Shown in pieces: positions 1-64,000 of a stretch of DNA of 64,000 bases; the first letter of the stretch is position 1; every line of letters starts with the position of its first letter. The stretch is taken from contig NZ_AOJL01000013.1 of assembly GCF_000337035.1 (NCBI RefSeq), positions 1-64,000 of the forward strand, written 5' to 3'. Source of the DNA: Halorubrum coriense DSM 10284 (GTDB lineage Archaea > Halobacteriota > Halobacteria > Halobacteriales > Haloferacaceae). Below the pieces are notes generated by a model, which worked only from the letters and a program-made list of their open reading frames with translations, made no database searches and was not told the origin of the DNA. The translations under genes were made by a program, and so were the position numbers.

Positions 1-2
1 GG

Positions 3-1175
3 ACCGCCCACGACGACGGGACCGACCGCGATGACGGAACCGACCGCGACGCCGACCGCCCGCCTCACACCGCTCGGATCGGCTCCTTCCTCGCCCGTGA
101 CGGGAGCGCCGGCGCGGCGGTCGGCGTCGACCTCGACCGCCCGCACGCGGGCGTCGTCTTCGGGAAGCGGGGCACCGGGAAGTCGTACACCCTCGGCGTC
201 CTCGCGGAGGAGCTCGCCGCCGCCGACGGCGTCGCTCCGGTCGTCGTCGATCCGATGGGTGTCTTCGGCGGTCTCGAAGCCGCCGGCGGCCGCGTCGTCG
301 ACCCCGCGGTCCGTCCCGCCTCGATACCCCCGTCCGCGTGGCCGCAGTTGCTCGGGCTCGACCCGGCGAGCGGCCCCGGAAGCCTCGTCTGGCGCGTCGT
401 CGCCGACGCGGTCGACGGCGGGTCCGGAGACGCGGCGGACTGCGACTCCGCGGGCGGGACGAGCTCCTCGCCGTCGATCGCGGCGCTCCGCGAGACTGTC
501 GCCGCGGCCGACGCGCCGAGGGAAACCCGGCGCGCCGCCGCGAACCACCTCCGGCTGGCGACCTCGTGGGGGGTCTTCGACGCCGACGCGCCGCCGGTCG
601 CGTCCCTCGCGGCCGACGGGGCTCCCGCGGTCATCGACCTCGCCGGAGTCCCCGACGCCGCCGCCGCGGCCGTTGTCCGCGCGGTCGCCCGCGGACTCTA
701 CGACGCCCGGATCGCCGGCGGCGGCGAGGCGCGCTCCGCCTCCGGCAGTCGGGCAACGTCCGACGGTCTCTCACGGCTCCCGTGGCTGCTCGTCGACGAG
801 GCGCACGCCTTCTTCGACGGAGTGGCCGAATCCGCGCTCCGGACGCTCCTCACTCGGGGGGGGGGCGCGCCGGGCGTCTCGCTCGTCTGCGCGACGCAGC
901 GGCCGGCCGCGCTGCCGAGCGTCGCCGTCTCGCAGTCCGACCTCCTCGTCTCTCACCGGCTTACGGCCGCGCGCGACGTCGACAGGTTAGCCGAGGCGGA
1001 GGCGACGTACCTCGCCGGCGACCTCGCCGCGCGACTCCCCGACGGCGTCGGCGAGGCGCTCGTCGTCGACGACGCCACGGAGACCGCTCACACGGTCCGG
1101 ATCCGCGAACGACGAACGCCTCACGAGGGCGAGAGCCCGCGAGCGAGTCGGCTCTCGGATGCCGAATCGCAGTGA
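3..1175 (+). CDS. HerA/VirD4-like P-loop ATPase, 5' end cut by window
   Basis: The reading frame is open from the window edge, so the N-terminus is missing; 390 codons are visible. A Walker A motif (GKRGTGKS) lies at nt 162-185 and a Walker B (LLVDEAH) near nt 787-807. A CATQRP segment at nt 891-908 looks like the sensor/arginine-finger region of HerA-type hexameric DNA-translocating ATPases. Archaeal HerA-like proteins work in DNA end processing or as DNA pumps; no nuclease (NurA) gene is visible next to it, so the exact role is open. No membrane segment is seen. The fold is clear, the specific function is inferred. Confidence 0.7.
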   Translation, partial: TAHDDGTDRDDGTDRDADRPPHTARIGSFLARDGSAGAAVGVDLDRPHAGVVFGKRGTGKSYTLGVLAEELAAADGVAPVVVDPMGVFGGLEAAGGRVVDPAVRPASIPPSAWPQLLGLDPASGPGSLVWRVVADAVDGGSGDAADCDSAGGTSSSPSIAALRETVAAADAPRETRRAAANHLRLATSWGVFDADAPPVASLAADGAPAVIDLAGVPDAAAAAVVRAVARGLYDARIAGGGEARSASGSRATSDGLSRLPWLLVDEAHAFFDGVAESALRTLLTRGGGAPGVSLVCATQRPAALPSVAVSQSDLLVSHRLTAARDVDRLAEAEATYLAGDLAARLPDGVGEALVVDDATETAHTVRIRERRTPHEGESPRASRLSDAESQ

Positions 1176-1217
1176 CGGGTTCAGAACGCACAAGCCGCGC
1201 CGGAAATACGCTGGCGT

Positions 1218-1619
1218 ATGGAACGAACGCCCTACGGATTTCTCCTCGTCGCGGCCGGGGGCTTCCTCGGTGCGGTCGCCAGACACGCCGTCGACGTGGG
1301 GGTCGATGGCGCACTCGCCGCTGCGTCCGGTAGCCGGCTCGCCCTTCTCGGCGGCGTCCCGGCCGGCGTCGGGACGCTGACCGCGAACGTCGCCGGCTCG
1401 TTCGCCCTCGGGGTCCTGCTGACTTGCGCGTCGAGCGACCGGCTCCGACTGCTCGTCGGGACGGGCGCGCTCTCCTCGTTCACGACGTACAGCACGTTCG
1501 TCGCCGACGCGGTCGCGCTCGGGACGGTCGCCGGCGCGGGGTACGTCGCCGTCAGCTACGTGACCGGATTCGCCGCGGCCGCGCTGGGGCTCGCGATCGG
1601 GGGGTCGTACCGGCGATGA
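1218..1619 (+). CDS. crcB: CrcB/Fluc fluoride exporter, first subunit
   Basis: A 133-residue protein with four predicted membrane helices, the normal size for CrcB/Fluc. It shows the family signatures GGFLGAVARH near the N-terminus, NVAGSFALG in the middle, and a polar SSFTTYSTF track that lines the fluoride path in known Flucs. The stop codon overlaps the start of a second crcB in an ATGA arrangement, so the two are probably co-translated and form a heterodimeric channel exporting fluoride from the cytoplasm. I looked upstream for a fluoride (crcB) riboswitch and did not see one in the 42-nt gap. Confidence 0.9.
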   Translation: MERTPYGFLLVAAGGFLGAVARHAVDVGVDGALAAASGSRLALLGGVPAGVGTLTANVAGSFALGVLLTCASSDRLRLLVGTGALSSFTTYSTFVADAVALGTVAGAGYVAVSYVTGFAAAALGLAIGGSYRR

Positions 1620-1978
1620 GCGCCTCGCCGCTCCTCGCGACGGCGCTCGTCGGCGGCGGCGGCGCGCTCGGTGCCGCCGCCCGCCACGCCGTCGGGCTCC
1701 GCGTCGAGGGACGTCGGTCGGTCCTCACCCTCAACACCCTCGGGAGCCTCGCCCTCGGGGCCGTCTCCGCCGCACCGATCGGGTCGACGGCGACGCTGCT
1801 GTTCGGCGTCGGCTTCTGTGGCGCGTTCACGACGTTCTCGTCGTTCGCGGTCGGGACCGTCCGGGCGGCGAGCGAGACCGGTCCCCGCGCCGCCGCAACG
1901 CTTGCGGCTTCGAACCTCACGGCCGCGCTGGCGGCGTTTCTCTTCGGTTCGCACCTCGTCGCTGCGGTCTCCGTCTGA
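1616..1978 (+). CDS. crcB: CrcB/Fluc fluoride exporter, second subunit
   Basis: A 120-residue paralogue of the preceding gene. I chose the ATG at 1616 because it overlaps the upstream TGA (ATGA) and gives the family-typical N-terminus; a longer upstream reading exists but would lie inside the first crcB. Signatures: GGGALGAAARH, LNTLGSLALG and the channel motif AFTTFSSF. Four membrane helices are predicted. Single-domain Flucs are dual-topology homodimers, whereas paired genes usually encode oppositely oriented subunits; this pair fits the second type, though topology bias was not computed. Confidence 0.9.
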   Translation: MSASPLLATALVGGGGALGAAARHAVGLRVEGRRSVLTLNTLGSLALGAVSAAPIGSTATLLFGVGFCGAFTTFSSFAVGTVRAASETGPRAAATLAASNLTAALAAFLFGSHLVAAVSV

Positions 1979-2055
1979 CCGGGGTTCACGGCCGTTGACC
2001 GGCCTCTCACCGGGCAAGCGACAGGTACAGGATCCCCCGGCCCCTACGCGGGTGC

Positions 2056-2370
2056 GTGACCGACACCGACCGCTCCGTCGACGGCGAGTCGACCGCTCCG
2101 GCCGACTCCGGGGGTCCCGCGGACGACGCGGTCCCAGAGGACGTCCCCGACTTCGGCGACCTCTCGATCCTCCAGCGCGGGTTCGTCGCCGCCGCGCAGA
2201 ACCCCTCGCGCGGACTGCTCGTCGTCGGCCTGTTCGCGTTCGCGATCGCCTTCTACGCCGCGTTCTGGCTGTCTTTCCCCCGCGCAGCCGGACTCCTCTC
2301 GGCGGTCGCGCTGGTCGTCGTCGCCGTCGCCGCGGTGGTATACTGGCTTCTCGACCGGCTCTCTCGCTGA
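2056..2370 (+). CDS. small membrane protein, unknown function
   Basis: A 104-residue protein from a GTG start. Its first 55 residues are acidic and probably cytoplasmic; two hydrophobic helices follow (about residues 53-75 and 79-98), ending in a short basic tail (LLDRLSR). I recognise no family motif. It stands between the crcB pair and the convergent cca gene, and composition is normal for the neighbourhood. Treat it as a conserved-looking haloarchaeal membrane protein without a functional assignment. Confidence 0.6.
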   Translation: MTDTDRSVDGESTAPADSGGPADDAVPEDVPDFGDLSILQRGFVAAAQNPSRGLLVVGLFAFAIAFYAAFWLSFPRAAGLLSAVALVVVAVAAVVYWLLDRLSR

Positions 2371-2428
2371 CTGTGTCCCCGTTGCGGTCGTCTCTCCCCG
2401 TCTCCGTGAGGAGCCCCTCTCGGCGGCC

Positions 2429-3859
2429 TCACGGTCGCGGCTCGTAGAACTCCCGGAGCGGCCGACCGAACGCGGGCGCGAGCGTCGCGACCGCCTCGCC
2501 GACCAGCACGTCGCGGTCGTCGAACGCCGGCTCCACCCGCGCGCCGAGCGCCACGTCGCCCGCGGCGTCGCTCTCTAGGTACTCCCGAACGGTGGCGAAC
2601 TCGCGCTCGCGCTCGACGACGTACCGATCCCCGTCGATGAACGGCCCGTAGGTGTCCGGGTCGACGTCGTCGACGTACGATTCGTAGAAGCTCGCGGCGT
2701 GTTTCCGCACCGCGACCGGCGGCCCCTCGTGACGCGCGACCGCCGGCCGCTCCGTCACCTCCAGTTCCGCGTACAGGGCGGCCCGCGTCGACTCGCCGGC
2801 GTCGCCGCGCTCGGTTCCGTTGTCGACGTCGCTCGCCCCCCCGGCGTCCTTCGCTCCCGCCGCGTCGGTCATGGCGCGCGCTCGGAGCACGTCGAACCCG
2901 TGCCCGTTGAGCCCGCCGACGATCCCGTCCAGCGATCGGCGGAGCTGCGGCCACAGCTGGTCGTCGACCACGTCGGGAGCGTCGAAGACGACCGCGACCG
3001 GCGTCGTCCCCCGCCGGTCGAGGTGCGCGCGGACCTCCTTGGGACCGAGCGGCTCCGGCTCGCCCGGCTCGAAGCGATCCTCGCTCGGAGCTGCGAGCAG
3101 CTCGCGCGCGTAGTGCTGGAAGCGCGCGAGATTCGTCGCCGACAGGACCGCCGCGACGTTCCGCGTCGGGTCCGTGGGGTCGACGACGACGAGCGGGTCG
3201 TCGAACGTGCGCTCGGCGTGCCCCTCGGGGTCGAACTCCATCGGGGGATGCCAGCTCCGCGCCGACTCGACGAGCGGGACGAACCCGCCGAGTTCCAACA
3301 CGAGCAGCTCCGTGAGATACCCCGAAAAGCCCTCGGTGCGGAGGTCGCTGCCGTACGCGCCGATCCCCTTGAGGAACGCCTTGGCGAGTACCACGTCCGC
3401 CGCGAGGTCGTCGCCGAGCCGCGCGGAGAGGTACGCGTCGTGGAACGGGGTGCGGTCGACCGCGGAGACCAGATCACCCGCCGTCTCCACGTCGTGACAG
3501 GGGACGAGGTCGACGTCGAACCCCTCGTAGTTCCCCTTCACGTACGGGTGTTCGGCGTACTCCTCGTGGCCGTCGGGGAGGACCGCGTGCCCGACCGCAA
3601 GGCCGTGCTCTTCCAGTTCGGCGCGGCCGAGATCCGCGTCGAACCGGACGAACAGATCGATGTCGCGGTCGCCCGCGACCCACGTGCCCCGCGCCGTCGA
3701 CCCGACCTGGACCACGTCGGCGTCGACGGGGAGGTCGGCGATCGCCTCGCGGGTCCGCTCGGTCAGCGTCGCGGCCGCCGCCCGAAGCCGCTCCCGTTCC
3801 TCCGGCTCCGGGAGGACGCGCTCGCGGACCCGCGACAGCACCGCCTCCAGATCGTCCAT
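2429..3859 (-). CDS. cca: CCA-adding enzyme (tRNA nucleotidyltransferase, archaeal class I)
   Basis: A 476-residue enzyme that adds or repairs the 3'-CCA end of tRNAs using CTP and ATP. The nucleotidyltransferase signature is clear: GS at residues 53-54 within GSTARGTW, then the metal-binding DxD at 66 and 68 (DRDIDLF). The central and tail domains of archaeal class I enzymes follow. A low-complexity acidic/Gly stretch interrupts the C-terminal part around residues 330-355, a common kind of haloarchaeal insertion. It is convergent with the small membrane protein gene and lies just upstream of tRNA-Asn on the other strand; neither tRNA in the window encodes its CCA. Confidence 0.95.
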   Translation of the reverse strand: MDDLEAVLSRVRERVLPEPEERERLRAAAATLTERTREAIADLPVDADVVQVGSTARGTWVAGDRDIDLFVRFDADLGRAELEEHGLAVGHAVLPDGHEEYAEHPYVKGNYEGFDVDLVPCHDVETAGDLVSAVDRTPFHDAYLSARLGDDLAADVVLAKAFLKGIGAYGSDLRTEGFSGYLTELLVLELGGFVPLVESARSWHPPMEFDPEGHAERTFDDPLVVVDPTDPTRNVAAVLSATNLARFQHYARELLAAPSEDRFEPGEPEPLGPKEVRAHLDRRGTTPVAVVFDAPDVVDDQLWPQLRRSLDGIVGGLNGHGFDVLRARAMTDAAGAKDAGGASDVDNGTERGDAGESTRAALYAELEVTERPAVARHEGPPVAVRKHAASFYESYVDDVDPDTYGPFIDGDRYVVEREREFATVREYLESDAAGDVALGARVEPAFDDRDVLVGEAVATLAPAFGRPLREFYEPRP

Positions 3860-4019
3860 ACCGAACGGTCTCGCGGTTCGGCCGAAAACGTGTCGGTCGG
3901 ATCGGCGGCGCGACGAGGCGACGGATCGTCGTCGCCGTCCCGCGTTTCGACCCGCCCCCTTCCGCGCCGTCGGGCGGAAACGAAAGCCCTATCAAAAAGA
4001 CGCGAGTACCCGAGACTGA

Positions 4020-4092
4020 GCCGAAGTAGCTCAGTTGGTAGAGCGCCTCGCTGTTAACGAGGCGGTCCCAGGTTCGAGTCCTGGCTTCGGCG
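4020..4092 (+). tRNA. tRNA-Asn (GTT)
   Basis: A 73-nt cloverleaf. The acceptor strands GCCGAAG (4020-4026) and CTTCGGC (4085-4091) pair perfectly, with discriminator G at 4092. The anticodon loop CTGTTAA gives anticodon GTT, and the T-arm holds GGTTCGAGTCC. No intron and no encoded CCA. A TATA-like TATCAAAA lies about 25 nt upstream and a T6 run (4123-4128) downstream. Confidence 0.95.
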
Positions 4093-4122
4093 TCCTTCCG
4101 AACTGCTCCGCTCGAAATTACA

Positions 4123-4128
4123 TTTTTT
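4123..4128 (+). terminator. T-tract terminator after tRNA-Asn
   Basis: Six consecutive T residues about 31 nt after the tRNA end. Archaeal RNA polymerase stops on short T-runs without a hairpin. This is the first such run after the tRNA in an otherwise GC-rich sequence. Confidence 0.45.
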
Positions 4129-4215
4129 GTTCGATACCGACACAGGGACCGTGTGTCCCTCCTCGAACGGTGCGACCTCGTGGTCAAACTGGGCTGAGAG
4201 TTCTACGGAATCTAG

Positions 4216-4494
4216 GTCGAGACCGCGTACGACAGCAAACGCGACGTCGCGGTGGAATTTCGGACCCGACGCGCACGGACAAAAAGCGACGGATACGAGC
4301 GAACGGGCTACGAGAGGAAGGTCGATTATCTCGCGGACCCGGACATCAGAACCGAAGAGATCTACTTGATTACGGTCGACGAAACGGGCCCGACGACGAC
4401 CACGATCAGGTACGAACCGGCCGCGAACAACGACCGAGCGAACGCCAACCGGCACGCGGGGTACCGCCTTGAGACGATCCTTGACGAGCTCTAG
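4216..4494 (+). pseudogene. degenerate ORF between two tRNA genes
   Basis: The 455-bp stretch between the tRNA genes (4093-4547) is visibly more AT-rich than its surroundings. An open frame runs from just after a TAG at 4213 to a TAG at 4492. The only methionine-type starts are internal (for example GTG at 4252), so the N-terminus appears to be missing. The peptide is balanced in charge rather than strongly acidic and includes EEIYLITVDETGP. I recognise no family. A plausible reading is the decayed remnant of an element integrated at a tRNA gene, but no integrase or att duplication was found. Confidence 0.3.
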
Positions 4495-4547
4495 TCGGGG
4501 TAATGCGGTAACGTAAAGAACGTCGCTCGTATACTCGGGATCGACGC

Positions 4548-4622
4548 GGGCCTTTAGCTTAGTCTGGTTAAAGCGACTCGCTCATAACGAGTTGATCGCC
4601 GGTTCGAATCCGGCAAGGCCCA
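4548..4622 (+). tRNA. tRNA with CAU anticodon (tRNA-Ile2 or elongator Met)
   Basis: A 75-nt cloverleaf with acceptor GGGCCTT/AAGGCCC (4548-4554 and 4615-4621) and discriminator A at 4622. The anticodon loop CTCATAA gives CAT, and the T-arm holds GGTTCGAATCC. The anticodon stem ACTCG/CGAGT lacks the three G-C pairs of an initiator tRNA, so this is either elongator tRNA-Met or the AUA-reading tRNA-Ile2, whose C34 becomes agmatidine in archaea. Sequence alone, without comparison, does not decide between them. Confidence 0.9.
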
Positions 4623-4659
4623 TTCCAGATCCTCCCGGTTCCGTGTGGTATCTGGCCTT

Positions 4660-5118
4660 CTACTCCTGCTGGAGCGTCACGTCGGTCGCCGTCTCGTTCG
4701 CGAGGTTGTCGCTCACCGGACACCGCTCCTCGACCGCGGCGGTGAACTCGGCGAGCGTGTCGTCGTCGACCTCGTCCGCGAAGTCGACGTCGACGGTCGC
4801 CTCGACGCCCTGGTAGCCGGCGCGCGGTTCCTCGTCGCGGCCGAGGTGTTTGCGGGGATCGAACCCGCCGGCGACCGCGACCTCGACGCTCTCGACGTCG
4901 AAGTCGAAGTCCGGCGCGGTCGCGCGGACCGTCGCGTCGAGACAGCCGCTCCAGGCGGCGAGCAGGTACTCGATCGGCATCGCGCCCGCGTCGTCGCCGC
5001 CCATCGCCTCGGGGTCGTCCATCACCAGCTCGTGGTCCCGGGCGCGGGCGACGAACGCCGACTCGCCGTCGCTCTCTCCGGTGACCTCCATCCGCTGCGT
5101 CGCGTTGGCGTCACTCAT
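4660..5118 (-). CDS. OsmC family protein (peroxiredoxin-like)
   Basis: A 152-residue OsmC/Ohr-fold protein. The two family cysteines are present, one in AAWSGCLDA in the middle and one in EERCPVSDNL near the C-terminus. In Ohr/OsmC enzymes this pair reduces organic hydroperoxides, so a cytoplasmic antioxidant role is likely; substrate preference is not visible. I chose the ATG at 5118 over the GTG at 5121; a TATA-like GTTTACAC about 26 nt upstream supports a leaderless transcript. It is convergent with the CAU tRNA. Confidence 0.88.
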   Translation of the reverse strand: MSDANATQRMEVTGESDGESAFVARARDHELVMDDPEAMGGDDAGAMPIEYLLAAWSGCLDATVRATAPDFDFDVESVEVAVAGGFDPRKHLGRDEEPRAGYQGVEATVDVDFADEVDDDTLAEFTAAVEERCPVSDNLANETATDVTLQQE

Positions 5119-5379
5119 CACCCGTCGTAGCGGCCGGACGGGTGTAAACTGTCACCGTCGCCCGGGTTCGTGCCGGTGCCCGTGACACCGGACACTAGAG
5201 AGAAAGCGTCCGTAGACGCTGAAAACCGCGGACGTGGCGTCTCTGACGACCGGAGCCGCGGCGACGCGTCTCGGATAGCGGCGATTTCCGCGATCGCCGG
5301 TGGGGCCGTCGCGAAGCGACCGAGAGCGGTCGGCACGGGAGGGACGAACGAGGGCCGAGCCGCCGTGACACGTCGCCGC

Positions 5380-6243
5380 CTACTCCAGCAGCCCGACCAG
5401 CTCGTTCACGTCCTCGACGACCGCGTCCGCGCCGACGTCGGCGAACTTCTCGCGCCCCGACTCACCGGTGAGCCCGCCGGTGAGGACGCCGACACCGTAG
5501 TAGACGCGCGTCTCGTCGTCCTCGTCGGCGTTGCGCGCGGTCAGCACGTCGTCGAGGGTGTCGCCCGCGAACGCGACCCGCTCGGCGTCGACCCGCTCGG
5601 CGAGTTCGACGAGCGCTCGCGGGTGCGGCTTCCCCTCCTCCCAGTCGTCCATCGTGAACCGCCGGTCCTCGGGGACGTCGAGGCCGACGCGCTCTAACGC
5701 GATGTCGGCCTCGGCCGCGGGCCGCCCGGTGAGGACGCCGACGTCGAACCGCGCGGTGAGGTCGGCGATCGTCTCGGGGTCGACGAGCGTCGGCTCGTCG
5801 TGGATGTACCCGTCCGCCTCGAACGGCGGCTCGCCGCCCTCCAGCTCGCGGTACAGCTCCGCGCCGAGGTACAGCGCCTGAAACGTCTCGCGGAGCGCGT
5901 CCCGGTCCCACTGGTCGCGGACGCGGGCCTGCGCGACCCGCGGGAGGTCGCCGACGACCTCCTTGGCGGCGTCGAGCCCGCCCCCCATCTCGGCGACGCG
6001 GTCGGTGAACTCGTCGACGTCCATCCGGAGCCCCTCGCGGCGGGCCAACACGAACAGCGCCGCCGCGTCCGTCAGCTCCCAGTCGTTGTTGAATCCGCCG
6101 GCGTCCTTGAACGCCTGTACCGCGTCCCGGTCGATCGGCTTACCGCAGACCCGGTCGACCGACTCGAGGATCGCCCGACGGTAGGAGTCCGCCACGTCGA
6201 CCAACACCCCGTCGATGTCGAGGACCACTGCGTCGATCTGCAT
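5380..6243 (-). CDS. HAD-superfamily phosphatase (TIGR01548-like)
   Basis: A 287-residue HAD hydrolase. Motif I is DIDGVL at residues 9-14 with the nucleophile Asp9, motif II is LTGRP, the motif III lysine is in EEGKPHPR, and motif IV is AGDTLDD. The length and the helical cap after motif I fit the archaeal/cyanobacterial subfamily IA 'hypothetical protein 1' group. The in-frame extension upstream of 6243 is a basic, Ser/Pro-rich shadow, so the ATG at 6243 is the start. Substrate unknown. It lies 94 nt downstream of the UPF0146 gene on the same strand. Confidence 0.85.
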
Positions 6244-6337
6244 ACCGCTACCCCGCCCGGCGGCGGAATGAACGTTCGGGTTCGCGGTCGCCGTCGGCGG
6301 TCCGAGCGACGCGGCGACGGCGACCGCTAGGGGGCCG

Positions 6338-6841
6338 TCAGCGCGCCACGTACACGACGGTTCCCGACGCCGCCGCGCGGCGGGACACGCCGACGACCGG
6401 CTCCTCGAACCCGAGCGTGGTGAACAGGCAGGCGGCGTCGAGGCGCTCGGCGAGGGCGACGGTCGCCGACTGGAGCTCGGCGGGGAGGTTCCGGGCGTAC
6501 ACGGCGTCGACGCCACCGGCCGCGTTCGGGGTCTCCCCGCCGACCTCGTCGCTCGCGCCGATCCCGAGCGCCCTCCGCACCTCCCGTCCGTCGTCGACCG
6601 TCGCGAGCGCCGTCACGTCCGCGGCGACCACGCGGAGCGTTCCGCCGCTCGGCGTCCGCGTCTCCGTCGCCGCGTCCCGCGCCGCCTCGCTCACCGCGAC
6701 ATCGAACGCGACGACCTCGCGGCCCCGGTCGGCGAGCGACCGAGCGACAGACGGTCGCCGTCCGACGCCGACCTCGATCAGGCGCTCGTACGGGTCGAGC
6801 GCGTCGACGAGCGCCCGCTCCGATGGCGGTGGTGGTCCCAC
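6338..6841 (-). CDS. UPF0146 family protein
   Basis: A 167-residue archaeal protein with a Rossmann-like start ([16 protein letters not shown]), reminiscent of an AdoMet-binding loop, followed by FDVAV and VVAADVT. This matches UPF0146, an archaeal family of unknown activity. I chose the GTG at 6841: it gives the family N-terminus, whereas the frame further upstream lies inside the divergent archaemetzincin gene. A TATA-like TTTTGA about 28 nt upstream overlaps the palindrome shared with that gene. Confidence 0.75.
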
Positions 6842-6850
6842 GGCGCGGCC

Positions 6851-6869
6851 TTTATGACCGCGGCGGTCA
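6851..6869. promoter_or_regulatory. shared divergent promoter with 15-bp palindrome
   Basis: In the 39 bp between UPF0146 (start 6841, minus) and archaemetzincin (start 6881, plus), a TATA-like TTTATG (6851-6856) lies 25-30 nt before the plus start. It is overlapped by the perfect palindrome TGACCGC-G-GCGGTCA at 6855-6869. The minus-strand TATA-like TTTTGA also overlaps the palindrome. A protein bound here would block both promoters. Confidence 0.5.
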
Positions 6870-6880
6870 AAAGCGGTTTC

Positions 6881-7402
6881 ATGCTCGTGGACATCGTCCC
6901 GGTCGGGGAGGTCACCCCCCGAGTGAAACGGGAGGCCTCCGGTGCGCTGCGTTCCGTGTACGACTGTGACGTGACGGTCCACGACGACCAAGCGATCCCC
7001 GACACCGCGTTCGACGCCGACCGCGACCAGTACCGCGCCGAGGACCTCATCGAGACGGTCACGCGGGTCGGCGGCGGCGAGAAGAACATCGGCATCACGC
7101 CCGAGGACCTCTACTACCGCCGCCGGAACTACGTGTTCGGCCTCGCGTACCTCAACGGGAGCGGCTCCGTCATCTCCACGCACCGGCTCCGCACGTCCTC
7201 CGACGGCGGCGTCTCCACCAAGCCCGCGGTCGACGTCTTCGGCGACCGCGTCCGCAAGGAGGTCGTCCACGAGATCGGCCACACCCTCGGCTTGGAGCAC
7301 TGCGACAACAGCAAGTGCGTGATGTCCTTTTCTCCGACCGTCCGCGAGGTCGACGTGAAAGAGGAGAACCTCTGTGGCACCTGTTCTCGGCTCGTCCGGT
7401 GA
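6881..7402 (+). CDS. amzA: archaemetzincin zinc protease
   Basis: A 173-residue metzincin-type protease. The zinc site HEIGHTLGLEHC is followed by CVM (the Met-turn-like segment) and by a CGTC pair, giving the extra-cysteine pattern of archaemetzincins, which bind a second structural zinc. Without a signal peptide it is presumably cytosolic; its substrates are unknown. I prefer the ATG at 6881 over the upstream ATG at 6854, because 6854 lies inside the TATA-like element and the family begins with an MLVDIVPVG-type strand. It is divergent from UPF0146. Confidence 0.9.
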   Translation: MLVDIVPVGEVTPRVKREASGALRSVYDCDVTVHDDQAIPDTAFDADRDQYRAEDLIETVTRVGGGEKNIGITPEDLYYRRRNYVFGLAYLNGSGSVISTHRLRTSSDGGVSTKPAVDVFGDRVRKEVVHEIGHTLGLEHCDNSKCVMSFSPTVREVDVKEENLCGTCSRLVR

Positions 7403-7465
7403 GCCGACTCTCGACCTCCCGCTCTCGCCGGTAGACGTAAAGTCCGCCCCGTACAAGAGACGGGT

Positions 7466-7765
7466 ATGGCCGCAAAGCCGGAATATCGCGACCGGCCGGA
7501 CGTCGAGGTCGCGCTGCTCGACGCGCTCGTCGACCGCGGCGACGAGGGGATGACGGTCCTCGAACTTCGCGCGGCCGTCGACGCGGACATCGACGCCGTC
7601 GAGGAGGCGCTCTCGGCGCTGAAGGAGGACTCGCTGATCACCGTCGAGACCGAGGAGCGCGTCCGCGTGTACGCCCACGAACGGGTGATCCCGGACCCGG
7701 ACGCCCCGGAGGACGAGCCCGCGGAGGGCCTCGTCGACGCGATCCGCGACCGTCTCGGACTGTAG
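7466..7765 (+). CDS. small winged-helix protein
   Basis: A 99-residue protein whose first 70 residues read as a winged helix (VEVALLDALVDRG, then TVLELRAAVD and a recognition-helix region DAVEEALSALKEDSLITV). The C-terminal 25 residues are acidic. No ligand domain is present. It lies between archaemetzincin and the YgfZ-like gene with a TATA-like CGTAAAG about 26 nt upstream. It is probably a DNA-binding regulator of unknown targets, found in several haloarchaea as I recall. Confidence 0.6.
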   Translation: MAAKPEYRDRPDVEVALLDALVDRGDEGMTVLELRAAVDADIDAVEEALSALKEDSLITVETEERVRVYAHERVIPDPDAPEDEPAEGLVDAIRDRLGL

Positions 7766-7812
7766 CCGCCGGAGACGGCGGCCTTTTGGCCCTCGATCGC
7801 CTCCGTGCGACC

Positions 7813-8970
7813 ATGACGCTCGTCTCCGGCACCCACGACGCGCACGGCGCCGTGTACCGCGACCGCGGCGGCCGCGAGGTGGTCGACCACTACGGGAAGC
7901 CCGTCCGCGTCGGCAAGGCGGTCCGCAACGTCGCCGGCGTGATCGAGATGGGGTACGGCGTCCTCGCCGTCAGGGGGACCGACCGCGTCGAGTTCGTGGA
8001 CAACGCCGTCTCGAACCGCGTCCCCACTGAAGACGGCGAGGGGACGTACGCCCTCCTCTTGGACCCGCAGGGCGGGATCGAGACGGACATGTACGTGTAC
8101 AACGCCGACGAGCGACTGCTCGTCTTCCTCCCGCCGGAGCGGACCGAGGCGGTCGCCGACGACTGGGCGGGCAAAGTGTTCATCCAGGACGTCGAAATCG
8201 ACGACGTCTCCGACGAGTTCGGCGTGTTCGGCGTCCACGGCCCCAAGTCGACCGAGAAGGTCGCCTCCGTCCTCGGCGGCCCCGGCGCGCCCGAGGGGCC
8301 GCTCTCGTTCGTCCGCGGGTCGATGGTCGACGCCGGCGTCACCGTGATCGCGACTGACTCTCCCCTCGGCGAGGAGGGATACGAGATCGTCTGCGCCGCC
8401 GCCGACGCGGGCGACGTGTTCGACACCCTGATCAACCGCGGGCTCAACGCCGCGCCGTTCGGCTACCGGACGTGGGACGCGCTCGCGACCGAGGCCGGAA
8501 CGCCCCTCTTCGAGTACGAACTGGCGGGGACGGTCCCGAACGTGCTCGGCCTGCGGAACGCGCTCGACTTCGAAAAGGGGTGTTACGTCGGCCAGGAGGT
8601 CGTCTCGCGCGTAGAGAACCAAGGGCAGCCGAGCCGCCGGCTCGTCGGCCTCGAACTCGACGGCGTCGCCGAGGCGGTCGCCGACGTCGATCCGGACGCG
8701 GACCCGCAGGGGATCGACGACGCCCTCCCCGCCTCCGGCGCGGCCGTCTTCGACGGCGACGAGGCGATCGGCGAGGTGACTCGGGCCGCGGTCGGCCCCG
8801 CGACGGACGTGCCGGTCGCGCTGGCGCTCGTCGCGTTCGACGCCGACCTCGGCGGGGTCACCGTCCGCGTCGACGGCGGGGAGCGTCCGGCCACCGCCGT
8901 CGACCTCCCGTTCGTCGACGGCAGCGCCCGGTCCGCTCGGCTGCCAACGTATCCGGAACTGCGCGCCTGA
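7813..8970 (+). CDS. YgfZ/GcvT-fold folate-binding protein
   Basis: A 385-residue protein of the glycine-cleavage T-protein fold. The diagnostic KGCYVGQE motif (about residue 256) marks it as YgfZ/IBA57-like rather than true GcvT; that group uses folate and helps mature certain Fe-S enzymes. An aminomethyltransferase domain and a C-terminal beta-barrel are both covered by the length. I chose the ATG at 7813, since the frame from 7786 only adds nine residues before it. No glycine-cleavage H or P genes are nearby, which supports the YgfZ reading. Confidence 0.85.
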   Translation: MTLVSGTHDAHGAVYRDRGGREVVDHYGKPVRVGKAVRNVAGVIEMGYGVLAVRGTDRVEFVDNAVSNRVPTEDGEGTYALLLDPQGGIETDMYVYNADERLLVFLPPERTEAVADDWAGKVFIQDVEIDDVSDEFGVFGVHGPKSTEKVASVLGGPGAPEGPLSFVRGSMVDAGVTVIATDSPLGEEGYEIVCAAADAGDVFDTLINRGLNAAPFGYRTWDALATEAGTPLFEYELAGTVPNVLGLRNALDFEKGCYVGQEVVSRVENQGQPSRRLVGLELDGVAEAVADVDPDADPQGIDDALPASGAAVFDGDEAIGEVTRAAVGPATDVPVALALVAFDADLGGVTVRVDGGERPATAVDLPFVDGSARSARLPTYPELRA

Positions 8971-9036
8971 CGCGGCCAGCGGGACCCGCGGGGGCGACCG
9001 AATTCGCCCTCCGCACGACGAAGCGGGCGGCCGCTT

Positions 9037-10212
9037 TCACACGACGAAGTCGACGACCGAGTAGAGGCCGAACCCGAGCGTGAACGCGCCCGCGAGCGAC
9101 CCGATCCACGCGAGGACCGTGTATCCCATCTTCCGACGGCTCACGCCCGCGTCGCCCGCCGCGTAGCCCGCGCCCACGATCGCCGAGACGATGATCTCGT
9201 TGAACGAGACGGGGATCCCGAAGGCGACGGCGGTCTGCGCGATCGCGAACGAGGGGATGAGCGCCGAGATCGACCGCCGCGGGCCCATCGAGGCGTAGTC
9301 CTGCGAGATGGCCTTGATCATGCGCGGCGCGCCGGTCCACGAGCCGGCCAACAGTCCGACGCCGCCGCCGACGAGCAGCGCCCACAGCGGGACGCCCACG
9401 TCGCTGAATATCGGGACGAGCGGACCGATCGCGAGGCCGACCTGCGACCCCCCCGCCGAGAAGGCGACGAGCCCGCCCATCGCGAGGAGGAACCGCCGCT
9501 GGGCCCCCGCGCGATCGCGGCCGAGGTCGGCGTACACGGCGACCGCGACGAGCGCGGCGATCGCGAGGGTCACCGCGGGCGGCCCCGCCCCTCCGATCCC
9601 GAGCCCCGACCCGAGGACGCTCGCGACCGACGCCTGCTCGCCGGCGGGACCGAGCAGCGCGAACCCGACGTTCGCGAGGATCGCTCCCACCACGCCCGCG
9701 AGAGCGGCAGTGAGCGGCCGCTCCGAGAGCGACTCGCCGATGAGCAGCCGGGCGACGCCGTAGGCGACGCCGCCGCCGACGAACGGCGTGAGCACCCACA
9801 GCGTCATGATCTCGGCGTACTTCGGCCACGCCGGGTCGCCGCCCATCGCGAGGCCGACGCCGACGACCGCGCCGGTCACGGTGAACGCCGTCGCGATCGG
9901 GTACCCCGCGAAGACGCCCATCGCGACCAGCGCCGCGGCCGTGACGAGCGCGACGATGGCCGCCGCGGCGGTGAGCGTCACGCCGCCGATCAGCTCGGTC
10001 CCGACCGCCTCCGTCACGTTCGCGCCTTGGAGTATCGCGCCGAGCAACCCGAGGACCCCGACGACCAGACCGGCGCGCATCACGGAGATAGCGTTCGCCC
10101 CGACGGCGGGCGCGAACGGGGTCGACCCGGAGGAGCCGGCACCGATCGACCACGCCATGAAGAGGCTGGCGGCGGCGGCGACGAGCAGCGTCGCGGCGGT
10201 GACGAACACCAT
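9037..10212 (-). CDS. pitA: PiT-family inorganic phosphate transporter
   Basis: A 391-residue, strongly hydrophobic protein with about 10-11 predicted membrane helices and the internal duplication of the PiT family. The first repeat has GANAISVMRAG near residue 38 and the second has SWTGAPRMIKAIS near residue 280. PiT carriers import phosphate with a cation. Its ATG overlaps the stop of an upstream 42-residue membrane peptide (TGATG), so both sit on one transcript. The window also carries the high-affinity pstSCAB system, so two phosphate routes are present. Confidence 0.85.
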   Translation of the reverse strand: MVFVTAATLLVAAAASLFMAWSIGAGSSGSTPFAPAVGANAISVMRAGLVVGVLGLLGAILQGANVTEAVGTELIGGVTLTAAAAIVALVTAAALVAMGVFAGYPIATAFTVTGAVVGVGLAMGGDPAWPKYAEIMTLWVLTPFVGGGVAYGVARLLIGESLSERPLTAALAGVVGAILANVGFALLGPAGEQASVASVLGSGLGIGGAGPPAVTLAIAALVAVAVYADLGRDRAGAQRRFLLAMGGLVAFSAGGSQVGLAIGPLVPIFSDVGVPLWALLVGGGVGLLAGSWTGAPRMIKAISQDYASMGPRRSISALIPSFAIAQTAVAFGIPVSFNEIIVSAIVGAGYAAGDAGVSRRKMGYTVLAWIGSLAGAFTLGFGLYSVVDFVV

Positions 10213-10340
10213 CAGTTCCGCCCGTCGTTGTACCCCTCGTTCAACCCCCTCACCGTGCGTCGGACGAGGAGGAACCCGAAGAAGAACAGCCCGAGAAGAC
10301 CCAGTAAAAGCAGGACGAACAGCGGTTGGACCGGAAGCAT
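10212..10340 (-). CDS. 42-residue membrane peptide coupled to pitA
   Basis: A short ORF beginning MLPVQPLFVLLLLG with one hydrophobic helix (about residues 5-26), then a basic turn (VRRTVRG) and a polar tail ending YNDGRN. The TGA shares its A with the pitA ATG, and a TATAA element sits 25 nt before its own start, so it is the first gene of the pitA transcript. It is probably a small transporter-associated membrane protein; the function is not known. The start, stop and promoter context make translation likely. Confidence 0.65.
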   Translation of the reverse strand: MLPVQPLFVLLLLGLLGLFFFGFLLVRRTVRGLNEGYNDGRN

Positions 10341-10364
10341 ACGCCTGAAACCGTCGGCACGCGG

Positions 10365-10370
10365 TTATAA
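10365..10370 (-). promoter_or_regulatory. TATA box of the pitA operon
   Basis: TTATAA on the minus strand, centred 27 nt before the ATG at 10340 and preceded by a purine-rich BRE-like CGAAAC. The spacing predicts transcription starting at or next to the A of the start codon, giving a leaderless mRNA. Confidence 0.6.
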
Positions 10371-10758
10371 GTTTCGAGCGGGTGGTCCCGCGTCCGACTG
10401 GGACTCCCGCTTCCGTGCGATCGGATCGGTGGCTAAAGCGCGTCTTTGTGCCTCAGCCACGTATATGTCGGTCTCCGCACTACGTGTAATCGCGACCCCC
10501 GCTTCGGCCCTCACCCGCTCGACACAGCCGGCCGACGCGCCGGCCGGTCGGACCCGTACCGCTCCCTCCCTGCCCGGTACCCCTCCCCGGCCGACCAGCG
10601 CGACCGACCGCCGGCGTCCGCGCCCGCGCCGCCCGGGCACTCCACCGTGACACGACCGTCGGTCGGCCCGGCCGCTCGCGGGGTGTCGCGATCGGTCCCC
10701 GCCGACGCGACGGCGACGTCGCTCGGTCCTCGCGTCTTCGATTCGGTCCGTTGTACCG
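10371..10758. other. gene-free stretch upstream of the pitA promoter
   Basis: About 390 bp with no convincing gene: the open frames here are arginine/proline-rich shadows. The only structure I see is an inverted repeat GTGGCT...AGCCAC (10429-10434 and 10455-10460) enclosing AAAG...CTTT, and a TATA-like GTATATG just after it. It could be the 3' end signal or a small RNA, but nothing decides this. Confidence 0.3.
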
Positions 10759-11292
10759 TTACTCGGCGTTCCCGCCCCCGATTCGGAACGTCTCGAACTC
10801 CTCTCCGTCCGGCGTCACCAGTCGCCCGTCCAGACCGTCTCCGGCCTCGCCTTCGACCGGAGTCAGTTCCGCGTGTGCCGGGCGATTCCCGCGCGGTTGG
10901 GCATGGCTCCCGGGGTTCAGTATCGGGAGCCCGCCGGAGTCGTCGAACCGGGGCCGGTGGCTGTGACCGCAGATCACGGCGTCCGCGTCGCGACCCCGCC
11001 CGAGCATGACGAGCCCGGTGTCGCCGCTGCGGTGCCGGTGCGTGACCGCGAACCGGACGCCGGCGTACTCGACGGTCCGCACCTCGGGGACCCGGTCGCG
11101 GATCGCCGCGTCGTCGTTGTTGCCGTAGACCGCCCGGAGGCCGGCGGCGGCCGACTGAAAGGCGTCTAACACCGGTTCGCGGTAGAAGTCGCCGGCGTGG
11201 ATCACCAACTCCGCCTCGCGGACCGCGGAGGCGGTCCGCCCCTGTAGCCGCGATTCCTCGCGTGCGTGCGTGTCGGAGACGACGACGAGCAT
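10759..11292 (-). CDS. YfcE/MJ0936-type metallophosphoesterase
   Basis: A 177-residue protein with the full calcineurin-like metal site in order: SDTH near residue 6, AGDF, GNND, THRH and GHSH (with RPRF after it), then NPGS. This matches the small archaeal YfcE/MJ0936 phosphodiesterases, which hydrolyse phosphodiester model substrates in vitro; the cellular substrate is unknown. A TTTAAA box at 11316-11321 lies about 26 nt before the start, consistent with leaderless transcription. Confidence 0.88.
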   Translation of the reverse strand: MLVVVSDTHAREESRLQGRTASAVREAELVIHAGDFYREPVLDAFQSAAAGLRAVYGNNDDAAIRDRVPEVRTVEYAGVRFAVTHRHRSGDTGLVMLGRGRDADAVICGHSHRPRFDDSGGLPILNPGSHAQPRGNRPAHAELTPVEGEAGDGLDGRLVTPDGEEFETFRIGGGNAE

Positions 11293-11315
11293 AGCGACAG
11301 TCCGCGCCGGCGTGA

Positions 11316-11321
11316 TTTAAA
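11316..11321 (-). promoter_or_regulatory. TATA box of the phosphodiesterase gene
   Basis: TTTAAA (within a TTTTTAAATC run on the minus strand) centred about 26 nt upstream of the ATG at 11292. Confidence 0.55.
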
Positions 11322-11332
11322 AAGCGTGCCCC

Positions 11333-11387
11333 GCGGTGGCGCGCGCCTGCGAGGCCGCTTCGCGGCCGGGGCTTCGGAGGCGTCCGC
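11333..11387 (+). repeat. short derivative of the intergenic repeat at 54669-54945
   Basis: A 55-bp sequence formed by the two ends of the longer element joined together. The left part (11333-11353) matches 54669-54689 at 20 of 21 positions. The right part, CGCGGCCGGGGCTT and onward (11361-11387), matches the other end with four pyrimidine or A/C differences. The middle roughly 220 bp are absent. It lies between rfcS and the phosphodiesterase gene. Confidence 0.65.
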
Positions 11388-11447
11388 CGTCGCCGGGCGG
11401 TCGGCATCTCATACACGAGCGGCCGGAGACTCGAACCCGGCCTCTCG

Positions 11448-12431
11448 CTACTCGTCCAGCGAGAGCGCCGCGAGCAGCGACTCCAGCTGGACCTGCTCGT
11501 TCGCGCCCTCGGCGATCCGGTAGTCGGCCTCGCCGATGCGCTCCATGAGCCGCACCGCCTCGCGCTCGCTCAGGTCGAACTCCCAGACGGAGCGGTGGAG
11601 CTGGTCGATCACGTCGCCGCCGGCCATCCCCGTCTCCGTGAGCAGCGTGTCGAGCGTCGACCGCGCCCGGGCGAAGTCCCCGCTCAGCGCGTCGGTCACC
11701 ATCGACTCGATCTCCTCCGGACGCGCGGTCGCCGTGATGGCGTACACCGCCTTCTCGTCGACGACGTCGCCGGTCGTCGCGGCCGCCTGAAGCGAGTTGA
11801 TCGCGCGGCGCATGTCGCCGTCGGCCGCGTACACTAAGGCGTCGACGCCGGCGTCGGTCACCTCGATCTCCTCCGCGGCCGCGATCTCGCGGACCATCCC
11901 GCTCACCGCCTCGTCCGAGAGCGGCGAGAAGCGGAAGACGGCACACCGCGACTGGATCGGGTCGATGATCTTCGACGAGTAGTTACACGAGAGGATGAAG
12001 CGCGTGTTGTCGGAGAACTGCTCCATCGTCCGGCGGAGCGCCGACTGCGCGTCGTCGGTGAGCGAGTCCGCCTCGTCGAGGAACACGATCCGGAAGTCGC
12101 CGCCGAACGACGAGCGCGCGAACCCCTTGATCCGGTCCCGAACCACGTCGATGCCGCGCTGGTCGGAGGCGTTCAGTTCGAGGAAGTTGCCGCGCCAGTT
12201 GTCCTCGCCGTAGATCTCGCGGGCGATTGCGGTGGCGGCGGTCGTCTTGCCGATACCCGCCGGCCCGGAAAACAGCAGGTGCGGCACGTCGTCCTGTGCG
12301 ATGTAGCTCTGGAGGCGCTCGACGATCTCCTCTTGTCCGTGGACGTCGTCGAGCGTCTGCGGCCGGTACTTCTCGATCCAGATCTCCCGCCCGGTCGCGG
12401 TCGCAGCCGCCTGCTCGTCGGCCTCGCTCAT
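11448..12431 (-). CDS. rfcS: replication factor C small subunit
   Basis: A 327-residue AAA+ clamp-loader subunit. Motifs in order: [13 protein letters not shown] at the N-terminus, Walker [10 protein letters not shown], Walker B LDEAD (RFC box), sensor 1 SCNYSSKII, and the arginine-finger motif QSRC. A helical collar domain follows. RFC loads the PCNA sliding clamp at primer-template junctions with the large subunit, which is not in this window. No intein is present, although many archaeal rfcS genes carry one. A GTTTATC box at 12457-12463 fits its promoter. Confidence 0.96.
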
Positions 12432-12456
12432 TGTCCGATCTGACGGTCGGTGGGGT

Positions 12457-12463
12457 GATAAAC
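12457..12463 (-). promoter_or_regulatory. TATA box of rfcS
   Basis: GTTTATC on the minus strand, centred about 29 nt upstream of the rfcS ATG at 12431, within the 81-nt gap after etfA. Confidence 0.5.
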
Positions 12464-12512
12464 GAACCGAGAACGGGACGCGCGCCGCGGCGGCGCTCCG
12501 GCCGCGCCGCGG

Positions 12513-13457
12513 TTACGCGAACTCGTCGATGAGCTCGGGCACCACGTCGAAGAGGTCGCCGACGATCCCGTAGTCGGCGATGTCGAAGATGGGGGCGTTC
12601 GGGTCGGTGTTGATCGCGACGATCGTGTCTGACCCCTTCATCCCGGCGACGTGCTGGACCGCGCCGGAGATGCCGACCGCGATGTACACGTCCGGCGTGA
12701 CGACCTTCCCGCTCTGCCCGACCTGTCGGTTCTTCGGCAGCCAGCCGTTGTCGACGATCGGCCGGGAGGCGGACAGCGTCGCGCCGAGCGCGTCCGCGAG
12801 GTCCTCGATGAGCTCGATGTTCTCCTCCTCCTCGATGCCGCGGCCGACCGAGACGAGCACCTCCGCGTCCGCGATGTCGACGTCGCCGCCGCCGACCTCC
12901 TCGAAGCCGGTGACGCGAGCCCCCGACTCGGGGATGTCGACGTCCGCCGCCTCGATCGTCGCGTCGCCGACGCCCTCCGCGGGCGGCCACTCGCCGCCGC
13001 GGACCGTGAGGACGAACCGGTCGCCGGCGACGTCGACGGTCGTCTCGACCTTCGAGCCGTACATCTCGCGGGTGACGGTGAGCCCGTCGTCGTACGCCAT
13101 CCCGACGGCGTCGGTCACGATCGGGACGCCGAGGGCCTCCGCGAGGGCGGGCGCGTAGTCGAGCCCGTTGACCGAGTTCGGCAGCACCACCGAGCCGGCG
13201 TCGATCCGGTCGGCGAGCTGCGAGAGCGCCGCTTGGTAGGCGTTGTGGTCGAACTCCTCGCCGTCGGCGACGGTGTGGATCGCGTCGACGCCGTCGCGGT
13301 TCAGGTCCTCCGCGAACCCGTCGACGTCGCCGCCGATCACGGCGACGTGGAGGTCGACGCCGCGCGCGTCTGCGAGCTCCCGCCCGGCCGAGATCGCTTC
13401 GTACGAGACGTCGCGGAGCGCTCCGCGACGGTGTTCCGCCGCGACGAGCACGCTCAT
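12513..13457 (-). CDS. etfA: electron transfer flavoprotein alpha subunit
   Basis: A 314-residue ETF alpha subunit that holds FAD in its C-terminal domain; the GRGIEEEEN stretch and the late VAINTDPNAPIFDIADYGIVGD (split here: VAINTDPNAP then IFDIADYG) are the classic signature. The ATG at 13457 shares its A with the etfB TGA (TGATG), so translation is coupled. ETF collects electrons from acyl-CoA dehydrogenases and passes them to a membrane oxidoreductase; a candidate acceptor is the HdrD/EMO-like protein at 33206-35383. A GTG at 13460 is an alternative start. Confidence 0.94.
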   Translation of the reverse strand: MSVLVAAEHRRGALRDVSYEAISAGRELADARGVDLHVAVIGGDVDGFAEDLNRDGVDAIHTVADGEEFDHNAYQAALSQLADRIDAGSVVLPNSVNGLDYAPALAEALGVPIVTDAVGMAYDDGLTVTREMYGSKVETTVDVAGDRFVLTVRGGEWPPAEGVGDATIEAADVDIPESGARVTGFEEVGGGDVDIADAEVLVSVGRGIEEEENIELIEDLADALGATLSASRPIVDNGWLPKNRQVGQSGKVVTPDVYIAVGISGAVQHVAGMKGSDTIVAINTDPNAPIFDIADYGIVGDLFDVVPELIDEFA

Positions 13458-14245
13458 CACGCGCTCACCCCCTTCTCGCGGAGGACCTCAGCGAGGCGAT
13501 CCGCGGACTCCCCGGCGTCGCCCTCGATCATCTCCGCGTCGGACTCGCTCTCTGGCTCGTACATCGAGGTGACCGTCAGCGCGCTCTCGACGTCGTCGGC
13601 GGTCAGGCCGAGGTCGGAGAGGTCCTTCGCGGCGATCTCCTTGCGCTGCGCCTGCCGGATCCCGCGGAGGCTCGCGTATCGCGGCTCGTTGAGTCCGGTC
13701 TGGACGGTCAACACCGCCGGGAGGTCGACCTCGGTCAGCTCCTCGACGCCGCCCTCCAGCTCGCGGTGGACGTGCGCCACGCCCGCGTCGGCGTCCACGT
13801 CGAGGTCGTTGACGACCGCGGCGTGCTCGAAGCCGATCCGCTCCGCGAGCGCGACGCCGGTCGCGCCGAACCCGGTGTCCGCGGCCTGGACGCCGCCGAG
13901 GACGAGGTCCGGCTCCTCCTCCGCGACGACCGCCTCGAACAGAGCGACCTTCGAGGCGACGTCCGGGAACCCGCCGTCGAGCGCCTCGTCCCAGACGCGG
14001 ACCGCGCGGTCCGCGCCCTTCGCGAGCGCCATCCGAATCGTCTCTTCGGTGCGCTCCCGCCCGACGGTGACGGTCACCACCTCGTCGGCGATCCCGGCCT
14101 CGGCCAGTTGGACGGCGGCCTCGACGGCGTAGTCGTCCCACTCGTTGAGGTCGTACTCGAGGTCGGACGCTGCGATGTCGGTCCCCTCGATCGCGAAGTC
14201 GTCGTCCGCCTCCGCGACCTCCTTGACGGTCACCAGAACCTTCAT
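13457..14245 (-). CDS. etfB: electron transfer flavoprotein beta subunit
   Basis: A 262-residue ETF beta subunit starting MKVLVTVKEV. The family segments GADRAVRV, the adenosine-binding region DLVLGGVQAADTG and LPAVLTVQTGLNEPRYASL are all present. It forms the heterodimer with EtfA and precedes it in one operon with a one-base overlap. No fixC or fixX genes follow, so this looks like a non-bifurcating or separately coupled ETF, though the bifurcating type cannot be excluded from this alone. Confidence 0.94.
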   Translation of the reverse strand: MKVLVTVKEVAEADDDFAIEGTDIAASDLEYDLNEWDDYAVEAAVQLAEAGIADEVVTVTVGRERTEETIRMALAKGADRAVRVWDEALDGGFPDVASKVALFEAVVAEEEPDLVLGGVQAADTGFGATGVALAERIGFEHAAVVNDLDVDADAGVAHVHRELEGGVEELTEVDLPAVLTVQTGLNEPRYASLRGIRQAQRKEIAAKDLSDLGLTADDVESALTVTSMYEPESESDAEMIEGDAGESADRLAEVLREKGVSA

Positions 14246-14392
14246 GATCGTTACTCGGTCGCTCGCCCTGTAATGGTTTTCGGAACGGCCGAGGACATAC
14301 CGGCGGTTTCCGCTCCGTCCCGTCGGTCAACCGACCGCTTCCTCGGCCGGATCGGCGCCCTCCCGCGGGCCGCCGCCGCGAACGCAGGCCGG

Positions 14393-15685
14393 TCAGCGAC
14401 CGACGCCGCGACCGCCGGTGTCGGCCTCGTCGTCGCCGCCCTCGGCCTCGTCGTCGGGCAGCGAGATGAGGTTCTCGCGGCCCAGCCGGAGCTTCTCGAC
14501 GCGCCCCTCGTCGGCCATCGCCGAGAGCAGCTGCGACACCTTCGCGTCGGACCAGCCCGTCTCGGCGACGATGTCGGCCTGTCGCATTCGGCCGCCGTTC
14601 TCCCCGAGGAGCCGCTCGACGCGCTCCTCGTCCGAGAGCAGCGAGAGATCCGGTTCGTCGGCTCCGTCGTCGGATTCGCCGGCCGCGTCGGGGTCCTCTC
14701 TCCTGCCCGCGGCGGGGTCGCCCGCGGTACGCTGCCCGGTCCCGCTCGGCGCGCCTCCCTCGCCGTTCGCGAGCGGCTCTCCGGCCGCGCCCTCATCGGC
14801 GCTGACCCGACGGTATCCGACGACGCTGCCGGCCACGAGGACCGCGGCGAGCACGATCGCGGCCACGAACATCCCCCACGGGGGTGAGCCCACGCCGGCG
14901 GGGCTGTACACTATCGCCACGGGCTCGCCGCCGTCGAACGTCTGCGGCCCCTGGATGATCACGTCGCCGTCGGAGAGCTGGGTCACCGCGGTGCTCGGCG
15001 TGCCGGTGACCGTGTACCCCTCCGGCGTCCGCACCTCGAGCGTCTGGTCCGCTTCGAGACTGCCGAGCCACGTCGCGTTGTCCGGCGTCGTCAGGGCGTC
15101 GCCGAGGACGAGGTTCTCGCCGTCCTGCGCGAGGAAGGCGGTCCACGTGAACGTCAGCCGGAGTTCGCCGACCGCGGCCGCGTCGTCCGTGGCGACGTCG
15201 AACTCGCTCGGGTCCTCGTGGACGACGAACTCGCGCTCGACGCCCTCGATGGCCATCGACCGGTCGACGTTGCGGTTCGCCGCGCGCCGGAACCCCTCGA
15301 ACAGCTCGGCGTCGGGGCCGACCTCGCCGTCGCGGAAGCGCTCGCCGACGGTCCTGAACGTCGCCGTCTCGTTCTCGTCAGCGAGCGAGTACCGCACCGC
15401 GACGGTCCAGTCGGCGCTGCGGTCGGGATTCAACGCGACGCGGATCCGCGTCGCGGACGGCGACGTGACCGCGTCCTCGGTCTGCGGTCTGGCCGCCGTC
15501 GAGCGGTCGTCTATCGAGCCGCGAATCCGCTCGTCGGCCGTGCCGACCGAGACGTGGGCCGCGGTGTCGTCCGCGTCGAGGGTGGAGGGGACCGTGGTCG
15601 CGGCACCGACCGCGCCGCCGGCGCTCGTGACCAGCGCGAGCGTGACGAACGCTATCAAGAGCGCGCGAAGGGCGGGGTTCCGCAT
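14393..15685 (-). CDS. membrane-anchored protein with extracytoplasmic N-domain and cytoplasmic winged helix
   Basis: 430 residues. A Sec-type signal peptide (about residues 1-29, LLIAFVTLALVTSAGGAVGA) is followed by a roughly 240-residue exported beta-rich domain. A membrane helix lies near residues 273-295 (MFVAAIVLAAVLVAGSVVG). An acidic linker leads to a C-terminal winged helix (ERVERLLGENGGRMRQADI, then TGWSDAKVSQLLSAM). This is a one-component architecture that could sense outside and bind DNA inside. Similar haloarchaeal proteins are annotated only by DUF numbers. It is divergent from the next secreted protein. Confidence 0.7.
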   Translation of the reverse strand: MRNPALRALLIAFVTLALVTSAGGAVGAATTVPSTLDADDTAAHVSVGTADERIRGSIDDRSTAARPQTEDAVTSPSATRIRVALNPDRSADWTVAVRYSLADENETATFRTVGERFRDGEVGPDAELFEGFRRAANRNVDRSMAIEGVEREFVVHEDPSEFDVATDDAAAVGELRLTFTWTAFLAQDGENLVLGDALTTPDNATWLGSLEADQTLEVRTPEGYTVTGTPSTAVTQLSDGDVIIQGPQTFDGGEPVAIVYSPAGVGSPPWGMFVAAIVLAAVLVAGSVVGYRRVSADEGAAGEPLANGEGGAPSGTGQRTAGDPAAGRREDPDAAGESDDGADEPDLSLLSDEERVERLLGENGGRMRQADIVAETGWSDAKVSQLLSAMADEGRVEKLRLGRENLISLPDDEAEGGDDEADTGGRGVGR

Positions 15686-15842
15686 ACGTCTCGGCTCACT
15701 CGCGCGCCGGCCAAAACGCTTTCCATACGATATTTTTTGACACGAAACCGGTAGAATCCCCGATCTGACTCCCGGGCGGGGCCGGGGCGCCCGCGGGGTC
15801 GACCTCGTCCGGCTCCGCCGTCCGACCGCAGTGGGTGGATTT

Positions 15843-15849
15843 TTTATAT
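15843..15849 (+). promoter_or_regulatory. TATA box of the 15871 secreted-protein gene
   Basis: TTTATAT centred 25 nt before the ATG at 15871; a second AT-rich block (ATATTTTTTGAC near 15730-15740) lies between the two divergent genes. Confidence 0.6.
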
Positions 15850-15870
15850 CGGGGGTCGAACCTCGTGACG

Positions 15871-17163
15871 ATGAGAGCCCTCCAGATCGCCGTGGTCGCG
15901 CTCCTGCTGCTCGTGGCCCCGGTCGCCGGCGTCACCGCCCCCGGTGCCGTCTCGCAGCCCGTCGGTCCGGCGTCGGCCGCCGACTCGACGGCCGCCGCCG
16001 ACTCCCCGTCCCCCGCCGCCCCCGGACAGACGACGACCCAGATCGACGCGGCGAACCTCACGCTCCGGACGCTGTCGACGCCGATCGGTGCGGAGACGCG
16101 AGTCAGCACGTACGGTCGCGGACCGGACCTCGGCTCGGCGCTCGGGTTCGCCACCGCCGACGCGGACGCCGCCTTCGAGACCGCGGCCGTCGTCGACCGG
16201 ATCGAGCGCGCCGAGCCCGGGGTCGAGCGCCAACAGCAGATCCTCGCGGAGATCAACCGCGTCGAGCGCGCGGAGGTCGCGCTGTCCGGCCGCCAGACGG
16301 ACGCCTTCAGCGCGCACGCGTCCGGCGAGATCACCGACCGCGAGCTCGTCGACGAACTCGTCCGCATCGCCGCGACCGCCCGCGAGTACGACGACCGGCT
16401 CGACGAGATCGACGCCCTCGCCGAGTCGACCGACGGCTTCAGCTCGCCCGGCCGGCTCGACGAGCTTCAGGTGGCGCTTCAGGTGTACGAGGGACCGGTC
16501 CGCGGCCACGCGCTCGCGACCGCTCGCGGGCAGTCCACCGCGAAGGACATCTACGTCGCGTCGAGTCAGGGGGCCGTCGCGCTCGCGACCGTCGTCGACG
16601 GCGAGTACGTCCGCGAGGTGTTTCGGACCGACCTGTGGGACCGCGGCGGCGGCGACATCTCGAACGACGCGGCGATCGAGATAATCGAGGCGTCGTACCC
16701 CGAGACCGCGGCGCTCCGCGAGCCGGACGCGTTCGGCGCGGGCTCGGTCCAGCGGATCACGATCCCGCACGAGATCGGCACCCTCCGCACCTTCGTCAGC
16801 GGCGGGACGGAGCGGGTGTTCGTCGAACACCAGCGCATCGACCTCGCCGCGTTTCCCGACAGCGAGCCGGTCACGGCGACGGGCGACGGGTTCAACGTCA
16901 CCGTCGACCGGACGTACCCCGGCGGCCCGGTGACCGTGACCGTCCTCGACGACGAGACGGGCGAGCCGGTCTCCGACGTGACCGTCACGAAGTCCGTCGG
17001 CGGCGGCGACAGTCAGACGATCGGGACGACCGACGAGGACGGCGTCGTCCGGACGCTCTCCCCGGCCGAGACGTACCGCATCACGGTTGTCGACGAGCCT
17101 CGAGTCCTCGTGCTCGACGGCATCGAACCCCTCGCGACGCCGCGACCGATCGGAGACGTGTGA
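15871..17163 (+). CDS. secreted haloarchaeal protein, unknown function
   Basis: A 430-residue protein with an N-terminal signal peptide (RALQIAVVALLLLVAPVAGV) and a Ser/Ala/Pro-rich segment after it. A long helical region (about residues 100-190, many ER/DE heptads) is followed by a mixed domain and a C-terminal Ig-like beta domain (GGPVTVTVLDDETGEPVSDV onward). It is probably a cell-surface or exported protein. The ATG at 15871 is chosen because a TATA box sits 25 nt upstream; the longer reading starts before the box. No catalytic motif is recognised. Confidence 0.65.
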   Translation: MRALQIAVVALLLLVAPVAGVTAPGAVSQPVGPASAADSTAAADSPSPAAPGQTTTQIDAANLTLRTLSTPIGAETRVSTYGRGPDLGSALGFATADADAAFETAAVVDRIERAEPGVERQQQILAEINRVERAEVALSGRQTDAFSAHASGEITDRELVDELVRIAATAREYDDRLDEIDALAESTDGFSSPGRLDELQVALQVYEGPVRGHALATARGQSTAKDIYVASSQGAVALATVVDGEYVREVFRTDLWDRGGGDISNDAAIEIIEASYPETAALREPDAFGAGSVQRITIPHEIGTLRTFVSGGTERVFVEHQRIDLAAFPDSEPVTATGDGFNVTVDRTYPGGPVTVTVLDDETGEPVSDVTVTKSVGGGDSQTIGTTDEDGVVRTLSPAETYRITVVDEPRVLVLDGIEPLATPRPIGDV

Positions 17164-17286
17164 GCGTCCGAGCTGCTCGGTTCTGATTCCCGCGTTTCCG
17201 CGCCCGGCCGTCTACCCCCACTTCCCGGCTCGGCTCGTGTCGCCGGCGCGGCCGACCCTTTTACCCGAAGCCGCCGCAGGGCCGCC

Positions 17287-17766
17287 GTGTCACCAGCAGT
17301 CCGTTCCGCCGATCGAGGCATGGCACCGGTCGCGGGCGTGTTACTCCTCGCGATCACGGTCGTGCTGGCCGGCGGCGTCGCGGCCGCCGCGCTCGGCCCG
17401 TCGACCGCGACCGTGCCGCCCTCGGCGGTGTTGTCGCTGTCGGCGACCGACGACCGGATCGCGATCCGCCACCGCGGCGGCGACCCGATCGACGTCGCGG
17501 CCGTGACGGTGTGCGTCAGCGTCGACGGCGAGCCGCTCGACGAGCAGCCGTCGGTCCCGTTCTTCTCCGCGGCCGGCTTCCGGCCGGGACCGACCGGTCC
17601 GTTCAACGCCGCCAGCGACGACACGTGGCGGGTGGGGGAGACGGCGAGCTTTCGCGTCGCGGACACGAACGACCCGACGCTCGAACCGGGCCGAACGGTC
17701 ACCGTCAGGATCACGGCCGACGGGCAGCCGGTCGCGACGCTGGAGACGTCCGTCGAAGCGGGGTGA
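17287..17766 (+). CDS. type IV pilin-like protein
   Basis: A 159-residue protein with an archaeal prepilin N-terminus: a short polar leader ending SADRG, then MAPVAGVLLLAITVVLAGG as the hydrophobic stalk helix. This matches the haloarchaeal pilin_N (DUF1628-like) pattern, with cleavage by prepilin peptidase expected between Gly and Met. The rest is a beta-rich domain. It would be assembled into a surface filament or anchored in the membrane. No assembly ATPase (pilB) or platform gene (pilC) is adjacent. The start is a GTG. Confidence 0.75.
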   Translation: MSPAVRSADRGMAPVAGVLLLAITVVLAGGVAAAALGPSTATVPPSAVLSLSATDDRIAIRHRGGDPIDVAAVTVCVSVDGEPLDEQPSVPFFSAAGFRPGPTGPFNAASDDTWRVGETASFRVADTNDPTLEPGRTVTVRITADGQPVATLETSVEAG

Positions 17767-17789
17767 GGAGGGACCGCGGAGCCGCCGGC

Positions 17790-18479
17790 CTACTCGGCGT
17801 CGGGGACCGAGGGCCCCGCGTCGGCGACGCTCGACTGGGATCCGTCGTCCGTCTCCTCGCCGCCGGGAACGCGAGCGACGGTCGTGATCGCCCGCGGGCT
17901 CTGCGGCGTCGCCTGCTGGATGTGGTGTTCGAACTCCTCGTAGCCGGCCGACTCGAACATCCGGTCCGCCTCGTCCGCGTCGTAGAACAGCATGATTGCG
18001 TCGGCCACCCGCTGGAGGATCGGGTTGTGCGGGTAGTCGGGCCCGACAACGAGGACCTGTCCGCCGGGCTTCGCGACGCGCCGGAGCTCGCGCAGCCCCT
18101 CGACGGGATTGGGCCAGTACTCGATGGAGCCGGACGACCACACCACGTCGAACGCGTCGTCGCGGAACGGGAGCCGCTCGGCGTCGCCGCGGTAGAAGTT
18201 CACTCGATCGTGTTTCCCGAACTTCTCGAACGCTTTCTCCATCTGGTGGACGCTCTGGTCGAGCCCGTGGACGTCGTCGGCGTGTTCGAGCAGCCCCTCG
18301 GTGCCGAACCCGGTGCCGCAGCCGACGTCGAGCACCGTCGGGTCGTCGCCGAACTCCAGCCACGAGAGCGCCTCCGCGCGCATCTCGTCGTTCCAGTTGA
18401 AGGAGTTGATCTGGTCGTACACCTTCGAGAGGTACTTGTAGAAGAGCCGGGCGTTCGACTTGTCCTCGAGGATCCCCAT
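17790..18479 (-). CDS. SAM-dependent methyltransferase, VTE3/quinone type
   Basis: A 229-residue class I methyltransferase with motif I VLDVGCGTGFGTEG, motif II around DAFDVVWSSGSIEYW, and post-I acidic residue in HGLDQS. The N-terminus (ARLFYKYLSKVYDQIN, then WNDEMRAEAL) strongly resembles plant VTE3 (MPBQ/MSBQ methyltransferase), a family considered to be of archaeal origin. That points to ring methylation of a polyprenyl quinone such as menaquinone. The C-terminal region after the core resembles the VTE3 membrane-association region only weakly. Substrate is inferred. Confidence 0.78.
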   Translation of the reverse strand: MGILEDKSNARLFYKYLSKVYDQINSFNWNDEMRAEALSWLEFGDDPTVLDVGCGTGFGTEGLLEHADDVHGLDQSVHQMEKAFEKFGKHDRVNFYRGDAERLPFRDDAFDVVWSSGSIEYWPNPVEGLRELRRVAKPGGQVLVVGPDYPHNPILQRVADAIMLFYDADEADRMFESAGYEEFEHHIQQATPQSPRAITTVARVPGGEETDDGSQSSVADAGPSVPDAE

Positions 18480-18591
18480 TTACCGGTTCCTTGGGCCGGC
18501 GGCCCCATAACGACACGGATCCGCGACCGGTTCGGCCGCGCCGGTGCGCCGCTTTCGACCGCCTTTTCAGCCCGCCGCCCCACCGAGGGGT

Positions 18592-19392
18592 ATGGACCCG
18601 ACGACGAGCGGCCGGTTCCGCGTCCACGACCGGCGCCAGCGGCCGGACATCGACGACGACGCGGCTCGGAGCGGCGACGACGCCGAGGAGTTCGTCCTCG
18701 TCGAGCTCGCCGACGAGCCCGTCGATCCGATGGCCTCCGACGCCGCGGACCGATACGACCCGCTCTACGCCACCGCGGAGGGGTACGAGGGCGACCTCGC
18801 GGACGCGGTCGACGCGCTCCGGCCCGGCTTCGTCGTCGACGCGACGCTCGCGTGGACCGACGGTTCCGCGCGGTTCCGCGATGTTGAGGTCGTCCGCGAG
18901 ACTCGGTTCCGCTTCGCCGACGAGGTGGAGGGCATGTTCGAGGCGGCCGTCGAGACGTGGCGGCAGATCCGCGCGGAGGGGGAGCCCGTCGGCTCGATCA
19001 CGACCCGGTCGAACGACGGGGACCCCAACGGCGCGCTGTACCTCTTCGCCGACGCCCCCGGCAGCGACACCTTCGACGAGGTCCGCACCGGGCGGCTCCC
19101 GGTCGAGCCGCTCGTCGCGCGGGTGAACGACTCGCGGGGCGACGACGACCCGCGGGAGGTGTTCGTGTTGCGCCCGGCGGCCCACGAGTTCGTCGCCGTC
19201 TACGTCGTCTTCGACCGCGACGGCGTCCTCGCGCAGACGGTCCGGGACACATACGACCTCGGGGCCGGACTGGCGGCGGGGCTCGACGCGAGCTACCCCG
19301 ACGGCGAGGACGGCGGCAGTTCTTCGCTCCTCGACGACGCGGACGGCTCGGACGGCTCGGACGACGACTTCGACGCCCTCGACCGTCTGTAG
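18592..19392 (+). CDS. uncharacterised acidic haloarchaeal protein
   Basis: A 266-residue protein with no recognised motif. It starts MDPTTSGRFRVHDRR and has a mixed alpha/beta core. It ends in a low-complexity acidic tail of Ser/Asp repeats (DDADGSDGSDDD). No signal peptide or membrane helix is seen. The ATG at 18592 is chosen because the reading from 18544 adds only an arginine/proline-rich stretch. I recall similar haloarchaeal proteins annotated only by a DUF number (possibly DUF6663), which I cannot confirm here. Confidence 0.6.
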   Translation: MDPTTSGRFRVHDRRQRPDIDDDAARSGDDAEEFVLVELADEPVDPMASDAADRYDPLYATAEGYEGDLADAVDALRPGFVVDATLAWTDGSARFRDVEVVRETRFRFADEVEGMFEAAVETWRQIRAEGEPVGSITTRSNDGDPNGALYLFADAPGSDTFDEVRTGRLPVEPLVARVNDSRGDDDPREVFVLRPAAHEFVAVYVVFDRDGVLAQTVRDTYDLGAGLAAGLDASYPDGEDGGSSSLLDDADGSDGSDDDFDALDRL

Positions 19393-19422
19393 ACCGCCAC
19401 CCGCGTCGTCGACCGCGCGGGG

Positions 19423-20397
19423 CTACAGCCAGTCCGCGTCGGGGTCGACGCGGCCCGCCGGCGTCTCGCCGTTCAACACGGCCGCGACGTCGCCCGCGCC
19501 GCTCCGGTTCAGGTCGTCTTTCGCCTCCTCGCTGTACCACGCCGCGTGCGGCGTGACGACCGTGTCGTCGCGACCGACGAGCGGGTCGTCTTCCGGCGGC
19601 TCCTCGGCCAGCACGTCTAGGCCGGCGGCCTTTATTTCGTCTCCCTCAAGTGCGTCGAGCAGCGCGTCGGCGTCGACGACCGGGCCGCGGCTCACGTTGA
19701 CGACGACCGAGTCCTCGTCGAGTCGCGCCAGCGCGCCGGCGTCGACGATCCCCCGGGTCGCGTCGGTCAGGGGGGCGTAGACCCCGACGTGGTCCGACCG
19801 GTCGAACAGCGCCTCGAAGTCGACCTTCTCGACGCCGTAGTCGGCCATCTCGTCGGCGTCGACGAACGGGTCGTGCGCGACGAGGTCGGCACCGAACCCG
19901 GAGAGCTGTTCGGCCGCCCGCTCGGCGATCGGCCCGAACGAGAACAGTCCGATTGTCGACGCGCTGACGCGCCGGATCGGCGTGCCGGCCTCCCAGTCCC
20001 ACCCGCCGGCGGCGACCGCGTCGTCGTACGGCTTCAGCGACCGCAGACACGCGAGGAGCAGCGAGACGGAGTGCGTCGCCACCTCGTCGGTACAGTACTC
20101 CGGGACCCGGGTGACGGTGACGCCGCGCTCCGCGGCCGCCCCGACGTCGATGTTGTCCACGCCCACCGCCGAACGAACGACGACATCGAGGTCCGTGGCG
20201 TCGAGCGCGGCCTCGGTGACGGGCGTGTTGATGTCGGTGACGACCGCGTCGGCGTCCGCGGCCGCGTCGATCAGTCGCTCGGTCGACCCCAGCTCCGCGA
20301 CCTCGATGTCGACCGGCTCGTCGACCGCGTCGGCGAGGACCTCGCGGTACGTCTCCGGGTCTATCATCGGGAACGCCGACAGCACGACTTTGGGCAT
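19423..20397 (-). CDS. D-2-hydroxyacid dehydrogenase, CtBP type
   Basis: A 324-residue NAD-dependent dehydrogenase. The catalytic triad is visible: Arg in NVSRGPVVD, Glu in AEEPPEDD, and His in TPHAAWYS, the last being the form typical of CtBP-like members. The nucleotide loop GLFSFGPIAER is a slightly unusual version of GxGxxG. Substrate (phosphoglycerate, glyoxylate/hydroxypyruvate or another 2-hydroxyacid) is not decided by sequence. The ATG at 20397 begins MPKVVLSAF; a 13-residue extension is possible but unlikely. Confidence 0.85.
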   Translation of the reverse strand: MPKVVLSAFPMIDPETYREVLADAVDEPVDIEVAELGSTERLIDAAADADAVVTDINTPVTEAALDATDLDVVVRSAVGVDNIDVGAAAERGVTVTRVPEYCTDEVATHSVSLLLACLRSLKPYDDAVAAGGWDWEAGTPIRRVSASTIGLFSFGPIAERAAEQLSGFGADLVAHDPFVDADEMADYGVEKVDFEALFDRSDHVGVYAPLTDATRGIVDAGALARLDEDSVVVNVSRGPVVDADALLDALEGDEIKAAGLDVLAEEPPEDDPLVGRDDTVVTPHAAWYSEEAKDDLNRSGAGDVAAVLNGETPAGRVDPDADWL

Positions 20398-20538
20398 ATA
20401 CGACGTTTCTCCGCCAGACCACTTTACGGCTGTCACTGACGGCGTCAGGTCCTCATACGTCCGTTTCGATCGTGATCGATCGGCGTTCTGCGGCCGCGTT
20501 CCGATGGCTCTTTGCGGTCGCCGGTCGTACGGCGTCCC

Positions 20539-20844
20539 GTGAGCGACGAGCCCTCGAAACCGCCGATGCTGGTCCTGCTGGAGTCGCTGTCGTTCTACCG
20601 CAACGTCCGCGTCGGGGCGGCGGCGGGCGCGCTGCTCGCGGTGACGCTGTACCTCGTCCGGACGCTGGAGCTCCTCGGGCCGGTGATCGACACGCGCGAC
20701 TACCCGCTGTTCGGGCCGGACGTGTGGTTCCTCCTGCTGGCGTTCGTGCTGGCCGCGACCTCGGCGCTGTCGGTCGCGGTCGCGCTCACGATCGCCGCGG
20801 CGGTCCGCGGCGCGCGTGAGGGCGACCCGGAGTCAGCCGAGTGA
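20539..20844 (+). CDS. small membrane protein, unknown function
   Basis: A 101-residue protein from a GTG start, with helices at about residues 24-46 and 63-93. The segment between them, DTRDYPLFGPDVWF, looks conserved in style and probably faces outside. It is followed by a short basic then acidic tail. No functional motif is recognised. It lies between the dehydrogenase (divergent) and a winged-helix gene (convergent). Confidence 0.6.
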   Translation: MSDEPSKPPMLVLLESLSFYRNVRVGAAAGALLAVTLYLVRTLELLGPVIDTRDYPLFGPDVWFLLLAFVLAATSALSVAVALTIAAAVRGAREGDPESAE

Positions 20845-20941
20845 GCGCCGTGCGCCGCTGGGGCGAATCGGAACGAGACACTACTCGAGTCGGAGCGAGA
20901 CGCCGCCGGACGAACAGCGCGCGGACGGGCGAAGCGGAACG

Positions 20942-21223
20942 TCAGTCGGCGGTACAGGAGGCCTCGCTCTCGTCGCCGGTGAACTCCTGTGCCGGCTCCG
21001 TGAGCTTGTAGAGGTTCTGTCTAGCGTCCGCGAAGTAGACGTCCTCGTCGACGACGCCGATCCCCTCGAGCCGTTCAAGAGCGTATCGGACGGTGCGGGC
21101 CGACAGCATCGACTCTTGGACGATCCCCTTCTGGGTCAACGGTCCGTTGTACTCGAGCACCTTGAAGACGAGTTTGGCGCTCGGTGGGAGGTCGTCGAGG
21201 CCCTCCGTTTGGGTTCCTTCCAT
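20942..21223 (-). CDS. MarR/winged-helix transcriptional regulator
   Basis: A 93-residue protein with a winged-helix core: PPSAKLVFKVLEY, GPLTQKGIVQ, the recognition helix SARTVRYALERLEG and the wing VVDEDVYF. It ends with an acidic tail containing one cysteine. The ATG at 21223 is chosen because a TATA-like TTTATG lies about 30 nt upstream. It is divergent from the EMC6-like/ABCE1 operon across 283 bp and could regulate itself or that operon. Confidence 0.7.
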   Translation of the reverse strand: MEGTQTEGLDDLPPSAKLVFKVLEYNGPLTQKGIVQESMLSARTVRYALERLEGIGVVDEDVYFADARQNLYKLTEPAQEFTGDESEASCTAD

Positions 21224-21351
21224 CGTTACGATTCGAAACCGTACACGCTCATAAATGTTGATGGAGCATCCGGGCCGAACCGCCATTTACCGGCCAGAAC
21301 AGCCGGTTCTCGCCGCCGGTACAGGCAACAACCTCCGGCTTCTCCCCGCTG

Positions 21352-21367
21352 GACTGACCAGTCAGTC
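21352..21367. promoter_or_regulatory. 16-bp palindrome resembling a TetR-family operator
   Basis: GACTGAC-CA-GTCAGTC is a perfect inverted repeat with 7-bp arms. It lies in the intergenic region between the winged-helix regulator and the EMC6-like/ABCE1 operon, 140 bp before the operon start. The GACTGAC/GTCAGTC form is common in TetR-type operators; no TetR gene is present in the window. Confidence 0.4.
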
Positions 21368-21506
21368 AGCGATTTCGCTCGCGCGCGCTCCGGCCGCGAC
21401 GACGCGCGGCGGACGGACCGGGAGAGGATCTCGCGGCGCTCCCGTCTCACCCGTGACCGGCGGCGGGAACGAACGGCTTTTCACGGGCGCTCGCGGATCC
21501 GATGGC

Positions 21507-21815
21507 ATGAGCGACGACTCGGGCCTCTCCGACCACGCGCGCGGCGTGGTCGTCACGACCATCTGCTGTCTCGCCGGGATCGCCGCCGGCGTCGTTTCGG
21601 CCGTCTACGTCGGCACCGATCCGGCGTCCGCCGCGAGCACCACCGCGGTGTTCGTGCTCGGCGCGTTCGTCATCGCCCAGTACCCGGTGTTCAAAGCCAT
21701 CGGCGTCGGGGACTTCGGCGTCAAAGACAACCTCTACATCGCGTTTCTCACGTTCACCCTCTGGTTCATCAGTTACACCGTCCTCCTGACGTCCGGCGTC
21801 GAGTTGGGGGTCTGA
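21507..21815 (+). CDS. EMC6-like membrane protein
   Basis: A 102-residue protein with three membrane helices (about residues 14-33, 45-60 and 75-95) and a conserved-looking loop GVGDFGVKDNLYIAF. This corresponds to the archaeal EMC6-like family (related to the eukaryotic ER membrane complex subunit and to Rab5-interacting proteins). The ABCE1 ATG follows its TGA by a single base, so the two are one operon. A role at the ribosome-membrane interface is suggestive but not proven. Confidence 0.72.
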   Translation: MSDDSGLSDHARGVVVTTICCLAGIAAGVVSAVYVGTDPASAASTTAVFVLGAFVIAQYPVFKAIGVGDFGVKDNLYIAFLTFTLWFISYTVLLTSGVELGV

Positions 21816-21816
21816 G

Positions 21817-23637
21817 ATGGCCGACGACAGCATCGCGGTCGTGGACCTCGATCGGTGTCAGCCCGACCGCTGTAACTACGAGTGTATGAAGGACTGCCCG
21901 CCCAACCGGACGGGCAAGGAGTGTATCACGACGCGCGGCGAGGACGCCGAGGAGGGCGACCCGGATCAGATCCACATCTCCGAGGAGATCTGTCTGGGCG
22001 AGACCTGCGGCATCTGCGTCAACTCGTGTCCGTTCGACGCCATCGAGATCATCAACCTCCCCTCCGAGCTTGACGACGATCCGGTCCACCGCTACGGCGA
22101 CAACGCGTTCTCGCTGTACGGCCTCCCGACCCCCGAACCGGGCAGCGTCACCGGGATCCTCGGGCCGAACGGGATCGGGAAGTCGACGGCCGTCCACGCG
22201 CTCGCCGGCGAGATGGTCCCGAACCTCGGCGACCACGCCGCCGACGGCGACTGGGAGCGCGTCCTCGACCGCTTCCGCGGCACCGGGCTCCAGAACTACC
22301 TCGAATCGCTTCGCGACGGCGACGTGACGGTCGCGCGCAAGCCGCAGTACGTCGACCAGATCCCGAACCAGTTCGACGGCAACACCCGCGAACTGCTGGA
22401 GCGGACCGACGAGCGCGGCGCGCTCGACGACCTCGTCGACCGGCTCAACATCCGCCCGGTGATGGACCAGGACATCGACTCCATCTCCGGCGGCGAACTC
22501 CAGCGCGTCGCCATCGCGGCGTGTCTCGCCCGCGACGCCGACTTCTACTTCCTCGACGAGATCACGCCGTACCTCGACATCGGCCAGCGGATGATCGTCG
22601 CCCGGCTCATCCGCGAGCTCGCGGACGACGACGCGGCCGACCGGTCGATGCTCGTCGTCGAACACGACCTCGCCATCCTCGACCTCCTCGCGGACACCCT
22701 CCACGTCGCGTACGGTGAGCCCGGCGCGTACGGGGTCATCACCGACCCGAAGTCGGTCCGGAAGGGCATCAACGAGTACCTGAAGGGATACCTCGACAAC
22801 GAGAACATGCGGATCCGCCCCTCGGCGATCACCTTCGAGGAGCACGCGCCCCGGGTCGCCTCCCGGAGCGAGACGCTGATCGAGTACCCGGACCTGCGGA
22901 AGTCGTACGGGGACGGCGAGTTCGAACTCCGCGTCGAGGGCGGCGAGATCAACCGCTCGGAGGTGCTCGGCGTCGTCGGCCCGAACGGGATCGGGAAGTC
23001 GACGCTCGCGCAGCTGTTCACCGGCGACTTGGAACCCGACGAGGGCGAGCTCGACTTCGCGCTCGACATCTCCTACAAGCCGCAGTACATCGACATCGAC
23101 CAGCACATGCGGGTCGACGCGTTCCTCTCGTCGATCACCGACGAGTTCGGCTCCTCCTACTGGAACACCGAGATCGCCCAGCCGCTCCAGCTGGAGCGCG
23201 TCATGGAGCAGAACCTCTCGGACCTCTCGGGCGGGGAGCGCCAGCGCGTCGCCATCGCCGCGTGTCTCTCCGACGACGCCGACCTCTACCTGCTCGACGA
23301 GCCCTCCGCCCACCTCGACGTGGAGCAGCGCGTGCGGGCGACGACCGCGATCCGCCGGTACGCCGAGAACCACGACGCGACGGTGATGGTGATCGACCAC
23401 GACATCTACATGATCGACCTCCTCGCCGACCGCCTGATGGTGTTCGACGGCGAGCCGGCCGAGCACGGGCGGGCGGCCCCGCCGCAGGACATGCGCGACG
23501 GGATGAACGAGTTCCTCGCCGACCTCGAGATCACCTTCCGCCGCGACGAGCGCACCGGACGCCCCCGGATCAACAAGCCCGGCTCGCAGCTCGACAGCCA
23601 GCAGAAGCGCGACGGCGAGTACTACTACTCCGGTTGA
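21817..23637 (+). CDS. ribosome recycling ATPase ABCE1/Rli1
   Basis: A 606-residue twin-ATPase. The N-terminal Fe-S domain has two ferredoxin-type cysteine clusters (CQPDRCNYECMKDC and CLGETCGICVNSCP). NBD1 has GPNGIGKST, the signature SGGELQR and Walker B DEITPYLD; NBD2 has a second GPNGIGKST, LSGGERQR and DEPSAHLD. ABCE1 splits post-termination 70S ribosomes with aRF1/aPelota and is essential in archaea. It lies immediately downstream of the EMC6-like gene and is complete, with both hinge regions present. Confidence 0.96.
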   Translation: MADDSIAVVDLDRCQPDRCNYECMKDCPPNRTGKECITTRGEDAEEGDPDQIHISEEICLGETCGICVNSCPFDAIEIINLPSELDDDPVHRYGDNAFSLYGLPTPEPGSVTGILGPNGIGKSTAVHALAGEMVPNLGDHAADGDWERVLDRFRGTGLQNYLESLRDGDVTVARKPQYVDQIPNQFDGNTRELLERTDERGALDDLVDRLNIRPVMDQDIDSISGGELQRVAIAACLARDADFYFLDEITPYLDIGQRMIVARLIRELADDDAADRSMLVVEHDLAILDLLADTLHVAYGEPGAYGVITDPKSVRKGINEYLKGYLDNENMRIRPSAITFEEHAPRVASRSETLIEYPDLRKSYGDGEFELRVEGGEINRSEVLGVVGPNGIGKSTLAQLFTGDLEPDEGELDFALDISYKPQYIDIDQHMRVDAFLSSITDEFGSSYWNTEIAQPLQLERVMEQNLSDLSGGERQRVAIAACLSDDADLYLLDEPSAHLDVEQRVRATTAIRRYAENHDATVMVIDHDIYMIDLLADRLMVFDGEPAEHGRAAPPQDMRDGMNEFLADLEITFRRDERTGRPRINKPGSQLDSQQKRDGEYYYSG

Positions 23638-23688
23638 GACGGTCGCCGCTACCCCGAACCTTTCCTCGCCCGGCTCCGGATCGCCGCC

Positions 23689-24432
23689 ATGCCAGAGACG
23701 GACGCCGACCTGTTCGGCATGACGTGGGAGGACGCCGAGACCGCGGTCGACGACGCCGACTTCGCGGTCCTCCCGGCCGGCAGCATCGAGCAGCACGGGC
23801 CGCACCTCCCGGTGTCGACCGACACGCTCCGCGCGGACCACCTGACGGCGGAGCTCGTCGACGCAGCCGGCGAGTTCGACCTCGACCTGCTGCGGCTCCC
23901 AACCCTCCCGTACGGCCAGTCGGAACACCACATGCGGTTCCCGGGGACGATCACCCTCTCGACGGAGACGTACGTCGACGTGGTCCGCGAAATCGGCGAG
24001 TCGGTCGCGGAACACGGCGTCGACCGCCTCCTGATCGTGAACACCCACGGCGGCAACCGGGAGCCGCTGTCGATCGCCGCCGACCGGCTCGGCCGCGACA
24101 CCGACCTGACGGTCCACTTCGTCCACTGGACGGACTTCGCGCGAGAGGACTTGGAGGAGGCGTACGGCGAGGGGTGGGGTCACGCCGGCGACCACGAGAC
24201 GAGCTTCGTCGAGCTGTACCGCCCGGACCTCGTTCGGACGGAAGAAAAGACGCCGCAGGAGGCGGACGAGATGCCCCGCACCCGGAGCTATGAGTACTTC
24301 GATCAGGTGACCGAACTAGGCGGGCTCGGCGACCCGACGAACAGCGACCCGGACGCGCTCGAACCGATCGTCGAGGCGACGACGCGGGAGATCCTCGGCG
24401 CGCTCGTCGCGGACCTCGACGCGGGGTGGTGA
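23689..24432 (+). CDS. creatininase-family hydrolase (ArfB/MftE-like)
   Basis: A 247-residue metal-dependent amidohydrolase. Metal ligands lie in PAGSIEQHGPHLPVSTDT, NTHGGN and HAGDHETS, the last being a D-for-E variant of the usual HAGExETS. In archaea this family includes ArfB, the formamide hydrolase of F420 and riboflavin biosynthesis, while in bacteria it includes creatininase and MftE. Haloarchaea make F420 and riboflavin, so ArfB is the leading guess, but there are no pathway neighbours to support it. Confidence 0.8.
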   Translation: MPETDADLFGMTWEDAETAVDDADFAVLPAGSIEQHGPHLPVSTDTLRADHLTAELVDAAGEFDLDLLRLPTLPYGQSEHHMRFPGTITLSTETYVDVVREIGESVAEHGVDRLLIVNTHGGNREPLSIAADRLGRDTDLTVHFVHWTDFAREDLEEAYGEGWGHAGDHETSFVELYRPDLVRTEEKTPQEADEMPRTRSYEYFDQVTELGGLGDPTNSDPDALEPIVEATTREILGALVADLDAGW

Positions 24433-24508
24433 GCGCGACGCGGCTCCGACCCCGCTTCCAATCTGCGGTATCGAAGCGATTAAGCCCGGAACACGCGAAC
24501 CCCGGCAC

Positions 24509-24775
24509 ATGTACCACCTCATCATCCGCGGCGACCCCGACATACGGAAGGACGCGGTGATCGAGCACGACGGCGAGGAGCTGGTCTGTTTCGGCATCAA
24601 CGTCCAGGGCGGCTGGCACGGCCCGGACGAGCCTCAGCTCTGGTGTACCGTCGGCACCGAGGACGAGCGCGAGGCCTACGACAAACGCGAGTACGTCCCC
24701 CACTGGCTCGACGTCGAGACGGTCGACGCCGAGGACCTCGACGTGATCAAGGCGAAGGGCGACCTCTCCGTCTGA
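24509..24775 (+). CDS. small conserved haloarchaeal protein (HAH_0734-like)
   Basis: An 88-residue cytosolic protein starting MYHLIIRGDPDIRKDAV, with CFGINVQGGWHGPDEPQLWC and a KREYVPHWLD segment that I recall from a small family named after Haloarcula HAH_0734. It has two cysteines and no recognised active site. A TATA-like GATTAAGC about 28 nt before the ATG suggests its own promoter. It is convergent with the Sua5/YrdC gene. The function is unknown. Confidence 0.65.
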   Translation: MYHLIIRGDPDIRKDAVIEHDGEELVCFGINVQGGWHGPDEPQLWCTVGTEDEREAYDKREYVPHWLDVETVDAEDLDVIKAKGDLSV

Positions 24776-24802
24776 CGCTCCGACCGCTTCTCGCGGACGC
24801 TC

Positions 24803-25429
24803 CTACCCGTCCACCGGCGGGTCCGCCAGCCACGCCTCGATGGCCCCGGCCATCGCGCCGCGCCGGTGGATCGTCCCCGCGTCCGGGTCGACGACCGTGC
24901 TCTCGGTCCCGGGCGTCTCGCCGCCGTCGATCACGGCGGCGACCCCCTCGCGGACCCGGTCGTCGAGGTCGCCGAGGTCGGTGACGCTCCCGGTCCCGGA
25001 GACGTTGGCGCTCGTCGCCGTGAGGGGACCGGTCTCGGCCATGAGCGCCCGCGCGAGGTCGTGGTCCGGCACGCGGATCCCGACGTGGTCGCGGCCGGCG
25101 GTGAGCGCGTCCGGCACGCGGTCGCCGCGCTCGACGACGACGGTCACCGGCCCCGGGAGGAACGCCCGGGCGAAGGCCACCGCCCGCTCCGTCGGGCGGG
25201 TGTAGCGCAGGGCGTCGTCGACGCTCGCCACGCCGAGCGAGAGCGGGTTCGACCGGTCGCGACCCTTCAGGTCGAAGGCGCGCTCGACGGCGGCCGCGTC
25301 GAGCGCGTCCGCGCCGAGCCCGTACACCGTCTCGGTCGGGTAGACGACGAGTTCCCCGCGGTCGACGGCGGCGGCCGCCGCGCGCAGCTCGTCGGATCGG
25401 TCCGGGTCGTCGCTCGTGTCGGCAGTCAC
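24803..25429 (-). CDS. L-threonylcarbamoyladenylate synthase (Sua5/YrdC)
   Basis: A 208-residue YrdC-domain enzyme making threonylcarbamoyl-AMP from threonine, bicarbonate and ATP, the first step of the t6A modification at A37 of ANN-decoding tRNAs. Motifs: YPTETVYGLG, KGRDRSNPLS (the KxR ATP site), GPVTVVV, and TSANVSG. It is the short YrdC form without the Sua5 C-terminal domain. The Kae1/Bud32 partners are elsewhere. The tRNA-Asn in this window would be one of its targets. Confidence 0.92.
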   Translation of the reverse strand: MTADTSDDPDRSDELRAAAAAVDRGELVVYPTETVYGLGADALDAAAVERAFDLKGRDRSNPLSLGVASVDDALRYTRPTERAVAFARAFLPGPVTVVVERGDRVPDALTAGRDHVGIRVPDHDLARALMAETGPLTATSANVSGTGSVTDLGDLDDRVREGVAAVIDGGETPGTESTVVDPDAGTIHRRGAMAGAIEAWLADPPVDG

Positions 25430-25553
25430 GGCCGTCCGTTCGACGCGGAGTTGAAAAAGGGTGACGAGTGGATGCGCGGCGCACGCACCGGCGCGAGCGG
25501 CTGCGGTGGTCGCCGACGGTCGGCGGCGTCAATCGGCGAAGCCGGCGACCGGA

Positions 25554-26063
25554 TCAGTCGACGAGGTCGGCGACCGCGTCGTCGATCGCTTCGCCGTCGG
25601 GGAACTCCGGGTGCTCGCTCGCGACCCACGCGTGCTCGACGGTGCGGTCGGCGTCGAGCAGGAAGACGGCCGGGCGGCTCTCCGTGATCCCCGTCATGCC
25701 GTCGATGTCGTGCGCGAGGCCGTACTCCTCGATCACGTCCGCGCCCGGGTCCGAGAAGATCCGAACGCCGTCGCCGCGGTCGGCGAGCAGCCGCTTGTGG
25801 GCGTACGGCGTCGAGATGGAGACGCCGAGGACGTCGACGTCGTCGCTCCACCCGTGGTCGTCGACGGTGTTGTACAGGTACGTCCCCTGGAACGCGCCGT
25901 CCATCGGGTGGAACAACAGGAGGGTCGGCCCGTCGACGACGTCGGCGAGCGCGCGGTCCTCCCAGTACTCGTCGTTCACGAGCGGGCGAGTGAAGTCGGG
26001 CGCGGTGTCGCCCTCGGCGACGTGGTCGGTCTCCGGGAGCGAGACGACGTCGAAGTCGACCAT
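25554..26063 (-). CDS. peroxiredoxin/redoxin-fold protein lacking all cysteines
   Basis: A 169-residue thioredoxin-fold protein resembling AhpC/TSA peroxiredoxins (GDTAPDFTRPLVN, LLLFHPMDGAFQGT, then VSISTPYAHKRL). Where peroxiredoxins have P(x)3TxxC with the peroxidatic cysteine, this one has PMDGAFQGT, and no Cys occurs anywhere in the protein. It therefore cannot be a conventional thiol peroxidase. The ATG at 26063 follows the glutaredoxin-like TGA by one base, so the two genes are co-translated. A binding or chaperone-like role is an inference. Confidence 0.75.
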   Translation of the reverse strand: MVDFDVVSLPETDHVAEGDTAPDFTRPLVNDEYWEDRALADVVDGPTLLLFHPMDGAFQGTYLYNTVDDHGWSDDVDVLGVSISTPYAHKRLLADRGDGVRIFSDPGADVIEEYGLAHDIDGMTGITESRPAVFLLDADRTVEHAWVASEHPEFPDGEAIDDAVADLVD

Positions 26064-26064
26064 C

Positions 26065-26325
26065 TCAGGCACCTCCCTCGCCGTAGGTCCCGTTCAGGTA
26101 CTCGACGATGTTCGCGCTCTCGGACATGGTGACGCCGGTCTCGCGGTCGACGATCGCCGGGACGCTCCGCGCGCCGGAGACGCGCTTGACGACGTTGCGC
26201 TCGGAGTGCATCGGCTCGACGTACCGGGACCGATACTCCAGGTCGAGTTCGTCCAGCGTCCGGACCACGCGCTCGCAGAACGGACACGCCTGAAGCCGGT
26301 ACAGGGTGATCTGTGGCTCGCTCAT
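26065..26325 (-). CDS. glutaredoxin / GST N-terminal-like thioredoxin-fold protein
   Basis: An 86-residue protein with the redox motif CPFC near residue 14 (LQACPFCERVVR), the cis-proline region SVPAIVD, and a terminal SESANIVEYLNGTYG of GST N-domain type. Both active-site cysteines are present. Haloarchaea use gamma-glutamylcysteine rather than glutathione, so the physiological thiol is probably that. It is immediately upstream of the cysteine-less redoxin-fold gene in one operon and divergent from the CNNM transporter. Confidence 0.85.
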   Translation of the reverse strand: MSEPQITLYRLQACPFCERVVRTLDELDLEYRSRYVEPMHSERNVVKRVSGARSVPAIVDRETGVTMSESANIVEYLNGTYGEGGA

Positions 26326-26477
26326 GTCCCGCGATTCGCTCGCGAGACGGGTAATCGTGTCGGCAGCGGCACCCCGCGGGTGCGGCGGACCCGAGCCGCC
26401 TCGGACCGCTTGTTCCGTCCGGTCGAGGGTTGCCGAAGGGAACGCTTTAATCGCGGGCCGACGGATGACAAACGGAT

Positions 26478-27902
26478 ATGGGCTTGTCGTCTAGCGCGCC
26501 GGTGATCGACGTCCTCCAGATACCGATGCCGGGCGAGGGAATCGTGACCGCCCTCGGCGTCGCTGCGATCCTCCTGTTGGTCGGGCTCTCGGCGTTCTTC
26601 TCCTCGTCCGAGATCGCGATGTTCTCGCTGCCGCAACACCGCATCGACAGCCTCGTCGACGAGGGGGTGACGGGGGCGGAGACGATCCGGGACATGAAAC
26701 AGAACCCCCACCGACTGCTGGTGACGATCCTCGTCGGCAACAACATCGTCAACGTGGCGATGACCTCCATCGCCACCGCGCTCTTCGGGATCTACCTCTC
26801 CCGGGGGCAGTCGGTGCTGGCGACGACGTTCGGCATCACGACGCTCGTGCTGATCTTCGGCGAGAGCGCGCCGAAGTCGTACGCCGTCGAGAACACCGAG
26901 TCGTGGGCGCTCCGAATCGCCCGCCCCCTGAAGGCCTCGGAGTACGCGCTCTACCCGCTCGTCGTCCTCTTCGACTACATCGTCAAAGGCGTCAACAGCG
27001 TCATCGGCGGCTCGGCGGCCATCGAGTCGACGTACGTCACCCGCGACGAGATACAAGACATCATCGAGACGGGCGAGCGCGAGGGCGTCATCGAGGAGGA
27101 GGAGCGGGAGATGCTCGACCGCATCTTCCGGTTCAACAACACCATCGCCAAGGAGGTGATGACGCCGCGGCTCGACGTCACGGCGGTCGCGAAGGAGGAC
27201 TCGGTCGAGGAGGCGATCGAGACGTGTATCCAGGCCGACCACGAGCGCGTCCCGGTGTACGAGGGGAACCTCGACAACATCATCGGCGTGGTGACGGTGC
27301 GCGACCTGGTGCGCGAACTGCGCTACTCGGAGGGGGAACCCTCCCTCGAACGGGTCGTCAAGCCCACGCTCCACGTCCCCGAGTCGAAGAACGCGGATGA
27401 GCTGCTCGCGGAGATGCAGGACAACCGCCTCCAGATGGTGACGGTCATCGACGAGTTCGGCACCACGGAGGGGATCATCACCCTGGAGGACATGGTCGAG
27501 GAGATCGTCGGCGAGATCTTAGAGGGCGACGAGGAGGCCCCGGTGGAGTTCGTCGACGACAACGTCGCGGTCGTCCAAGGCGAGGTGAACATCGACGAGG
27601 TCAACGAGATACTCGGGATCGACCTCCCGGAGGGCGAGGAGTTCGAGACGCTCGCCGGCTTCGTGTTCAACCGCGCCGGGCGACTCGTCGAGGAGGGCGA
27701 GGAGATCGAGTTCGACAGCATCCGGATCCGCATCGAGCGCGTCGACAACACCCGGATCATGTCCGCGCGGGTGACGGTCCTCGACGGGACCCCCGCGGCG
27801 ACGGACTCGACCGCGCCGGTCGAGGCCGCCGATTCGACCGACGAGACCGGGGCGGCGGAAGCGGACGCGGGCGGCGACGCCGCGCAGAACGACTCGCCGT
27901 AG
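26478..27902 (+). CDS. CNNM/CorC (hemolysin-type) membrane transporter
   Basis: A 474-residue protein with the three-part HlyC/CorC architecture. An N-terminal DUF21 membrane domain (about residues 20-170, three to four helices, with GNNIVNV and GESAPKS) is followed by a CBS pair (about 215-330, ERVPVYEG and QMVTVID). A CorC_HlyC domain ends near residue 435, with an acidic low-complexity tail. Family members export Mg2+ or other cations, with ATP bound at the CBS module. A TATA-like CTTTAATC lies about 30 nt before the start. Confidence 0.88.
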   Translation: MGLSSSAPVIDVLQIPMPGEGIVTALGVAAILLLVGLSAFFSSSEIAMFSLPQHRIDSLVDEGVTGAETIRDMKQNPHRLLVTILVGNNIVNVAMTSIATALFGIYLSRGQSVLATTFGITTLVLIFGESAPKSYAVENTESWALRIARPLKASEYALYPLVVLFDYIVKGVNSVIGGSAAIESTYVTRDEIQDIIETGEREGVIEEEEREMLDRIFRFNNTIAKEVMTPRLDVTAVAKEDSVEEAIETCIQADHERVPVYEGNLDNIIGVVTVRDLVRELRYSEGEPSLERVVKPTLHVPESKNADELLAEMQDNRLQMVTVIDEFGTTEGIITLEDMVEEIVGEILEGDEEAPVEFVDDNVAVVQGEVNIDEVNEILGIDLPEGEEFETLAGFVFNRAGRLVEEGEEIEFDSIRIRIERVDNTRIMSARVTVLDGTPAATDSTAPVEAADSTDETGAAEADAGGDAAQNDSP

Positions 27903-27978
27903 ACGCCGTCGAGGCGCGTTTCGGGAACCTCCCGCGGGCGTCGACGGACGACGGCGCTCCGCCCGCCGAACGCCGGAC

Positions 27979-28710
27979 TCAGACGGCGTACGCGCGGGCG
28001 GCCGCGACGAGCGCCTTCCGGTAGTCGCTCTCCGAGGGGTCGTGCCCGAGGTCGAGGAACCGCTTTTTGAACGCGTCGACGTCGACCGCGTCCGTGTCGC
28101 TGCCGGCCGCCCGCGCGAGGTCGTAGATCCGGTGGTCGGGGCCGGCGATGTCGTGGCGCTCCACGAGGGCGAGCGCGAACGCGGCGTTGACGGCCGTTAT
28201 CTCCGGGTCGGCTCCGGCCGTCACCGGCGGCGACCCGGTCCGCGACACGTCGGGGCGGTCCGCGACCGCGGCCGCCAGCGTCGACTCGAGGAAGCCGAGG
28301 AGCTTGTCCGCGGGGGCGACGGAGAGCGTGATGTCGTCGGCGTAGATGTCTTTCATGTGATTCGCGATCTGGTAACAGTGGGCGAGCTTTCGCCGTTCGA
28401 CCGACTCGCCGGAGAGGCCGAGGTACAGCGCCTCCTCCGTGGACTGGAGGTGCGAGGGGTGGCCCTCCTCGTAGCGGGCCATGTGCGCGAGTTCGTGGAT
28501 CGCCAGTTCGCGCGCCATCGCGCTCGTGGCGGCCCGTCGGGAGACGTTCAGGACGTGGTGGTCGTCGTAGTGGCCGGCCCAGGTCCGCTCGTCGGGGTCG
28601 TCGCGGACCACGACGCGGACCGGCGCCTCGACGGAGCGCTCGGTCTCGAAGAGGTCCGCCGCGCCGAGAAACGGGTCTGGGGGGACGTCCCCCTGAACGC
28701 GAAGATCCAT
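27979..28710 (-). CDS. putative HExxH metallopeptidase (DUF5781-like)
   Basis: A 243-residue protein containing HELAHMARYEEGHPSH, an HExxH zinc-binding motif with further acidic and His residues that may supply the third ligand. No signal peptide is present, so it is probably cytosolic. I recall this as a small haloarchaeal DUF family (DUF5781), which I cannot verify here. The ATG at 28710 is chosen because the longer reading is arginine-rich. It is divergent from the BNR-repeat gene across 145 bp. Protease activity is a prediction from the motif only. Confidence 0.7.
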   Translation of the reverse strand: MDLRVQGDVPPDPFLGAADLFETERSVEAPVRVVVRDDPDERTWAGHYDDHHVLNVSRRAATSAMARELAIHELAHMARYEEGHPSHLQSTEEALYLGLSGESVERRKLAHCYQIANHMKDIYADDITLSVAPADKLLGFLESTLAAAVADRPDVSRTGSPPVTAGADPEITAVNAAFALALVERHDIAGPDHRIYDLARAAGSDTDAVDVDAFKKRFLDLGHDPSESDYRKALVAAARAYAV

Positions 28711-28855
28711 GCGTACAGTTCGCACGGGGGGCGGCGGTAAGTCTCTTGCGCTCGTGGAACCCGTCCGCGGACGCCCATCGCGTCGACGCGCCGAGGCGTC
28801 GGCCCCCGCGGCGACCCGGCGTACGCTTTTCACTCCGGTGCCCGAACGCCGAGAT

Positions 28856-29914
28856 ATGCGCATCTACGCGGCCTACGACGACGGGGTCCGGCTCGTCGAC
28901 CCCGCGACCGGCGCGGTCGAGACGCGCCTGTCGGGCCAGCGCGTCGAGTGCCTCTCGGCGACGCCCGGTGCGGCGCGGACCGCCGCCGACGATGGCGACG
29001 CGACCGGATCGGCGCGCGTCCTCGCGGGGACGTCGGAGGCGGGACTGTTCCGCTCCGTCGACGGCGGCGAGCGGTTCACCCGCGCGGCCGCCGTGACGCT
29101 CGGCCCCGAGGGGTCCGGCCCGGACGCGGTGACCGCGGTCGCGACGAGCCCGCACGACCCCGAAGTCGTCTGGATCGGCACGGAGCCCTCGCGGGCGTAC
29201 CGCTCCGCGGACGGCGGCGAGACGGCGAGGCGGATCGACGGGCTGACCGACCTCCCGTCGGCGTCCGAGTGGTCGTTTCCGCCCCGACCCGACACCCACC
29301 ACGTGCGGTGGATCGAACCCTGCCCGGCCGACCCGGAGCGGTGGCTCGTCGGTATCGAGGCGGGCGCGCTCGCCGTGACGGCCGACGGCGGCGAGACGTG
29401 GACCGACCGGCCGCCGGGGTCGCGTCGCGACACGCACGCGATGGCGACCCACCCGGACGCCCCCGACCGCGTCTACGCCGCCGCCGGCGACGGGTTCGCC
29501 GAGAGCGACGACCGGGGCGACTCGTGGCGCGCCCGCGACGCCGGCCTCGATCACGGCTACGTCTGGGGGCTCGCGGTCGACCCCGGCGACCCCGACACCG
29601 CGATCGTCAGCGCGGCCGAGAGCGCGACCGCGGCCCACCGCCGCGGCGAGGCGTTCCTGTACCGCTACCGCCGAGACGGCGCGGGAAACGAGGGGTCCGC
29701 GGACGACCTCGGCCGGTTCGAGCGCCTCGACGACCGCGGATTCCCGACGGGATCGGGGACGCACCGCGCGGTCCTCGCGACCGGGCGGGCCGCCGGAGAG
29801 ATCTGGGCGCTCTCGAATCGGGGGCTCTTCGTCACCCGCGACGCGGGCGACTCCTTCGACCAGGTCCCGGTCGACCTCCCTGACCGCCCGGCGCGGGCGC
29901 TGGCGGTCGCCTGA
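28856..29914 (+). CDS. BNR/Asp-box beta-propeller protein
   Basis: A 352-residue protein with five Asp-box-like repeats (S/T-x-D-G-G-x-x-[WF] type): SVDGGERF, SADGGETA, TADGGETW, SDDRGDSW and TRDAGDSF. Such repeats build six- or seven-bladed propellers in sialidases, Ycf48 and Vps10-like proteins. There is no signal peptide, no catalytic sialidase Asp/Tyr/Arg set is evident, and the protein is probably a cytosolic binding scaffold. The ATG at 28856 starts the first blade (MRIYAAYDDGV). Function unknown. Confidence 0.75.
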   Translation: MRIYAAYDDGVRLVDPATGAVETRLSGQRVECLSATPGAARTAADDGDATGSARVLAGTSEAGLFRSVDGGERFTRAAAVTLGPEGSGPDAVTAVATSPHDPEVVWIGTEPSRAYRSADGGETARRIDGLTDLPSASEWSFPPRPDTHHVRWIEPCPADPERWLVGIEAGALAVTADGGETWTDRPPGSRRDTHAMATHPDAPDRVYAAAGDGFAESDDRGDSWRARDAGLDHGYVWGLAVDPGDPDTAIVSAAESATAAHRRGEAFLYRYRRDGAGNEGSADDLGRFERLDDRGFPTGSGTHRAVLATGRAAGEIWALSNRGLFVTRDAGDSFDQVPVDLPDRPARALAVA

Positions 29915-29957
29915 ACTGCCGGCGAGGCGAAAACGAGGCCGTCCCCGGCCGGTTCGG

Positions 29958-30677
29958 TCAGTCTCGGACCGCGCCGACGACGAGGTAGACGACCGGCGTG
30001 TCGAGGACGGCGATCGCGAGCTTGAGGAGGTACTGGCCCAGCCCGAGCGCGAGCAGGACGCTCCCCGGGAGCGGGCTCCCGACGCCCAGCAGGACCGGAG
30101 CAGCGTAGAAGGCGACGCCGACGAAGATGGCGGTGTCGAGCGCCTGACTCGTCGCCGTCGACGCGAGGTTGCGCAGCCACAGCATCCGCTCGCCGGTGCG
30201 GTCGCGGATCGCGTGGAACACGAACACGTCCCAGTTCTGACTGACGACGTACGCCAGCAGGCTGCCGGCGACGACGTTCGCCGCCGGGCCGAGCGCCGTC
30301 TGGAAGGCGGCCGACACCTCGGGGTCGATTCCCGGGGCCGCGAGCGTCGACCAGACGAGCGCCAACACGAGGAAGTTGGCGACGAACGCGACGTTGACGA
30401 CGACCTGCGTCGCCCGCCGCCCGTACAGCTCCGCGTAGCAGTCCGACGCGAGGAAGGTGAGCGCGTACGCGAGCGCGGCCCCCGGCAGCGTGATCTCGGG
30501 CCCGACGACCGGCAGCGCGAACGGGAGGGGGAGCGCGAGCACCTTCGCCGCTGTGACCTGCGCCGTCGCGAGCGCGACGGTGAACAGCGTGACGAGCGCG
30601 ACCGCCGCGACCGCCGACCGGTCGAGCGGGTCGGTCCGGAAGGGGTCCCGCTGGCCGCCCGTCGCCCGGCTACTCAT
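29958..30677 (-). CDS. YhhQ-family queuosine-precursor transporter
   Basis: A 239-residue membrane protein with about six helices and the VUT/YhhQ (PF02592) signatures TAAKVLALP, SDCYAELYGRR, VVSQNWDVFVFH and the late TATSQALDTAIFVG. In bacteria YhhQ imports preQ0 or preQ1; in archaea preQ0 is the precursor of archaeosine at tRNA G15. Its start lies 8 bp inside the end of an RHH gene, suggesting co-regulation or autoregulation. Confidence 0.85.
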   Translation of the reverse strand: MSSRATGGQRDPFRTDPLDRSAVAAVALVTLFTVALATAQVTAAKVLALPLPFALPVVGPEITLPGAALAYALTFLASDCYAELYGRRATQVVVNVAFVANFLVLALVWSTLAAPGIDPEVSAAFQTALGPAANVVAGSLLAYVVSQNWDVFVFHAIRDRTGERMLWLRNLASTATSQALDTAIFVGVAFYAAPVLLGVGSPLPGSVLLALGLGQYLLKLAIAVLDTPVVYLVVGAVRD

Positions 30678-30885
30678 CGCTCCCCTCGCCGGGCCCGGTC
30701 GCGGTCGACGGTCCCCCGTCGTCGAGGCGGTCGTGGCGGGCGTCGATCTCGTCGAGCAGGTCGAGGTTCTTCCGGATCGACGCGCGCACCGCGTCGCTGC
30801 GGTTCACGAACTTCCCGTCGTCGCCGACGTGCTCGTCGAGATCGTCGAGGAGCTCCGCCGGGATCTCGACGCTTATCTTGGGCAT
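30670..30885 (-). CDS. ribbon-helix-helix (CopG/MetJ-like) regulator
   Basis: A 71-residue protein with the N-terminal strand MPKISVEIPAELLDDL, helix A, then GKFVNRSDAVRASIRKNLDLLDEI, the arrangement of an RHH DNA-binding domain, and an acidic Gly-rich tail. It overlaps the YhhQ gene by 8 bp. It probably regulates that operon and so may respond to tRNA-modification precursor supply, but no operator for it was identified. A palindrome-containing region lies immediately upstream, though that one belongs to bioY. Confidence 0.75.
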   Translation of the reverse strand: MPKISVEIPAELLDDLDEHVGDDGKFVNRSDAVRASIRKNLDLLDEIDARHDRLDDGGPSTATGPGEGSDE

Positions 30886-30994
30886 ACTCGCGTCGTGGAC
30901 GCCGGGCGGGCATGAACGTTATTATCCGAGGATTATCCGCGGGTTCTCACGGTAGTCGTTCGACGAACTCGGTCGTCTCACTCCGCCCGCGTCC

Positions 30995-31032
30995 GTCTCG
31001 TAAACCGCTACGTTGAAGTGGGTTTACGAGAC
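30995..31032 (+). promoter_or_regulatory. BirA-type biotin operator before bioY
   Basis: A perfect 12-bp inverted repeat: GTCTCGTAAACC at 30995-31006 and GGTTTACGAGAC at 31021-31032, separated by 14 bp, ending 9 bp before the bioY ATG. The core matches the known BirA operator pattern TTGTAAACC-N14/15-GGTTTACAA with one change at each outer end. It overlaps the expected promoter, so biotin-BirA repression of bioYMN is likely. Confidence 0.8.
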
Positions 31033-31041
31033 CGTTCAACC

Positions 31042-31623
31042 ATGGCAACGAACACGGAGTCCGTCGACCTCGTCGGCGACGAGGCGGCGACGAACCTCGC
31101 GCGAGCCGCGCTGTTCGCGGCGCTCGTCGGGGCGTTCGCGTACGTCACGTTCCCCAACCCGGTCTCCCCGGTGGACGTGACCCTTCAGGTGCTCGGCGTC
31201 TTCCTCGCCGGGATCTTCCTCGGCCCCGTCTGGGGCCCGGCCTCGCTCGTCCTCTACCTTGCGGCCGGGGCGCTCGGCGCGCCGGTCTTCGAGGGCGGCT
31301 CGGCGGGCGTCGGGGCCCTCGTCGGCCAGTCGGCCGGCTACCTCTGGTCGTACCCGGTCGCCGCGGCGGTCGTCGGCGCGGTCGTCCACCGGGGCGCGAC
31401 GCCGCGTGACCTCGACGCCGTCGGCCTCCCGACGCTCGTCGGCGCGATGGTCCTCGGCACCGTCGTCATCTACGGCTTCGGCGTCGCCGGGCTCGCGCTC
31501 GTCCTCTCGCTCGGGCCGGTCGAGGCGGTCACCGTCGGCGCGGTCGCGTTCCTCCCGGCCGAGGCCCTGAAGGTCGCCGCCGCCGTCGGCGTCGTCAGGT
31601 CCGACGCGATCGCCGCGGCGTGA
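31042..31623 (+). CDS. bioY: biotin transporter BioY (ECF S-component)
   Basis: A 193-residue, six-helix membrane protein with BioY features: FPNPVSPVDVTLQVLGVFLAG (split in this family around VPVTLQ), GPASLVLYLAAGALGAPVF, and GYLWSYPVAA. It binds biotin and couples to the BioM ATPase and BioN. Its TGA overlaps the bioM GTG (GTGA). I chose the ATG at 31042 because the operator half-site would otherwise be inside the coding region. Confidence 0.93.
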   Translation: MATNTESVDLVGDEAATNLARAALFAALVGAFAYVTFPNPVSPVDVTLQVLGVFLAGIFLGPVWGPASLVLYLAAGALGAPVFEGGSAGVGALVGQSAGYLWSYPVAAAVVGAVVHRGATPRDLDAVGLPTLVGAMVLGTVVIYGFGVAGLALVLSLGPVEAVTVGAVAFLPAEALKVAAAVGVVRSDAIAAA

Positions 31624-32384
31624 TCGACCTCGACGGCGTCACGTGTCGGTACGGCCGGGGCGGGGGCGACGGGGACGCCGACGCCGCGGTCGCCACCGTC
31701 GCCGTCGACGACGTGTCGCTCTCCGTCCCCGACGGCGAGTTCCTCGTCGTCGCCGGCGCGAACGGCTCGGGCAAGACGACCCTCGTCCGGACGTTCAACG
31801 GGCTCGTCGAACCGGACGCCGGCACCGTGACGGTGAACGGGACGCCCGTCGACGAGGACCTCGTCGCCGCGCGCTCCGCGGTCGGAATGGTGTTCCAGGA
31901 CCCGCGCGACCAGCTGGTCGCCGCCACCGTCGGCGCGGATGTCGCGTTCGGGCCGGAGAACCTCGGACTCTCGCACGACGAGATCGACCGACGCGTCGCG
32001 GACGCGCTCGCGGCGGTGAACATGGCGGGCCGGGAGCGCGAGCGGATCGACTCCCTCTCGGGGGGCGAGCGCGAGCGCGTCGCCATCGCCGGCGCGCTCG
32101 CGATGGATCCCGACCACCTCGTGCTGGACGAGCCCTTCACCGGCCTCGACGAGCCCGCGCGGCGGTCGGTCGTGGACCGGCTCCGGGCGCTTCACCGCGG
32201 CGGGACGGGCGTCGTCGTCGTCACCCACGACCTCCGCGACGTCGCCGCGCTCGCCGACCGGATCGTCGGCCTCGCCGACGGGCGGGTCGCGGTCGACGCG
32301 CCCCCGGACGAGGCGGTCTCGGCGCTGCCCGGACTCGACGTCCGGGTCCCCGAGAGCGGGAAGTTCGCGTCCCCGGCCGAATGA
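31620..32384 (+). CDS. bioM: ECF transporter ATPase BioM
   Basis: A 254-residue ABC ATPase starting at a GTG. Motifs: Walker A GANGSGKTT, Q-loop MVFQDP, signature LSGGERERV, Walker B HLVLDEPFTGLD and switch His in VVTHDL. An acidic Gly/Asp insertion lies between strand 1 and Walker A (residues 13-22). It powers the biotin ECF transporter together with BioN and BioY. The start overlaps bioY (GTGA) and the stop overlaps bioN (ATGA). Confidence 0.93.
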   Translation: MIDLDGVTCRYGRGGGDGDADAAVATVAVDDVSLSVPDGEFLVVAGANGSGKTTLVRTFNGLVEPDAGTVTVNGTPVDEDLVAARSAVGMVFQDPRDQLVAATVGADVAFGPENLGLSHDEIDRRVADALAAVNMAGRERERIDSLSGGERERVAIAGALAMDPDHLVLDEPFTGLDEPARRSVVDRLRALHRGGTGVVVVTHDLRDVAALADRIVGLADGRVAVDAPPDEAVSALPGLDVRVPESGKFASPAE

Positions 32385-33094
32385 CGCTCTCGTTCGTCCC
32401 CGGCGGCTCGCTCGCCCACCGGCTCGACCCGCGGTCGAAGCTGCTCGTTCAGGTCGGGTTCGCGGCCGTCGCGTACGCCTACACCACGCCGCGGGGGCTC
32501 GCCCTCCTCACGCTCGTCGCGGTCGGCTGCCTGCGCGCCGCCGACGGGGGCGCGCGGGACCTGTGGAGCTACCGCGTCGCGTTCCCCGTCCTCCTCTTCG
32601 CTCCGCTCGTCGCGGGCGCGACGGTCGGCGCGCCGTGGTTTCGCGTCGAGCGCGCCGTCGCGACGGGACTCGCGAGCTACCGCGTCCTCCTGCTGCTCGT
32701 CGTCGCGGCCGCGTACGTGCGGTCGACCCCGGTGCGGGAGTCGCGCGCGGCGCTCCAGCGGACGGTCCCCGGCCGGTTCGGCGTCTTCCTCGGCGTCGGC
32801 GTCGCGCTCGTCTTCCGGTTCCTCCCCCTCCTAAAACGCGACCTCGCGGCCTCGCGCGCGGCGGTCCGGGCCCGACTCGGCGCGGAGCGGTCCCGCCGCG
32901 AGCGGATGCGGCTGGTCGCGGTCGGCGGCCTCTCGCGGGCGTTCTCCCGCGCCGACCGCCTGGGGACCGCGCTCGTCGCCCGGTGTTTCGCGTGGAACCC
33001 GACGCTCCCGCGGCTGGCGTTCCGCCGCGTCGACGCCCCGGCGCTGGCGCTCGCCGGCTCGATGTTCGCGGCCGCGGTCCTCCGGGTCGCGTGA
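32381..33094 (+). CDS. bioN: ECF transporter transmembrane T-component BioN
   Basis: A 237-residue membrane protein with the EcfT/CbiQ fold: LDPRSKLLVQV at the N-terminus, several hydrophobic helices, and the coupling-helix motifs AASRAAVRARLG and LGTALVARCFAW. It links BioY to BioM. It overlaps bioM by ATGA. This is the last gene of the operon, followed by a separate promoter (GTTTTAAC) for the next gene. Confidence 0.9.
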   Translation: MTLSFVPGGSLAHRLDPRSKLLVQVGFAAVAYAYTTPRGLALLTLVAVGCLRAADGGARDLWSYRVAFPVLLFAPLVAGATVGAPWFRVERAVATGLASYRVLLLLVVAAAYVRSTPVRESRAALQRTVPGRFGVFLGVGVALVFRFLPLLKRDLAASRAAVRARLGAERSRRERMRLVAVGGLSRAFSRADRLGTALVARCFAWNPTLPRLAFRRVDAPALALAGSMFAAAVLRVA

Positions 33095-33173
33095 CCCTGT
33101 CCCCGAGGAGCGCGCCCCGTCGCCGTCCCGGCGTCGGGTGAAACGCCGCGCGACGAACACCTCGTTGTGGCAA

Positions 33174-33181
33174 GTTTTAAC
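33174..33181 (+). promoter_or_regulatory. TATA box of the HdrD/EMO-like gene
   Basis: GTTTTAAC centred about 28 nt before the ATG at 33206, with a purine-rich CAA just upstream as a possible BRE. Confidence 0.55.
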
Positions 33182-33205
33182 CCGACCCTATCCCGGTGAT
33201 CGATC

Positions 33206-35383
33206 ATGACTCCCCTACAGGCGGCCACCCGCGAGACCTTCTGGACCATCGGTCCCGTGGGGAAGGCCGCGTTCTACTGGCTCGCCGTCGTCGCGATCCT
33301 CGTCTTCCTGTACGGCGTGTACGCGCGGTTCGCGGCGTACGCGCGCGGGAGCGCCGACCCCCGCGACCGGCTGTCGAACCTCCCCGGCCGAACGGTCGCC
33401 GCGACGAAGACCGTCCTCTCGAACGAGAACCAGTTCGACGGGGACCTGTACACCGGCGTGATGCACACGTTCGTCCTGTGGGGGTTCCTCGTCCTGCTCG
33501 TCGCGACGACCATCCTCGGGATCGACATCGACCTCTACCGTCCGCTCACGGGCGAGTCGTTCTGGGTCGGCGACTTCTACCTGGCCTACCAGTTCGCCGT
33601 CGACGCGTTCGGGCTGCTGTTCGTCGTCGGTGTCGGGATGGCGGGCTACCGCCGGTACCGGAACCGCGAGGGGCGGCTGTGGGGCAAACACACCTCCTTC
33701 GAGGACGCGGCGTTCCTCTGGACCCTGTTCCTGCTCGGGGTCGGCGGCTTCGTCGTCGAGGGCGTGAGCATGGTCGGTCAGCCGCAGCGGGCGACCGAGA
33801 CGGTGAGCTTCGTCGGGATGGCGCTCGCCACCGGACTACAGACGGCCGGGCTCACGGCCGCGGGCGCCGAGGCGGCGTACGGCGTCCTCTGGTGGAGCCA
33901 CTCGCTGCTGGCGTTCGCGTTCGTCGCGTGGATCCCGTACGCGAAGCCGTTCCACATGATCTCCTCGTTCGCGAACGTCGTCGCCCGCGACGAGAAGGCG
34001 GGCGCGCGGCTCCCGAACGTCCCCGCCGACCTCGATCACACGAACGCGGAGTCGCTCGACGACTTCACGTGGAAGGAGCTACTGGACGGCGACGCCTGTA
34101 CGAAGTGCGGGCGCTGTACCGACGCCTGTCCCGCCGACACGGTCGGGCGCAACCTCGACCCCCGGAACGTCATCCTCGACCTGAAGGCGTACCGGGAGTC
34201 GGTGAGCGACGACCCGGTGGCGGGCAGCGGTGGCGGGGCGGTCGCGACCGACGGCGGTGTCGCGAGCGCAGACGGAGGTTCGGTCCCCATCGTCGCCGAC
34301 GAGGGCGGGGTGATCGACGCCGAGTCGATGGAGTCGTGTATGTCCTGTATGGCGTGTATGGACGCCTGCCCGGTCGACATCGAACATCTCACCTCCTTCA
34401 CGAAGATGAACCGCCAGCTCGTCGACGAGGGGGCGGTCGACTCGAACCTCCAGGACGTGTTCCAGGACGTGATGGGGAAGGGGAACACCTTCGGCGAGTC
34501 GCAGTCGACGCGGGGCGACTGGGCGGACGACCTCGACGACGTCGACGTGCCGGACGCCCGCGAGACCGAGGTGGAGTACCTCTGGTACGTCGGCGACTAC
34601 CCGAGCTTCGACGACCGGAACAAGAAGGTGGCGCGGGCGCTCGCCCGCCTGTTCGACGAGGCCGACGTGTCGTTCGGCATCCTCTTCGACGACGAGAAGA
34701 CGGACGGCAACGACATCCGCCGGATCGGCGAGGAGTTCCTCTACCTCGAGCTCGCCGGCCACCACGTCGAGACGTTCGCCGACTGCGAGTTCGAGAACAT
34801 CGTCTGTACCGACCCCCACTCGTACAACACGATCAAAAACGAGTACCCCGAGGTCGACTTCGCGGAGTTCGCGGACGACCCGATGATGCCGTTCGACCGC
34901 GAGGAGCCGTGGAACGCCGACGGCGCGGTCGACGTGTTCCACTGGACGCAGGTCGTCGAGGAGTTAGTCGAGAAGGGCCGCCTCGGCCTCTCCGGCGACG
35001 AGCTCGACTACACCGTCACCTACCACGACCCCTGTCACCTCGGGCGGTACAACGACGAGTACGAGGCTCCCCGGGAGCTGATCCGCGCGACCGGCGCCGA
35101 CCTCCACGAGATGCCCCGGTCCCGAGACGACTCGTTCTGCTGTGGCGGCGGCGGCGGCGGGCTCTGGACCGAACACGAGGAGGCGGTCAAGCCGAGCGAG
35201 GAGCGCCTGCGCGAGGCGGTCGAGGACACCGACGCGGGCGCGGCCGTCGAGAAGTTCGTCGTCGCCTGTCCGATGTGTACGACGATGTTCGAGGACGGGC
35301 GGAAGACGGGCGACTTCGAGGACCAGATCGAGATCGTCGACGTGGCGGAACTGCTGATCGAGGCGGTGGACGCCGGCCCCTGA
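33206..35383 (+). CDS. membrane Fe-S/heme oxidoreductase, HdrD/Etf:quinone (EMO-like)
   Basis: 725 residues in three parts. Residues 1-270 form a six-helix membrane domain of NarI/HdrE type with histidines suited to heme b (MHTFVLW, WWSHSLLAF, PFHMIS). Two 4Fe-4S clusters follow: CTKCGRCTDACP near residue 298 and CMSCMACMDACP near residue 378. A CCG-type C-terminal module has HDPCHLGRYN, FCCGGGGGGLW and ACPMC. An earlier CCG-like repeat is partly degenerate (DPHSYNTIKNEYP where Cys is usual). This architecture matches the membrane Etf:menaquinone oxidoreductases (EMO). It is a plausible acceptor for EtfAB. Confidence 0.82.
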   Translation: MTPLQAATRETFWTIGPVGKAAFYWLAVVAILVFLYGVYARFAAYARGSADPRDRLSNLPGRTVAATKTVLSNENQFDGDLYTGVMHTFVLWGFLVLLVATTILGIDIDLYRPLTGESFWVGDFYLAYQFAVDAFGLLFVVGVGMAGYRRYRNREGRLWGKHTSFEDAAFLWTLFLLGVGGFVVEGVSMVGQPQRATETVSFVGMALATGLQTAGLTAAGAEAAYGVLWWSHSLLAFAFVAWIPYAKPFHMISSFANVVARDEKAGARLPNVPADLDHTNAESLDDFTWKELLDGDACTKCGRCTDACPADTVGRNLDPRNVILDLKAYRESVSDDPVAGSGGGAVATDGGVASADGGSVPIVADEGGVIDAESMESCMSCMACMDACPVDIEHLTSFTKMNRQLVDEGAVDSNLQDVFQDVMGKGNTFGESQSTRGDWADDLDDVDVPDARETEVEYLWYVGDYPSFDDRNKKVARALARLFDEADVSFGILFDDEKTDGNDIRRIGEEFLYLELAGHHVETFADCEFENIVCTDPHSYNTIKNEYPEVDFAEFADDPMMPFDREEPWNADGAVDVFHWTQVVEELVEKGRLGLSGDELDYTVTYHDPCHLGRYNDEYEAPRELIRATGADLHEMPRSRDDSFCCGGGGGGLWTEHEEAVKPSEERLREAVEDTDAGAAVEKFVVACPMCTTMFEDGRKTGDFEDQIEIVDVAELLIEAVDAGP

Positions 35384-35414
35384 CGGCCGGACGCGCACGT
35401 CTGCGGCCGTCGGC

Positions 35415-35711
35415 CTACGCCCGCCGCGACTGCGCGCCCGCCGCCTCGTCCGTGCGCCGCAACAGCGCCCGTCCGGGGGCGCGGTCGCGGACCGGCGCGT
35501 CGCCGAGGTAGTCGACGAGCGCGTCCCGGAGCAGGGCGACGCCCTCGTCGTCGAGCGCCGCCCCCCGCTCTATCGACTCGATCGGGCGGCGGTACGCGGG
35601 GTCCTCGTCGGTCGCGTTCCGCGCGGCGTCGAGCAGCGCGGCGTGAGCCACCCACGCCTCTTCCCGGGAGGCCGTCGGCGCCGGCGGCTCGTCTGTCGTG
35701 GGAGGGGTCAT
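35415..35711 (-). CDS. small uncharacterised haloarchaeal protein
   Basis: A 98-residue protein starting MTPPTTDEP, largely helical and acidic in the middle (DDEGVALLRDALVDYLGD), with a basic, Ala-rich C-terminus. No cysteine, signal peptide or membrane helix. It is convergent with the EMO-like gene. The style (several short helices, RDALVDYL) is common among small haloarchaeal DUF proteins. I do not recognise a function. Confidence 0.55.
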   Translation of the reverse strand: MTPPTTDEPPAPTASREEAWVAHAALLDAARNATDEDPAYRRPIESIERGAALDDEGVALLRDALVDYLGDAPVRDRAPGRALLRRTDEAAGAQSRRA

Positions 35712-35841
35712 TCGTCCGGCTTCTCCCGTCACGGGGACTTAAAACTACGTCTCGGTTCGCGGTCTGCGGCGACGGCGCGCCGCCGATTTCGGTCGCCGCC
35801 GCTTTCCGTCGCCCACCGCCCCTCGGCCGCAGCGAGACGGA

Positions 35842-35930
35842 TTATATAGTAATATATAGAATATGTACCAAAATATAGCGCTATTTGGCCGTACGCGACC
35901 CCCCGTACCGTTCATAGCATACTACTTAAC
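35842..35930 (+). promoter_or_regulatory. pst promoter region with AT-rich repeats
   Basis: An AT-rich island in a GC-rich setting. ATATAG occurs three times (35844, 35854, 35873), spaced 10 and 19 bp, so on one helix face. The third copy begins an imperfect inverted repeat running to GTAC at 35891-35894. The basal element CTTAAC (35925-35930) lies about 25 nt before the pstS ATG. It is probably the phosphate-starvation control region, a P-box type site. Confidence 0.6.
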
Positions 35931-35952
35931 CGGAACTCGCCCATCTCGGGTG

Positions 35953-36945
35953 ATGGCTTCCAGCCACGACGCGGACGCAACGGGAATCACTCGGCGGAAA
36001 TCGCTCGCGGCTATCGCCAGCGCGGGGGCGCTCGGACTCGCCGGCTGTACGCAGAGCGGAGACGGCGGCGACGGCGGCGACGAGCTCTCCGGACCGATCA
36101 ACATCGCCGGGTCGAGTACGGTGTTCCCGCTGATGAGCGCGATCATGGAGGACTTCGCCGAGCAGCACCCCGGCGTCGACCCCGACATCAGCTCGACGGG
36201 CTCGGGCGGCGGGTTCTCGAACTTCTTCTGTACGGGCGACACCGACTTCAACAACGCGAGCCGCCCGATCCAGCCGGAAGAGGAGGAGCTGTGCGCGGAC
36301 AACGGCGTCGAATACGTCGAACTCATCGCGGCGACTGACGCGCTCACCGTCGTCGTCAACCCCGACGCGGACTGGATCGACTCGCTCACCACCGAGGAAC
36401 TCGCACAGATCTGGAAGTCGGACCCCGTCCAGACGTGGGACGAGGTCCGCGACGAGTTCCCGAACGAGGAGATCGAGCGGTTCGGCGCCGCCGACACCTC
36501 CGGCACGTACGACTACTTCATCGAGGCGATCCTCGGCGAGGAGGGCCACACCGGTGACTACCAGGCGACCGAGCAGGACAACACGATCGCGCAGGGCGTC
36601 TCCGGCAGCGAGTACGCCATCGGCTACTTCGGGTTCGCGTACTACTTCCAGAACCCCGACCAACTGAAGGCGCTCGGGATCGACGACGGCGACGGGCCGG
36701 TCGAGCCGAGCCTCGAAACGGCTTCGTCGGGCGAGTACACGCCGCTCTCCCGGCCGCTGTTCACCTACCCGTCCATCGAGTCGCTGGGCGAGGAGCACAT
36801 CGCGGAGTTCGCCCGCTACTTCGTCGAGCAGACGACGAACGAGGACCTCGTCGCCGGCGACGTCGGCTACGTGCCAGCCACCGAGGAGACGCAGGAAGAG
36901 CAGCTGCAGACCCTCGAAGACGCGATCGAACAGGCGCAGGGCTGA
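35953..36945 (+). CDS. pstS: phosphate-binding lipoprotein PstS
   Basis: A 330-residue substrate-binding protein. The N-terminus has a twin-arginine motif (TRRKSLAAIA) and a lipobox (LGLAGC), so it is exported folded by Tat and lipid-anchored, as usual in haloarchaea. A Gly/Asp spacer leads to INIAGSSTVFPL, the phosphate-binding loop, and later GAADTSGTYDYF. I chose the ATG at 35953; the longer frame starts inside the AT-rich promoter region. It is the first gene of pstSCAB. Confidence 0.94.
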   Translation: MASSHDADATGITRRKSLAAIASAGALGLAGCTQSGDGGDGGDELSGPINIAGSSTVFPLMSAIMEDFAEQHPGVDPDISSTGSGGGFSNFFCTGDTDFNNASRPIQPEEEELCADNGVEYVELIAATDALTVVVNPDADWIDSLTTEELAQIWKSDPVQTWDEVRDEFPNEEIERFGAADTSGTYDYFIEAILGEEGHTGDYQATEQDNTIAQGVSGSEYAIGYFGFAYYFQNPDQLKALGIDDGDGPVEPSLETASSGEYTPLSRPLFTYPSIESLGEEHIAEFARYFVEQTTNEDLVAGDVGYVPATEETQEEQLQTLEDAIEQAQG

Positions 36946-37001
36946 GCCCACGCGATGAACCGGTGTATTGATTTACGACAGCGTTCGATACCCCACCGTT
37001 C

Positions 37002-37976
37002 GTGACTGACAGCACAGAGAGTCCCGACCTGTCTCGACGGGGCGGGCTCACACGACTGAAAGAGGGAACATACGGCGGCCTGTTCGCGGCGTGCGCGGCG
37101 ATCACCCTGCTCACGACGGCCGCGATCTTCGTCACGCTCTTGTCGGACGCGGTGGTGTTTTTCCGCTCGATCCCGATAGCCGAGTTCCTCGCCGGCACTA
37201 ACTGGAGCCCGAACCCGGCGGGTGGCGGGCAGGCGTTCGGCATCGTCCCGCTGTTGATCGGGACGATCACGGTGACGGTCACGGCGGCGTTCATCTCGAT
37301 TCCGGTAGGGACGCTCACCGCCATCTACCTCAGCGAGTACGCGACCCCGAACGCCCGGTCGATCCTGAAACCCCTGCTGGAGATCCTCGCCGGGATCCCG
37401 ACGGTCGTGTACGGCTACTTCGCGCTCGTGTACGTCACCCCGGCGCTGAAGGCGACGCTGTTCCCGGAGATGAGCACCTTCAACGCGCTCGCGGCGTCGA
37501 TCATGGTCGGCATCATGACGATCCCGATGGTGTCGTCGATATCCGAGGACGCCATGAGCGCGGTACCCGACGAACTCCGTCAGGCCGGCTACGGCCTCGG
37601 TGCCACGAAGTTCGAGGTCTCGACCGGGATCGTCGTCCCGGCGTCGATCTCCGGGATCGCCTCCTCGTACATCCTCGCCGTCTCCCGTGCCATCGGCGAG
37701 ACGATGATCGTCGTCGTCGCGATGGGCGCGCAGGCGCGGATGCCCGAGGTCCAGCAGGCGCTCTTCGGTATCCCGTTCGTCAATCCCGCCGACGTCCTCT
37801 TACAGTCCGGAATGACGATCACCGTCGCGATGGTCCAGATCACCGGCGGCGACCTCACCGGCGGGACGCTCCCGTACAACTCGATGTTCGCGCTCGGTCT
37901 CGCGCTGTTCGCGGTAACGCTCGTTATGAACGTAATCAGTGATATCATCGCGCAACGCTACCGGGAGGAGTACTGA
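37002..37976 (+). CDS. pstC: phosphate ABC transporter permease PstC
   Basis: A 324-residue permease from a GTG start, with six helices and the coupling (EAA) loop EDAMSAVPDELRQAGYGLGATKFE. Also present are FGIVPLLIGTITVT and AIGETMIVVVAMG, both usual in PstC. It is 56 nt after pstS, which leaves room for a minor internal promoter (TTGATTTACG). Its TGA shares a base with the pstA ATG (TGATG). Confidence 0.93.
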   Translation: MTDSTESPDLSRRGGLTRLKEGTYGGLFAACAAITLLTTAAIFVTLLSDAVVFFRSIPIAEFLAGTNWSPNPAGGGQAFGIVPLLIGTITVTVTAAFISIPVGTLTAIYLSEYATPNARSILKPLLEILAGIPTVVYGYFALVYVTPALKATLFPEMSTFNALAASIMVGIMTIPMVSSISEDAMSAVPDELRQAGYGLGATKFEVSTGIVVPASISGIASSYILAVSRAIGETMIVVVAMGAQARMPEVQQALFGIPFVNPADVLLQSGMTITVAMVQITGGDLTGGTLPYNSMFALGLALFAVTLVMNVISDIIAQRYREEY

Positions 37977-39742
37977 TGGCGACCGACAACGCGAACGCGG
38001 ACGGGTTCGGCGAGGTCAGTCGGGTCCGCGGGATCGTCTTCGAGTACCTCTCCTTCGGCGCGAGCGTGTTCGGACTCGTCGCTCTCGGCGTGCTGCTCGT
38101 GTACGTCGCGATCGACGCCTTCGACCTCGCGAACGCCAGCCCCGAGTGGCTGTTGACCTACTTCCTCACGCTCGTCGTCCCCTTCCTCGCGTTCTGTCTG
38201 TACAGCGCGAACGACCGCGGGGTCACCCGGCGCGCGCTCGGCGCGCTCGGGGGCGGCCTCGTCGCCGTCGCCGCGCTGTTCACCGCGGTCGAGACGCTCG
38301 TCTCGCCGATCCCCCGACTCAACTGGCAGCTCGCGTACCTCTTCGTCGTCGGGGCTCCGGCCACCGCGTACCTCGCGTACGTCGGGAGCGGCGGCCGCGT
38401 CGGAGCGGTCGGCTTCGGGCTCCTCGGTCGGCTCGTCGGCGGCGTCGCCATCGGGCTCGCGGTCGGCACGCTGTTTCTGGTGTTCGACCCGCTGCTGTGG
38501 TTCCTCGCGTACACGCTCGGCGTCCTCCCGGCCGTCGGGCTGTACGCGGTCGGCCGGCGTCGGTCGACGCCCCGAGCGCAGACCGCGGCGGCACCGGTCG
38601 GCCTCGCGGGACTGATCGCCGCGGTGGTCCTCCGCGACGTGGTCTCCACGTACCCGTCGGACCTCATCATCTACCTCTGGACGGTCGCGGTCCCGGTCGC
38701 GGCCGCCGGGGGGCTCCTCGTCGCCGGCCGCCGCGGACGAACCGCCGCGGCCGTCGTCGCCGGCCTCCCGCTCGCCGTCGCGACCGCCGGGGGATTCCTC
38801 GCCGCGGGCGCCGGGCTCCCGGCTCCCACGGTCCTCCTCGTGCTCGTCCTGACCGGCGTCCCGACCGCGGCGTACGTCTCTCGCGTGGTCGACGCCGGGG
38901 AGGGTCTCGCCGGTCTCGGGCTCCCGCTCCTCCTCGGTGCGGGCGTGATCGCCGGGGCCCTGATCGTCGAGGCGTGGGGCGTTCCGGCCCCCGACCCGTG
39001 GCTCGACGGGTCGTTCCTCACCGGGGCACCCTCTCGGACGCCGACCGACGCCGGGCTCTATCCGGCGATCGTCGGGTCCGTCATCATCATCGCGTTGGTC
39101 GCCGTGCTGTCGTTCGCACTCGGCGTCGGCACGTCCGTCTTCCTCGAGGAGTACACGCCCGAGAGCGGTCCGCTCGGCACGCTGACGCGGATCCTTCAGG
39201 TCAACATCGCGAACCTCGCGGCGGTCCCGTCGGTCGTTTACGGGCTCCTCGGCCTGGGACTCTTCGCGAACCTCCTCGGACTCGGCATCGGGACGGCGGT
39301 GACCGCGGCGCTGACGCTGTCGCTCCTCATCCTGCCGATCACGATCATCTCCGCACAGGAGGCGATCCGGTCGGTGCCGGACGACCTCCGGCGGGGCTCC
39401 GACGCCATGGGCGCGACACGCTGGCAGACGACGAAGAACGTCGTGCTCCCCGAGGCGATGCCGGGCGTCCTCACCGGGACGATCCTCGCGCTCGGCCGGG
39501 CCATCGGCGAGACCGCGCCGCTGATCATGATCGGTGCGGCGACGACGGTGTTCAGAGCGCCGGACAGCCTGTTTAGCCGGTTCAGCGCCATGCCGATGCA
39601 GATCTACACGTGGGCGGGCTTCCCGCAGGCCGACTTCCGGTACGGCGTCGTCGCCGCGGGCGTTATCACGCTGCTGATCATTCTTGTCGGCATGAACGGA
39701 ACGGCCATCCTGCTGCGGAACCGCGCGGAACGGGGGAGTTAA
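37976..39742 (+). CDS. pstA: phosphate ABC transporter permease PstA, enlarged
   Basis: 588 residues, about twice the usual PstA. The true permease core occupies residues about 360-588 with the coupling loop [24 protein letters not shown] and [11 protein letters not shown]. Before it, after an initial helix, come about 300 extra residues with roughly eight further hydrophobic segments and a large loop near residues 335-358. I recall enlarged PstA proteins in haloarchaea. The extra helices do not resemble a second permease (no EAA loop). Coupled to pstC by TGATG; pstB follows after one base. Confidence 0.88.
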
Positions 39743-39743
39743 C

Positions 39744-40577
39744 ATGAGCAACACGACATCAGACGACTCGCTGATCACGACGGAGGTACAGGCGGACTCG
39801 AACGACGACCGCGCGGCATCCGCCGCCGAAACCGCGGTGGCGGCGCGCGACCTGAACGTCTACTACGGCGACGAACGGGCGATCGACGACGTGACGATGG
39901 AGATCCCCGAGAAGCGGGTCACCGCGCTCATCGGCCCCTCGGGCTGCGGGAAGTCGACGTTCCTCCGGTGTATCAACCGGATGAACGACATGATCGAGAT
40001 CTGCCGCGTCGATGGCGACGTGGAGTTCGGCGGCAAGAACGTGTATGACACCGACGTCGACCCCGTCGCCTTACGCCGGAAGATCGGGATGGTGTTCCAG
40101 AAGCCGAACCCGTTCCCGAAGTCGATCCGCGACAACGTCGCGTACGGGCTGAAGATACAGGGATTCGACGGCGATGTCGACAAGCGCGTCGAGGAGTCGC
40201 TGAAGGGGGCGGCGCTGTGGGACGAGGTGAAAGACCAGCTCGACTCCTCGGGGCTCGAACTGTCCGGCGGCCAACAGCAGCGCCTCTGTATCGCTCGCGC
40301 CATCGCGCCGGACCCGGAGGTCATCCTGATGGACGAGCCGACTTCGGCGCTGGACCCCGTGGCGGCCTCGAAGATCGAGGACCTGATCGACGACCTCGCA
40401 GAACAGTACACCGTCATCATCGTCACCCACAATATGCAGCAGGCGGCCCGTATCTCGGACCGGACCGCCGTGTTCCTCACGGGCGGCGAGCTCGTCGAGT
40501 ACGACGACACCGCGAAGATCTTCGAGGACCCCGAAGAGCAGCGCGTCGAGGACTACATCACGGGCAAGTTCGGGTAA
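39744..40577 (+). CDS. pstB: phosphate ABC transporter ATPase PstB
   Basis: A 277-residue ABC ATPase. Motifs: [15 protein letters not shown], Walker [23 protein letters not shown] (the PstB-specific Q-loop), [19 protein letters not shown], and [13 protein letters not shown]. It energises PstCA. It follows the pstA TAA by one base. No phoU follows, although phoU commonly ends pst operons; the next gene is an unrelated exchanger. Confidence 0.95.
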
Positions 40578-40733
40578 CGTCCCCCGAAACCCATCCGGAG
40601 ATCCGGGAGGGTCCCCGACGCGGCGCGGTCGTCACACGCGGCGAGCGCTGCGCGGCGGACTGACGCACGGGCGACCGGATCGACCCGAGCGCTTCCGGAA
40701 TCACTAATCGGCTCCGTGCGCACTGATCGCACG

Positions 40734-41786
40734 GTGACGCTACTCTACGAGCTCATCGGCGACCAGTCGCTCGTCGTCTGGGTCGCGCTCGGCCTGGTCG
40801 GCTTCCTGTTGACTTGGAAGGGCGCGAACGTCGTCGAGTCCACGACCTCGAAGATCAGCGACCACTTCGGCGTCTCGCAGGCGATACAGGGCGGCCTGAT
40901 CGTCGCGGCCGCGACCTCGTTCCCCGAGCTCGCGATCATCGTGATCTCCGTCTTGGTCCTCGGGGAGTTCGGCGTCGGCGCCGGGGCGCTCATCGGCACG
41001 GCGGTGTTCAACATCTTGGTCATCCCTGCCGCCGTCGCCGTGACGAGCGGCGACACGACGACGACGCAGGGAATCGTCTACCGCGACGCCATCTTCTACA
41101 CCGTCGCGGTCCTCGCGCTCTTCGGCGTGATCGCCTTGGGCGTCCTCGGCACCGACGGGCGGGAGCTCGCGCGGATCACCCCGCAGATGGGCGTCGGACT
41201 CTTGGTGTTATACGGCGTGTACGTGGTCCTTCTCGTCGGCGGCAAAAGCGGCGCGTCGGACCGGACGCGGACCGAGTCGACGAACGTCCCGAAGCAGCTC
41301 GGCCTATTTGCGGGCGGGTTGGCCGTCGTGCTCGTCGGCGTCGAGTCGATGATCGGCATGACGCTCCAGGTTGCCGACGCGCTCGGCGCGCCGCCGTTCC
41401 TGATCTCCGTGACCGTGCTGTCCGTGCTGAGTTCGTTCCCCGACCTCCTCGTCGGCGTGAAGATGGGGCAGGCGGGGGACAAGCGCGCGGCGGTCGCCAA
41501 CGTCTTCGGGACGAACACGTTCAACCTCGTCGCGGCGCTGCCGATCGGCGTCATCCTCGCGGGTGGCGTGTCGATCGGCTTCCTCACCTCCGTCCCCCTG
41601 CTCCTGTTCCTGTTTTACACGACGCTCGTCGTCGTGGTGCTGTCCGCGACAGACTTCGAGATATCCACCGAGGAGGGGTACGTCTTCCTCGCGATGTATG
41701 CCGTGTTCCTCGGCTGGATGACGACCGAGGCGCTCGGCATCACCGCGCTGTTGACCGAGTCGACGCTCCGGACGATCGTCGGGTGA
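40734..41786 (+). CDS. sodium/calcium exchanger-type cation antiporter (CaCA)
   Basis: A 350-residue membrane protein with ten helices and the two alpha-repeats of the CaCA superfamily, AAATSFPELAIIV with GALIGTAVFNILV, and LSSFPDLLVGVKMG with NVFGTNTFNLVAA. The Ser/Asp/Glu residues in these repeats form the ion-binding site. It probably exports Ca2+ or another cation against Na+. I prefer the GTG at 40734, about 28 nt after a weak TATA (CACTAATC); 40716 is an alternative. Confidence 0.87.
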   Translation: MTLLYELIGDQSLVVWVALGLVGFLLTWKGANVVESTTSKISDHFGVSQAIQGGLIVAAATSFPELAIIVISVLVLGEFGVGAGALIGTAVFNILVIPAAVAVTSGDTTTTQGIVYRDAIFYTVAVLALFGVIALGVLGTDGRELARITPQMGVGLLVLYGVYVVLLVGGKSGASDRTRTESTNVPKQLGLFAGGLAVVLVGVESMIGMTLQVADALGAPPFLISVTVLSVLSSFPDLLVGVKMGQAGDKRAAVANVFGTNTFNLVAALPIGVILAGGVSIGFLTSVPLLLFLFYTTLVVVVLSATDFEISTEEGYVFLAMYAVFLGWMTTEALGITALLTESTLRTIVG

Positions 41787-41862
41787 CCGACCGCGCTCGC
41801 CCCTCGAGAAACCTTCCTGTTCTTCCGTTAGAATCAAACCGGCACGCGACCCATCGTAGGGC

Positions 41863-42282
41863 ATGAGCGCCGAACAGCAGGAACGGGCCGTCCGGTGTCT
41901 GGTCGCGAAGGTCGGGCTCGACGGGCACGACCGGGGCGCACACGTGATCGCGCGAGCGTTCCGCGACGCCGGCTTCGAGGTCGTCTACTCCGGGCTCCAC
42001 CGAGCGCCGGAGGACATCGTTCAGGCGGCGGTGCAAGAGGACGTCGACGTGCTCGGCATCTCGATCCTCTCGGGCGCGCACAACACGCTCGTCCCGAAGG
42101 TAATCGAGGGGCTCAAAGAGTACGACGCGTTCGACGACACGTTGGTCCTCGTCGGTGGGATCGTCCCGGACGAAGACGAGACCGAGCTGAAAGAACTCGG
42201 CGTCGCCGAGGTGTTCGGCCCCGGGACCCCAATGGAGGAGACGATCGAGTTCATCCGGAACAACGTCCCGGAGCGCGCGTAG
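41863..42282 (+). CDS. mcmB: methylmalonyl-CoA mutase cobalamin-binding subunit
   Basis: A 139-residue B12-binding domain with the DxHxxG signature LDGHDRGAHVIARAF, then VVYSGLH, GISILSGAHNTL and VLVGGIVPDED. In archaea the mutase is split, and this is the small subunit carrying adenosylcobalamin, partnered with a catalytic subunit encoded elsewhere. It converts methylmalonyl-CoA and succinyl-CoA. meaB follows with no gap (the TAG is immediately followed by ATG), so the chaperone is co-expressed. Confidence 0.93.
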   Translation: MSAEQQERAVRCLVAKVGLDGHDRGAHVIARAFRDAGFEVVYSGLHRAPEDIVQAAVQEDVDVLGISILSGAHNTLVPKVIEGLKEYDAFDDTLVLVGGIVPDEDETELKELGVAEVFGPGTPMEETIEFIRNNVPERA

Positions 42283-43443
42283 ATGGCCGGGCCGGACGCA
42301 CCCGCGTTCGCGGACGCGCCGACGCTCTCCGACGCGGACGCCGCGCTCGTCGAGGACCTCCTTTCCGGGAGCCACCGCGCGCTCGCCCGCGTCATCACGA
42401 AGATCGAGAACCGAACCCCGGGGTACCGGGCGATCGTCTCCGCGCTCCACGAGCACACCGGCGGCGCGGACGTGATCGGGATCACGGGCTCGCCCGGTGC
42501 CGGGAAGTCGACGCTCGTCGACAAGTTGGCCGCCGCCTACCGCGAGCGCGGCGACACGGTCGGCGTGATCGCGGTTGACCCGTCCTCGCCGTACACCGGC
42601 GGGGCCGTCCTCGGCGACCGCATCCGGATGGGATCGAACGTCGGCGACATGGACGTGTTCTTCCGGTCGATGAGCGCGCGCGGCCAGCTCGGGGGCCTCT
42701 CGACCGCGACCGCGGACGCCGTGAAGGCGCTCGACGCGTTCGGGAAAGACGTGGTCGTGCTGGAGACCGTCGGCGCCGGACAAAACGAGGTCGACGTGGT
42801 CCGCACGGCCGACACGGTCGCCGTGCTGGTCCAGCCCGGCTCCGGCGACGACGTCCAGACGCTGAAGGCCGGCATCCTCGAGATCGGCGACGTGTTCGTC
42901 GTCAACAAGGCCGACATGGACGGCGCACAGCGGACTGTGGCCGAATTAGAGGAGATGGTCCACCGCCGCGAGGGGGGAACGACGGGCCGCAACGCTGGTC
43001 ACCACGGCGCGACCTCGACTGCCTCGACCGGCGGCGGTCCCACGAAGGGGTCCCGCGACGACGATCACGCGGCGGCCGAGGGGGGCGGCTCGGGAGACGC
43101 CGGCGACTCGTGGACACCCGAGGTCTTAGAGACCGTCGCGAACAGTGGCGAGGGCGTCGGGTCGCTGATCGAGGCGTTCGACGCGCACGCGGCGTACCTC
43201 CGTGAGTCCGGCGAGATCGAGACGACCGAACGCCGCCGGTACGCCGAGGAGATCCGCACCCTCGTTCGGGCCGACGTGGGGGCGCTCGCGACCGCCGAGA
43301 TCGAGCGCCGCGGCGGGATCGACCGCCTCGCGGAGCGGGTCCGCGACCGCGAGACGGACCCCTACGCCGTCGCGGAGGCGATCGTGGGACCGATCGCTGA
43401 CTGCGTCGACGGTGAACGCGCGGACGGCGACCGCGACGCCTGA
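42283..43443 (+). CDS. meaB: MeaB/ArgK-type mutase-associated GTPase
   Basis: A 386-residue G3E-family GTPase. Motifs: GSPGAGKSTLVDKL (P-loop), VDPSSPYTGGAVLGDRIRM, LETVGAGQNEVDV and VNKADMDGAQ. It protects and reloads methylmalonyl-CoA mutase with cobalamin. Between the NKAD region and the C-terminal dimerisation arm there is a 45-residue low-complexity Gly/Ser/His/Asp insertion, typical of haloarchaeal proteins. Immediately downstream of mcmB. Confidence 0.93.
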   Translation: MAGPDAPAFADAPTLSDADAALVEDLLSGSHRALARVITKIENRTPGYRAIVSALHEHTGGADVIGITGSPGAGKSTLVDKLAAAYRERGDTVGVIAVDPSSPYTGGAVLGDRIRMGSNVGDMDVFFRSMSARGQLGGLSTATADAVKALDAFGKDVVVLETVGAGQNEVDVVRTADTVAVLVQPGSGDDVQTLKAGILEIGDVFVVNKADMDGAQRTVAELEEMVHRREGGTTGRNAGHHGATSTASTGGGPTKGSRDDDHAAAEGGGSGDAGDSWTPEVLETVANSGEGVGSLIEAFDAHAAYLRESGEIETTERRRYAEEIRTLVRADVGALATAEIERRGGIDRLAERVRDRETDPYAVAEAIVGPIADCVDGERADGDRDA

Positions 43444-43533
43444 CTGCGAGGCCCCAATAGCGACCGCGACGACTGATTGCGGCCCCAGCCGACGCCCGCG
43501 GAACCGGCCCCGACGTACCGCCGCGTCCCACGG

Positions 43534-43540
43534 GTATAAG
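43534..43540 (+). promoter_or_regulatory. TATA box of the alpha/beta-hydrolase gene
   Basis: GTATAAG centred 28 nt before the ATG at 43565. One of the clearest TATA boxes in the window; it separates the hydrolase from the mcmB-meaB unit. Confidence 0.6.
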
Positions 43541-43564
43541 TCGCCAGCGAACCAACAGTTTGCC

Positions 43565-44512
43565 ATGAAGCTCAGGAACCTCCTCGGAAGCGCCGCCCTT
43601 GGCGTCGGCGCGCTCGCCGCTATCAACACCGGCCTCCGGTACGAGGGCGAACTGGAGCCCCCGCTCGACGGCGACGACGGCACCTTCCGCTGGCGCGGGA
43701 TGAACGTCGCCTACACCGAGGCGGGCGACCCCGACGACCGGACGCTCGTGTTGCTCCACGGGATCAACGCCGCCGGGTCTTCCGGCGAGTGGCGCGCGGT
43801 GTTCGACGACCTGGCGGTCGACTACCACGTCGTCGCGCCCGACTTTCCCGGGTACGGTCGGTCCGACCGGCCGCCGCTGCGGTACTCCGCCGCGCTGTAC
43901 GAGGACTTCGTCCACGACTTCCTCGCCGAGTTCGACGAGCCGGCCGTCGTCGCCTCCTCGCTGTCGGCCGCGTACGCGGCCGCCGCGGTCGACGACGCGG
44001 ACGGCGGCGTCGAACTGAGCGGGTTCCTCGGGGTCTGTCCGACCGCGACCGCCGGACCGAGCCCGGCGAAGGGGTGGCTCCGCGAACTGCTCCGCGCGCC
44101 CCTAGTCGGGCAGGCGCTGTTCAACGTCATCACGTCGAAGCCGTCGATCCGCTACTTCAACGCCGACCACGGCTACGACGACCCGGCGAACCCGAGCGCG
44201 GAGTGGACCGACTACGAGTGGCGCACGACCCACGTCGAGAACGCGCGGTTCGCGCCCGCGTCGTTCGTCTCCGGCACGCTCAACAGCGAGATCGACCTCG
44301 CCGCGGCGCTCGCGGACTTCGACGTGCCGCCGACGATCGTCTGGGGCCGGGAGGCGACCGTGAGCCCCCTGACGGACGGCCGCGAGCTCGCGGACGCGGC
44401 CGACGCGCGCCTCGTCGTCTTCGACCGCGCGCGGCTGCTCCCGCACGTCGAACACCCCGACCGGTTCGTCGAGACGGTCGAGGAGGCGCTCGTCGCCGGC
44501 GCGACGGCGTAG
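43565..44512 (+). CDS. alpha/beta hydrolase with degenerate nucleophile elbow
   Basis: A 315-residue hydrolase-fold protein with a short hydrophobic N-terminus (LLGSAALGVGALAAINTG) that may anchor it. The oxyanion region VLLHGINAAG and PDFPGYGRSD are standard. The nucleophile elbow reads ASSLSA rather than G-x-S-x-G, with Ser still available. The acid residue is probably the Glu in WGREA, and the catalytic His is in LPHVEHP. It could be an esterase/lipase; no substrate is suggested by neighbours. Confidence 0.78.
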   Translation: MKLRNLLGSAALGVGALAAINTGLRYEGELEPPLDGDDGTFRWRGMNVAYTEAGDPDDRTLVLLHGINAAGSSGEWRAVFDDLAVDYHVVAPDFPGYGRSDRPPLRYSAALYEDFVHDFLAEFDEPAVVASSLSAAYAAAAVDDADGGVELSGFLGVCPTATAGPSPAKGWLRELLRAPLVGQALFNVITSKPSIRYFNADHGYDDPANPSAEWTDYEWRTTHVENARFAPASFVSGTLNSEIDLAAALADFDVPPTIVWGREATVSPLTDGRELADAADARLVVFDRARLLPHVEHPDRFVETVEEALVAGATA

Positions 44513-44560
44513 CGGCCGGTCCAGCCCGCGATTCTCAGCCCTGAATATCGAACGGCCACC

Positions 44561-44568
44561 GATAAATA
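44561..44568 (+). promoter_or_regulatory. TATA box and SD-like site of the REC-PAS gene
   Basis: GATAAATA centred 26 nt before the ATG at 44591. A GGAGGA (44579-44584) lies 6 nt before the ATG, an unusual Shine-Dalgarno for a start that also looks leaderless; both modes are possible. Confidence 0.55.
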
Positions 44569-44590
44569 CGGTACCCTCGGAGGACTCCCC

Positions 44591-45349
44591 ATGACGGACA
44601 CGTTTCGCCTCCTGTGCGTCGACGACGAACCGGGGCTGGCCCGGCTCGTGGCGACGCACCTCGAACGAGACGACGACCTCGACTGCGAGGCCGCGGTCGA
44701 GACGGACCCCCGCGAGGCGCTCCGCCGGGTCGAGCGCGAGTCGTTCGACTGCGTCGTCAGCGACTACGACATGCCCGGCCTGACCGGCGTCGAACTGCTC
44801 TCGGCGGCGCGCGAGGTCGAGCCGGACCTCCCGTTCCTGCTCTTCTCCGCGACCGGCCCCGACGAGATCGCGGCCGAGATGATCCGCGCGGGCGTCAGCG
44901 ACTACGTCTCGAAACACGGCGGGGTGGACGGTTACACCGCGCTGCTCCGTCGCGTCAAACGCGCCGAAGCGGGGGAGGACGGGCGCGGCGACGCCGGCTT
45001 CGAGGACGGTGCCGGCCGAGACGTCGCCCTCGACGGCGTCTGTACCGTGGGGCCGGACGGGACCTTCGAGTTCGTCGGCGAGGAGTACGGCGAGCTGTAC
45101 GGGTACGACCCCGAGGAGCTCGAGGGCGAACCGTGGCAGCGGGTCCACCCCGACGCCGAGGTCGAGCACATCCGCACGCACATCATCCCGGTCGTGACCG
45201 ACGGGGAGCGTTGGAGCGGGACGAGCACGGGGCTCCGCGCGGACGGGAGCCGGTTCGCCGAGTCGAAGATGGTGAGCACCACCGCGGACGACCGGCTCGT
45301 CATCTCGGTGTCGCCGCTCGACACCGCCGCGCCCCCCGCCGACGACTGA
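44591..45349 (+). CDS. response regulator receiver (REC) protein with PAS domain
   Basis: A 252-residue protein. An N-terminal REC domain (about residues 1-120) has CVDDE acidic pocket, phosphoacceptor Asp in VVSDYDMPG, FSATG and a conserved Lys in YVSKHGG. A PAS domain follows (about residues 145-245, GTFEFVGEEYGELYGYDPEELEG). There is no kinase core, output or DNA-binding domain, so it is probably an intermediate in a haloarchaeal phosphorelay and works with a separate histidine kinase. Confidence 0.88.
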   Translation: MTDTFRLLCVDDEPGLARLVATHLERDDDLDCEAAVETDPREALRRVERESFDCVVSDYDMPGLTGVELLSAAREVEPDLPFLLFSATGPDEIAAEMIRAGVSDYVSKHGGVDGYTALLRRVKRAEAGEDGRGDAGFEDGAGRDVALDGVCTVGPDGTFEFVGEEYGELYGYDPEELEGEPWQRVHPDAEVEHIRTHIIPVVTDGERWSGTSTGLRADGSRFAESKMVSTTADDRLVISVSPLDTAAPPADD

Positions 45350-45379
45350 GCCGAACCGACGCCGGTTCGCGGCACTTCC

Positions 45380-45898
45380 TCACTCGTCGCGGCGCACGTA
45401 CAGCGTCTTCTCGCAGGCCGCGTGGACCGCCCCCCCGTCGTCGACGAGCGAGACGAGGTACTCGCGGTCGGTCGACTCCCCCGGGTCGAGCGCCTCGCGG
45501 ATCGACTCGGTCTCGGCCGACGGCAGGTGGAACTCCGCGTACAGCGTGTCGCGGCCGGGCTCGATGAACTCCAGCGCGGCCGACTTGTCCCACACCGTGA
45601 ACCCGTCGCCGAGGACGCGACGGAGCATCATCATGTACACCGGGTCGATCGCGGCGTAGATGCTGCCGCCGAAGATGGTGCCGACCGCGTTGCGAGTGCG
45701 CCAGTTCAGCGGGACGCGGATCCGGACGTACCGCCAGCCGGCGGCGATGTGGTCGACCCGGGCCCCGGTACCTCGGTACGCGGGGAGGAAGTTGAACCCG
45801 TACCGCCAGAGCCGCGTCCGACGGCTCTCCGCCGGCGGGTCCTCGCGAAGCGGGCGCGGGTCGGGGTCGCGGCCGACCCCGGTCGGGGAATCGCTCAC
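45380..45898 (-). CDS. DUF4442 hot-dog-fold thioesterase-like protein
   Basis: A 172-residue protein matching the DUF4442 (YiiD C-terminal/PaaI-like) hot-dog fold. The central helix segment is GTIFGGSIYAAIDPVYMMML, followed by WDKSAALEFIEPG. Such proteins bind or hydrolyse acyl-CoA; the catalytic residues are not fixed in this family. The GTG at 45898 is chosen because it gives a compact N-terminus (MSDSPTGVGR). Upstream frame lies inside ncsA on the other strand. It is divergent from ncsA across 126 bp. Confidence 0.75.
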   Translation of the reverse strand: MSDSPTGVGRDPDPRPLREDPPAESRRTRLWRYGFNFLPAYRGTGARVDHIAAGWRYVRIRVPLNWRTRNAVGTIFGGSIYAAIDPVYMMMLRRVLGDGFTVWDKSAALEFIEPGRDTLYAEFHLPSAETESIREALDPGESTDREYLVSLVDDGGAVHAACEKTLYVRRDE

Positions 45899-46024
45899 GG
45901 CGATCCGCGGAGGCCCGGCGAGAAACCGGTGTCGGAACCGGCGACAACCGACCGACGGTTGTCCGGCGCGACCGTCCGACGGAGCCCGAAACGGGTATCC
46001 CCGCGCGACCGCAACCCGACACCG

Positions 46025-47005
46025 ATGGAGTGCGACAAGTGCGGGGCCGACGCGATCCACCACGCCGCCTACTCCGGGGCCCACCTCTGTGGCGAACACC
46101 TCCGACAGTCGGTCGAGAAGCGCGTGAAGCGTCGGGTCCGCGAGGACGGCCTCCTCGACCTGGACGCGACGCCCGACGACCCCGACCGCTGGGTAATCGG
46201 GCTCTCCGGCGGGAAAGACAGCGTCGCCCTGACGACGATTCTGGACGACGTGTTCGGCCGGGACCCCCGCGTCGAGATGCTTGCCCTGACGATCCACGAG
46301 GGGATCGAGGGGTACCGCGACGCGAGCGTCGACGCCTGTGTGGAACTGGCCGACGACCTCTCGATGCGCCACGAGCTCGTGTCTTACGAGGAGGAGTTCG
46401 ACGTCCGGATGGACGACGTGGTCGAGGACGACCCCGAGAACATGGCGGCGTGCGCGTACTGCGGCGTGTTCCGCCGCGACCTGCTGGAGAACTACGCCGC
46501 CGAGTTCGACGCGGACAAGCTGCTCACCGGGCACAACCTCGACGACGAGGCGCAGACGGCGATGATGAACTTCCTCGAGGGCGACGTCCGACAGGTCGCG
46601 AAACACTTCGACGCCTCGCTCGGCCCCTTCGACGAGCGCGGGGACACCGACGCGTTTGTCCCGCGCGCCAAGCCCCTCCGCGACGTGCCAGAAAAGGAGA
46701 TCGCGCTGTACTGCCACGCCCGCGACCTCCCCACGCACATGGCCGAGTGCCCCCACGCCGAGGAGGCGTACCGCGGCGAGATCCAGTCGACGATCCACGC
46801 GCTAGAGGAGAACCACCCGGGCGCGCGCCACTCGATCATGGCCGGCTACGAGGAACTGTCCGCGCTCGCGGCCGACGCCTACCGCGGGGACGGCGACGAG
46901 GGCGACGAGAACCCGGGCCTCTCTGAGTGCGAGCGCTGCGGCTCCCAGACGAGCCGCGACGTCTGCCGGAAGTGTCGACTGCTGGAGTCGATCGAAGCCG
47001 TCTGA
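46025..47005 (+). CDS. ncsA: tRNA 2-thiolation enzyme NcsA/TtuA-like
   Basis: A 326-residue PP-loop ATPase. An N-terminal zinc finger (MECDKCGADA then CGEH) precedes the PP-loop SGGKDS near residue 60. Catalytic-site cysteines occur in CAYCGVFRR, and a C-terminal zinc finger (CERCGSQTSRDVCRKC) ends the protein. In haloarchaea NcsA with the ubiquitin-like SAMP2 thiolates U34 of tRNALys, so it links tRNA modification to the SAMP system. The ATG at 46025 gives the exact family N-terminus. Confidence 0.92.
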   Translation: MECDKCGADAIHHAAYSGAHLCGEHLRQSVEKRVKRRVREDGLLDLDATPDDPDRWVIGLSGGKDSVALTTILDDVFGRDPRVEMLALTIHEGIEGYRDASVDACVELADDLSMRHELVSYEEEFDVRMDDVVEDDPENMAACAYCGVFRRDLLENYAAEFDADKLLTGHNLDDEAQTAMMNFLEGDVRQVAKHFDASLGPFDERGDTDAFVPRAKPLRDVPEKEIALYCHARDLPTHMAECPHAEEAYRGEIQSTIHALEENHPGARHSIMAGYEELSALAADAYRGDGDEGDENPGLSECERCGSQTSRDVCRKCRLLESIEAV

Positions 47006-47071
47006 GCGCGGAAGACACGCGTCGGCGCGGGAAAAAAGCAAACTGCGGTCGGTGTCCGGGCGACCGGAGCG

Positions 47072-48298
47072 TCAGCGGATGACGTCGAGCCCGTTGTTCT
47101 TCTCGATCTGGTCGCTCCCGCCGTCGGACTCCCACGCGCTGCGGTCGCTGCCGCCGGAGACCGCCGGTTCGCCCCGGCCACCGGCGGCTTCGTTCGCCTC
47201 GGCCGCCCGCTGGCGCGAGTCGCCGAGGTCCTCGCCGTTGACCGCGGCGCGGGACTTGTCGGCCTGCTTCTGAGTGGAGGGGCCGAGCACCTGTGCGCTC
47301 TGGACGCCCGTCATGATCGCCATGACGCGGACCTTCCCCTTGTACTCCTCCTGGATGCGCGCGCCCCAGATCACGTTGGCGCTCGCCTCCAGCCGCTCGG
47401 TGATGTTGTTCGCGATCCCCTCGGCCTCCTTCAGCGTGAGGTCCGGACCGCCCGTGATGTGGACGAGCCCGCCGGAGGCCCCGCGGTAGTCGACGTCGAG
47501 CAGCGGGTGGTTCATCGCGTCGTTGACCACCTCTTGGGTCTTGTTCTTGTCTTGCGTCTCGCCGACGAGCATGACCGCGACGCCGCCCTGATTCATGATC
47601 GTCGACATGTCCGCGTAGTCGAGGTTGATGAGGCTCGGTTGGGTGATCGTCTCGGAGATCCCCTTCACCGTCTCTGCGATGATCTGGTCCATCACGGAGA
47701 ACGCCTTCCCGATCGGCAGGTTCGGGACGTAGTCGAGGAGGCGGTTGTTGTCGAGGACGATGATCGAGTCGGCCTCGTTGCGGAGGTCTTCGAGTCCTTC
47801 CTCGGCTTTCACCGTGCGGGCGCGCTCAACGTTGAACGGCGTCGACACCATCCCGACGACGATAGCGCCCTGCTCTTTGGCGATCTTCGAGACCACCGGC
47901 GCAGCGCCGGTGCCCGTGCCGCCGCCCATCCCGGCGGTGACGAAGACGAGGTCGGCGTCCCCGAGCACCTCTTTGATCGTCCCCTGGGCCATCTCCGTCG
48001 CGCGCTCGCCCATCTTGGGGTCGCCGCCAGCACCGAGCCCCTGCGTGAGCGACTTGCCCACGAGGATCTTGGTGTCGGCCTCGATCATCTTGAGGTGCTG
48101 TTTGTCCGTGTTAATGGCGACGGTGTCGGCACCGTCGACGCCGATGTTATACAGACGGTTGACCGTGTTGTTCCCGGCGCCGCCGGCACCGACGATGACG
48201 ATCCGGGGGTCCCCGAACTCGTCGTCGTCCATGTCGACATCCATGTCGCGCTTCTCCGCTTCCGCGTTGTCGAGGGCGTCCTGAACGAGATCTTGCAT
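47072..48298 (-). CDS. ftsZ2: cell division tubulin homologue FtsZ2
   Basis: A 408-residue FtsZ. The GTP-binding segments [14 protein letters not shown], the tubulin signature [12 protein letters not shown], and T7 loop [11 protein letters not shown] are intact, and the C-terminal tail ends KNNGLDVIR. The N-terminus [17 protein letters not shown] and the CdrS/CdrL context identify it as FtsZ2 rather than FtsZ1; in Haloferax FtsZ2 drives ring constriction. It starts four nt after the cdrS stop, so the two are one transcript. Confidence 0.93.
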
Positions 48299-48302
48299 CA
48301 GT

Positions 48303-48482
48303 TTACACCTTCGCCCAGCTGCGGTTGCGGCCGCGCTCGTCGCGCTCGCCGTCCTGTTCGTTCAACATGTCGCGGACGGCCGACCGGATCGCCTCGCTCC
48401 GGTTCGGGAACTCGCCCGTCTCCACCATCTGTTCGACCTCGTCGATCTGCTGTTTCGGAATTCGTAGTGTCACACGCTCCAT
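48303..48482 (-). CDS. cdrS: ribbon-helix-helix cell-division regulator CdrS
   Basis: A 59-residue RHH protein: strand [17 protein letters not shown], helix A, the turn [18 protein letters not shown], and a polar basic tail ending RSWAKV. It is too short for many gene callers but matches, in size and position directly before ftsZ2, the haloarchaeal CdrS that controls ftsZ2 and cell division. Four nt separate it from ftsZ2. Its promoter region contains a repeated GTAAGAC operator array. Confidence 0.88.
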
Positions 48483-48494
48483 TGTATTCCCCCG

Positions 48495-48683
48495 GTAAGA
48501 CGGCGTCCACGCAACGCGTGTGTCTTACAGTCCGCAATCGCCCGGGAACGGGGTCTCACCCCGATCCGGACGGTCGCTGTAAGACGACCGTCTTACGCAA
48601 TTTGAATCACCGAGGCTGTTCATATAAAACTATCGGCGGTTGTAAGACAAACGAGTCGTTCGCCGTATACGCGCGCTTACAAC
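48495..48683 (-). promoter_or_regulatory. cdrS-ftsZ2 promoter with GTAAGAC operator array
   Basis: The TATA-like GTTTTATATG (48621-48630, minus strand) predicts a start near 48600. GTAAGAC, in either orientation, occurs at 48495-48501, 48522-48528, 48579-48585 with 48590-48596 (an 18-bp palindrome GTAAGACG-AC-CGTCTTAC) and 48642-48648, with a partial copy near 48675-48683. The palindrome sits at the predicted transcription start and the 48642 site just upstream of the TATA box. Confidence 0.75.
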
Positions 48684-48686
48684 CTG

Positions 48687-49322
48687 TTATCTGTCTTTCA
48701 GTACGTCCGCGGCCGGGGTGCGACGCCCGCAGCCCGGGCAGAACGCCCAGTCGCTTCGGAGCTCGTCACCGCACTCACAGAACGCCCGGTGAGACTGCTT
48801 CTCGCCGCAGTTCGGACAGTAGACGTGTTCTCCGGGGACCGTCTCGCCGCAGCCGCCGCAGGCGCTCTCACGCGGCTGCGCGCTCGGCCCGTCCGGGGGA
48901 CTCCCCGCGCTCGCGTCCGTCTTACGCGCACTCGGCTCCGCGTCATCAGTCGTCTCACGCGCCACACGGACGGCTTTCTCCGGGTCGCTCGATCCGGCGG
49001 ACGGCGCGTCGAGCGTGACGTTTACGTTGATGTCGCCGGGTTCCCCGGTCGCACCTGGGGGCGCAGCAGCGCCGCATGCCGGGCCGATCCGGTCGTCGAG
49101 CGCGGCGTCGAGCCGCTCTGCGATCAGCTCGTCGACGCGGCCCGCGAGTACGTCGTCGACGCTTTCCGTCGAGGCATCCGACGCGTCGGACGCGCTCGCC
49201 TCCGCGTCGCCCTCGTCGAGATGCGCTCGGAGCGCTTCCCGCATCACCTCGCTCTTGGAGGCGTCACACGCTTCCAGGCGGTCGACAAGGTCATCGTCCG
49301 CTCGGAAGGTGATCTTGCTCAT
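48687..49322 (-). CDS. cdrL: RHH/zinc-ribbon cell-division regulator CdrL
   Basis: A 211-residue protein with an N-terminal RHH domain (MSKITFRADDDLVDRLE, then SKSEVMREALRAHLDEG). An acidic Ala/Ser-rich linker follows, then a C-terminal double zinc ribbon: CGGCGE with CPNCGE, and CECGDE with CPGCGRR. Size and position match CdrL, the longer partner of CdrS. The ATG at 49322 gives the RHH start; the longer frame is arginine-rich. It may bind the GTAAGAC array downstream, which lies between it and cdrS. Confidence 0.85.
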   Translation of the reverse strand: MSKITFRADDDLVDRLEACDASKSEVMREALRAHLDEGDAEASASDASDASTESVDDVLAGRVDELIAERLDAALDDRIGPACGAAAPPGATGEPGDINVNVTLDAPSAGSSDPEKAVRVARETTDDAEPSARKTDASAGSPPDGPSAQPRESACGGCGETVPGEHVYCPNCGEKQSHRAFCECGDELRSDWAFCPGCGRRTPAADVLKDR

Positions 49323-49355
49323 ACCAAATTGATACCTCGGGTCAGTACTAGTATC
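49323..49355 (-). promoter_or_regulatory. cdrL promoter with inverted repeat
   Basis: Upstream of cdrL the minus strand reads GATACTAGTACT about 26 nt before the ATG (49344-49355), a weak TATA-like element. GATACC at 49331-49336 and GTATC at 49351-49355 form an inverted repeat that brackets the likely promoter. Confidence 0.4.
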
Positions 49356-49490
49356 TTCCCCTGCCGCCTGACACGTTTCACGACTCGGATACGTCCGGGC
49401 GTGCGCGGACCGGCCCCGCGCCGACGCCGGCCGAACTCCGTCGGTGCGGGTCAAATCCTGCCGCGGCCGCCCGAATCGTGGTGTTTGGTC

Positions 49491-49516
49491 ACACATGTGT
49501 CTGACGCAGATTTATA
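49491..49516 (+). promoter_or_regulatory. promoter of the coiled-coil/smc operon
   Basis: A perfect 10-bp palindrome ACACATGTGT (49491-49500) lies just upstream of TTTATA (49511-49516), which is about 29 nt before the ATG at 49543. The palindrome is well placed for an activator or a repressor. This transcript diverges from cdrL. Confidence 0.55.
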
Positions 49517-49542
49517 CCCGTCGCGCGAGCATGCGTGTATAT

Positions 49543-49995
<453 letters not shown>

Positions 49996-50013
49996 GCGGT
50001 CGCCTCCGCCCCA

Positions 50014-53000
50014 ATGCACATCACTGAAGTCGTTTTGGACGGGTTCAAGAGCTTCGGGCGAACGACGAGGATCCCCTTCTACGAGGACTTCACGGTCGTC
50101 ACCGGCCCGAACGGGTCCGGGAAGTCGAACATCATCGACGGCGTGCTGTTCGCGCTCGGGCTCGCCCGCACCCGCGGGATCCGCGCCCAGAAGCTCACCG
50201 ACCTCATCTACAACCCCGGTCACGACGACGGCGAGGCCGCGGACGGGCCGAACGAGGCCTCCGTCACCGTGGTGCTCTCGAACGAGGACGGGGTCCTCGA
50301 CCGGTCGCAGGTCGTCTCCGCCGCCGGCACTGAGAACGTCGGCGACGTCTCCGAGATCACGATCAAGCGCCGCGTGAAGGAGACCGAGGACAACTACTAC
50401 TCGTACTACTACCTCAACGGCCGCTCGGTGAACCTCTCGGACGTTCAGGACCTGCTCGCGGCCGCGGGCGTGACGCCGGAGGGGTATAACGTGGTGATGC
50501 AGGGCGACGTCACCGAGATCATCAACATGACTCCCTACCAGCGGCGGGGGATCGTCGACGAGATCGCGGGCGTCGCCGAGTTCGACGAAAAAAAGGAGGC
50601 CGCCTACGAGGAGCTCGACACGGTCGAAGACCGCATCGGCGAGGCAGACCTCCGGATCGGTGAGAAGCGAGACCGGCTCGACCAGCTCGCCGACGAGCGC
50701 GAGACCGCGCTCCAGTACCAGGACCTCCGCGACGAGTTAGCGGAGTACCGTGGCTTCCGCAAGGCCTCCGAGCTTGAGGAGAAGCGCGACGCGCTCGCCG
50801 ACGTCGAGGCGGAGATCGGCGAGGCGGAGACGGACCTCGACGAGCTCCGCGAGGAGCTCGACGCCCGGCAGGGGAGGCTCACCCGCTTGGAGGAGGACCT
50901 GGCGGACCTCAACCACGAGATCGAGACCAAAGGCGAGGACGAGCAGATCCAGATCCGGTCGGAGATCGAGGAGATCAAAGGCGAGGTTTCGCGGCTGGAG
51001 GACAAGATCGAGTCGGCCGAGTCGCGCGCGGAGTCCGCTGAGACCGACCGTCGGCAGGCGTTCGTCCAGATCGACCGCAAGGAGGAGACGATCGGGGAGC
51101 TGGAAGACGAGATCCGCGAGGCCAAAGTGGAGAAGGCGTCGGTGAAGTCGGAGCTGGCGACGAAGCGCTCCGAACTCGCCGACGTCGAGGCCGAGATCGA
51201 GGGGGCGGACACCGAGTTCGACGAGCTGAAAGCCGAGCTGTCGGACAAGAAGGAGGCGATCGAGTCGCTCCGCGAGGAGAAGAACGAGACGCAACGCGAG
51301 AAGGACCGGCTGCTCGACGAGGCGCGCCGCCGCTCGAACGCGGTGAGCGAGGCCCGCGAGGAGCTGGAAGAGGCCCGCGAGTCGCTCCCGGAGCACAAGG
51401 CGCGGATCTCCGAGCTGAAGAGCGAGCTCGACAAGGCGGAGAAGAACGAGGCGACCATCGAGGACGCGGTCGCCGACCTGTTCGCGGAGAAGGCGGAGCA
51501 GAGCGAGCAGCTGGAAGAGATCGAGGATACCCTCCGCGAGAAGCAGAACGAGTACGCCAAGCTGGAGGCCGCCGCCGACCAGCGCGGCGACGCCTCGTGG
51601 CCCCGCGCGGTCACCGAGGTGAAGAACGGCGGCATTGACGGGGTCCACGGCGCGGTCGGCGAGCTCGGGTCAGTTGAGGCCCAGTACGCGGAGGCGTGCG
51701 AGACCGCGGCTGGCGGCCGGCTGGCGAACGTCGTCGTCGACGACGACGGGGTCGGCTCAACCTGTATCGATTACCTGAAGCGGCGCAACGCCGGGCGGGC
51801 GACGTTCCTCCCCATCACGGAGATGGACGACCGGAGCCTGCCGCGGAAGCCCTCCCTCCCGGGCGTCGTCGACTTCGCGCGCAACCTCGTCGACTACGAC
51901 GCGGAGTACGCGTCGATCTTCTCGTACGTCCTCGGATCGACGCTCGTCGTCGAGGACATGGCGACCGCCCGCGAGCTGATGGGCGACTACCGGATGGTCA
52001 CGCTCGACGGCGACCTCGTCGAGAAGTCAGGCGCGATGACCGGCGGCTCCGGCGGCGGCTCCCGCTACTCGTTCACGAAGTCCGGCGGCGGGAAGCTCGA
52101 ACGGCTCGCGACCGAGATCGCCGACCTCGAGGACGAGCGGCAGTCGGTCCAGTCGGAGATCGACGCCCTCGACGACGACATCGAGGACGCGCGCGACCGC
52201 AAGGCCGACGCGGCCGAGCGCGTCCGGTCGCTGGAGGCGGACATCGAGCGCGCCGAGGCCGACCTCGCCGAGGCGGAAGACCGGATCGAGGAGCTGGAAG
52301 CCGAACTGGAGGAGCTGGAGGCGGAACGCGAGTCGGTCGATGCGGAGATGACCGCGTTAGACGAGCAGCTGGCCGAGACCGACGCCGAGATCGACGAGCT
52401 CGCCGAGGAGATCTCGGCGATCGAAGCCGAGCTCGCCGACTCGAAGATCCCGGAGCTCTCCGAGCGCGCCGACGAAATCCGCGTCGAGATCGACGACCTC
52501 GAAGACCGGATGAGCTCGTTCGACGGCCGGATCAACGAGCTGGAGCTTGAGAAGGGGTACGCCGAGGACGCGCTTGACGACCTCCACGACGACGTTGAGG
52601 AGGCGCAGAACGCGAAGGCGGAGGCGGAGGAGGCGATCGCGGACCACGAGGCCGCGATCGAGGAGAAGCAGGCCGACCTCGCCGACAAGAAGGAGGCGAT
52701 CGCCGACCTCGAAGAAGAGCTCACGGCGCTCAAAGAGGAGCGCGAGGCGCTCCGCGAGGAGATTCGCGAGGCAACGCAGGCGCGCGACGAGCAGCGGTCG
52801 CTCGTCTCGGCGGCGGAGTCGGACCTCTCGGACCTCACCGACCGCCGCGACCGCTTGGACTGGGAGATCGACGAGCTGGAGTCGCAGGTCGGCGACTACG
52901 ACGCCGACGAGATCCCCGACCTCGACGAGGTGGAGTCCCGGATCGAGGAACTAGAGGCCGAGATGGAGGCGTTAGAGCCTGTGAACATGCTCGCAATCGA

Positions 53001-53595
53001 CGAGTACGAGGAGGTTGAGGCGGCGCTCGACGAGCTACAGGAGCGCCGCGACGTGCTCGTCGAGGAGCGCGACGCCATCGAGGAGCGGATCGAGGGGTAC
53101 GAGGCGGCGAAAAAGGAGACGTTCATGGCGACGTTCGACTCGATCAACGACCACTTCGAGGACATCTTCGCGCGGCTGTCGGCCGGGTCGGGCGAGCTCG
53201 TCCTGGAGAACCCCGAAGACCCCTTCGAGGAGGGGTTGACGATGAAGGCCCAGCCGGCGGACAAGCCGGTGCAGCGGCTCGACGCGATGAGCGGCGGCGA
53301 GAAGTCGCTCACCGCCCTCTCCTTCATCTTCGCCGTCCAGCGGCACAACCCCGCGCCGTTCTACGCGCTCGACGAGATCGACGCCTTCCTCGACGCGGTC
53401 AACGCCGAGCGCGTCGGCGAGATGATCGAGGAGCTGGCGGAGGAGGCGCAGTTCGTCGTCGTCGGTCACCGCTCGGCGCTGTTGGAGCGCTCGGACCGCG
53501 CCATCGGCGTCACGATGCAGGGCGACAACCTCTCGGCGGTGACCGGGATGCAGTTCGGCGACGAGGCCGACGAGGAGGTGAGCGCGGATGACTGA
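50014..53595 (+). CDS. smc: chromosome segregation SMC ATPase
   Basis: A full-length 1193-residue SMC. Walker A GPNGSGKSN at residues 31-39, a long coiled coil, the hinge at about 540-680 (with GVHGAVGELG and GAMTGGSGGGSRYS at its end), a second coiled coil, then the signature MSGGEKSLTALSF near 1091 and Walker B YALDEIDAFLD near 1117. It compacts and separates chromosomes with ScpA. Its stop overlaps scpA by 8 bp, so both are co-translated. Confidence 0.96.
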   Translation: MHITEVVLDGFKSFGRTTRIPFYEDFTVVTGPNGSGKSNIIDGVLFALGLARTRGIRAQKLTDLIYNPGHDDGEAADGPNEASVTVVLSNEDGVLDRSQVVSAAGTENVGDVSEITIKRRVKETEDNYYSYYYLNGRSVNLSDVQDLLAAAGVTPEGYNVVMQGDVTEIINMTPYQRRGIVDEIAGVAEFDEKKEAAYEELDTVEDRIGEADLRIGEKRDRLDQLADERETALQYQDLRDELAEYRGFRKASELEEKRDALADVEAEIGEAETDLDELREELDARQGRLTRLEEDLADLNHEIETKGEDEQIQIRSEIEEIKGEVSRLEDKIESAESRAESAETDRRQAFVQIDRKEETIGELEDEIREAKVEKASVKSELATKRSELADVEAEIEGADTEFDELKAELSDKKEAIESLREEKNETQREKDRLLDEARRRSNAVSEAREELEEARESLPEHKARISELKSELDKAEKNEATIEDAVADLFAEKAEQSEQLEEIEDTLREKQNEYAKLEAAADQRGDASWPRAVTEVKNGGIDGVHGAVGELGSVEAQYAEACETAAGGRLANVVVDDDGVGSTCIDYLKRRNAGRATFLPITEMDDRSLPRKPSLPGVVDFARNLVDYDAEYASIFSYVLGSTLVVEDMATARELMGDYRMVTLDGDLVEKSGAMTGGSGGGSRYSFTKSGGGKLERLATEIADLEDERQSVQSEIDALDDDIEDARDRKADAAERVRSLEADIERAEADLAEAEDRIEELEAELEELEAERESVDAEMTALDEQLAETDAEIDELAEEISAIEAELADSKIPELSERADEIRVEIDDLEDRMSSFDGRINELELEKGYAEDALDDLHDDVEEAQNAKAEAEEAIADHEAAIEEKQADLADKKEAIADLEEELTALKEEREALREEIREATQARDEQRSLVSAAESDLSDLTDRRDRLDWEIDELESQVGDYDADEIPDLDEVESRIEELEAEMEALEPVNMLAIDEYEEVEAALDELQERRDVLVEERDAIEERIEGYEAAKKETFMATFDSINDHFEDIFARLSAGSGELVLENPEDPFEEGLTMKAQPADKPVQRLDAMSGGEKSLTALSFIFAVQRHNPAPFYALDEIDAFLDAVNAERVGEMIEELAEEAQFVVVGHRSALLERSDRAIGVTMQGDNLSAVTGMQFGDEADEEVSADD

Positions 53596-54553
53596 GGAGG
53601 ACGGCGTCCCCGACCTCGACCTGACGAGCGAGCGCGACGGCGCGGCCCCGCTCGCCGACGACGAGCCGGAAGCTGGAAGAGCGGAGACCGGCGAGCCCGA
53701 CTCGCCCGGCGATCCCGCCCCGGACTCGCCCGACGTGTCGCCGCCCGACGAGACCGACGACGACGAGGTCGAGCCCGTCGAGCTCCTCGTCCAGCTCGCC
53801 GAGGAAGGCGATATCGAGCCGTGGGACATCGACATCGTCCAGGTGACGGACGCCTTCTTGGAGAAGCTCGACGAGACGGACCTCCGGACGACCGGGCGGG
53901 CGCTGTTCTACGCCAGCGTCCTGTTGCGGATGAAGAGCGACGGCATGCTCGCGGACGACGACGAGGACGAGAAGCCGGAGCCCGAGCCGTGGGAGGTCGC
54001 GATGGAGGGCGGCGCGCCCGACCTGGCCGCCGACGGCTTCGACCCGGTCGACAAGCTGGAGGCGGAGATGGACCGGCGGCTCGACCGGAAGAACACTCGC
54101 GGTTCGCCGGAGACGCTCGACGAACTGGTCCGCGAGCTCCGCGAGGCCGAGCGCGGCTCGTGGTGGAAGGACTCCCGCGAGTACGACACCTCGGAGTCGC
54201 CGCACGGTCACGCCCGCGGCACGCAGACGCTCGACTACCACGCCGGCGACGAGTTCCGGCAGGACGGCGAGCCGACCGCGGGCGAGGCGACCGACCGCAC
54301 CCACGACGAGGACATCGAGGAGGTGATCGTGGAGATCGACAACGCCCTCCGGACGCACTTCGAGCGCGGGCGCACGGAGGTGCTGTTCGCGGAGATCGAG
54401 GCGGCCGGCGGCCGCCCGTTCATGACGTACCTCGCGCTGCTGTTCATGGCCCACCGCGGCTCGGTCCGCCTCCAGCAGGACGACCTGTTCGGCGACCTCT
54501 GGGTGAAGGACCCGTCGGCGATGGCCGGCGAGTCGGAAGCGATAGCGGATTAG
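53588..54553 (+). CDS. scpA: segregation and condensation protein ScpA
   Basis: A 321-residue kleisin. An acidic, disordered first 60 residues precede VEPVELLVQLAEEGDIEPWDIDIVQVTDAFL, the conserved N-terminal helical segment that binds the SMC neck. A long acidic linker follows, and the C-terminal winged helix (ALRTHFERGRTEVLF, then VTFLALLEL-like TYLALLFMAHRGSVRLQQDDLFGD) binds the SMC cap. The start lies inside smc by 8 bp. No scpB follows directly. Confidence 0.9.
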   Translation: MTEEDGVPDLDLTSERDGAAPLADDEPEAGRAETGEPDSPGDPAPDSPDVSPPDETDDDEVEPVELLVQLAEEGDIEPWDIDIVQVTDAFLEKLDETDLRTTGRALFYASVLLRMKSDGMLADDDEDEKPEPEPWEVAMEGGAPDLAADGFDPVDKLEAEMDRRLDRKNTRGSPETLDELVRELREAERGSWWKDSREYDTSESPHGHARGTQTLDYHAGDEFRQDGEPTAGEATDRTHDEDIEEVIVEIDNALRTHFERGRTEVLFAEIEAAGGRPFMTYLALLFMAHRGSVRLQQDDLFGDLWVKDPSAMAGESEAIAD

Positions 54554-54668
54554 TACGTTTCGACGTCGTATTCGCTTCCGGAACTGTAACTGACCGTACC
54601 AAACAGCTACCGCCAAACCGACGGCAAGTATCGTCGCATCCTCGGCCGATCATTCGTCAGTAAACGAG

Positions 54669-54945
54669 GCGGTGGCGCGTGCCTGCGAGCGGCCGCCTCT
54701 GGCGGCCACGAAGCCAGCACGCGCGAGGGACGCCGCGAGCGACGCGGGCGACCGAAGGGAGCCCCGAGCGAGCGGCGAGGCTGGGGAGGTGTGAGGTGCC
54801 GTGCGGAGCGGTGGGGCGGGACTCAAAGGGGCGGCCGCGAGGGCGAAGGCGCACGACGCAAGGACCGCAGGCGTGAACGGAGTGAGCGCCGAGGACCACA
54901 GCGAGCGCACCGGGCCCTCGCGGCCGGGGCTTTGGCGGTGTTCGC
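54669..54945 (+). repeat. about 277-bp intergenic repeat element, full copy
   Basis: Non-coding, GC-rich and strongly patterned (many GCGAG, GGCGGGACTCAAAGG and CTCGCGGCCGGGGCTTTGGCGG motifs). Its two ends are also found joined in the 55-bp copy at 11333-11387. No open frame here looks coding. I recall the same element, especially the GGGACTgAAAGGGGC and CGGCCGGGGCTTTGG parts, in many intergenic places in Halorubrum genomes. It separates scpA from the convergent mtnP gene. Confidence 0.7.
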
Positions 54946-54966
54946 TGGCGATCCGGAGTTAGCGAA

Positions 54967-55845
54967 TTATAAGTAGTCGCCGAGCAGCGGCTCGACGCGC
55001 TCTTTCGTCTCGGCGGGGATCGCCTCTGTCGGCGTGTTGACCGTGCCTTCGAGCGAAGTGTGCGCGTCACACTCCAGATCGTCGGGCAGCGTGCGGACGG
55101 CCTCCTCGACGGCGGCCTTGATCGCCGCCTGGTTCTGCTCGGCGTTCTCGAGCACTTCTTCGAGCGTCACCTCGCTGTCTTCCTTCCAGACGTCGTAGTC
55201 GGTGACGCCCGCGATCGTCGCGTACGCGATCTCGGCCTCGCGGGCCAGCTTCGCCTCGGGGATCGCAGTCATGCCGACAAGGTCCCACCCCTGCGACTTG
55301 TAGAACTCCGACTCCGCGCGCGTCGAGTACTGCGGCCCCTCGATACAGACGTAGGTGCCGCCCTTCACGACGTCCGTGCCGTCGTCGCCGTCGCCGCCGA
55401 CGGCGGACTCGGCCGCCTCAGTGAGGTGGTCGACGAGCTCCGGGCTGTACGGGTCCGCGAACGGCTGGTGGACGACGACGCCGTCGCCGTAGAAGGAGAG
55501 GTCGCGGTGTTTCGTCCGGTCGTAGATCTGGTCCGGGACAACGAGCGTCCCCGGCTCCAGCTCCTCTTTCAGGCTTCCGACCGCGTTCGACGCGAACACG
55601 TGGGTGACGCCGGCCCGCTTCAGCGCGTACATGTTGGCGCGGTACGGGAGGTCGGTCGGCGAGACGCCGTGCTCCGACCCGTGACGCGGAAGGAACGCCA
55701 CCTCGCGGCCCGTGTCGCCGAACTCGCCGATCGTCACCGCGTCGCTTGGCGCGCCGTACGGCGTGTCGAACTCGACTTCACGCACGTCGTTGAGGGGGAG
55801 CGCCTCGTAGATGCCGCTGCCGCCGATGAATCCGATCGTTCCCAT
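54967..55845 (-). CDS. mtnP: S-methyl-5'-thioadenosine phosphorylase
   Basis: A 292-residue purine phosphorylase of the MTAP/PNP family. Motifs: IGFIGGSGIYEAL at the N-terminus (phosphate loop), LPRHG, PYRANMYALKRAGV, CIEGPQYSTRAESEFY, and GMTAIPEAKLARE with the base-binding Asp in VTDYDVW. It cleaves methylthioadenosine to adenine and MTR-1-phosphate for methionine and adenine salvage. TTATAA at 55870-55875 lies about 27 nt before the start. It is convergent with scpA across the repeat element. Confidence 0.94.
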   Translation of the reverse strand: MGTIGFIGGSGIYEALPLNDVREVEFDTPYGAPSDAVTIGEFGDTGREVAFLPRHGSEHGVSPTDLPYRANMYALKRAGVTHVFASNAVGSLKEELEPGTLVVPDQIYDRTKHRDLSFYGDGVVVHQPFADPYSPELVDHLTEAAESAVGGDGDDGTDVVKGGTYVCIEGPQYSTRAESEFYKSQGWDLVGMTAIPEAKLAREAEIAYATIAGVTDYDVWKEDSEVTLEEVLENAEQNQAAIKAAVEEAVRTLPDDLECDAHTSLEGTVNTPTEAIPAETKERVEPLLGDYL

Positions 55846-55869
55846 ACCCGGAGTGCGCCCGCTCGCTAC

Positions 55870-55875
55870 TTATAA
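55870..55875 (-). promoter_or_regulatory. TATA box of mtnP
   Basis: TTATAA on the minus strand, centred 27 nt before the mtnP ATG at 55845, consistent with a leaderless transcript. Confidence 0.6.
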
Positions 55876-55953
55876 GACGTGAACCCGGTCGACGACGGGC
55901 GAGGGGACGAGGCGCGCTCGTCGGCTCGGGCCGACCGCGCGGCCCCGACCGTC

Positions 55954-56952
55954 TCACAGGAGCCAGCGCACCGCCGCGAGCGCGACCGCGCTCACGGCGA
56001 GCAGGTGGACGAGGACGGCCCCGACGGGCGCCGCGCCCACCGCGCGCATGTCGTCGATCCGGATCGAGAGCCCGAGGCCGACGAACGCCAGCGCGAACAG
56101 CGCGTCCGACACGCGGCCGATCGACGCCAGCGCGGCCGGCGAGAGCAGCCCGGTGTTCGCGACGACCGCCACGACGAGGAAACCGAGCAGGAACTTCGGG
56201 AACTCCGCCCAGAGGCGTCGGACGCCCGGGTCCGCGGCCGACCGCGCCGCGTACGCCAGCGAGTACGCGACCGCGACGCCGCCGAGGAGCGAGTTGCGCG
56301 CCAGCTTCGTCACCGTCGCCCACTGGCCCGCCTCGGGCGAGTACGCGAACCCCGCGGCCGCGACGGGGCCGGTCGAGAACATGCTCACGCCCGCCCAGAC
56401 GCCGAACTGCCGACCGGTGAGGCCGAGCCACTCGCCCGCCAGCGGGAACGCGACGAGCGTCACCGCGTCGAACAGCAGGATCGTCGCGGCCGCGAAGGTG
56501 ATGTCGGCCCCGCGCGCGTCCAGCACGCGGCCGATGGCGACGACCGCGGAGACGCCGCAGATGCTCGCGCCGGCCGCGAGCAGCGAGGACGTGGGCGACC
56601 CGATCCGGAAGAGCCCGCGGGCGGCGACCTCCGCGAACAGGAGCCCGCCGCCGACGACCCCCACCACGAGGGCGAGGACGGTCGGTCCGGCGGTGAGGAA
56701 CTCCTCGACCGCGACCGCCGCGCCGAGCAGCACGATCCCGGTCTCCAAGAACAGCTTGTCGACGCCCACGCCCGGCTCCGCGACCTCGGGGACGCCGACG
56801 GTGTTCCCGACGCCCACGCCGATCGCGACCGCGACGACGAGCGGCTGGAGGCCGGGGACCGCGCCCGCGACGAGCGTCGCGGCGACCGCCCCGCCGACGA
56901 GTAGCCCGAGGCCGGGGAGGTGCGTCCGAACCGCCTCGGCGGTGCCGGTCAC
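55954..56952 (-). CDS. YeiH-family membrane transporter (putative exporter)
   Basis: A 332-residue membrane protein with about ten helices and the duplicated YeiH/UPF0324 pattern: LETGIVLLGAAV, ICGVSAVVAIGRVLDARG, FSTGPVAAAGFAYS, FPKFLLGFLVVAVVANTG and FALAFVGLGLSI. Bacterial members are called putative sulfate exporters. The GTG start at 56952 overlaps the stop of a 43-residue membrane peptide (GTGA). Direction and substrate are not established. Confidence 0.83.
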   Translation of the reverse strand: MTGTAEAVRTHLPGLGLLVGGAVAATLVAGAVPGLQPLVVAVAIGVGVGNTVGVPEVAEPGVGVDKLFLETGIVLLGAAVAVEEFLTAGPTVLALVVGVVGGGLLFAEVAARGLFRIGSPTSSLLAAGASICGVSAVVAIGRVLDARGADITFAAATILLFDAVTLVAFPLAGEWLGLTGRQFGVWAGVSMFSTGPVAAAGFAYSPEAGQWATVTKLARNSLLGGVAVAYSLAYAARSAADPGVRRLWAEFPKFLLGFLVVAVVANTGLLSPAALASIGRVSDALFALAFVGLGLSIRIDDMRAVGAAPVGAVLVHLLAVSAVALAAVRWLL

Positions 56953-57080
56953 AGCGCCTGGCCGACGAGGTGCGCCGCGACGACGCCGAGCCCCAGCGCG
57001 AGCGCCTGCCAGCCCCGGTCGAGCGCGGTCCAACGGTCGACGGCCGCGGAGCCGGTCGCGTCGTCGGGGTCCGATGCCAT
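56949..57080 (-). CDS. 43-residue membrane peptide coupled to the YeiH-like gene
   Basis: A short ORF starting MASDPDDATGSAAVDRWTA with a hydrophobic C-terminal half (LALGLGVVAAHLVGQAL). Its TGA overlaps the following GTG (GTGA). A TATA-like ATATAAATG about 26 nt before the ATG supports transcription. The design, a tiny one-helix protein translated into a transporter, parallels the 42-residue peptide before pitA. Confidence 0.62.
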   Translation of the reverse strand: MASDPDDATGSAAVDRWTALDRGWQALALGLGVVAAHLVGQAL

Positions 57081-57100
57081 ACGTGTTGATCGCCGCGCCC

Positions 57101-57110
57101 GCATTTATAT
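57101..57110 (-). promoter_or_regulatory. promoter of the 43-residue peptide/YeiH operon
   Basis: The minus-strand ATATAAATGC is centred about 26 nt before the ATG at 57080. The same region is upstream of the divergent HD-domain gene at 57219. Confidence 0.55.
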
Positions 57111-57218
57111 GGTGTGAATCGGGCCCTTCTCGGCGGAAGCGACGGCGAACGGCGACGAACGGCGGCCCGGTGCCGACCGAAAGAGGCAGGACGTCGGAGG
57201 GTGTGGTGCCCACAATCG

Positions 57219-58643
57219 ATGCCCACGACCCAGATCAAAGACTCCGTTCACGGCTACATCGAATTGCCGGACGCGCTCGTCGAGGGCGTCGTCGACACGC
57301 GGCCGTTCCAGCGGCTGCGGTACGTCCGACAGCTCTCGGCGACTCACCTCGTGTACCCGGGCGCGAACCACACCCGGTTCGAGCACTCGCTCGGCGTCTA
57401 CCACCTCGGGCGGACCGTCTTCCAGAACCTCCGTCAGCAGTCGTATTTTACGCAAGACGCCGCGGTCGACGAGCTCGAGGAGATCCAGCGCACACTGGAG
57501 TGCGCCTGCCTGCTCCACGACGTCGGCCACCCGCCCTTCTCGCACCTCTCCGAGGGGTTCCTCGACGAGGGGATCCTCCGGGAGCGTGTCGCGGAGACGG
57601 GGTTGGTCGACGCCTTCGACGCGGCCGGCGTCGGCGGCGCGCCCCTCCGGTCGGCGAATCCGCACGAGCTGCTCGGCTGCGTGATCATCGTCGAGGAGTA
57701 CGGCGACGCCCTCCGCGCGTTCGACGTGGACCCGTTCGAGGTGTGCGCGTACGTGCTGGGCTACAGCCTCGCGTACGAGCGCGGCGAGCCTTGGCAGTAC
57801 GGGGTCGGCGCGCAGCTACTCCACTCCCCCATCGATGTGGACCGGCTGGACTACATCACCCGCGACAACGAGATGACCGGCGCAGGCGTGTTGAGCTTCG
57901 ACGTCGAGCGCATGGTCGACGCGTACACCGCCCACCCCGAGGAGGGGCTGGCGCTCTCGGAGAAGGCGCTGTCGACCATCGGCAACTACCTCGAAGGGCG
58001 GATCGCGCTGTACATGTGGGTCACCCAGCACCACAAGTCGGTGTACGCGAACCGGCTCCTCCAGGCGCTGCTGGGCGAGTACGCCTCCGAGACCGGCGAG
58101 AGCCCCGTCACGGTCGACGGGATCTTGGACCGCGAGCTCGACGACAACGCGGTGCTCGAACGCCTCCGGAGCGCCGCCCGCGAGAACCCCGACTCGACGC
58201 TCGCGTCGATGTACGACCGCTTCCGGAGCCGCCGGTTCCCCGCTACTTGCTGGAAACACCGGATCGCACTCGCCGACCGGGTCGGCGGCGACTTCGACGA
58301 GGCCCTCGCCGGCGACGACGACCCGCTCGACGCGTTCACCGCGTGGCTCACCGAGGGTGACGACCGACTGGAGCGGCTCCTCGCCGACGCGCTCAACGTC
58401 CCGGTCCACGAGGTGTGGATCGACCGTTCGTACGTCCCCGCCTACGACCCCGACGAGCTGGAGGACATCCCCATCGCGTACGGGGGGACGACGCGGTCGG
58501 TCGCCGACTGGGGGCTCTACGGTGACCGCGCGTTCGACGTGCCGATCCCGTTCGTGTTCGTCCCCAGCGGGACGAAGCGCCGGGCGATCCGCGTGCTCCG
58601 CGAGGCGTTCGAGCGAGAGGTCGCGGAGGAGGGGCTCGCGTAG
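57219..58643 (+). CDS. HD-domain phosphohydrolase, SAMHD1/dGTPase-like
   Basis: A 474-residue HD-superfamily protein. Metal ligands: HTRFEHSLGVYHLG, LLHDVGHPPFSHLSE, and the later Asp in SPIDVDRLDYITRD. The pattern is that of dGTPase/SAMHD1 enzymes, which hydrolyse dNTPs to nucleosides and triphosphate. The start at 57219 gives MPTTQIKDSVHGYIEL, the family N-terminus. The nearby nucleotide genes make a dNTP-pool role likely. Substrate specificity is not visible. Confidence 0.85.
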   Translation: MPTTQIKDSVHGYIELPDALVEGVVDTRPFQRLRYVRQLSATHLVYPGANHTRFEHSLGVYHLGRTVFQNLRQQSYFTQDAAVDELEEIQRTLECACLLHDVGHPPFSHLSEGFLDEGILRERVAETGLVDAFDAAGVGGAPLRSANPHELLGCVIIVEEYGDALRAFDVDPFEVCAYVLGYSLAYERGEPWQYGVGAQLLHSPIDVDRLDYITRDNEMTGAGVLSFDVERMVDAYTAHPEEGLALSEKALSTIGNYLEGRIALYMWVTQHHKSVYANRLLQALLGEYASETGESPVTVDGILDRELDDNAVLERLRSAARENPDSTLASMYDRFRSRRFPATCWKHRIALADRVGGDFDEALAGDDDPLDAFTAWLTEGDDRLERLLADALNVPVHEVWIDRSYVPAYDPDELEDIPIAYGGTTRSVADWGLYGDRAFDVPIPFVFVPSGTKRRAIRVLREAFEREVAEEGLA

Positions 58644-58698
58644 GAGCGGATCGCCCGAGCCGGCGCTCGACGCGCGCGCGGTTCGGCGGCGGCCCTCG

Positions 58699-59406
58699 CT
58701 ACTCGTCGCGCGCGACCCGGTACCGCTCGCGGACCGCCGCGAACAGCTTCCGCCCGGCGTCGGTCCGGAGCCGCGGCTCGGTCGTCGCGAAGAACTCGTC
58801 TAAGTCGTCGTACTCGCTGAACGCGTCGGGGTCGCCCCGCTCCGGGTCGTACCGGTCGCCGCGCTCGTACCGGACGGCCTGAAGACTGGTGTCCAGCAGG
58901 TCGCACTCTTTCACGAGGACCGCCTCCGGTGACTCGCGCGCCTCGTACGCCTCCCACGCGTCCCGAACGTCATCCGGGAGCGGCCCGGCGAGATCGCGCA
59001 TCGCCGCCCGCTCGGCAGCGACCTTCGCCTCGCGGTCGACCCCGCCGGCGGTCGCGTCGTTGCCCGGCTCCGCAATGTCGCGTGCCCGCGTCGCCACGTC
59101 GCCCGTCTCGGCCTCGGCGACGTCGTGAACGACCGCGAGCCGCAGCGCTCGGTCGACGTCGACGCCCGGGAGGTCTTCGCGGAAGCGGTCGCCGAGCGCC
59201 AACACGAGGTAGGCGACGCCCCACGAGTGGGCGGCGACGGACTCGGGCGCGTCGACGCCGCGGAGCTGCCACCCGGTGCGCCCCTCGTCTTTCAGCGCGT
59301 AGGCGTCGAGGAGGGCGTCGAGCGCCGTGTCGGAGTTGTCGCCGTTTGCGGGGGTGGTGTCACCGCCCGCGGGGTCGCCCTCGTCGCCGCCGTCACCGGA
59401 AGTCAT
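58699..59406 (-). CDS. HD-domain nucleotidase, HDDC2/YfbR-like
   Basis: A 235-residue HD protein. A disordered Gly/Asp N-terminus precedes the HD residues in AAHSWGVAYL, AVVHDVAEAETGD and KECDLLDTSLQA. It resembles HDDC2 and the 5'-deoxynucleotidase YfbR, which dephosphorylate (d)NMPs. It lies 12 nt downstream of a phosphoribosyltransferase gene on the same strand, so the pair may act together in salvage. Confidence 0.82.
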   Translation of the reverse strand: MTSGDGGDEGDPAGGDTTPANGDNSDTALDALLDAYALKDEGRTGWQLRGVDAPESVAAHSWGVAYLVLALGDRFREDLPGVDVDRALRLAVVHDVAEAETGDVATRARDIAEPGNDATAGGVDREAKVAAERAAMRDLAGPLPDDVRDAWEAYEARESPEAVLVKECDLLDTSLQAVRYERGDRYDPERGDPDAFSEYDDLDEFFATTEPRLRTDAGRKLFAAVRERYRVARDE

Positions 59407-59418
59407 CGCGCCGTCCGG

Positions 59419-60114
59419 CTACTCGGCGAGCGCCCACGTCTCGTCGCCGACGGGCATAGCCACGTCCCGCCGGACCATCTCCTCGATGACCTCGTCGAGG
59501 CGGCCGGGCTGTGCGACCTCCATCTCGATTCGTCCGATGCTGTGGTACTCCTCTAAGTAGTGGCGCAGATCCTCCCGCGAGAACGCCGACTCGTCGGCGC
59601 GCTCCATGGCTCCCTCCGTGAGGTCGACCATGTCTTCGAGGAAGTTCCACGGGTAGACGACCCACGTCCACTGTTCGAGGCGCTCGCCCACAAAGTCGGG
59701 CTGGAACTCCGAGGTGCCCAAGAGCTGGAGCGTCGCGGTGCGGACCGCGCCGGCGTCGCGGTCCTCGACGTACTCCTCGGCCCGCTGGATCGAGCCGCCG
59801 GTGTCGGCGATGTCGTCGATGATGAGGACGTTCTTCCCTTCCACGCTCCCCTCGGGCATGGGGTAGCGGATCTGGGGCTCGTCGCTCTTCTCTGCGGCCC
59901 CGACGTAGTGTTCCATCTTGAGGCTGGTGAGGTCGTTGAGCCCGAGGAAGTCGCAGATACACCGCCCTGCGAACCAGCCGCCGCGGGCGAGGGCGACGAC
60001 CACGTCCGGCTCGAAGTCGGCCCGCTTCACCGCGTCGGACACGTTGCGGCAGAGCCCGTAGATGTACTCCCAGTTGGTGAGTGTACAGTCGAAGTCGTCC
60101 GGGAGGTCGCTCAT
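59419..60114 (-). CDS. purine-type phosphoribosyltransferase
   Basis: A 231-residue type I PRTase. The PRPP-binding motif VLIIDDIADTGGS is canonical, and VALARGGWFAGRCICDFLG provides the N-terminal loop. A conserved WTWVVYPWNF lies after the core, followed by a C-terminal extension of about 60 residues. It resembles xanthine/guanine/hypoxanthine PRTases (Gpt-like), but the base is not determined. It precedes the HD nucleotidase in an operon. Confidence 0.85.
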   Translation of the reverse strand: MSDLPDDFDCTLTNWEYIYGLCRNVSDAVKRADFEPDVVVALARGGWFAGRCICDFLGLNDLTSLKMEHYVGAAEKSDEPQIRYPMPEGSVEGKNVLIIDDIADTGGSIQRAEEYVEDRDAGAVRTATLQLLGTSEFQPDFVGERLEQWTWVVYPWNFLEDMVDLTEGAMERADESAFSREDLRHYLEEYHSIGRIEMEVAQPGRLDEVIEEMVRRDVAMPVGDETWALAE

Positions 60115-60214
60115 ACGAGCGTACCTGCCAGCCGCGCGCTGATAAGGGTTTAGCTCCGCCCTCGCGGGGCGGCGACGGCTGGGGCAGCGCCTCGCTCTCC
60201 GGTCGCTCGCGGCC

Positions 60215-60736
60215 TCACCGCAACGCCGAGACGAGCGCGATACCGCCGGCCAAAAACAGCGCAAGCGCGGCGATCGGCTGGCCGCCGCCGACCGCGAGCG
60301 TCACCCCGTAGACGAGCGCGGCCGCGAGCACGCCGACGAGCAGGCTCGCCCCTGCGTGGACGGCGACGTTCCGCCGGACCCGCGCGCCGCGGCCCACCTG
60401 TTCGCCGAGGCCGACGCCGTGGTCGGCGAGGTCCCACGCAACCGTCAGCCCGACGGCGGCGACGAGCAGCGCCTCGGTGGGGGCCCCGCGGTACCCGGCG
60501 AGCCCGAGTCCCCCAACGCCGATCGCCGCCCCCCACGTCAGGACCCGCGCTGACCGCCGGAGCGACCCGGCGAGGAACGCGAGCGCGGCGATCCCGAGCA
60601 GCGCGCCGCCCGCCGGGCTGGCGATCACGCCGGCGGTCGACGCGACCCCCGCGGCGGTGACGCTCGCGACGATTGCGACCGTCGGCGGCCGCGCGTCGGC
60701 CTCGTGGAAGTCGACGAGCGCGTCGTCGCCGTTCAT
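60215..60736 (-). CDS. small multi-helix membrane protein in the DUF58 operon
   Basis: A 173-residue membrane protein with five to six helices: TVAIVASVTAAGVASTAGV, LLGIAALAFLAG, VLTWGAAIGVGGLGLAG, ALLVAAVGLTVAWDLADHG and VHAGASLLVGVLAAALVYG. Its ATG overlaps the stop of the DUF58 gene (ATGA). I recall a haloarchaeal DUF7519 in this context but cannot confirm it. It is the last gene of a coupled operon with the DUF58 and DUF4129 proteins. Confidence 0.7.
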   Translation of the reverse strand: MNGDDALVDFHEADARPPTVAIVASVTAAGVASTAGVIASPAGGALLGIAALAFLAGSLRRSARVLTWGAAIGVGGLGLAGYRGAPTEALLVAAVGLTVAWDLADHGVGLGEQVGRGARVRRNVAVHAGASLLVGVLAAALVYGVTLAVGGGQPIAALALFLAGGIALVSALR

Positions 60737-62190
60737 CGCGACCACCGTCTCGTCGCGGCCGCGACCGCGACTGGGAAGGAGTCGTCGCCCCACTCCAGCG
60801 CGCGGATCCCCGCCGACCGGAGCGTCCGGAGCCGCTGGCGGCGTTCGAGGGCCGCCAACCGCTCGCCCGCCGTGCCGGTCGCCGTGGGGTCCGGTGAGAG
60901 GACCGTCACGAGGTGGCCGTGCGCGTCGATCCGCCGCGCGAGCGTCGCCGCGGTGTCGTCGACGAGCGGCGTGAAGAAGAGCACCTGCGCGTCGGCCGGG
61001 AGCCGCCGTCTGAACCGCCGGAGCCACAGCGACCGGTAGAACCGCTCGTCGCTCGGCGTCGGGGCCAGCGCCGGGTCGGTGGCCAGCGTCTCGCGCCCGC
61101 GGGCCGCGTGGACCGTCCCGCTGCCCGGCGGGAGCCAGCAGTCCAGCGGCGACAGGGCCGCGACGCCGACCCGGTCGCCGCCGTCGAGGAGTGCGGAGAA
61201 CGCCTGTCCCGCGGCCGCGACGCTCGCCTCCACCGCGGTCTCGGCGTCGGGGTCGGCGGCGACGTAGGCCGACTCGCGGGCGTCGACGAGCAGCATGACG
61301 GTGGCGGAGCGCTCCTCGCGCAGCTCGACGGTCGACAGCTCGCCCGTCCGCGCGCGTCGGTTCCAGTCGACCCGCTTGAGCGGGTCGCCGCGGCGGTACT
61401 CCCGGGTCGCGTGGAACTCGACGCCCGCGCCGCCCACGTCGGTCGGCACCCGCCCGTGGTGGACGGTCGTCAGCCCCCGCAGCGGGAGGTCGCCGCCGGC
61501 GGACAGCTCCGGGGTACAGGCGATCGCGGTCGGCGCGTCGAGGTCGCTGACGCGCTCCCGCGCGCCGGCCGCGTCGCGGGTGATCGCCGTCAGCGGCTCC
61601 CACTCGTGGTCGCCCCGGGCTCCCCGGACGGTGTACTCGAACGTCACCGCCGTCCCGGGTCGCAGCGCCGTCGCGACGCGGGCGGGACCGTCGACGACCG
61701 CCAACCCCGGCGGAACGCCGTCGACGAGCCTGAGGTCGGGGAGCGCGCGCTCGCCCACGTTCTCCGCGCGGACGGTGACCCGGACCTCGTCGCCGGGCTC
61801 CGGGGCCGCGTCGCTCACCGACCGCGTCACCGCGAGCGTCGGTGGCGGCGCGTCGCCGGCCCGCGCGTACACGGCGTACCCGACGCCGACAGCCCCGGCG
61901 AGCACCAGCGCCGACTGCCGGACGAGCACGCCGAGCCCGACGAGCGACAGCGCCGCGCCGGCGATCCCCAGCCAGCGATCGGTCGCGACCTCGCGCCGGC
62001 GTTCCCGGTCGGTCGCGGTCTCGGTCGACTCCGCCCCGGTCGCGTCGCTCTCACCCGCTCCGGTCGCCTCGCTCACCTCTGCTCCCGTCGCCTCCTTCGC
62101 CGCCGACGCACCGGCGTCGCTCGCCTCGCTACCGTCCGGATCCGAATCTGCCGACCCGGGCGCGACCGCTGCGTCCCGCGACTCGCTCAC
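60733..62190 (-). CDS. DUF58 domain protein
   Basis: A 485-residue protein. An acidic/Ala-Glu N-terminal tail (to about residue 65) is followed by two hydrophobic segments (LGIAGAALSLVGLGVLV and VLAGAVGVGYAVYA). A CARDB-like beta domain precedes the DUF58 core EFHATREYRRGDPLKRVDWNRRARTG, and the last third is a VWA-like part with MLLVDARESAY. DUF58 proteins are usually linked to MoxR ATPases and occur in surface-maturation or stress clusters. It overlaps its neighbours on both sides (ATGA). Confidence 0.82.
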   Translation of the reverse strand: MSESRDAAVAPGSADSDPDGSEASDAGASAAKEATGAEVSEATGAGESDATGAESTETATDRERRREVATDRWLGIAGAALSLVGLGVLVRQSALVLAGAVGVGYAVYARAGDAPPPTLAVTRSVSDAAPEPGDEVRVTVRAENVGERALPDLRLVDGVPPGLAVVDGPARVATALRPGTAVTFEYTVRGARGDHEWEPLTAITRDAAGARERVSDLDAPTAIACTPELSAGGDLPLRGLTTVHHGRVPTDVGGAGVEFHATREYRRGDPLKRVDWNRRARTGELSTVELREERSATVMLLVDARESAYVAADPDAETAVEASVAAAGQAFSALLDGGDRVGVAALSPLDCWLPPGSGTVHAARGRETLATDPALAPTPSDERFYRSLWLRRFRRRLPADAQVLFFTPLVDDTAATLARRIDAHGHLVTVLSPDPTATGTAGERLAALERRQRLRTLRSAGIRALEWGDDSFPVAVAAATRRWSR

Positions 62191-62738
62191 GGCTCGCCCC
62201 CGTCGATCCGCTCGAGCTCGTCGATCGCGGCCCGGAGCCCGTACCAGTAGTTCGAGCGTCCCCTGACCCCGGCCACGAGCCGGACGCGGACCGGGTACCC
62301 CGTCCGGGTATCGAAGAACGCGGCGGCGGCGGGGTCGTCAGTCCACGTGCCGTCGTCGACCGCTTCCGCCGCCGCCTCCCGCGCGCAGTTGCGGTCGCGA
62401 GCGACCGCGACGACGGCCGCCTCGCGGACGCGGCCGCGGAGGTCGCGCCGGCTCTGATAGCCGCCCGGTGCGGGACTGGCGACCTGCGCGATCCGCTCGT
62501 CGAGTGCCGAGCCGGGCACCGTGGCTGGCGCGCGCCGCTCCGGCTCGCCGGGGTCGGTCAGCAGTTGCCGCCGGTCGCGACGCGCGTTCACGTACCGGAC
62601 CCCCTGCGCGAGGCCGAGGACGCCGAGCAGCGTGACGACGGCCGACGTGGGCGAGACGGCGGCTGCGATCCCGCGGTCGAGCGCCGCGAAGAGGCCAGCT
62701 GCGACCGCCGCCACCCCCGCGACCGTGAGCGGTCGCAC
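62187..62738 (-). CDS. membrane protein in the DUF58 operon (DUF7269-like)
   Basis: A 183-residue protein starting at a GTG, with a helical pair at the N-terminus (VAGVAAVAAGLFAALDRG and VVTLLGVLGLAQGVRYV) and a soluble part ending in NYWYGLRAAIDELERI. I recall a DUF7269-type annotation for this position in haloarchaea. It overlaps the DUF58 gene (ATGA) and starts with one shared base after the stop of a micro-ORF (TAGTG). Function unknown. Confidence 0.68.
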   Translation of the reverse strand: MRPLTVAGVAAVAAGLFAALDRGIAAAVSPTSAVVTLLGVLGLAQGVRYVNARRDRRQLLTDPGEPERRAPATVPGSALDERIAQVASPAPGGYQSRRDLRGRVREAAVVAVARDRNCAREAAAEAVDDGTWTDDPAAAAFFDTRTGYPVRVRLVAGVRGRSNYWYGLRAAIDELERIDGGEP

Positions 62739-62794
62739 TACGTGTCACCCCCGTCGAGCGCCGTGTCCGCGCTCCCGCCGCGGCCGCGGGTCAC
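62738..62794 (-). CDS. 18-residue micro-ORF between DUF4129 and DUF7269-like genes
   Basis: A tiny frame, GTG to TAG, of 18 amino acids (MTRGRGGSADTALDGGDT). The GTG overlaps the upstream stop as GTGA and the TAG overlaps the next start as TAGTG, so it joins two genes without a gap. Its composition gives no functional hint, and it may be translated mainly as a coupling device. This is only a prediction from arrangement. Confidence 0.35.
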   Translation of the reverse strand: MTRGRGGSADTALDGGDT

Positions 62795-63738
62795 GAGTCG
62801 CCCCCGTGGCGCTCCTCGATCCGGCGCAGTGCCTCGACGGCGCGGCGCTCGCGGTCGTCGGTCGCGTCCTCGCCGCCGTAGCGCACGCGCTCGAAGGCCT
62901 CGGTGAGCGCGGTCACCGGCTCCTCGTCGACGCCGGCGTCGACCGCCGCGGTCGCGAACTCCGCCGGTGTCGAGGACGCCGGCCGGTCGACGTCGAGGAC
63001 GTCGGTCATGTCCCGCCACGCCCGGTACACTTCGTTGTCCGCGTCTGAGGATTCGATCCGGTCCGCGGCCTCGCCCGCCGCCCGCCCGACTGCGGCGAGG
63101 TCCGGCGGCTCCTCGGCCGGCTCGTCAGCTCGGCCGCCCTCGTCGCCGTCGGCCTCGTCGTCGCCGCCGGCGAGGAGGAGCGCGGCGACGCTCGCGATCA
63201 CCGCGGCGACGACGACGACCGCGAAGAGGAGCTGCGGTGCCGACGCCGCCCCCTCACCGCCGCCGAGCCCGCCGCCGCCGGCGGCCCCGGGCGGTAACAG
63301 CCCCGTCTCGTTGCCGCCAAGGCCAAGCGACGCCGAGATGCCCCCTGTTCCGCTGCGGCACGTCGACAGTACCCACCCGAAGAATCCGATCGGCGCGCCG
63401 ACCGCGGCGGCGACCGCGACGCTCGCGAACGGCGACGCGGTGTCGCGATAGGCTACCGCGCCGAGCAGGGTGAGTCCGAGGACGAACGCCGCGACGGCGG
63501 GCGGCTCCCTGAGGAACGGGAGGCAGACGCCAGTCACCGACACCTCACCCGCTTCGCCCGAGGAGGAGAGGATGCCCGGGTCGTCGCCGCCCTCGCCGAC
63601 GCTCGGGCGCTCGCCGGAGCCTCCGCCGAATCCGCCGCTGCCGGTGTCGACCGCGGAGTCGAGCGTCGCGGACGCGACGCCGAGCGCGAGGAGGGCGAGG
63701 AGGGCGACGGCGACCGCGACGAGGGCGTCCCGCTTCAC
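62791..63738 (-). CDS. DUF4129-domain membrane protein
   Basis: A 315-residue protein with an N-terminal helix (ALVAVAVALLALLALGVASA), an exported Gly/Ser-rich loop, further membrane helices in the middle, and a C-terminal DUF4129 region (EVYRAWRDMTDVLDVDRP, then PAEFATAAVDAG). DUF4129 proteins accompany DUF58/MoxR genes. I prefer the GTG at 63738 because a TATA-like AAGCTATT lies about 28-30 nt upstream; 63834 would add 32 basic residues. Confidence 0.75.
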   Translation of the reverse strand: MKRDALVAVAVALLALLALGVASATLDSAVDTGSGGFGGGSGERPSVGEGGDDPGILSSSGEAGEVSVTGVCLPFLREPPAVAAFVLGLTLLGAVAYRDTASPFASVAVAAAVGAPIGFFGWVLSTCRSGTGGISASLGLGGNETGLLPPGAAGGGGLGGGEGAASAPQLLFAVVVVAAVIASVAALLLAGGDDEADGDEGGRADEPAEEPPDLAAVGRAAGEAADRIESSDADNEVYRAWRDMTDVLDVDRPASSTPAEFATAAVDAGVDEEPVTALTEAFERVRYGGEDATDDRERRAVEALRRIEERHGGDS

Positions 63739-63811
63739 GTCACCGAATACGGCGGCCGGCGGGAATAGCTTTCGGCGACCGCTGTCCGTCGCTCCGCTTG
63801 CGCGTTGTCGC

Positions 63812-64000
63812 TTACGCGTTGTCGCTGCCGTCAACGACGTCGTCGAGCGGCGTGGTCGGGAACAGCGCGTCGACGTCGGGATCCGAGTCGACGAGTCGAT
63901 AGGCGGTCCCGTCGGGTTCGACGACGCCGGCCTCGGCGAGGTGGTCGAGGTGCGAGAACGCCTCTCCGGGGCCGTGGAGTACGTGGATGTCTTCCAGCGA
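63812..64000 (-). CDS. C-terminus of a winged-helix regulator, cut by window
   Basis: Only the last 62 codons are visible before the window ends. The segment HLDHLAEAGVVEPDGTAYRLVD looks like the end of a winged helix (recognition helix plus wing), followed by an acidic tail with PTTPLDDVVDG. A haloarchaeal HTH regulator is a fair guess. The N-terminal part lies outside the window and the family cannot be set. Confidence 0.55.
   Translation of the reverse strand, partial: SLEDIHVLHGPGEAFSHLDHLAEAGVVEPDGTAYRLVDSDPDVDALFPTTPLDDVVDGSDNA

Follow-up and report, generated by a model that had tools for sequence, protein, structure and literature searches.

When FtsZ-bearing archaea decide to divide is an open question, and the cdrS-ftsZ2 operon of Halorubrum coriense raises it in a concrete form: which protein reads the GTAAGAC repeats upstream of cdrS, and what would it control there? 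CdrS and CdrL are, to our knowledge, the only regulators at this locus. We find it probable that CdrL uses this array as its operator for the cdrS-ftsZ2 operon and that the array is embedded in a structured leader RNA. The window, by which we mean the whole 64-kb stretch of DNA analysed, contains the following features.

49488..49505, no strand: CdrS-type palindrome GTCACAC-ATGT-GTCTGAC, one mismatch from the motif, within the divergent promoter that separates cdrL from the small coiled-coil/smc genes
48687..49322, minus strand: cdrL, with RHH, CdrL_M and double zinc ribbon (DZR) by Pfam; likely operator reader
48642..48648, minus strand: upstream half-site, cdrS sense GTCTTAC, directly above BRE/TATA and outside the cdrS transcript
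48622..48629, minus strand: TATA-like box TTTTATA, assigned from sequence
48579..48596, no strand: putative palindromic operator
48590-48596, part of the palindrome: arm1, sense GTAAGAC, exact in 120/120 loci
48586-48589: palindrome centre, between arm1 and arm2
48579-48585, part of the palindrome: arm2, sense GTCTTAC, exact in 115/120 loci
48483..48598, minus strand: predicted structured leader (5' UTR) of the cdrS-ftsZ2 message, about 116 nt, from covariance model, fold and covariation
48529-48539 / 48567-48578: arm2-arm3 pairing extension beyond the 7-mers
48522..48528, minus strand: arm3, sense GTAAGAC, RNA partner of arm2
48502..48521, minus strand: small lineage-specific hairpin between arm3 and arm4, seen in folds of many leaders
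48495..48501, minus strand: arm4, sense GTCTTAC, RNA partner of arm1, adjoining the G-rich stretch and start codon
48487..48493, minus strand: GGGGGAA stretch before the start codon, in columns at least 90% conserved in alignment A1; possible ribosome site
48303..48482, minus strand: cdrS, a 59-aa ribbon-helix-helix (RHH) protein (Pfam RHH_1, 1.9e-9)
47072..48298, minus strand: ftsZ2 (Pfam Tubulin and FtsZ_C)

The order in cdrS sense is thus half-site (48642), TATA, arm1/arm2, arm3 (48522), arm4 (48495), GGGGGAA and the cdrS ATG.

The palindrome and its promoter in Halobacteria

Exact GTAAGAC occurs seven times on either strand of the 64-kb window versus 2.8 expected, and five copies lie within 154 bp, starting at 48495, 48522, 48579, 48590 and 48642. 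The two copies outside the array are at 48919 (inside cdrL) and 46381 (elsewhere). A sequence-only reading of this DNA had listed sites at 48495, 48522, 48579-48596 and 48642; all are exact and their clustering is more significant than it first claimed. It had also described a perfect 18-bp palindrome. The palindrome is present with perfect 8-bp arms, but its 2-bp centre is not palindromic (GTAAGACG-AC-CGTCTTAC). A further partial site proposed near 48675 (GCTTAC, sense GTAAGC) falls off the conserved positions, which are -51/-52, -65 and -74 from the palindrome, and is probably a chance occurrence.

CdrS was found in 390 of the 391 genomes of the class, and the palindrome with a 4-bp centre and at most one mismatch in 321 of the 391. 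The 70 genomes without this N4 form are poor candidates for losses: the loci fetched from them nearly all have 2-, 3-, 5- or 6-bp centres, and the rest have lightly mutated arms. The 120 cdrL-cdrS intergenic regions that we collected come largely from clades that had seemed negative, with at least one species per genus added; these loci overlap phylogenetically, and kinship is controlled solely in the leaf-pair test and the tree-aware column test described below. GTAAGAC-N2..6-GTCTTAC is exact upstream of cdrS in 115 of the 120 loci, in all sampled Halobacteria families, so that the class-wide conservation the sequence-only reading had asked about is there. Its proposed genome search for further motif pairs also gave a clear answer, since the window palindrome is the sole exact copy in the 3.65-Mb genome. 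When the centre is allowed to vary, 79 of 81 Halobacteria have exactly one exact palindrome per genome, which is the single site per genome that a CdrL operator calls for. Outside Halobacteria an exact palindrome was seen in 5 of 312 other Halobacteriota genomes, a chance-like rate. A stricter four-arm pattern searched in 84,980 species gave 14 matches, all in haloarchaea, three Halobacterium strains among them; the five that were checked (three Halobacterium, one Halorussus, one Halovivax) are all directly upstream of cdrS. As a separate observation, the near-palindrome GTAATACGCTGGTCTTAC recurs away from cdrS in several genomes of family f3 (e.g. G059:C2:1103614, G114:C1:1352457, G083:C7:7682).

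The TATA-like box noticed from the sequence alone is borne out at 48622-48629, and it begins 32-33 bp before the palindrome in 104 of the 120 loci. In 118 of the 120, a purine stands two positions ahead of arm1. Taken together with the usual archaeal TATA-to-start spacing, this conserved purine 2 nt before arm1 would put the transcription start at the palindrome edge, about 32 bp below the TATA box, where the earlier reading had expected it. That reading had also noted a half-site flanking the TATA box from upstream, and this site turns out to be rigidly phased. Exact half-sites above the TATA box number 108 in 95 of the 120 loci versus 1.7 in dinucleotide shuffles and take a few preferred positions. 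In the commonest arrangement the distance from the upstream half-site to arm2 is 63 or 64 bp (sd 0.8), i.e. six helical turns. A phased half-site outside the cdrS transcript argues strongly for protein reading of DNA. Spacing is looser between arm1 and arm3 (sd 4.3) and between arm2 and arm4 (sd 6.0), which fits RNA and not a phased DNA array.

A predicted structured leader on the cdrS-ftsZ2 message

The predicted leader folds better than its shuffles (z -3.9). In the 87 leaders whose arms could be recognised, arm1-arm4 has a mean pair probability of 0.94 and arm2-arm3 one of 0.87, versus 0.04 for local pairs, and the fold combining 1-4 and 2-3 is favoured in 79 of the 87. Bases beside the 7-mers, which the half-site does not need, differ by lineage yet remain complementary. 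After arm1 and before arm4, for example, GG(U/C)...GCC is found versus GAC...GUC, a change from G/C to A/U, and beside arms 2 and 3 there is ACGGCGAA...UUCGCCGU. On a CdrL+CdrS tree, 57 edge-disjoint leaf pairs contain 30 compensatory double changes versus a permuted mean of 8.6. Permutation of the 3' side reached at most 18 in 5000 runs (0/5000 reach 30), and slid registers give few. Alignment A1 (MAFFT) has 46 both-side changes in arms 1-4/2-3 versus 24.9 when shuffled (0/500). The local hairpins 1-2 and 3-4 were considered as the functional RNA fold and set aside: in the same alignment they have 17 both-side changes versus 17.5, no covariation excess.

Two further tests are less favourable to the fold. 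The tree-aware column test, run over about 1300 pairs, has predicted pairs in all of its top three places, each with an E of only 0.35-1.2. RNAalifold on the MAFFT alignment returned the arm1-arm2 local hairpin alone, probably because the extensions are poorly aligned. With these reservations, the leader has a conserved secondary structure with compensatory changes. A covariance model finds the element in the window at 48480-48598 (E 8.7e-22) and matches 78 of 81 Halobacteria, directly upstream of cdrS where coordinates are comparable, and 0 of 312 other genomes of the phylum. An Rfam search of the locus gave no family and one chance-level snoRNA match (E 9.3). Published work on Haloferax includes an annotated 5' UTR and a cdrS mRNA of about 250 nt that is monocistronic, both compatible with a leader (PMC8406309). 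It is worth recording that in leaders of family f4 (e.g. L110, L106, L129) the arm3-arm4 hairpin has a strongly conserved GCGTCTGACAGGGGCGCG, which contains GTCTGAC and occurs in many genera.

The sequence-only reading had counted the copies at 48495 and 48522 as operator sites. Given the compensatory changes and the variable spacing, which it had missed, they are better read as RNA partners of the palindrome arms. The simplest account is that arms 1-2 and the half-site above the TATA box make up the DNA operator, and that arms 3-4 repeat the 7-mers mainly for pairing. It has to be weighed against a DNA array proper, where the upstream site, the palindrome, arm3 and arm4 would all be CdrL sites and the RNA fold a by-product of inverted repeats. 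All half-sites are indeed the same 7-mer (over the 120 loci arm1 is exact in 120, arm2 in 115, arm4 in 110 and arm3 in 78), and the arm3 variants GTATGAC and GTAAAAC also recur at the non-transcribed upstream site. However, non-7-mer bases covary as pairs solely in the 1-4/2-3 register, with no excess in slid registers or local hairpins, and the spacing of arms 3 and 4 is unphased. We consider a purely DNA-based array unlikely. A milder form of it can be accommodated: arms 3 and 4 may double as DNA sites, since arm4 varies less than pairing would require and the arm3 variants resemble those of the non-transcribed site.

Could the repeats, conversely, be leader helices only (bistable, 1-2/3-4 versus 1-4/2-3), with a palindrome that no protein binds? 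Covariation, a conserved Rfam-negative leader and four interchangeable arms are what such an element would have, but it leaves aside the half-site that most loci carry at a constant distance outside the transcript, and the published CdrL ChIP peak at this promoter. Moreover, arms 1-2 are near-invariant even where arm3 is degenerate. Arm3 or arm4 is degenerate in 33 of the 120 loci, about a quarter, and arm2 is still exact in 37 of the 42 loci with a diverged arm3, which indicates that the palindrome is kept for more than RNA pairing. A leader element with no operator function is therefore very improbable.

CdrL and CdrS as candidate readers

Which protein, then, binds the proposed operator? 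In Halobacterium salinarum, CdrL has a single reproducible ChIP site in the whole genome, upstream of cdrS-ftsZ2 (PMC7439475), and from the match to this single published peak CdrL is the likely reader of the array. Our search within openly available literature found no CdrL site sequence in the text of PMC7439475 or PMC8406309, and the published text searched reports neither a cdrL deletion nor the sign of CdrL regulation. The palindrome is an inverted repeat of a fixed half-site at a known CdrL target promoter, as an RHH operator should be. Both it and the covariance model are restricted to Halobacteria, in parallel with CdrL, which is confined to this class (PMC7439475). cdrL was recovered automatically upstream in 145 of 150 loci. 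Its strand SKITFRADDDL is nearly invariant across genera; operator and CdrL being both nearly invariant, covariation between them is unusable as evidence. The RHH part of CdrL has no sequence match in the PDB. We also considered a NikR-type metal regulator site and rejected it, because CdrL carries CdrL_M and DZR and is without the nickel-binding C-terminal domain. Since the palindrome lies over the predicted start site, CdrL may act by repressing or gating initiation.

Haloferax volcanii CdrS has 18 ChIP sites, including ftsZ1, dacZ and hisB, and a symmetrical motif; its own promoter is unlisted (PMC8406309). The published motif is given as a figure (PMC8406309), and we reconstructed a CdrS-type motif, using the promoters of ftsZ1 and hisB. 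GTCNGAC-N4-GTCNGAC or a GTNNGAC relative is present in 18 of 20 ftsZ1 promoters (17 of the GTC type, one GTGCGAC), just upstream of a TATA-like box and about -50 to -70 from the ATG (L220-L239). In two genus g6 genomes (L248, L253; g6 is taken to be Haloferax) a CdrS-type palindrome precedes hisB by about 70 bp, in agreement with the listing of hisB among the Haloferax CdrS ChIP sites (PMC8406309). In the dacZ promoters even the best CdrS-type site has 2 mismatches, so the reconstruction rests on ftsZ1 and hisB. The motif is present in 2-7 copies per genome versus 0 for a reversed control. Apart from these promoters, we noticed a second FtsZ2-like protein in one genus g6 genome (G211:C19:12198-13277); it shares 81% identity with FtsZ2 of the window.

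In every cdrS promoter a single base of each half-site separates the array motif from the CdrS type, and the array is unlikely to be a CdrS regulon site. The best assignment from these sequences is that GTCNGAC is read by CdrS and the array by CdrL. The sequence-only reading had named both proteins as users of one operator: CdrL retains its place, having its sole reproducible ChIP peak here (PMC7439475), and CdrS is left without support, as the target promoters analysed bear a different motif. Direct CdrS autoregulation through the array is hardly to be expected: CdrS is an RHH protein and its motif a sibling of the array motif, but the cdrS palindrome is at least two mismatches from the CdrS type, as is the best match in the cdrS promoter, in 120/120 loci, and that promoter is missing from the 18 Haloferax CdrS sites (PMC8406309). 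The division feedback suggested earlier is thus unlikely in its direct form and still possible through CdrL. Upstream of cdrL, a CdrS-type motif with at most 2 mismatches is found in 81 of 115 loci versus 1.3 in shuffles, which suggests a reciprocal loop where CdrS would act on cdrL and CdrL on cdrS. Neither cdrL nor smc is listed in the Haloferax CdrS ChIP table (PMC8406309), so the CdrS-on-cdrL arm of the loop is a conjecture.

A putative operator within a candidate leader RNA and known systems

We propose that at the DNA level CdrL would bind the GTAAGAC half-sites in the palindrome, about +3 to +20, and also the half-site just above BRE/TATA, six helical turns away. CdrL on both sites should bracket the promoter and could thereby prevent initiation or gate it. 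The transcript would include the palindrome, arm1 pairing with arm4 beside the start codon and arm2 with arm3 in the mid-5' UTR to give the conserved long-range fold. Lying beside the G-rich stretch and the AUG, this fold probably determines how well the FtsZ2 message is translated or how stable it is. The whole looks like an operator inside a new candidate cis-regulatory RNA. A more elaborate version is a dual-coded switch, which we put forward tentatively and regard as doubtful: the four 7-mers would be both the CdrL operator and a bistable leader (1-2/3-4 versus 1-4/2-3), the FtsZ2 dose would depend on CdrL for transcription and on the leader for translation, CdrL or its zinc ribbon might contact the RNA as well, and CdrS acting on cdrL/smc would close the loop.

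For the question of when to divide, this analysis offers a candidate operator sequence for CdrL and a related but separate one for CdrS. It also predicts a reciprocal circuit and gives the ftsZ2 message a new structured leader, present throughout a whole archaeal class. Known leader RNAs with which this one can be compared are ribosomal-protein leaders and riboswitches. With these it has in common a conserved 5' leader fold, compensatory changes and a position next to the start codon; it differs in having no Rfam match, in that its two helices share letters of the DNA operator, and in its occurrence in haloarchaea, where most mRNAs are considered leaderless. RHH operators of the NikR/MetJ/CopG kind consist of inverted half-sites (GTATGA in NikR) occupied by side-by-side dimers, with T and R/K on the DNA-reading strand. 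The array likewise has inverted half-sites, on which dimers would lie side by side, and the DNA-reading strand of CdrL also has T and R/K; this likely reader differs from NikR in domain composition.

The CdrS regulon of Haloferax volcanii (PMC8406309) is similar in having a palindromic motif for an RHH protein at division genes. The CdrS type reconstructed here, GTCNGAC-N4-GTCNGAC, is found at ftsZ1, hisB and, class-wide, cdrL/smc, and the array type GTAAGAC-N2..6-GTCTTAC at cdrS only. Closest is CdrL regulation in Halobacterium salinarum (PMC7439475), which has the same locus, the same gene order and one reproducible CdrL site per genome, upstream of cdrS-ftsZ2. The text of that study is without a motif, site map or leader, and what is added here is the site sequence, its class-wide conservation, its phasing and the RNA fold. 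One short stretch, found in nearly every haloarchaeon examined, may thus control division at two levels.
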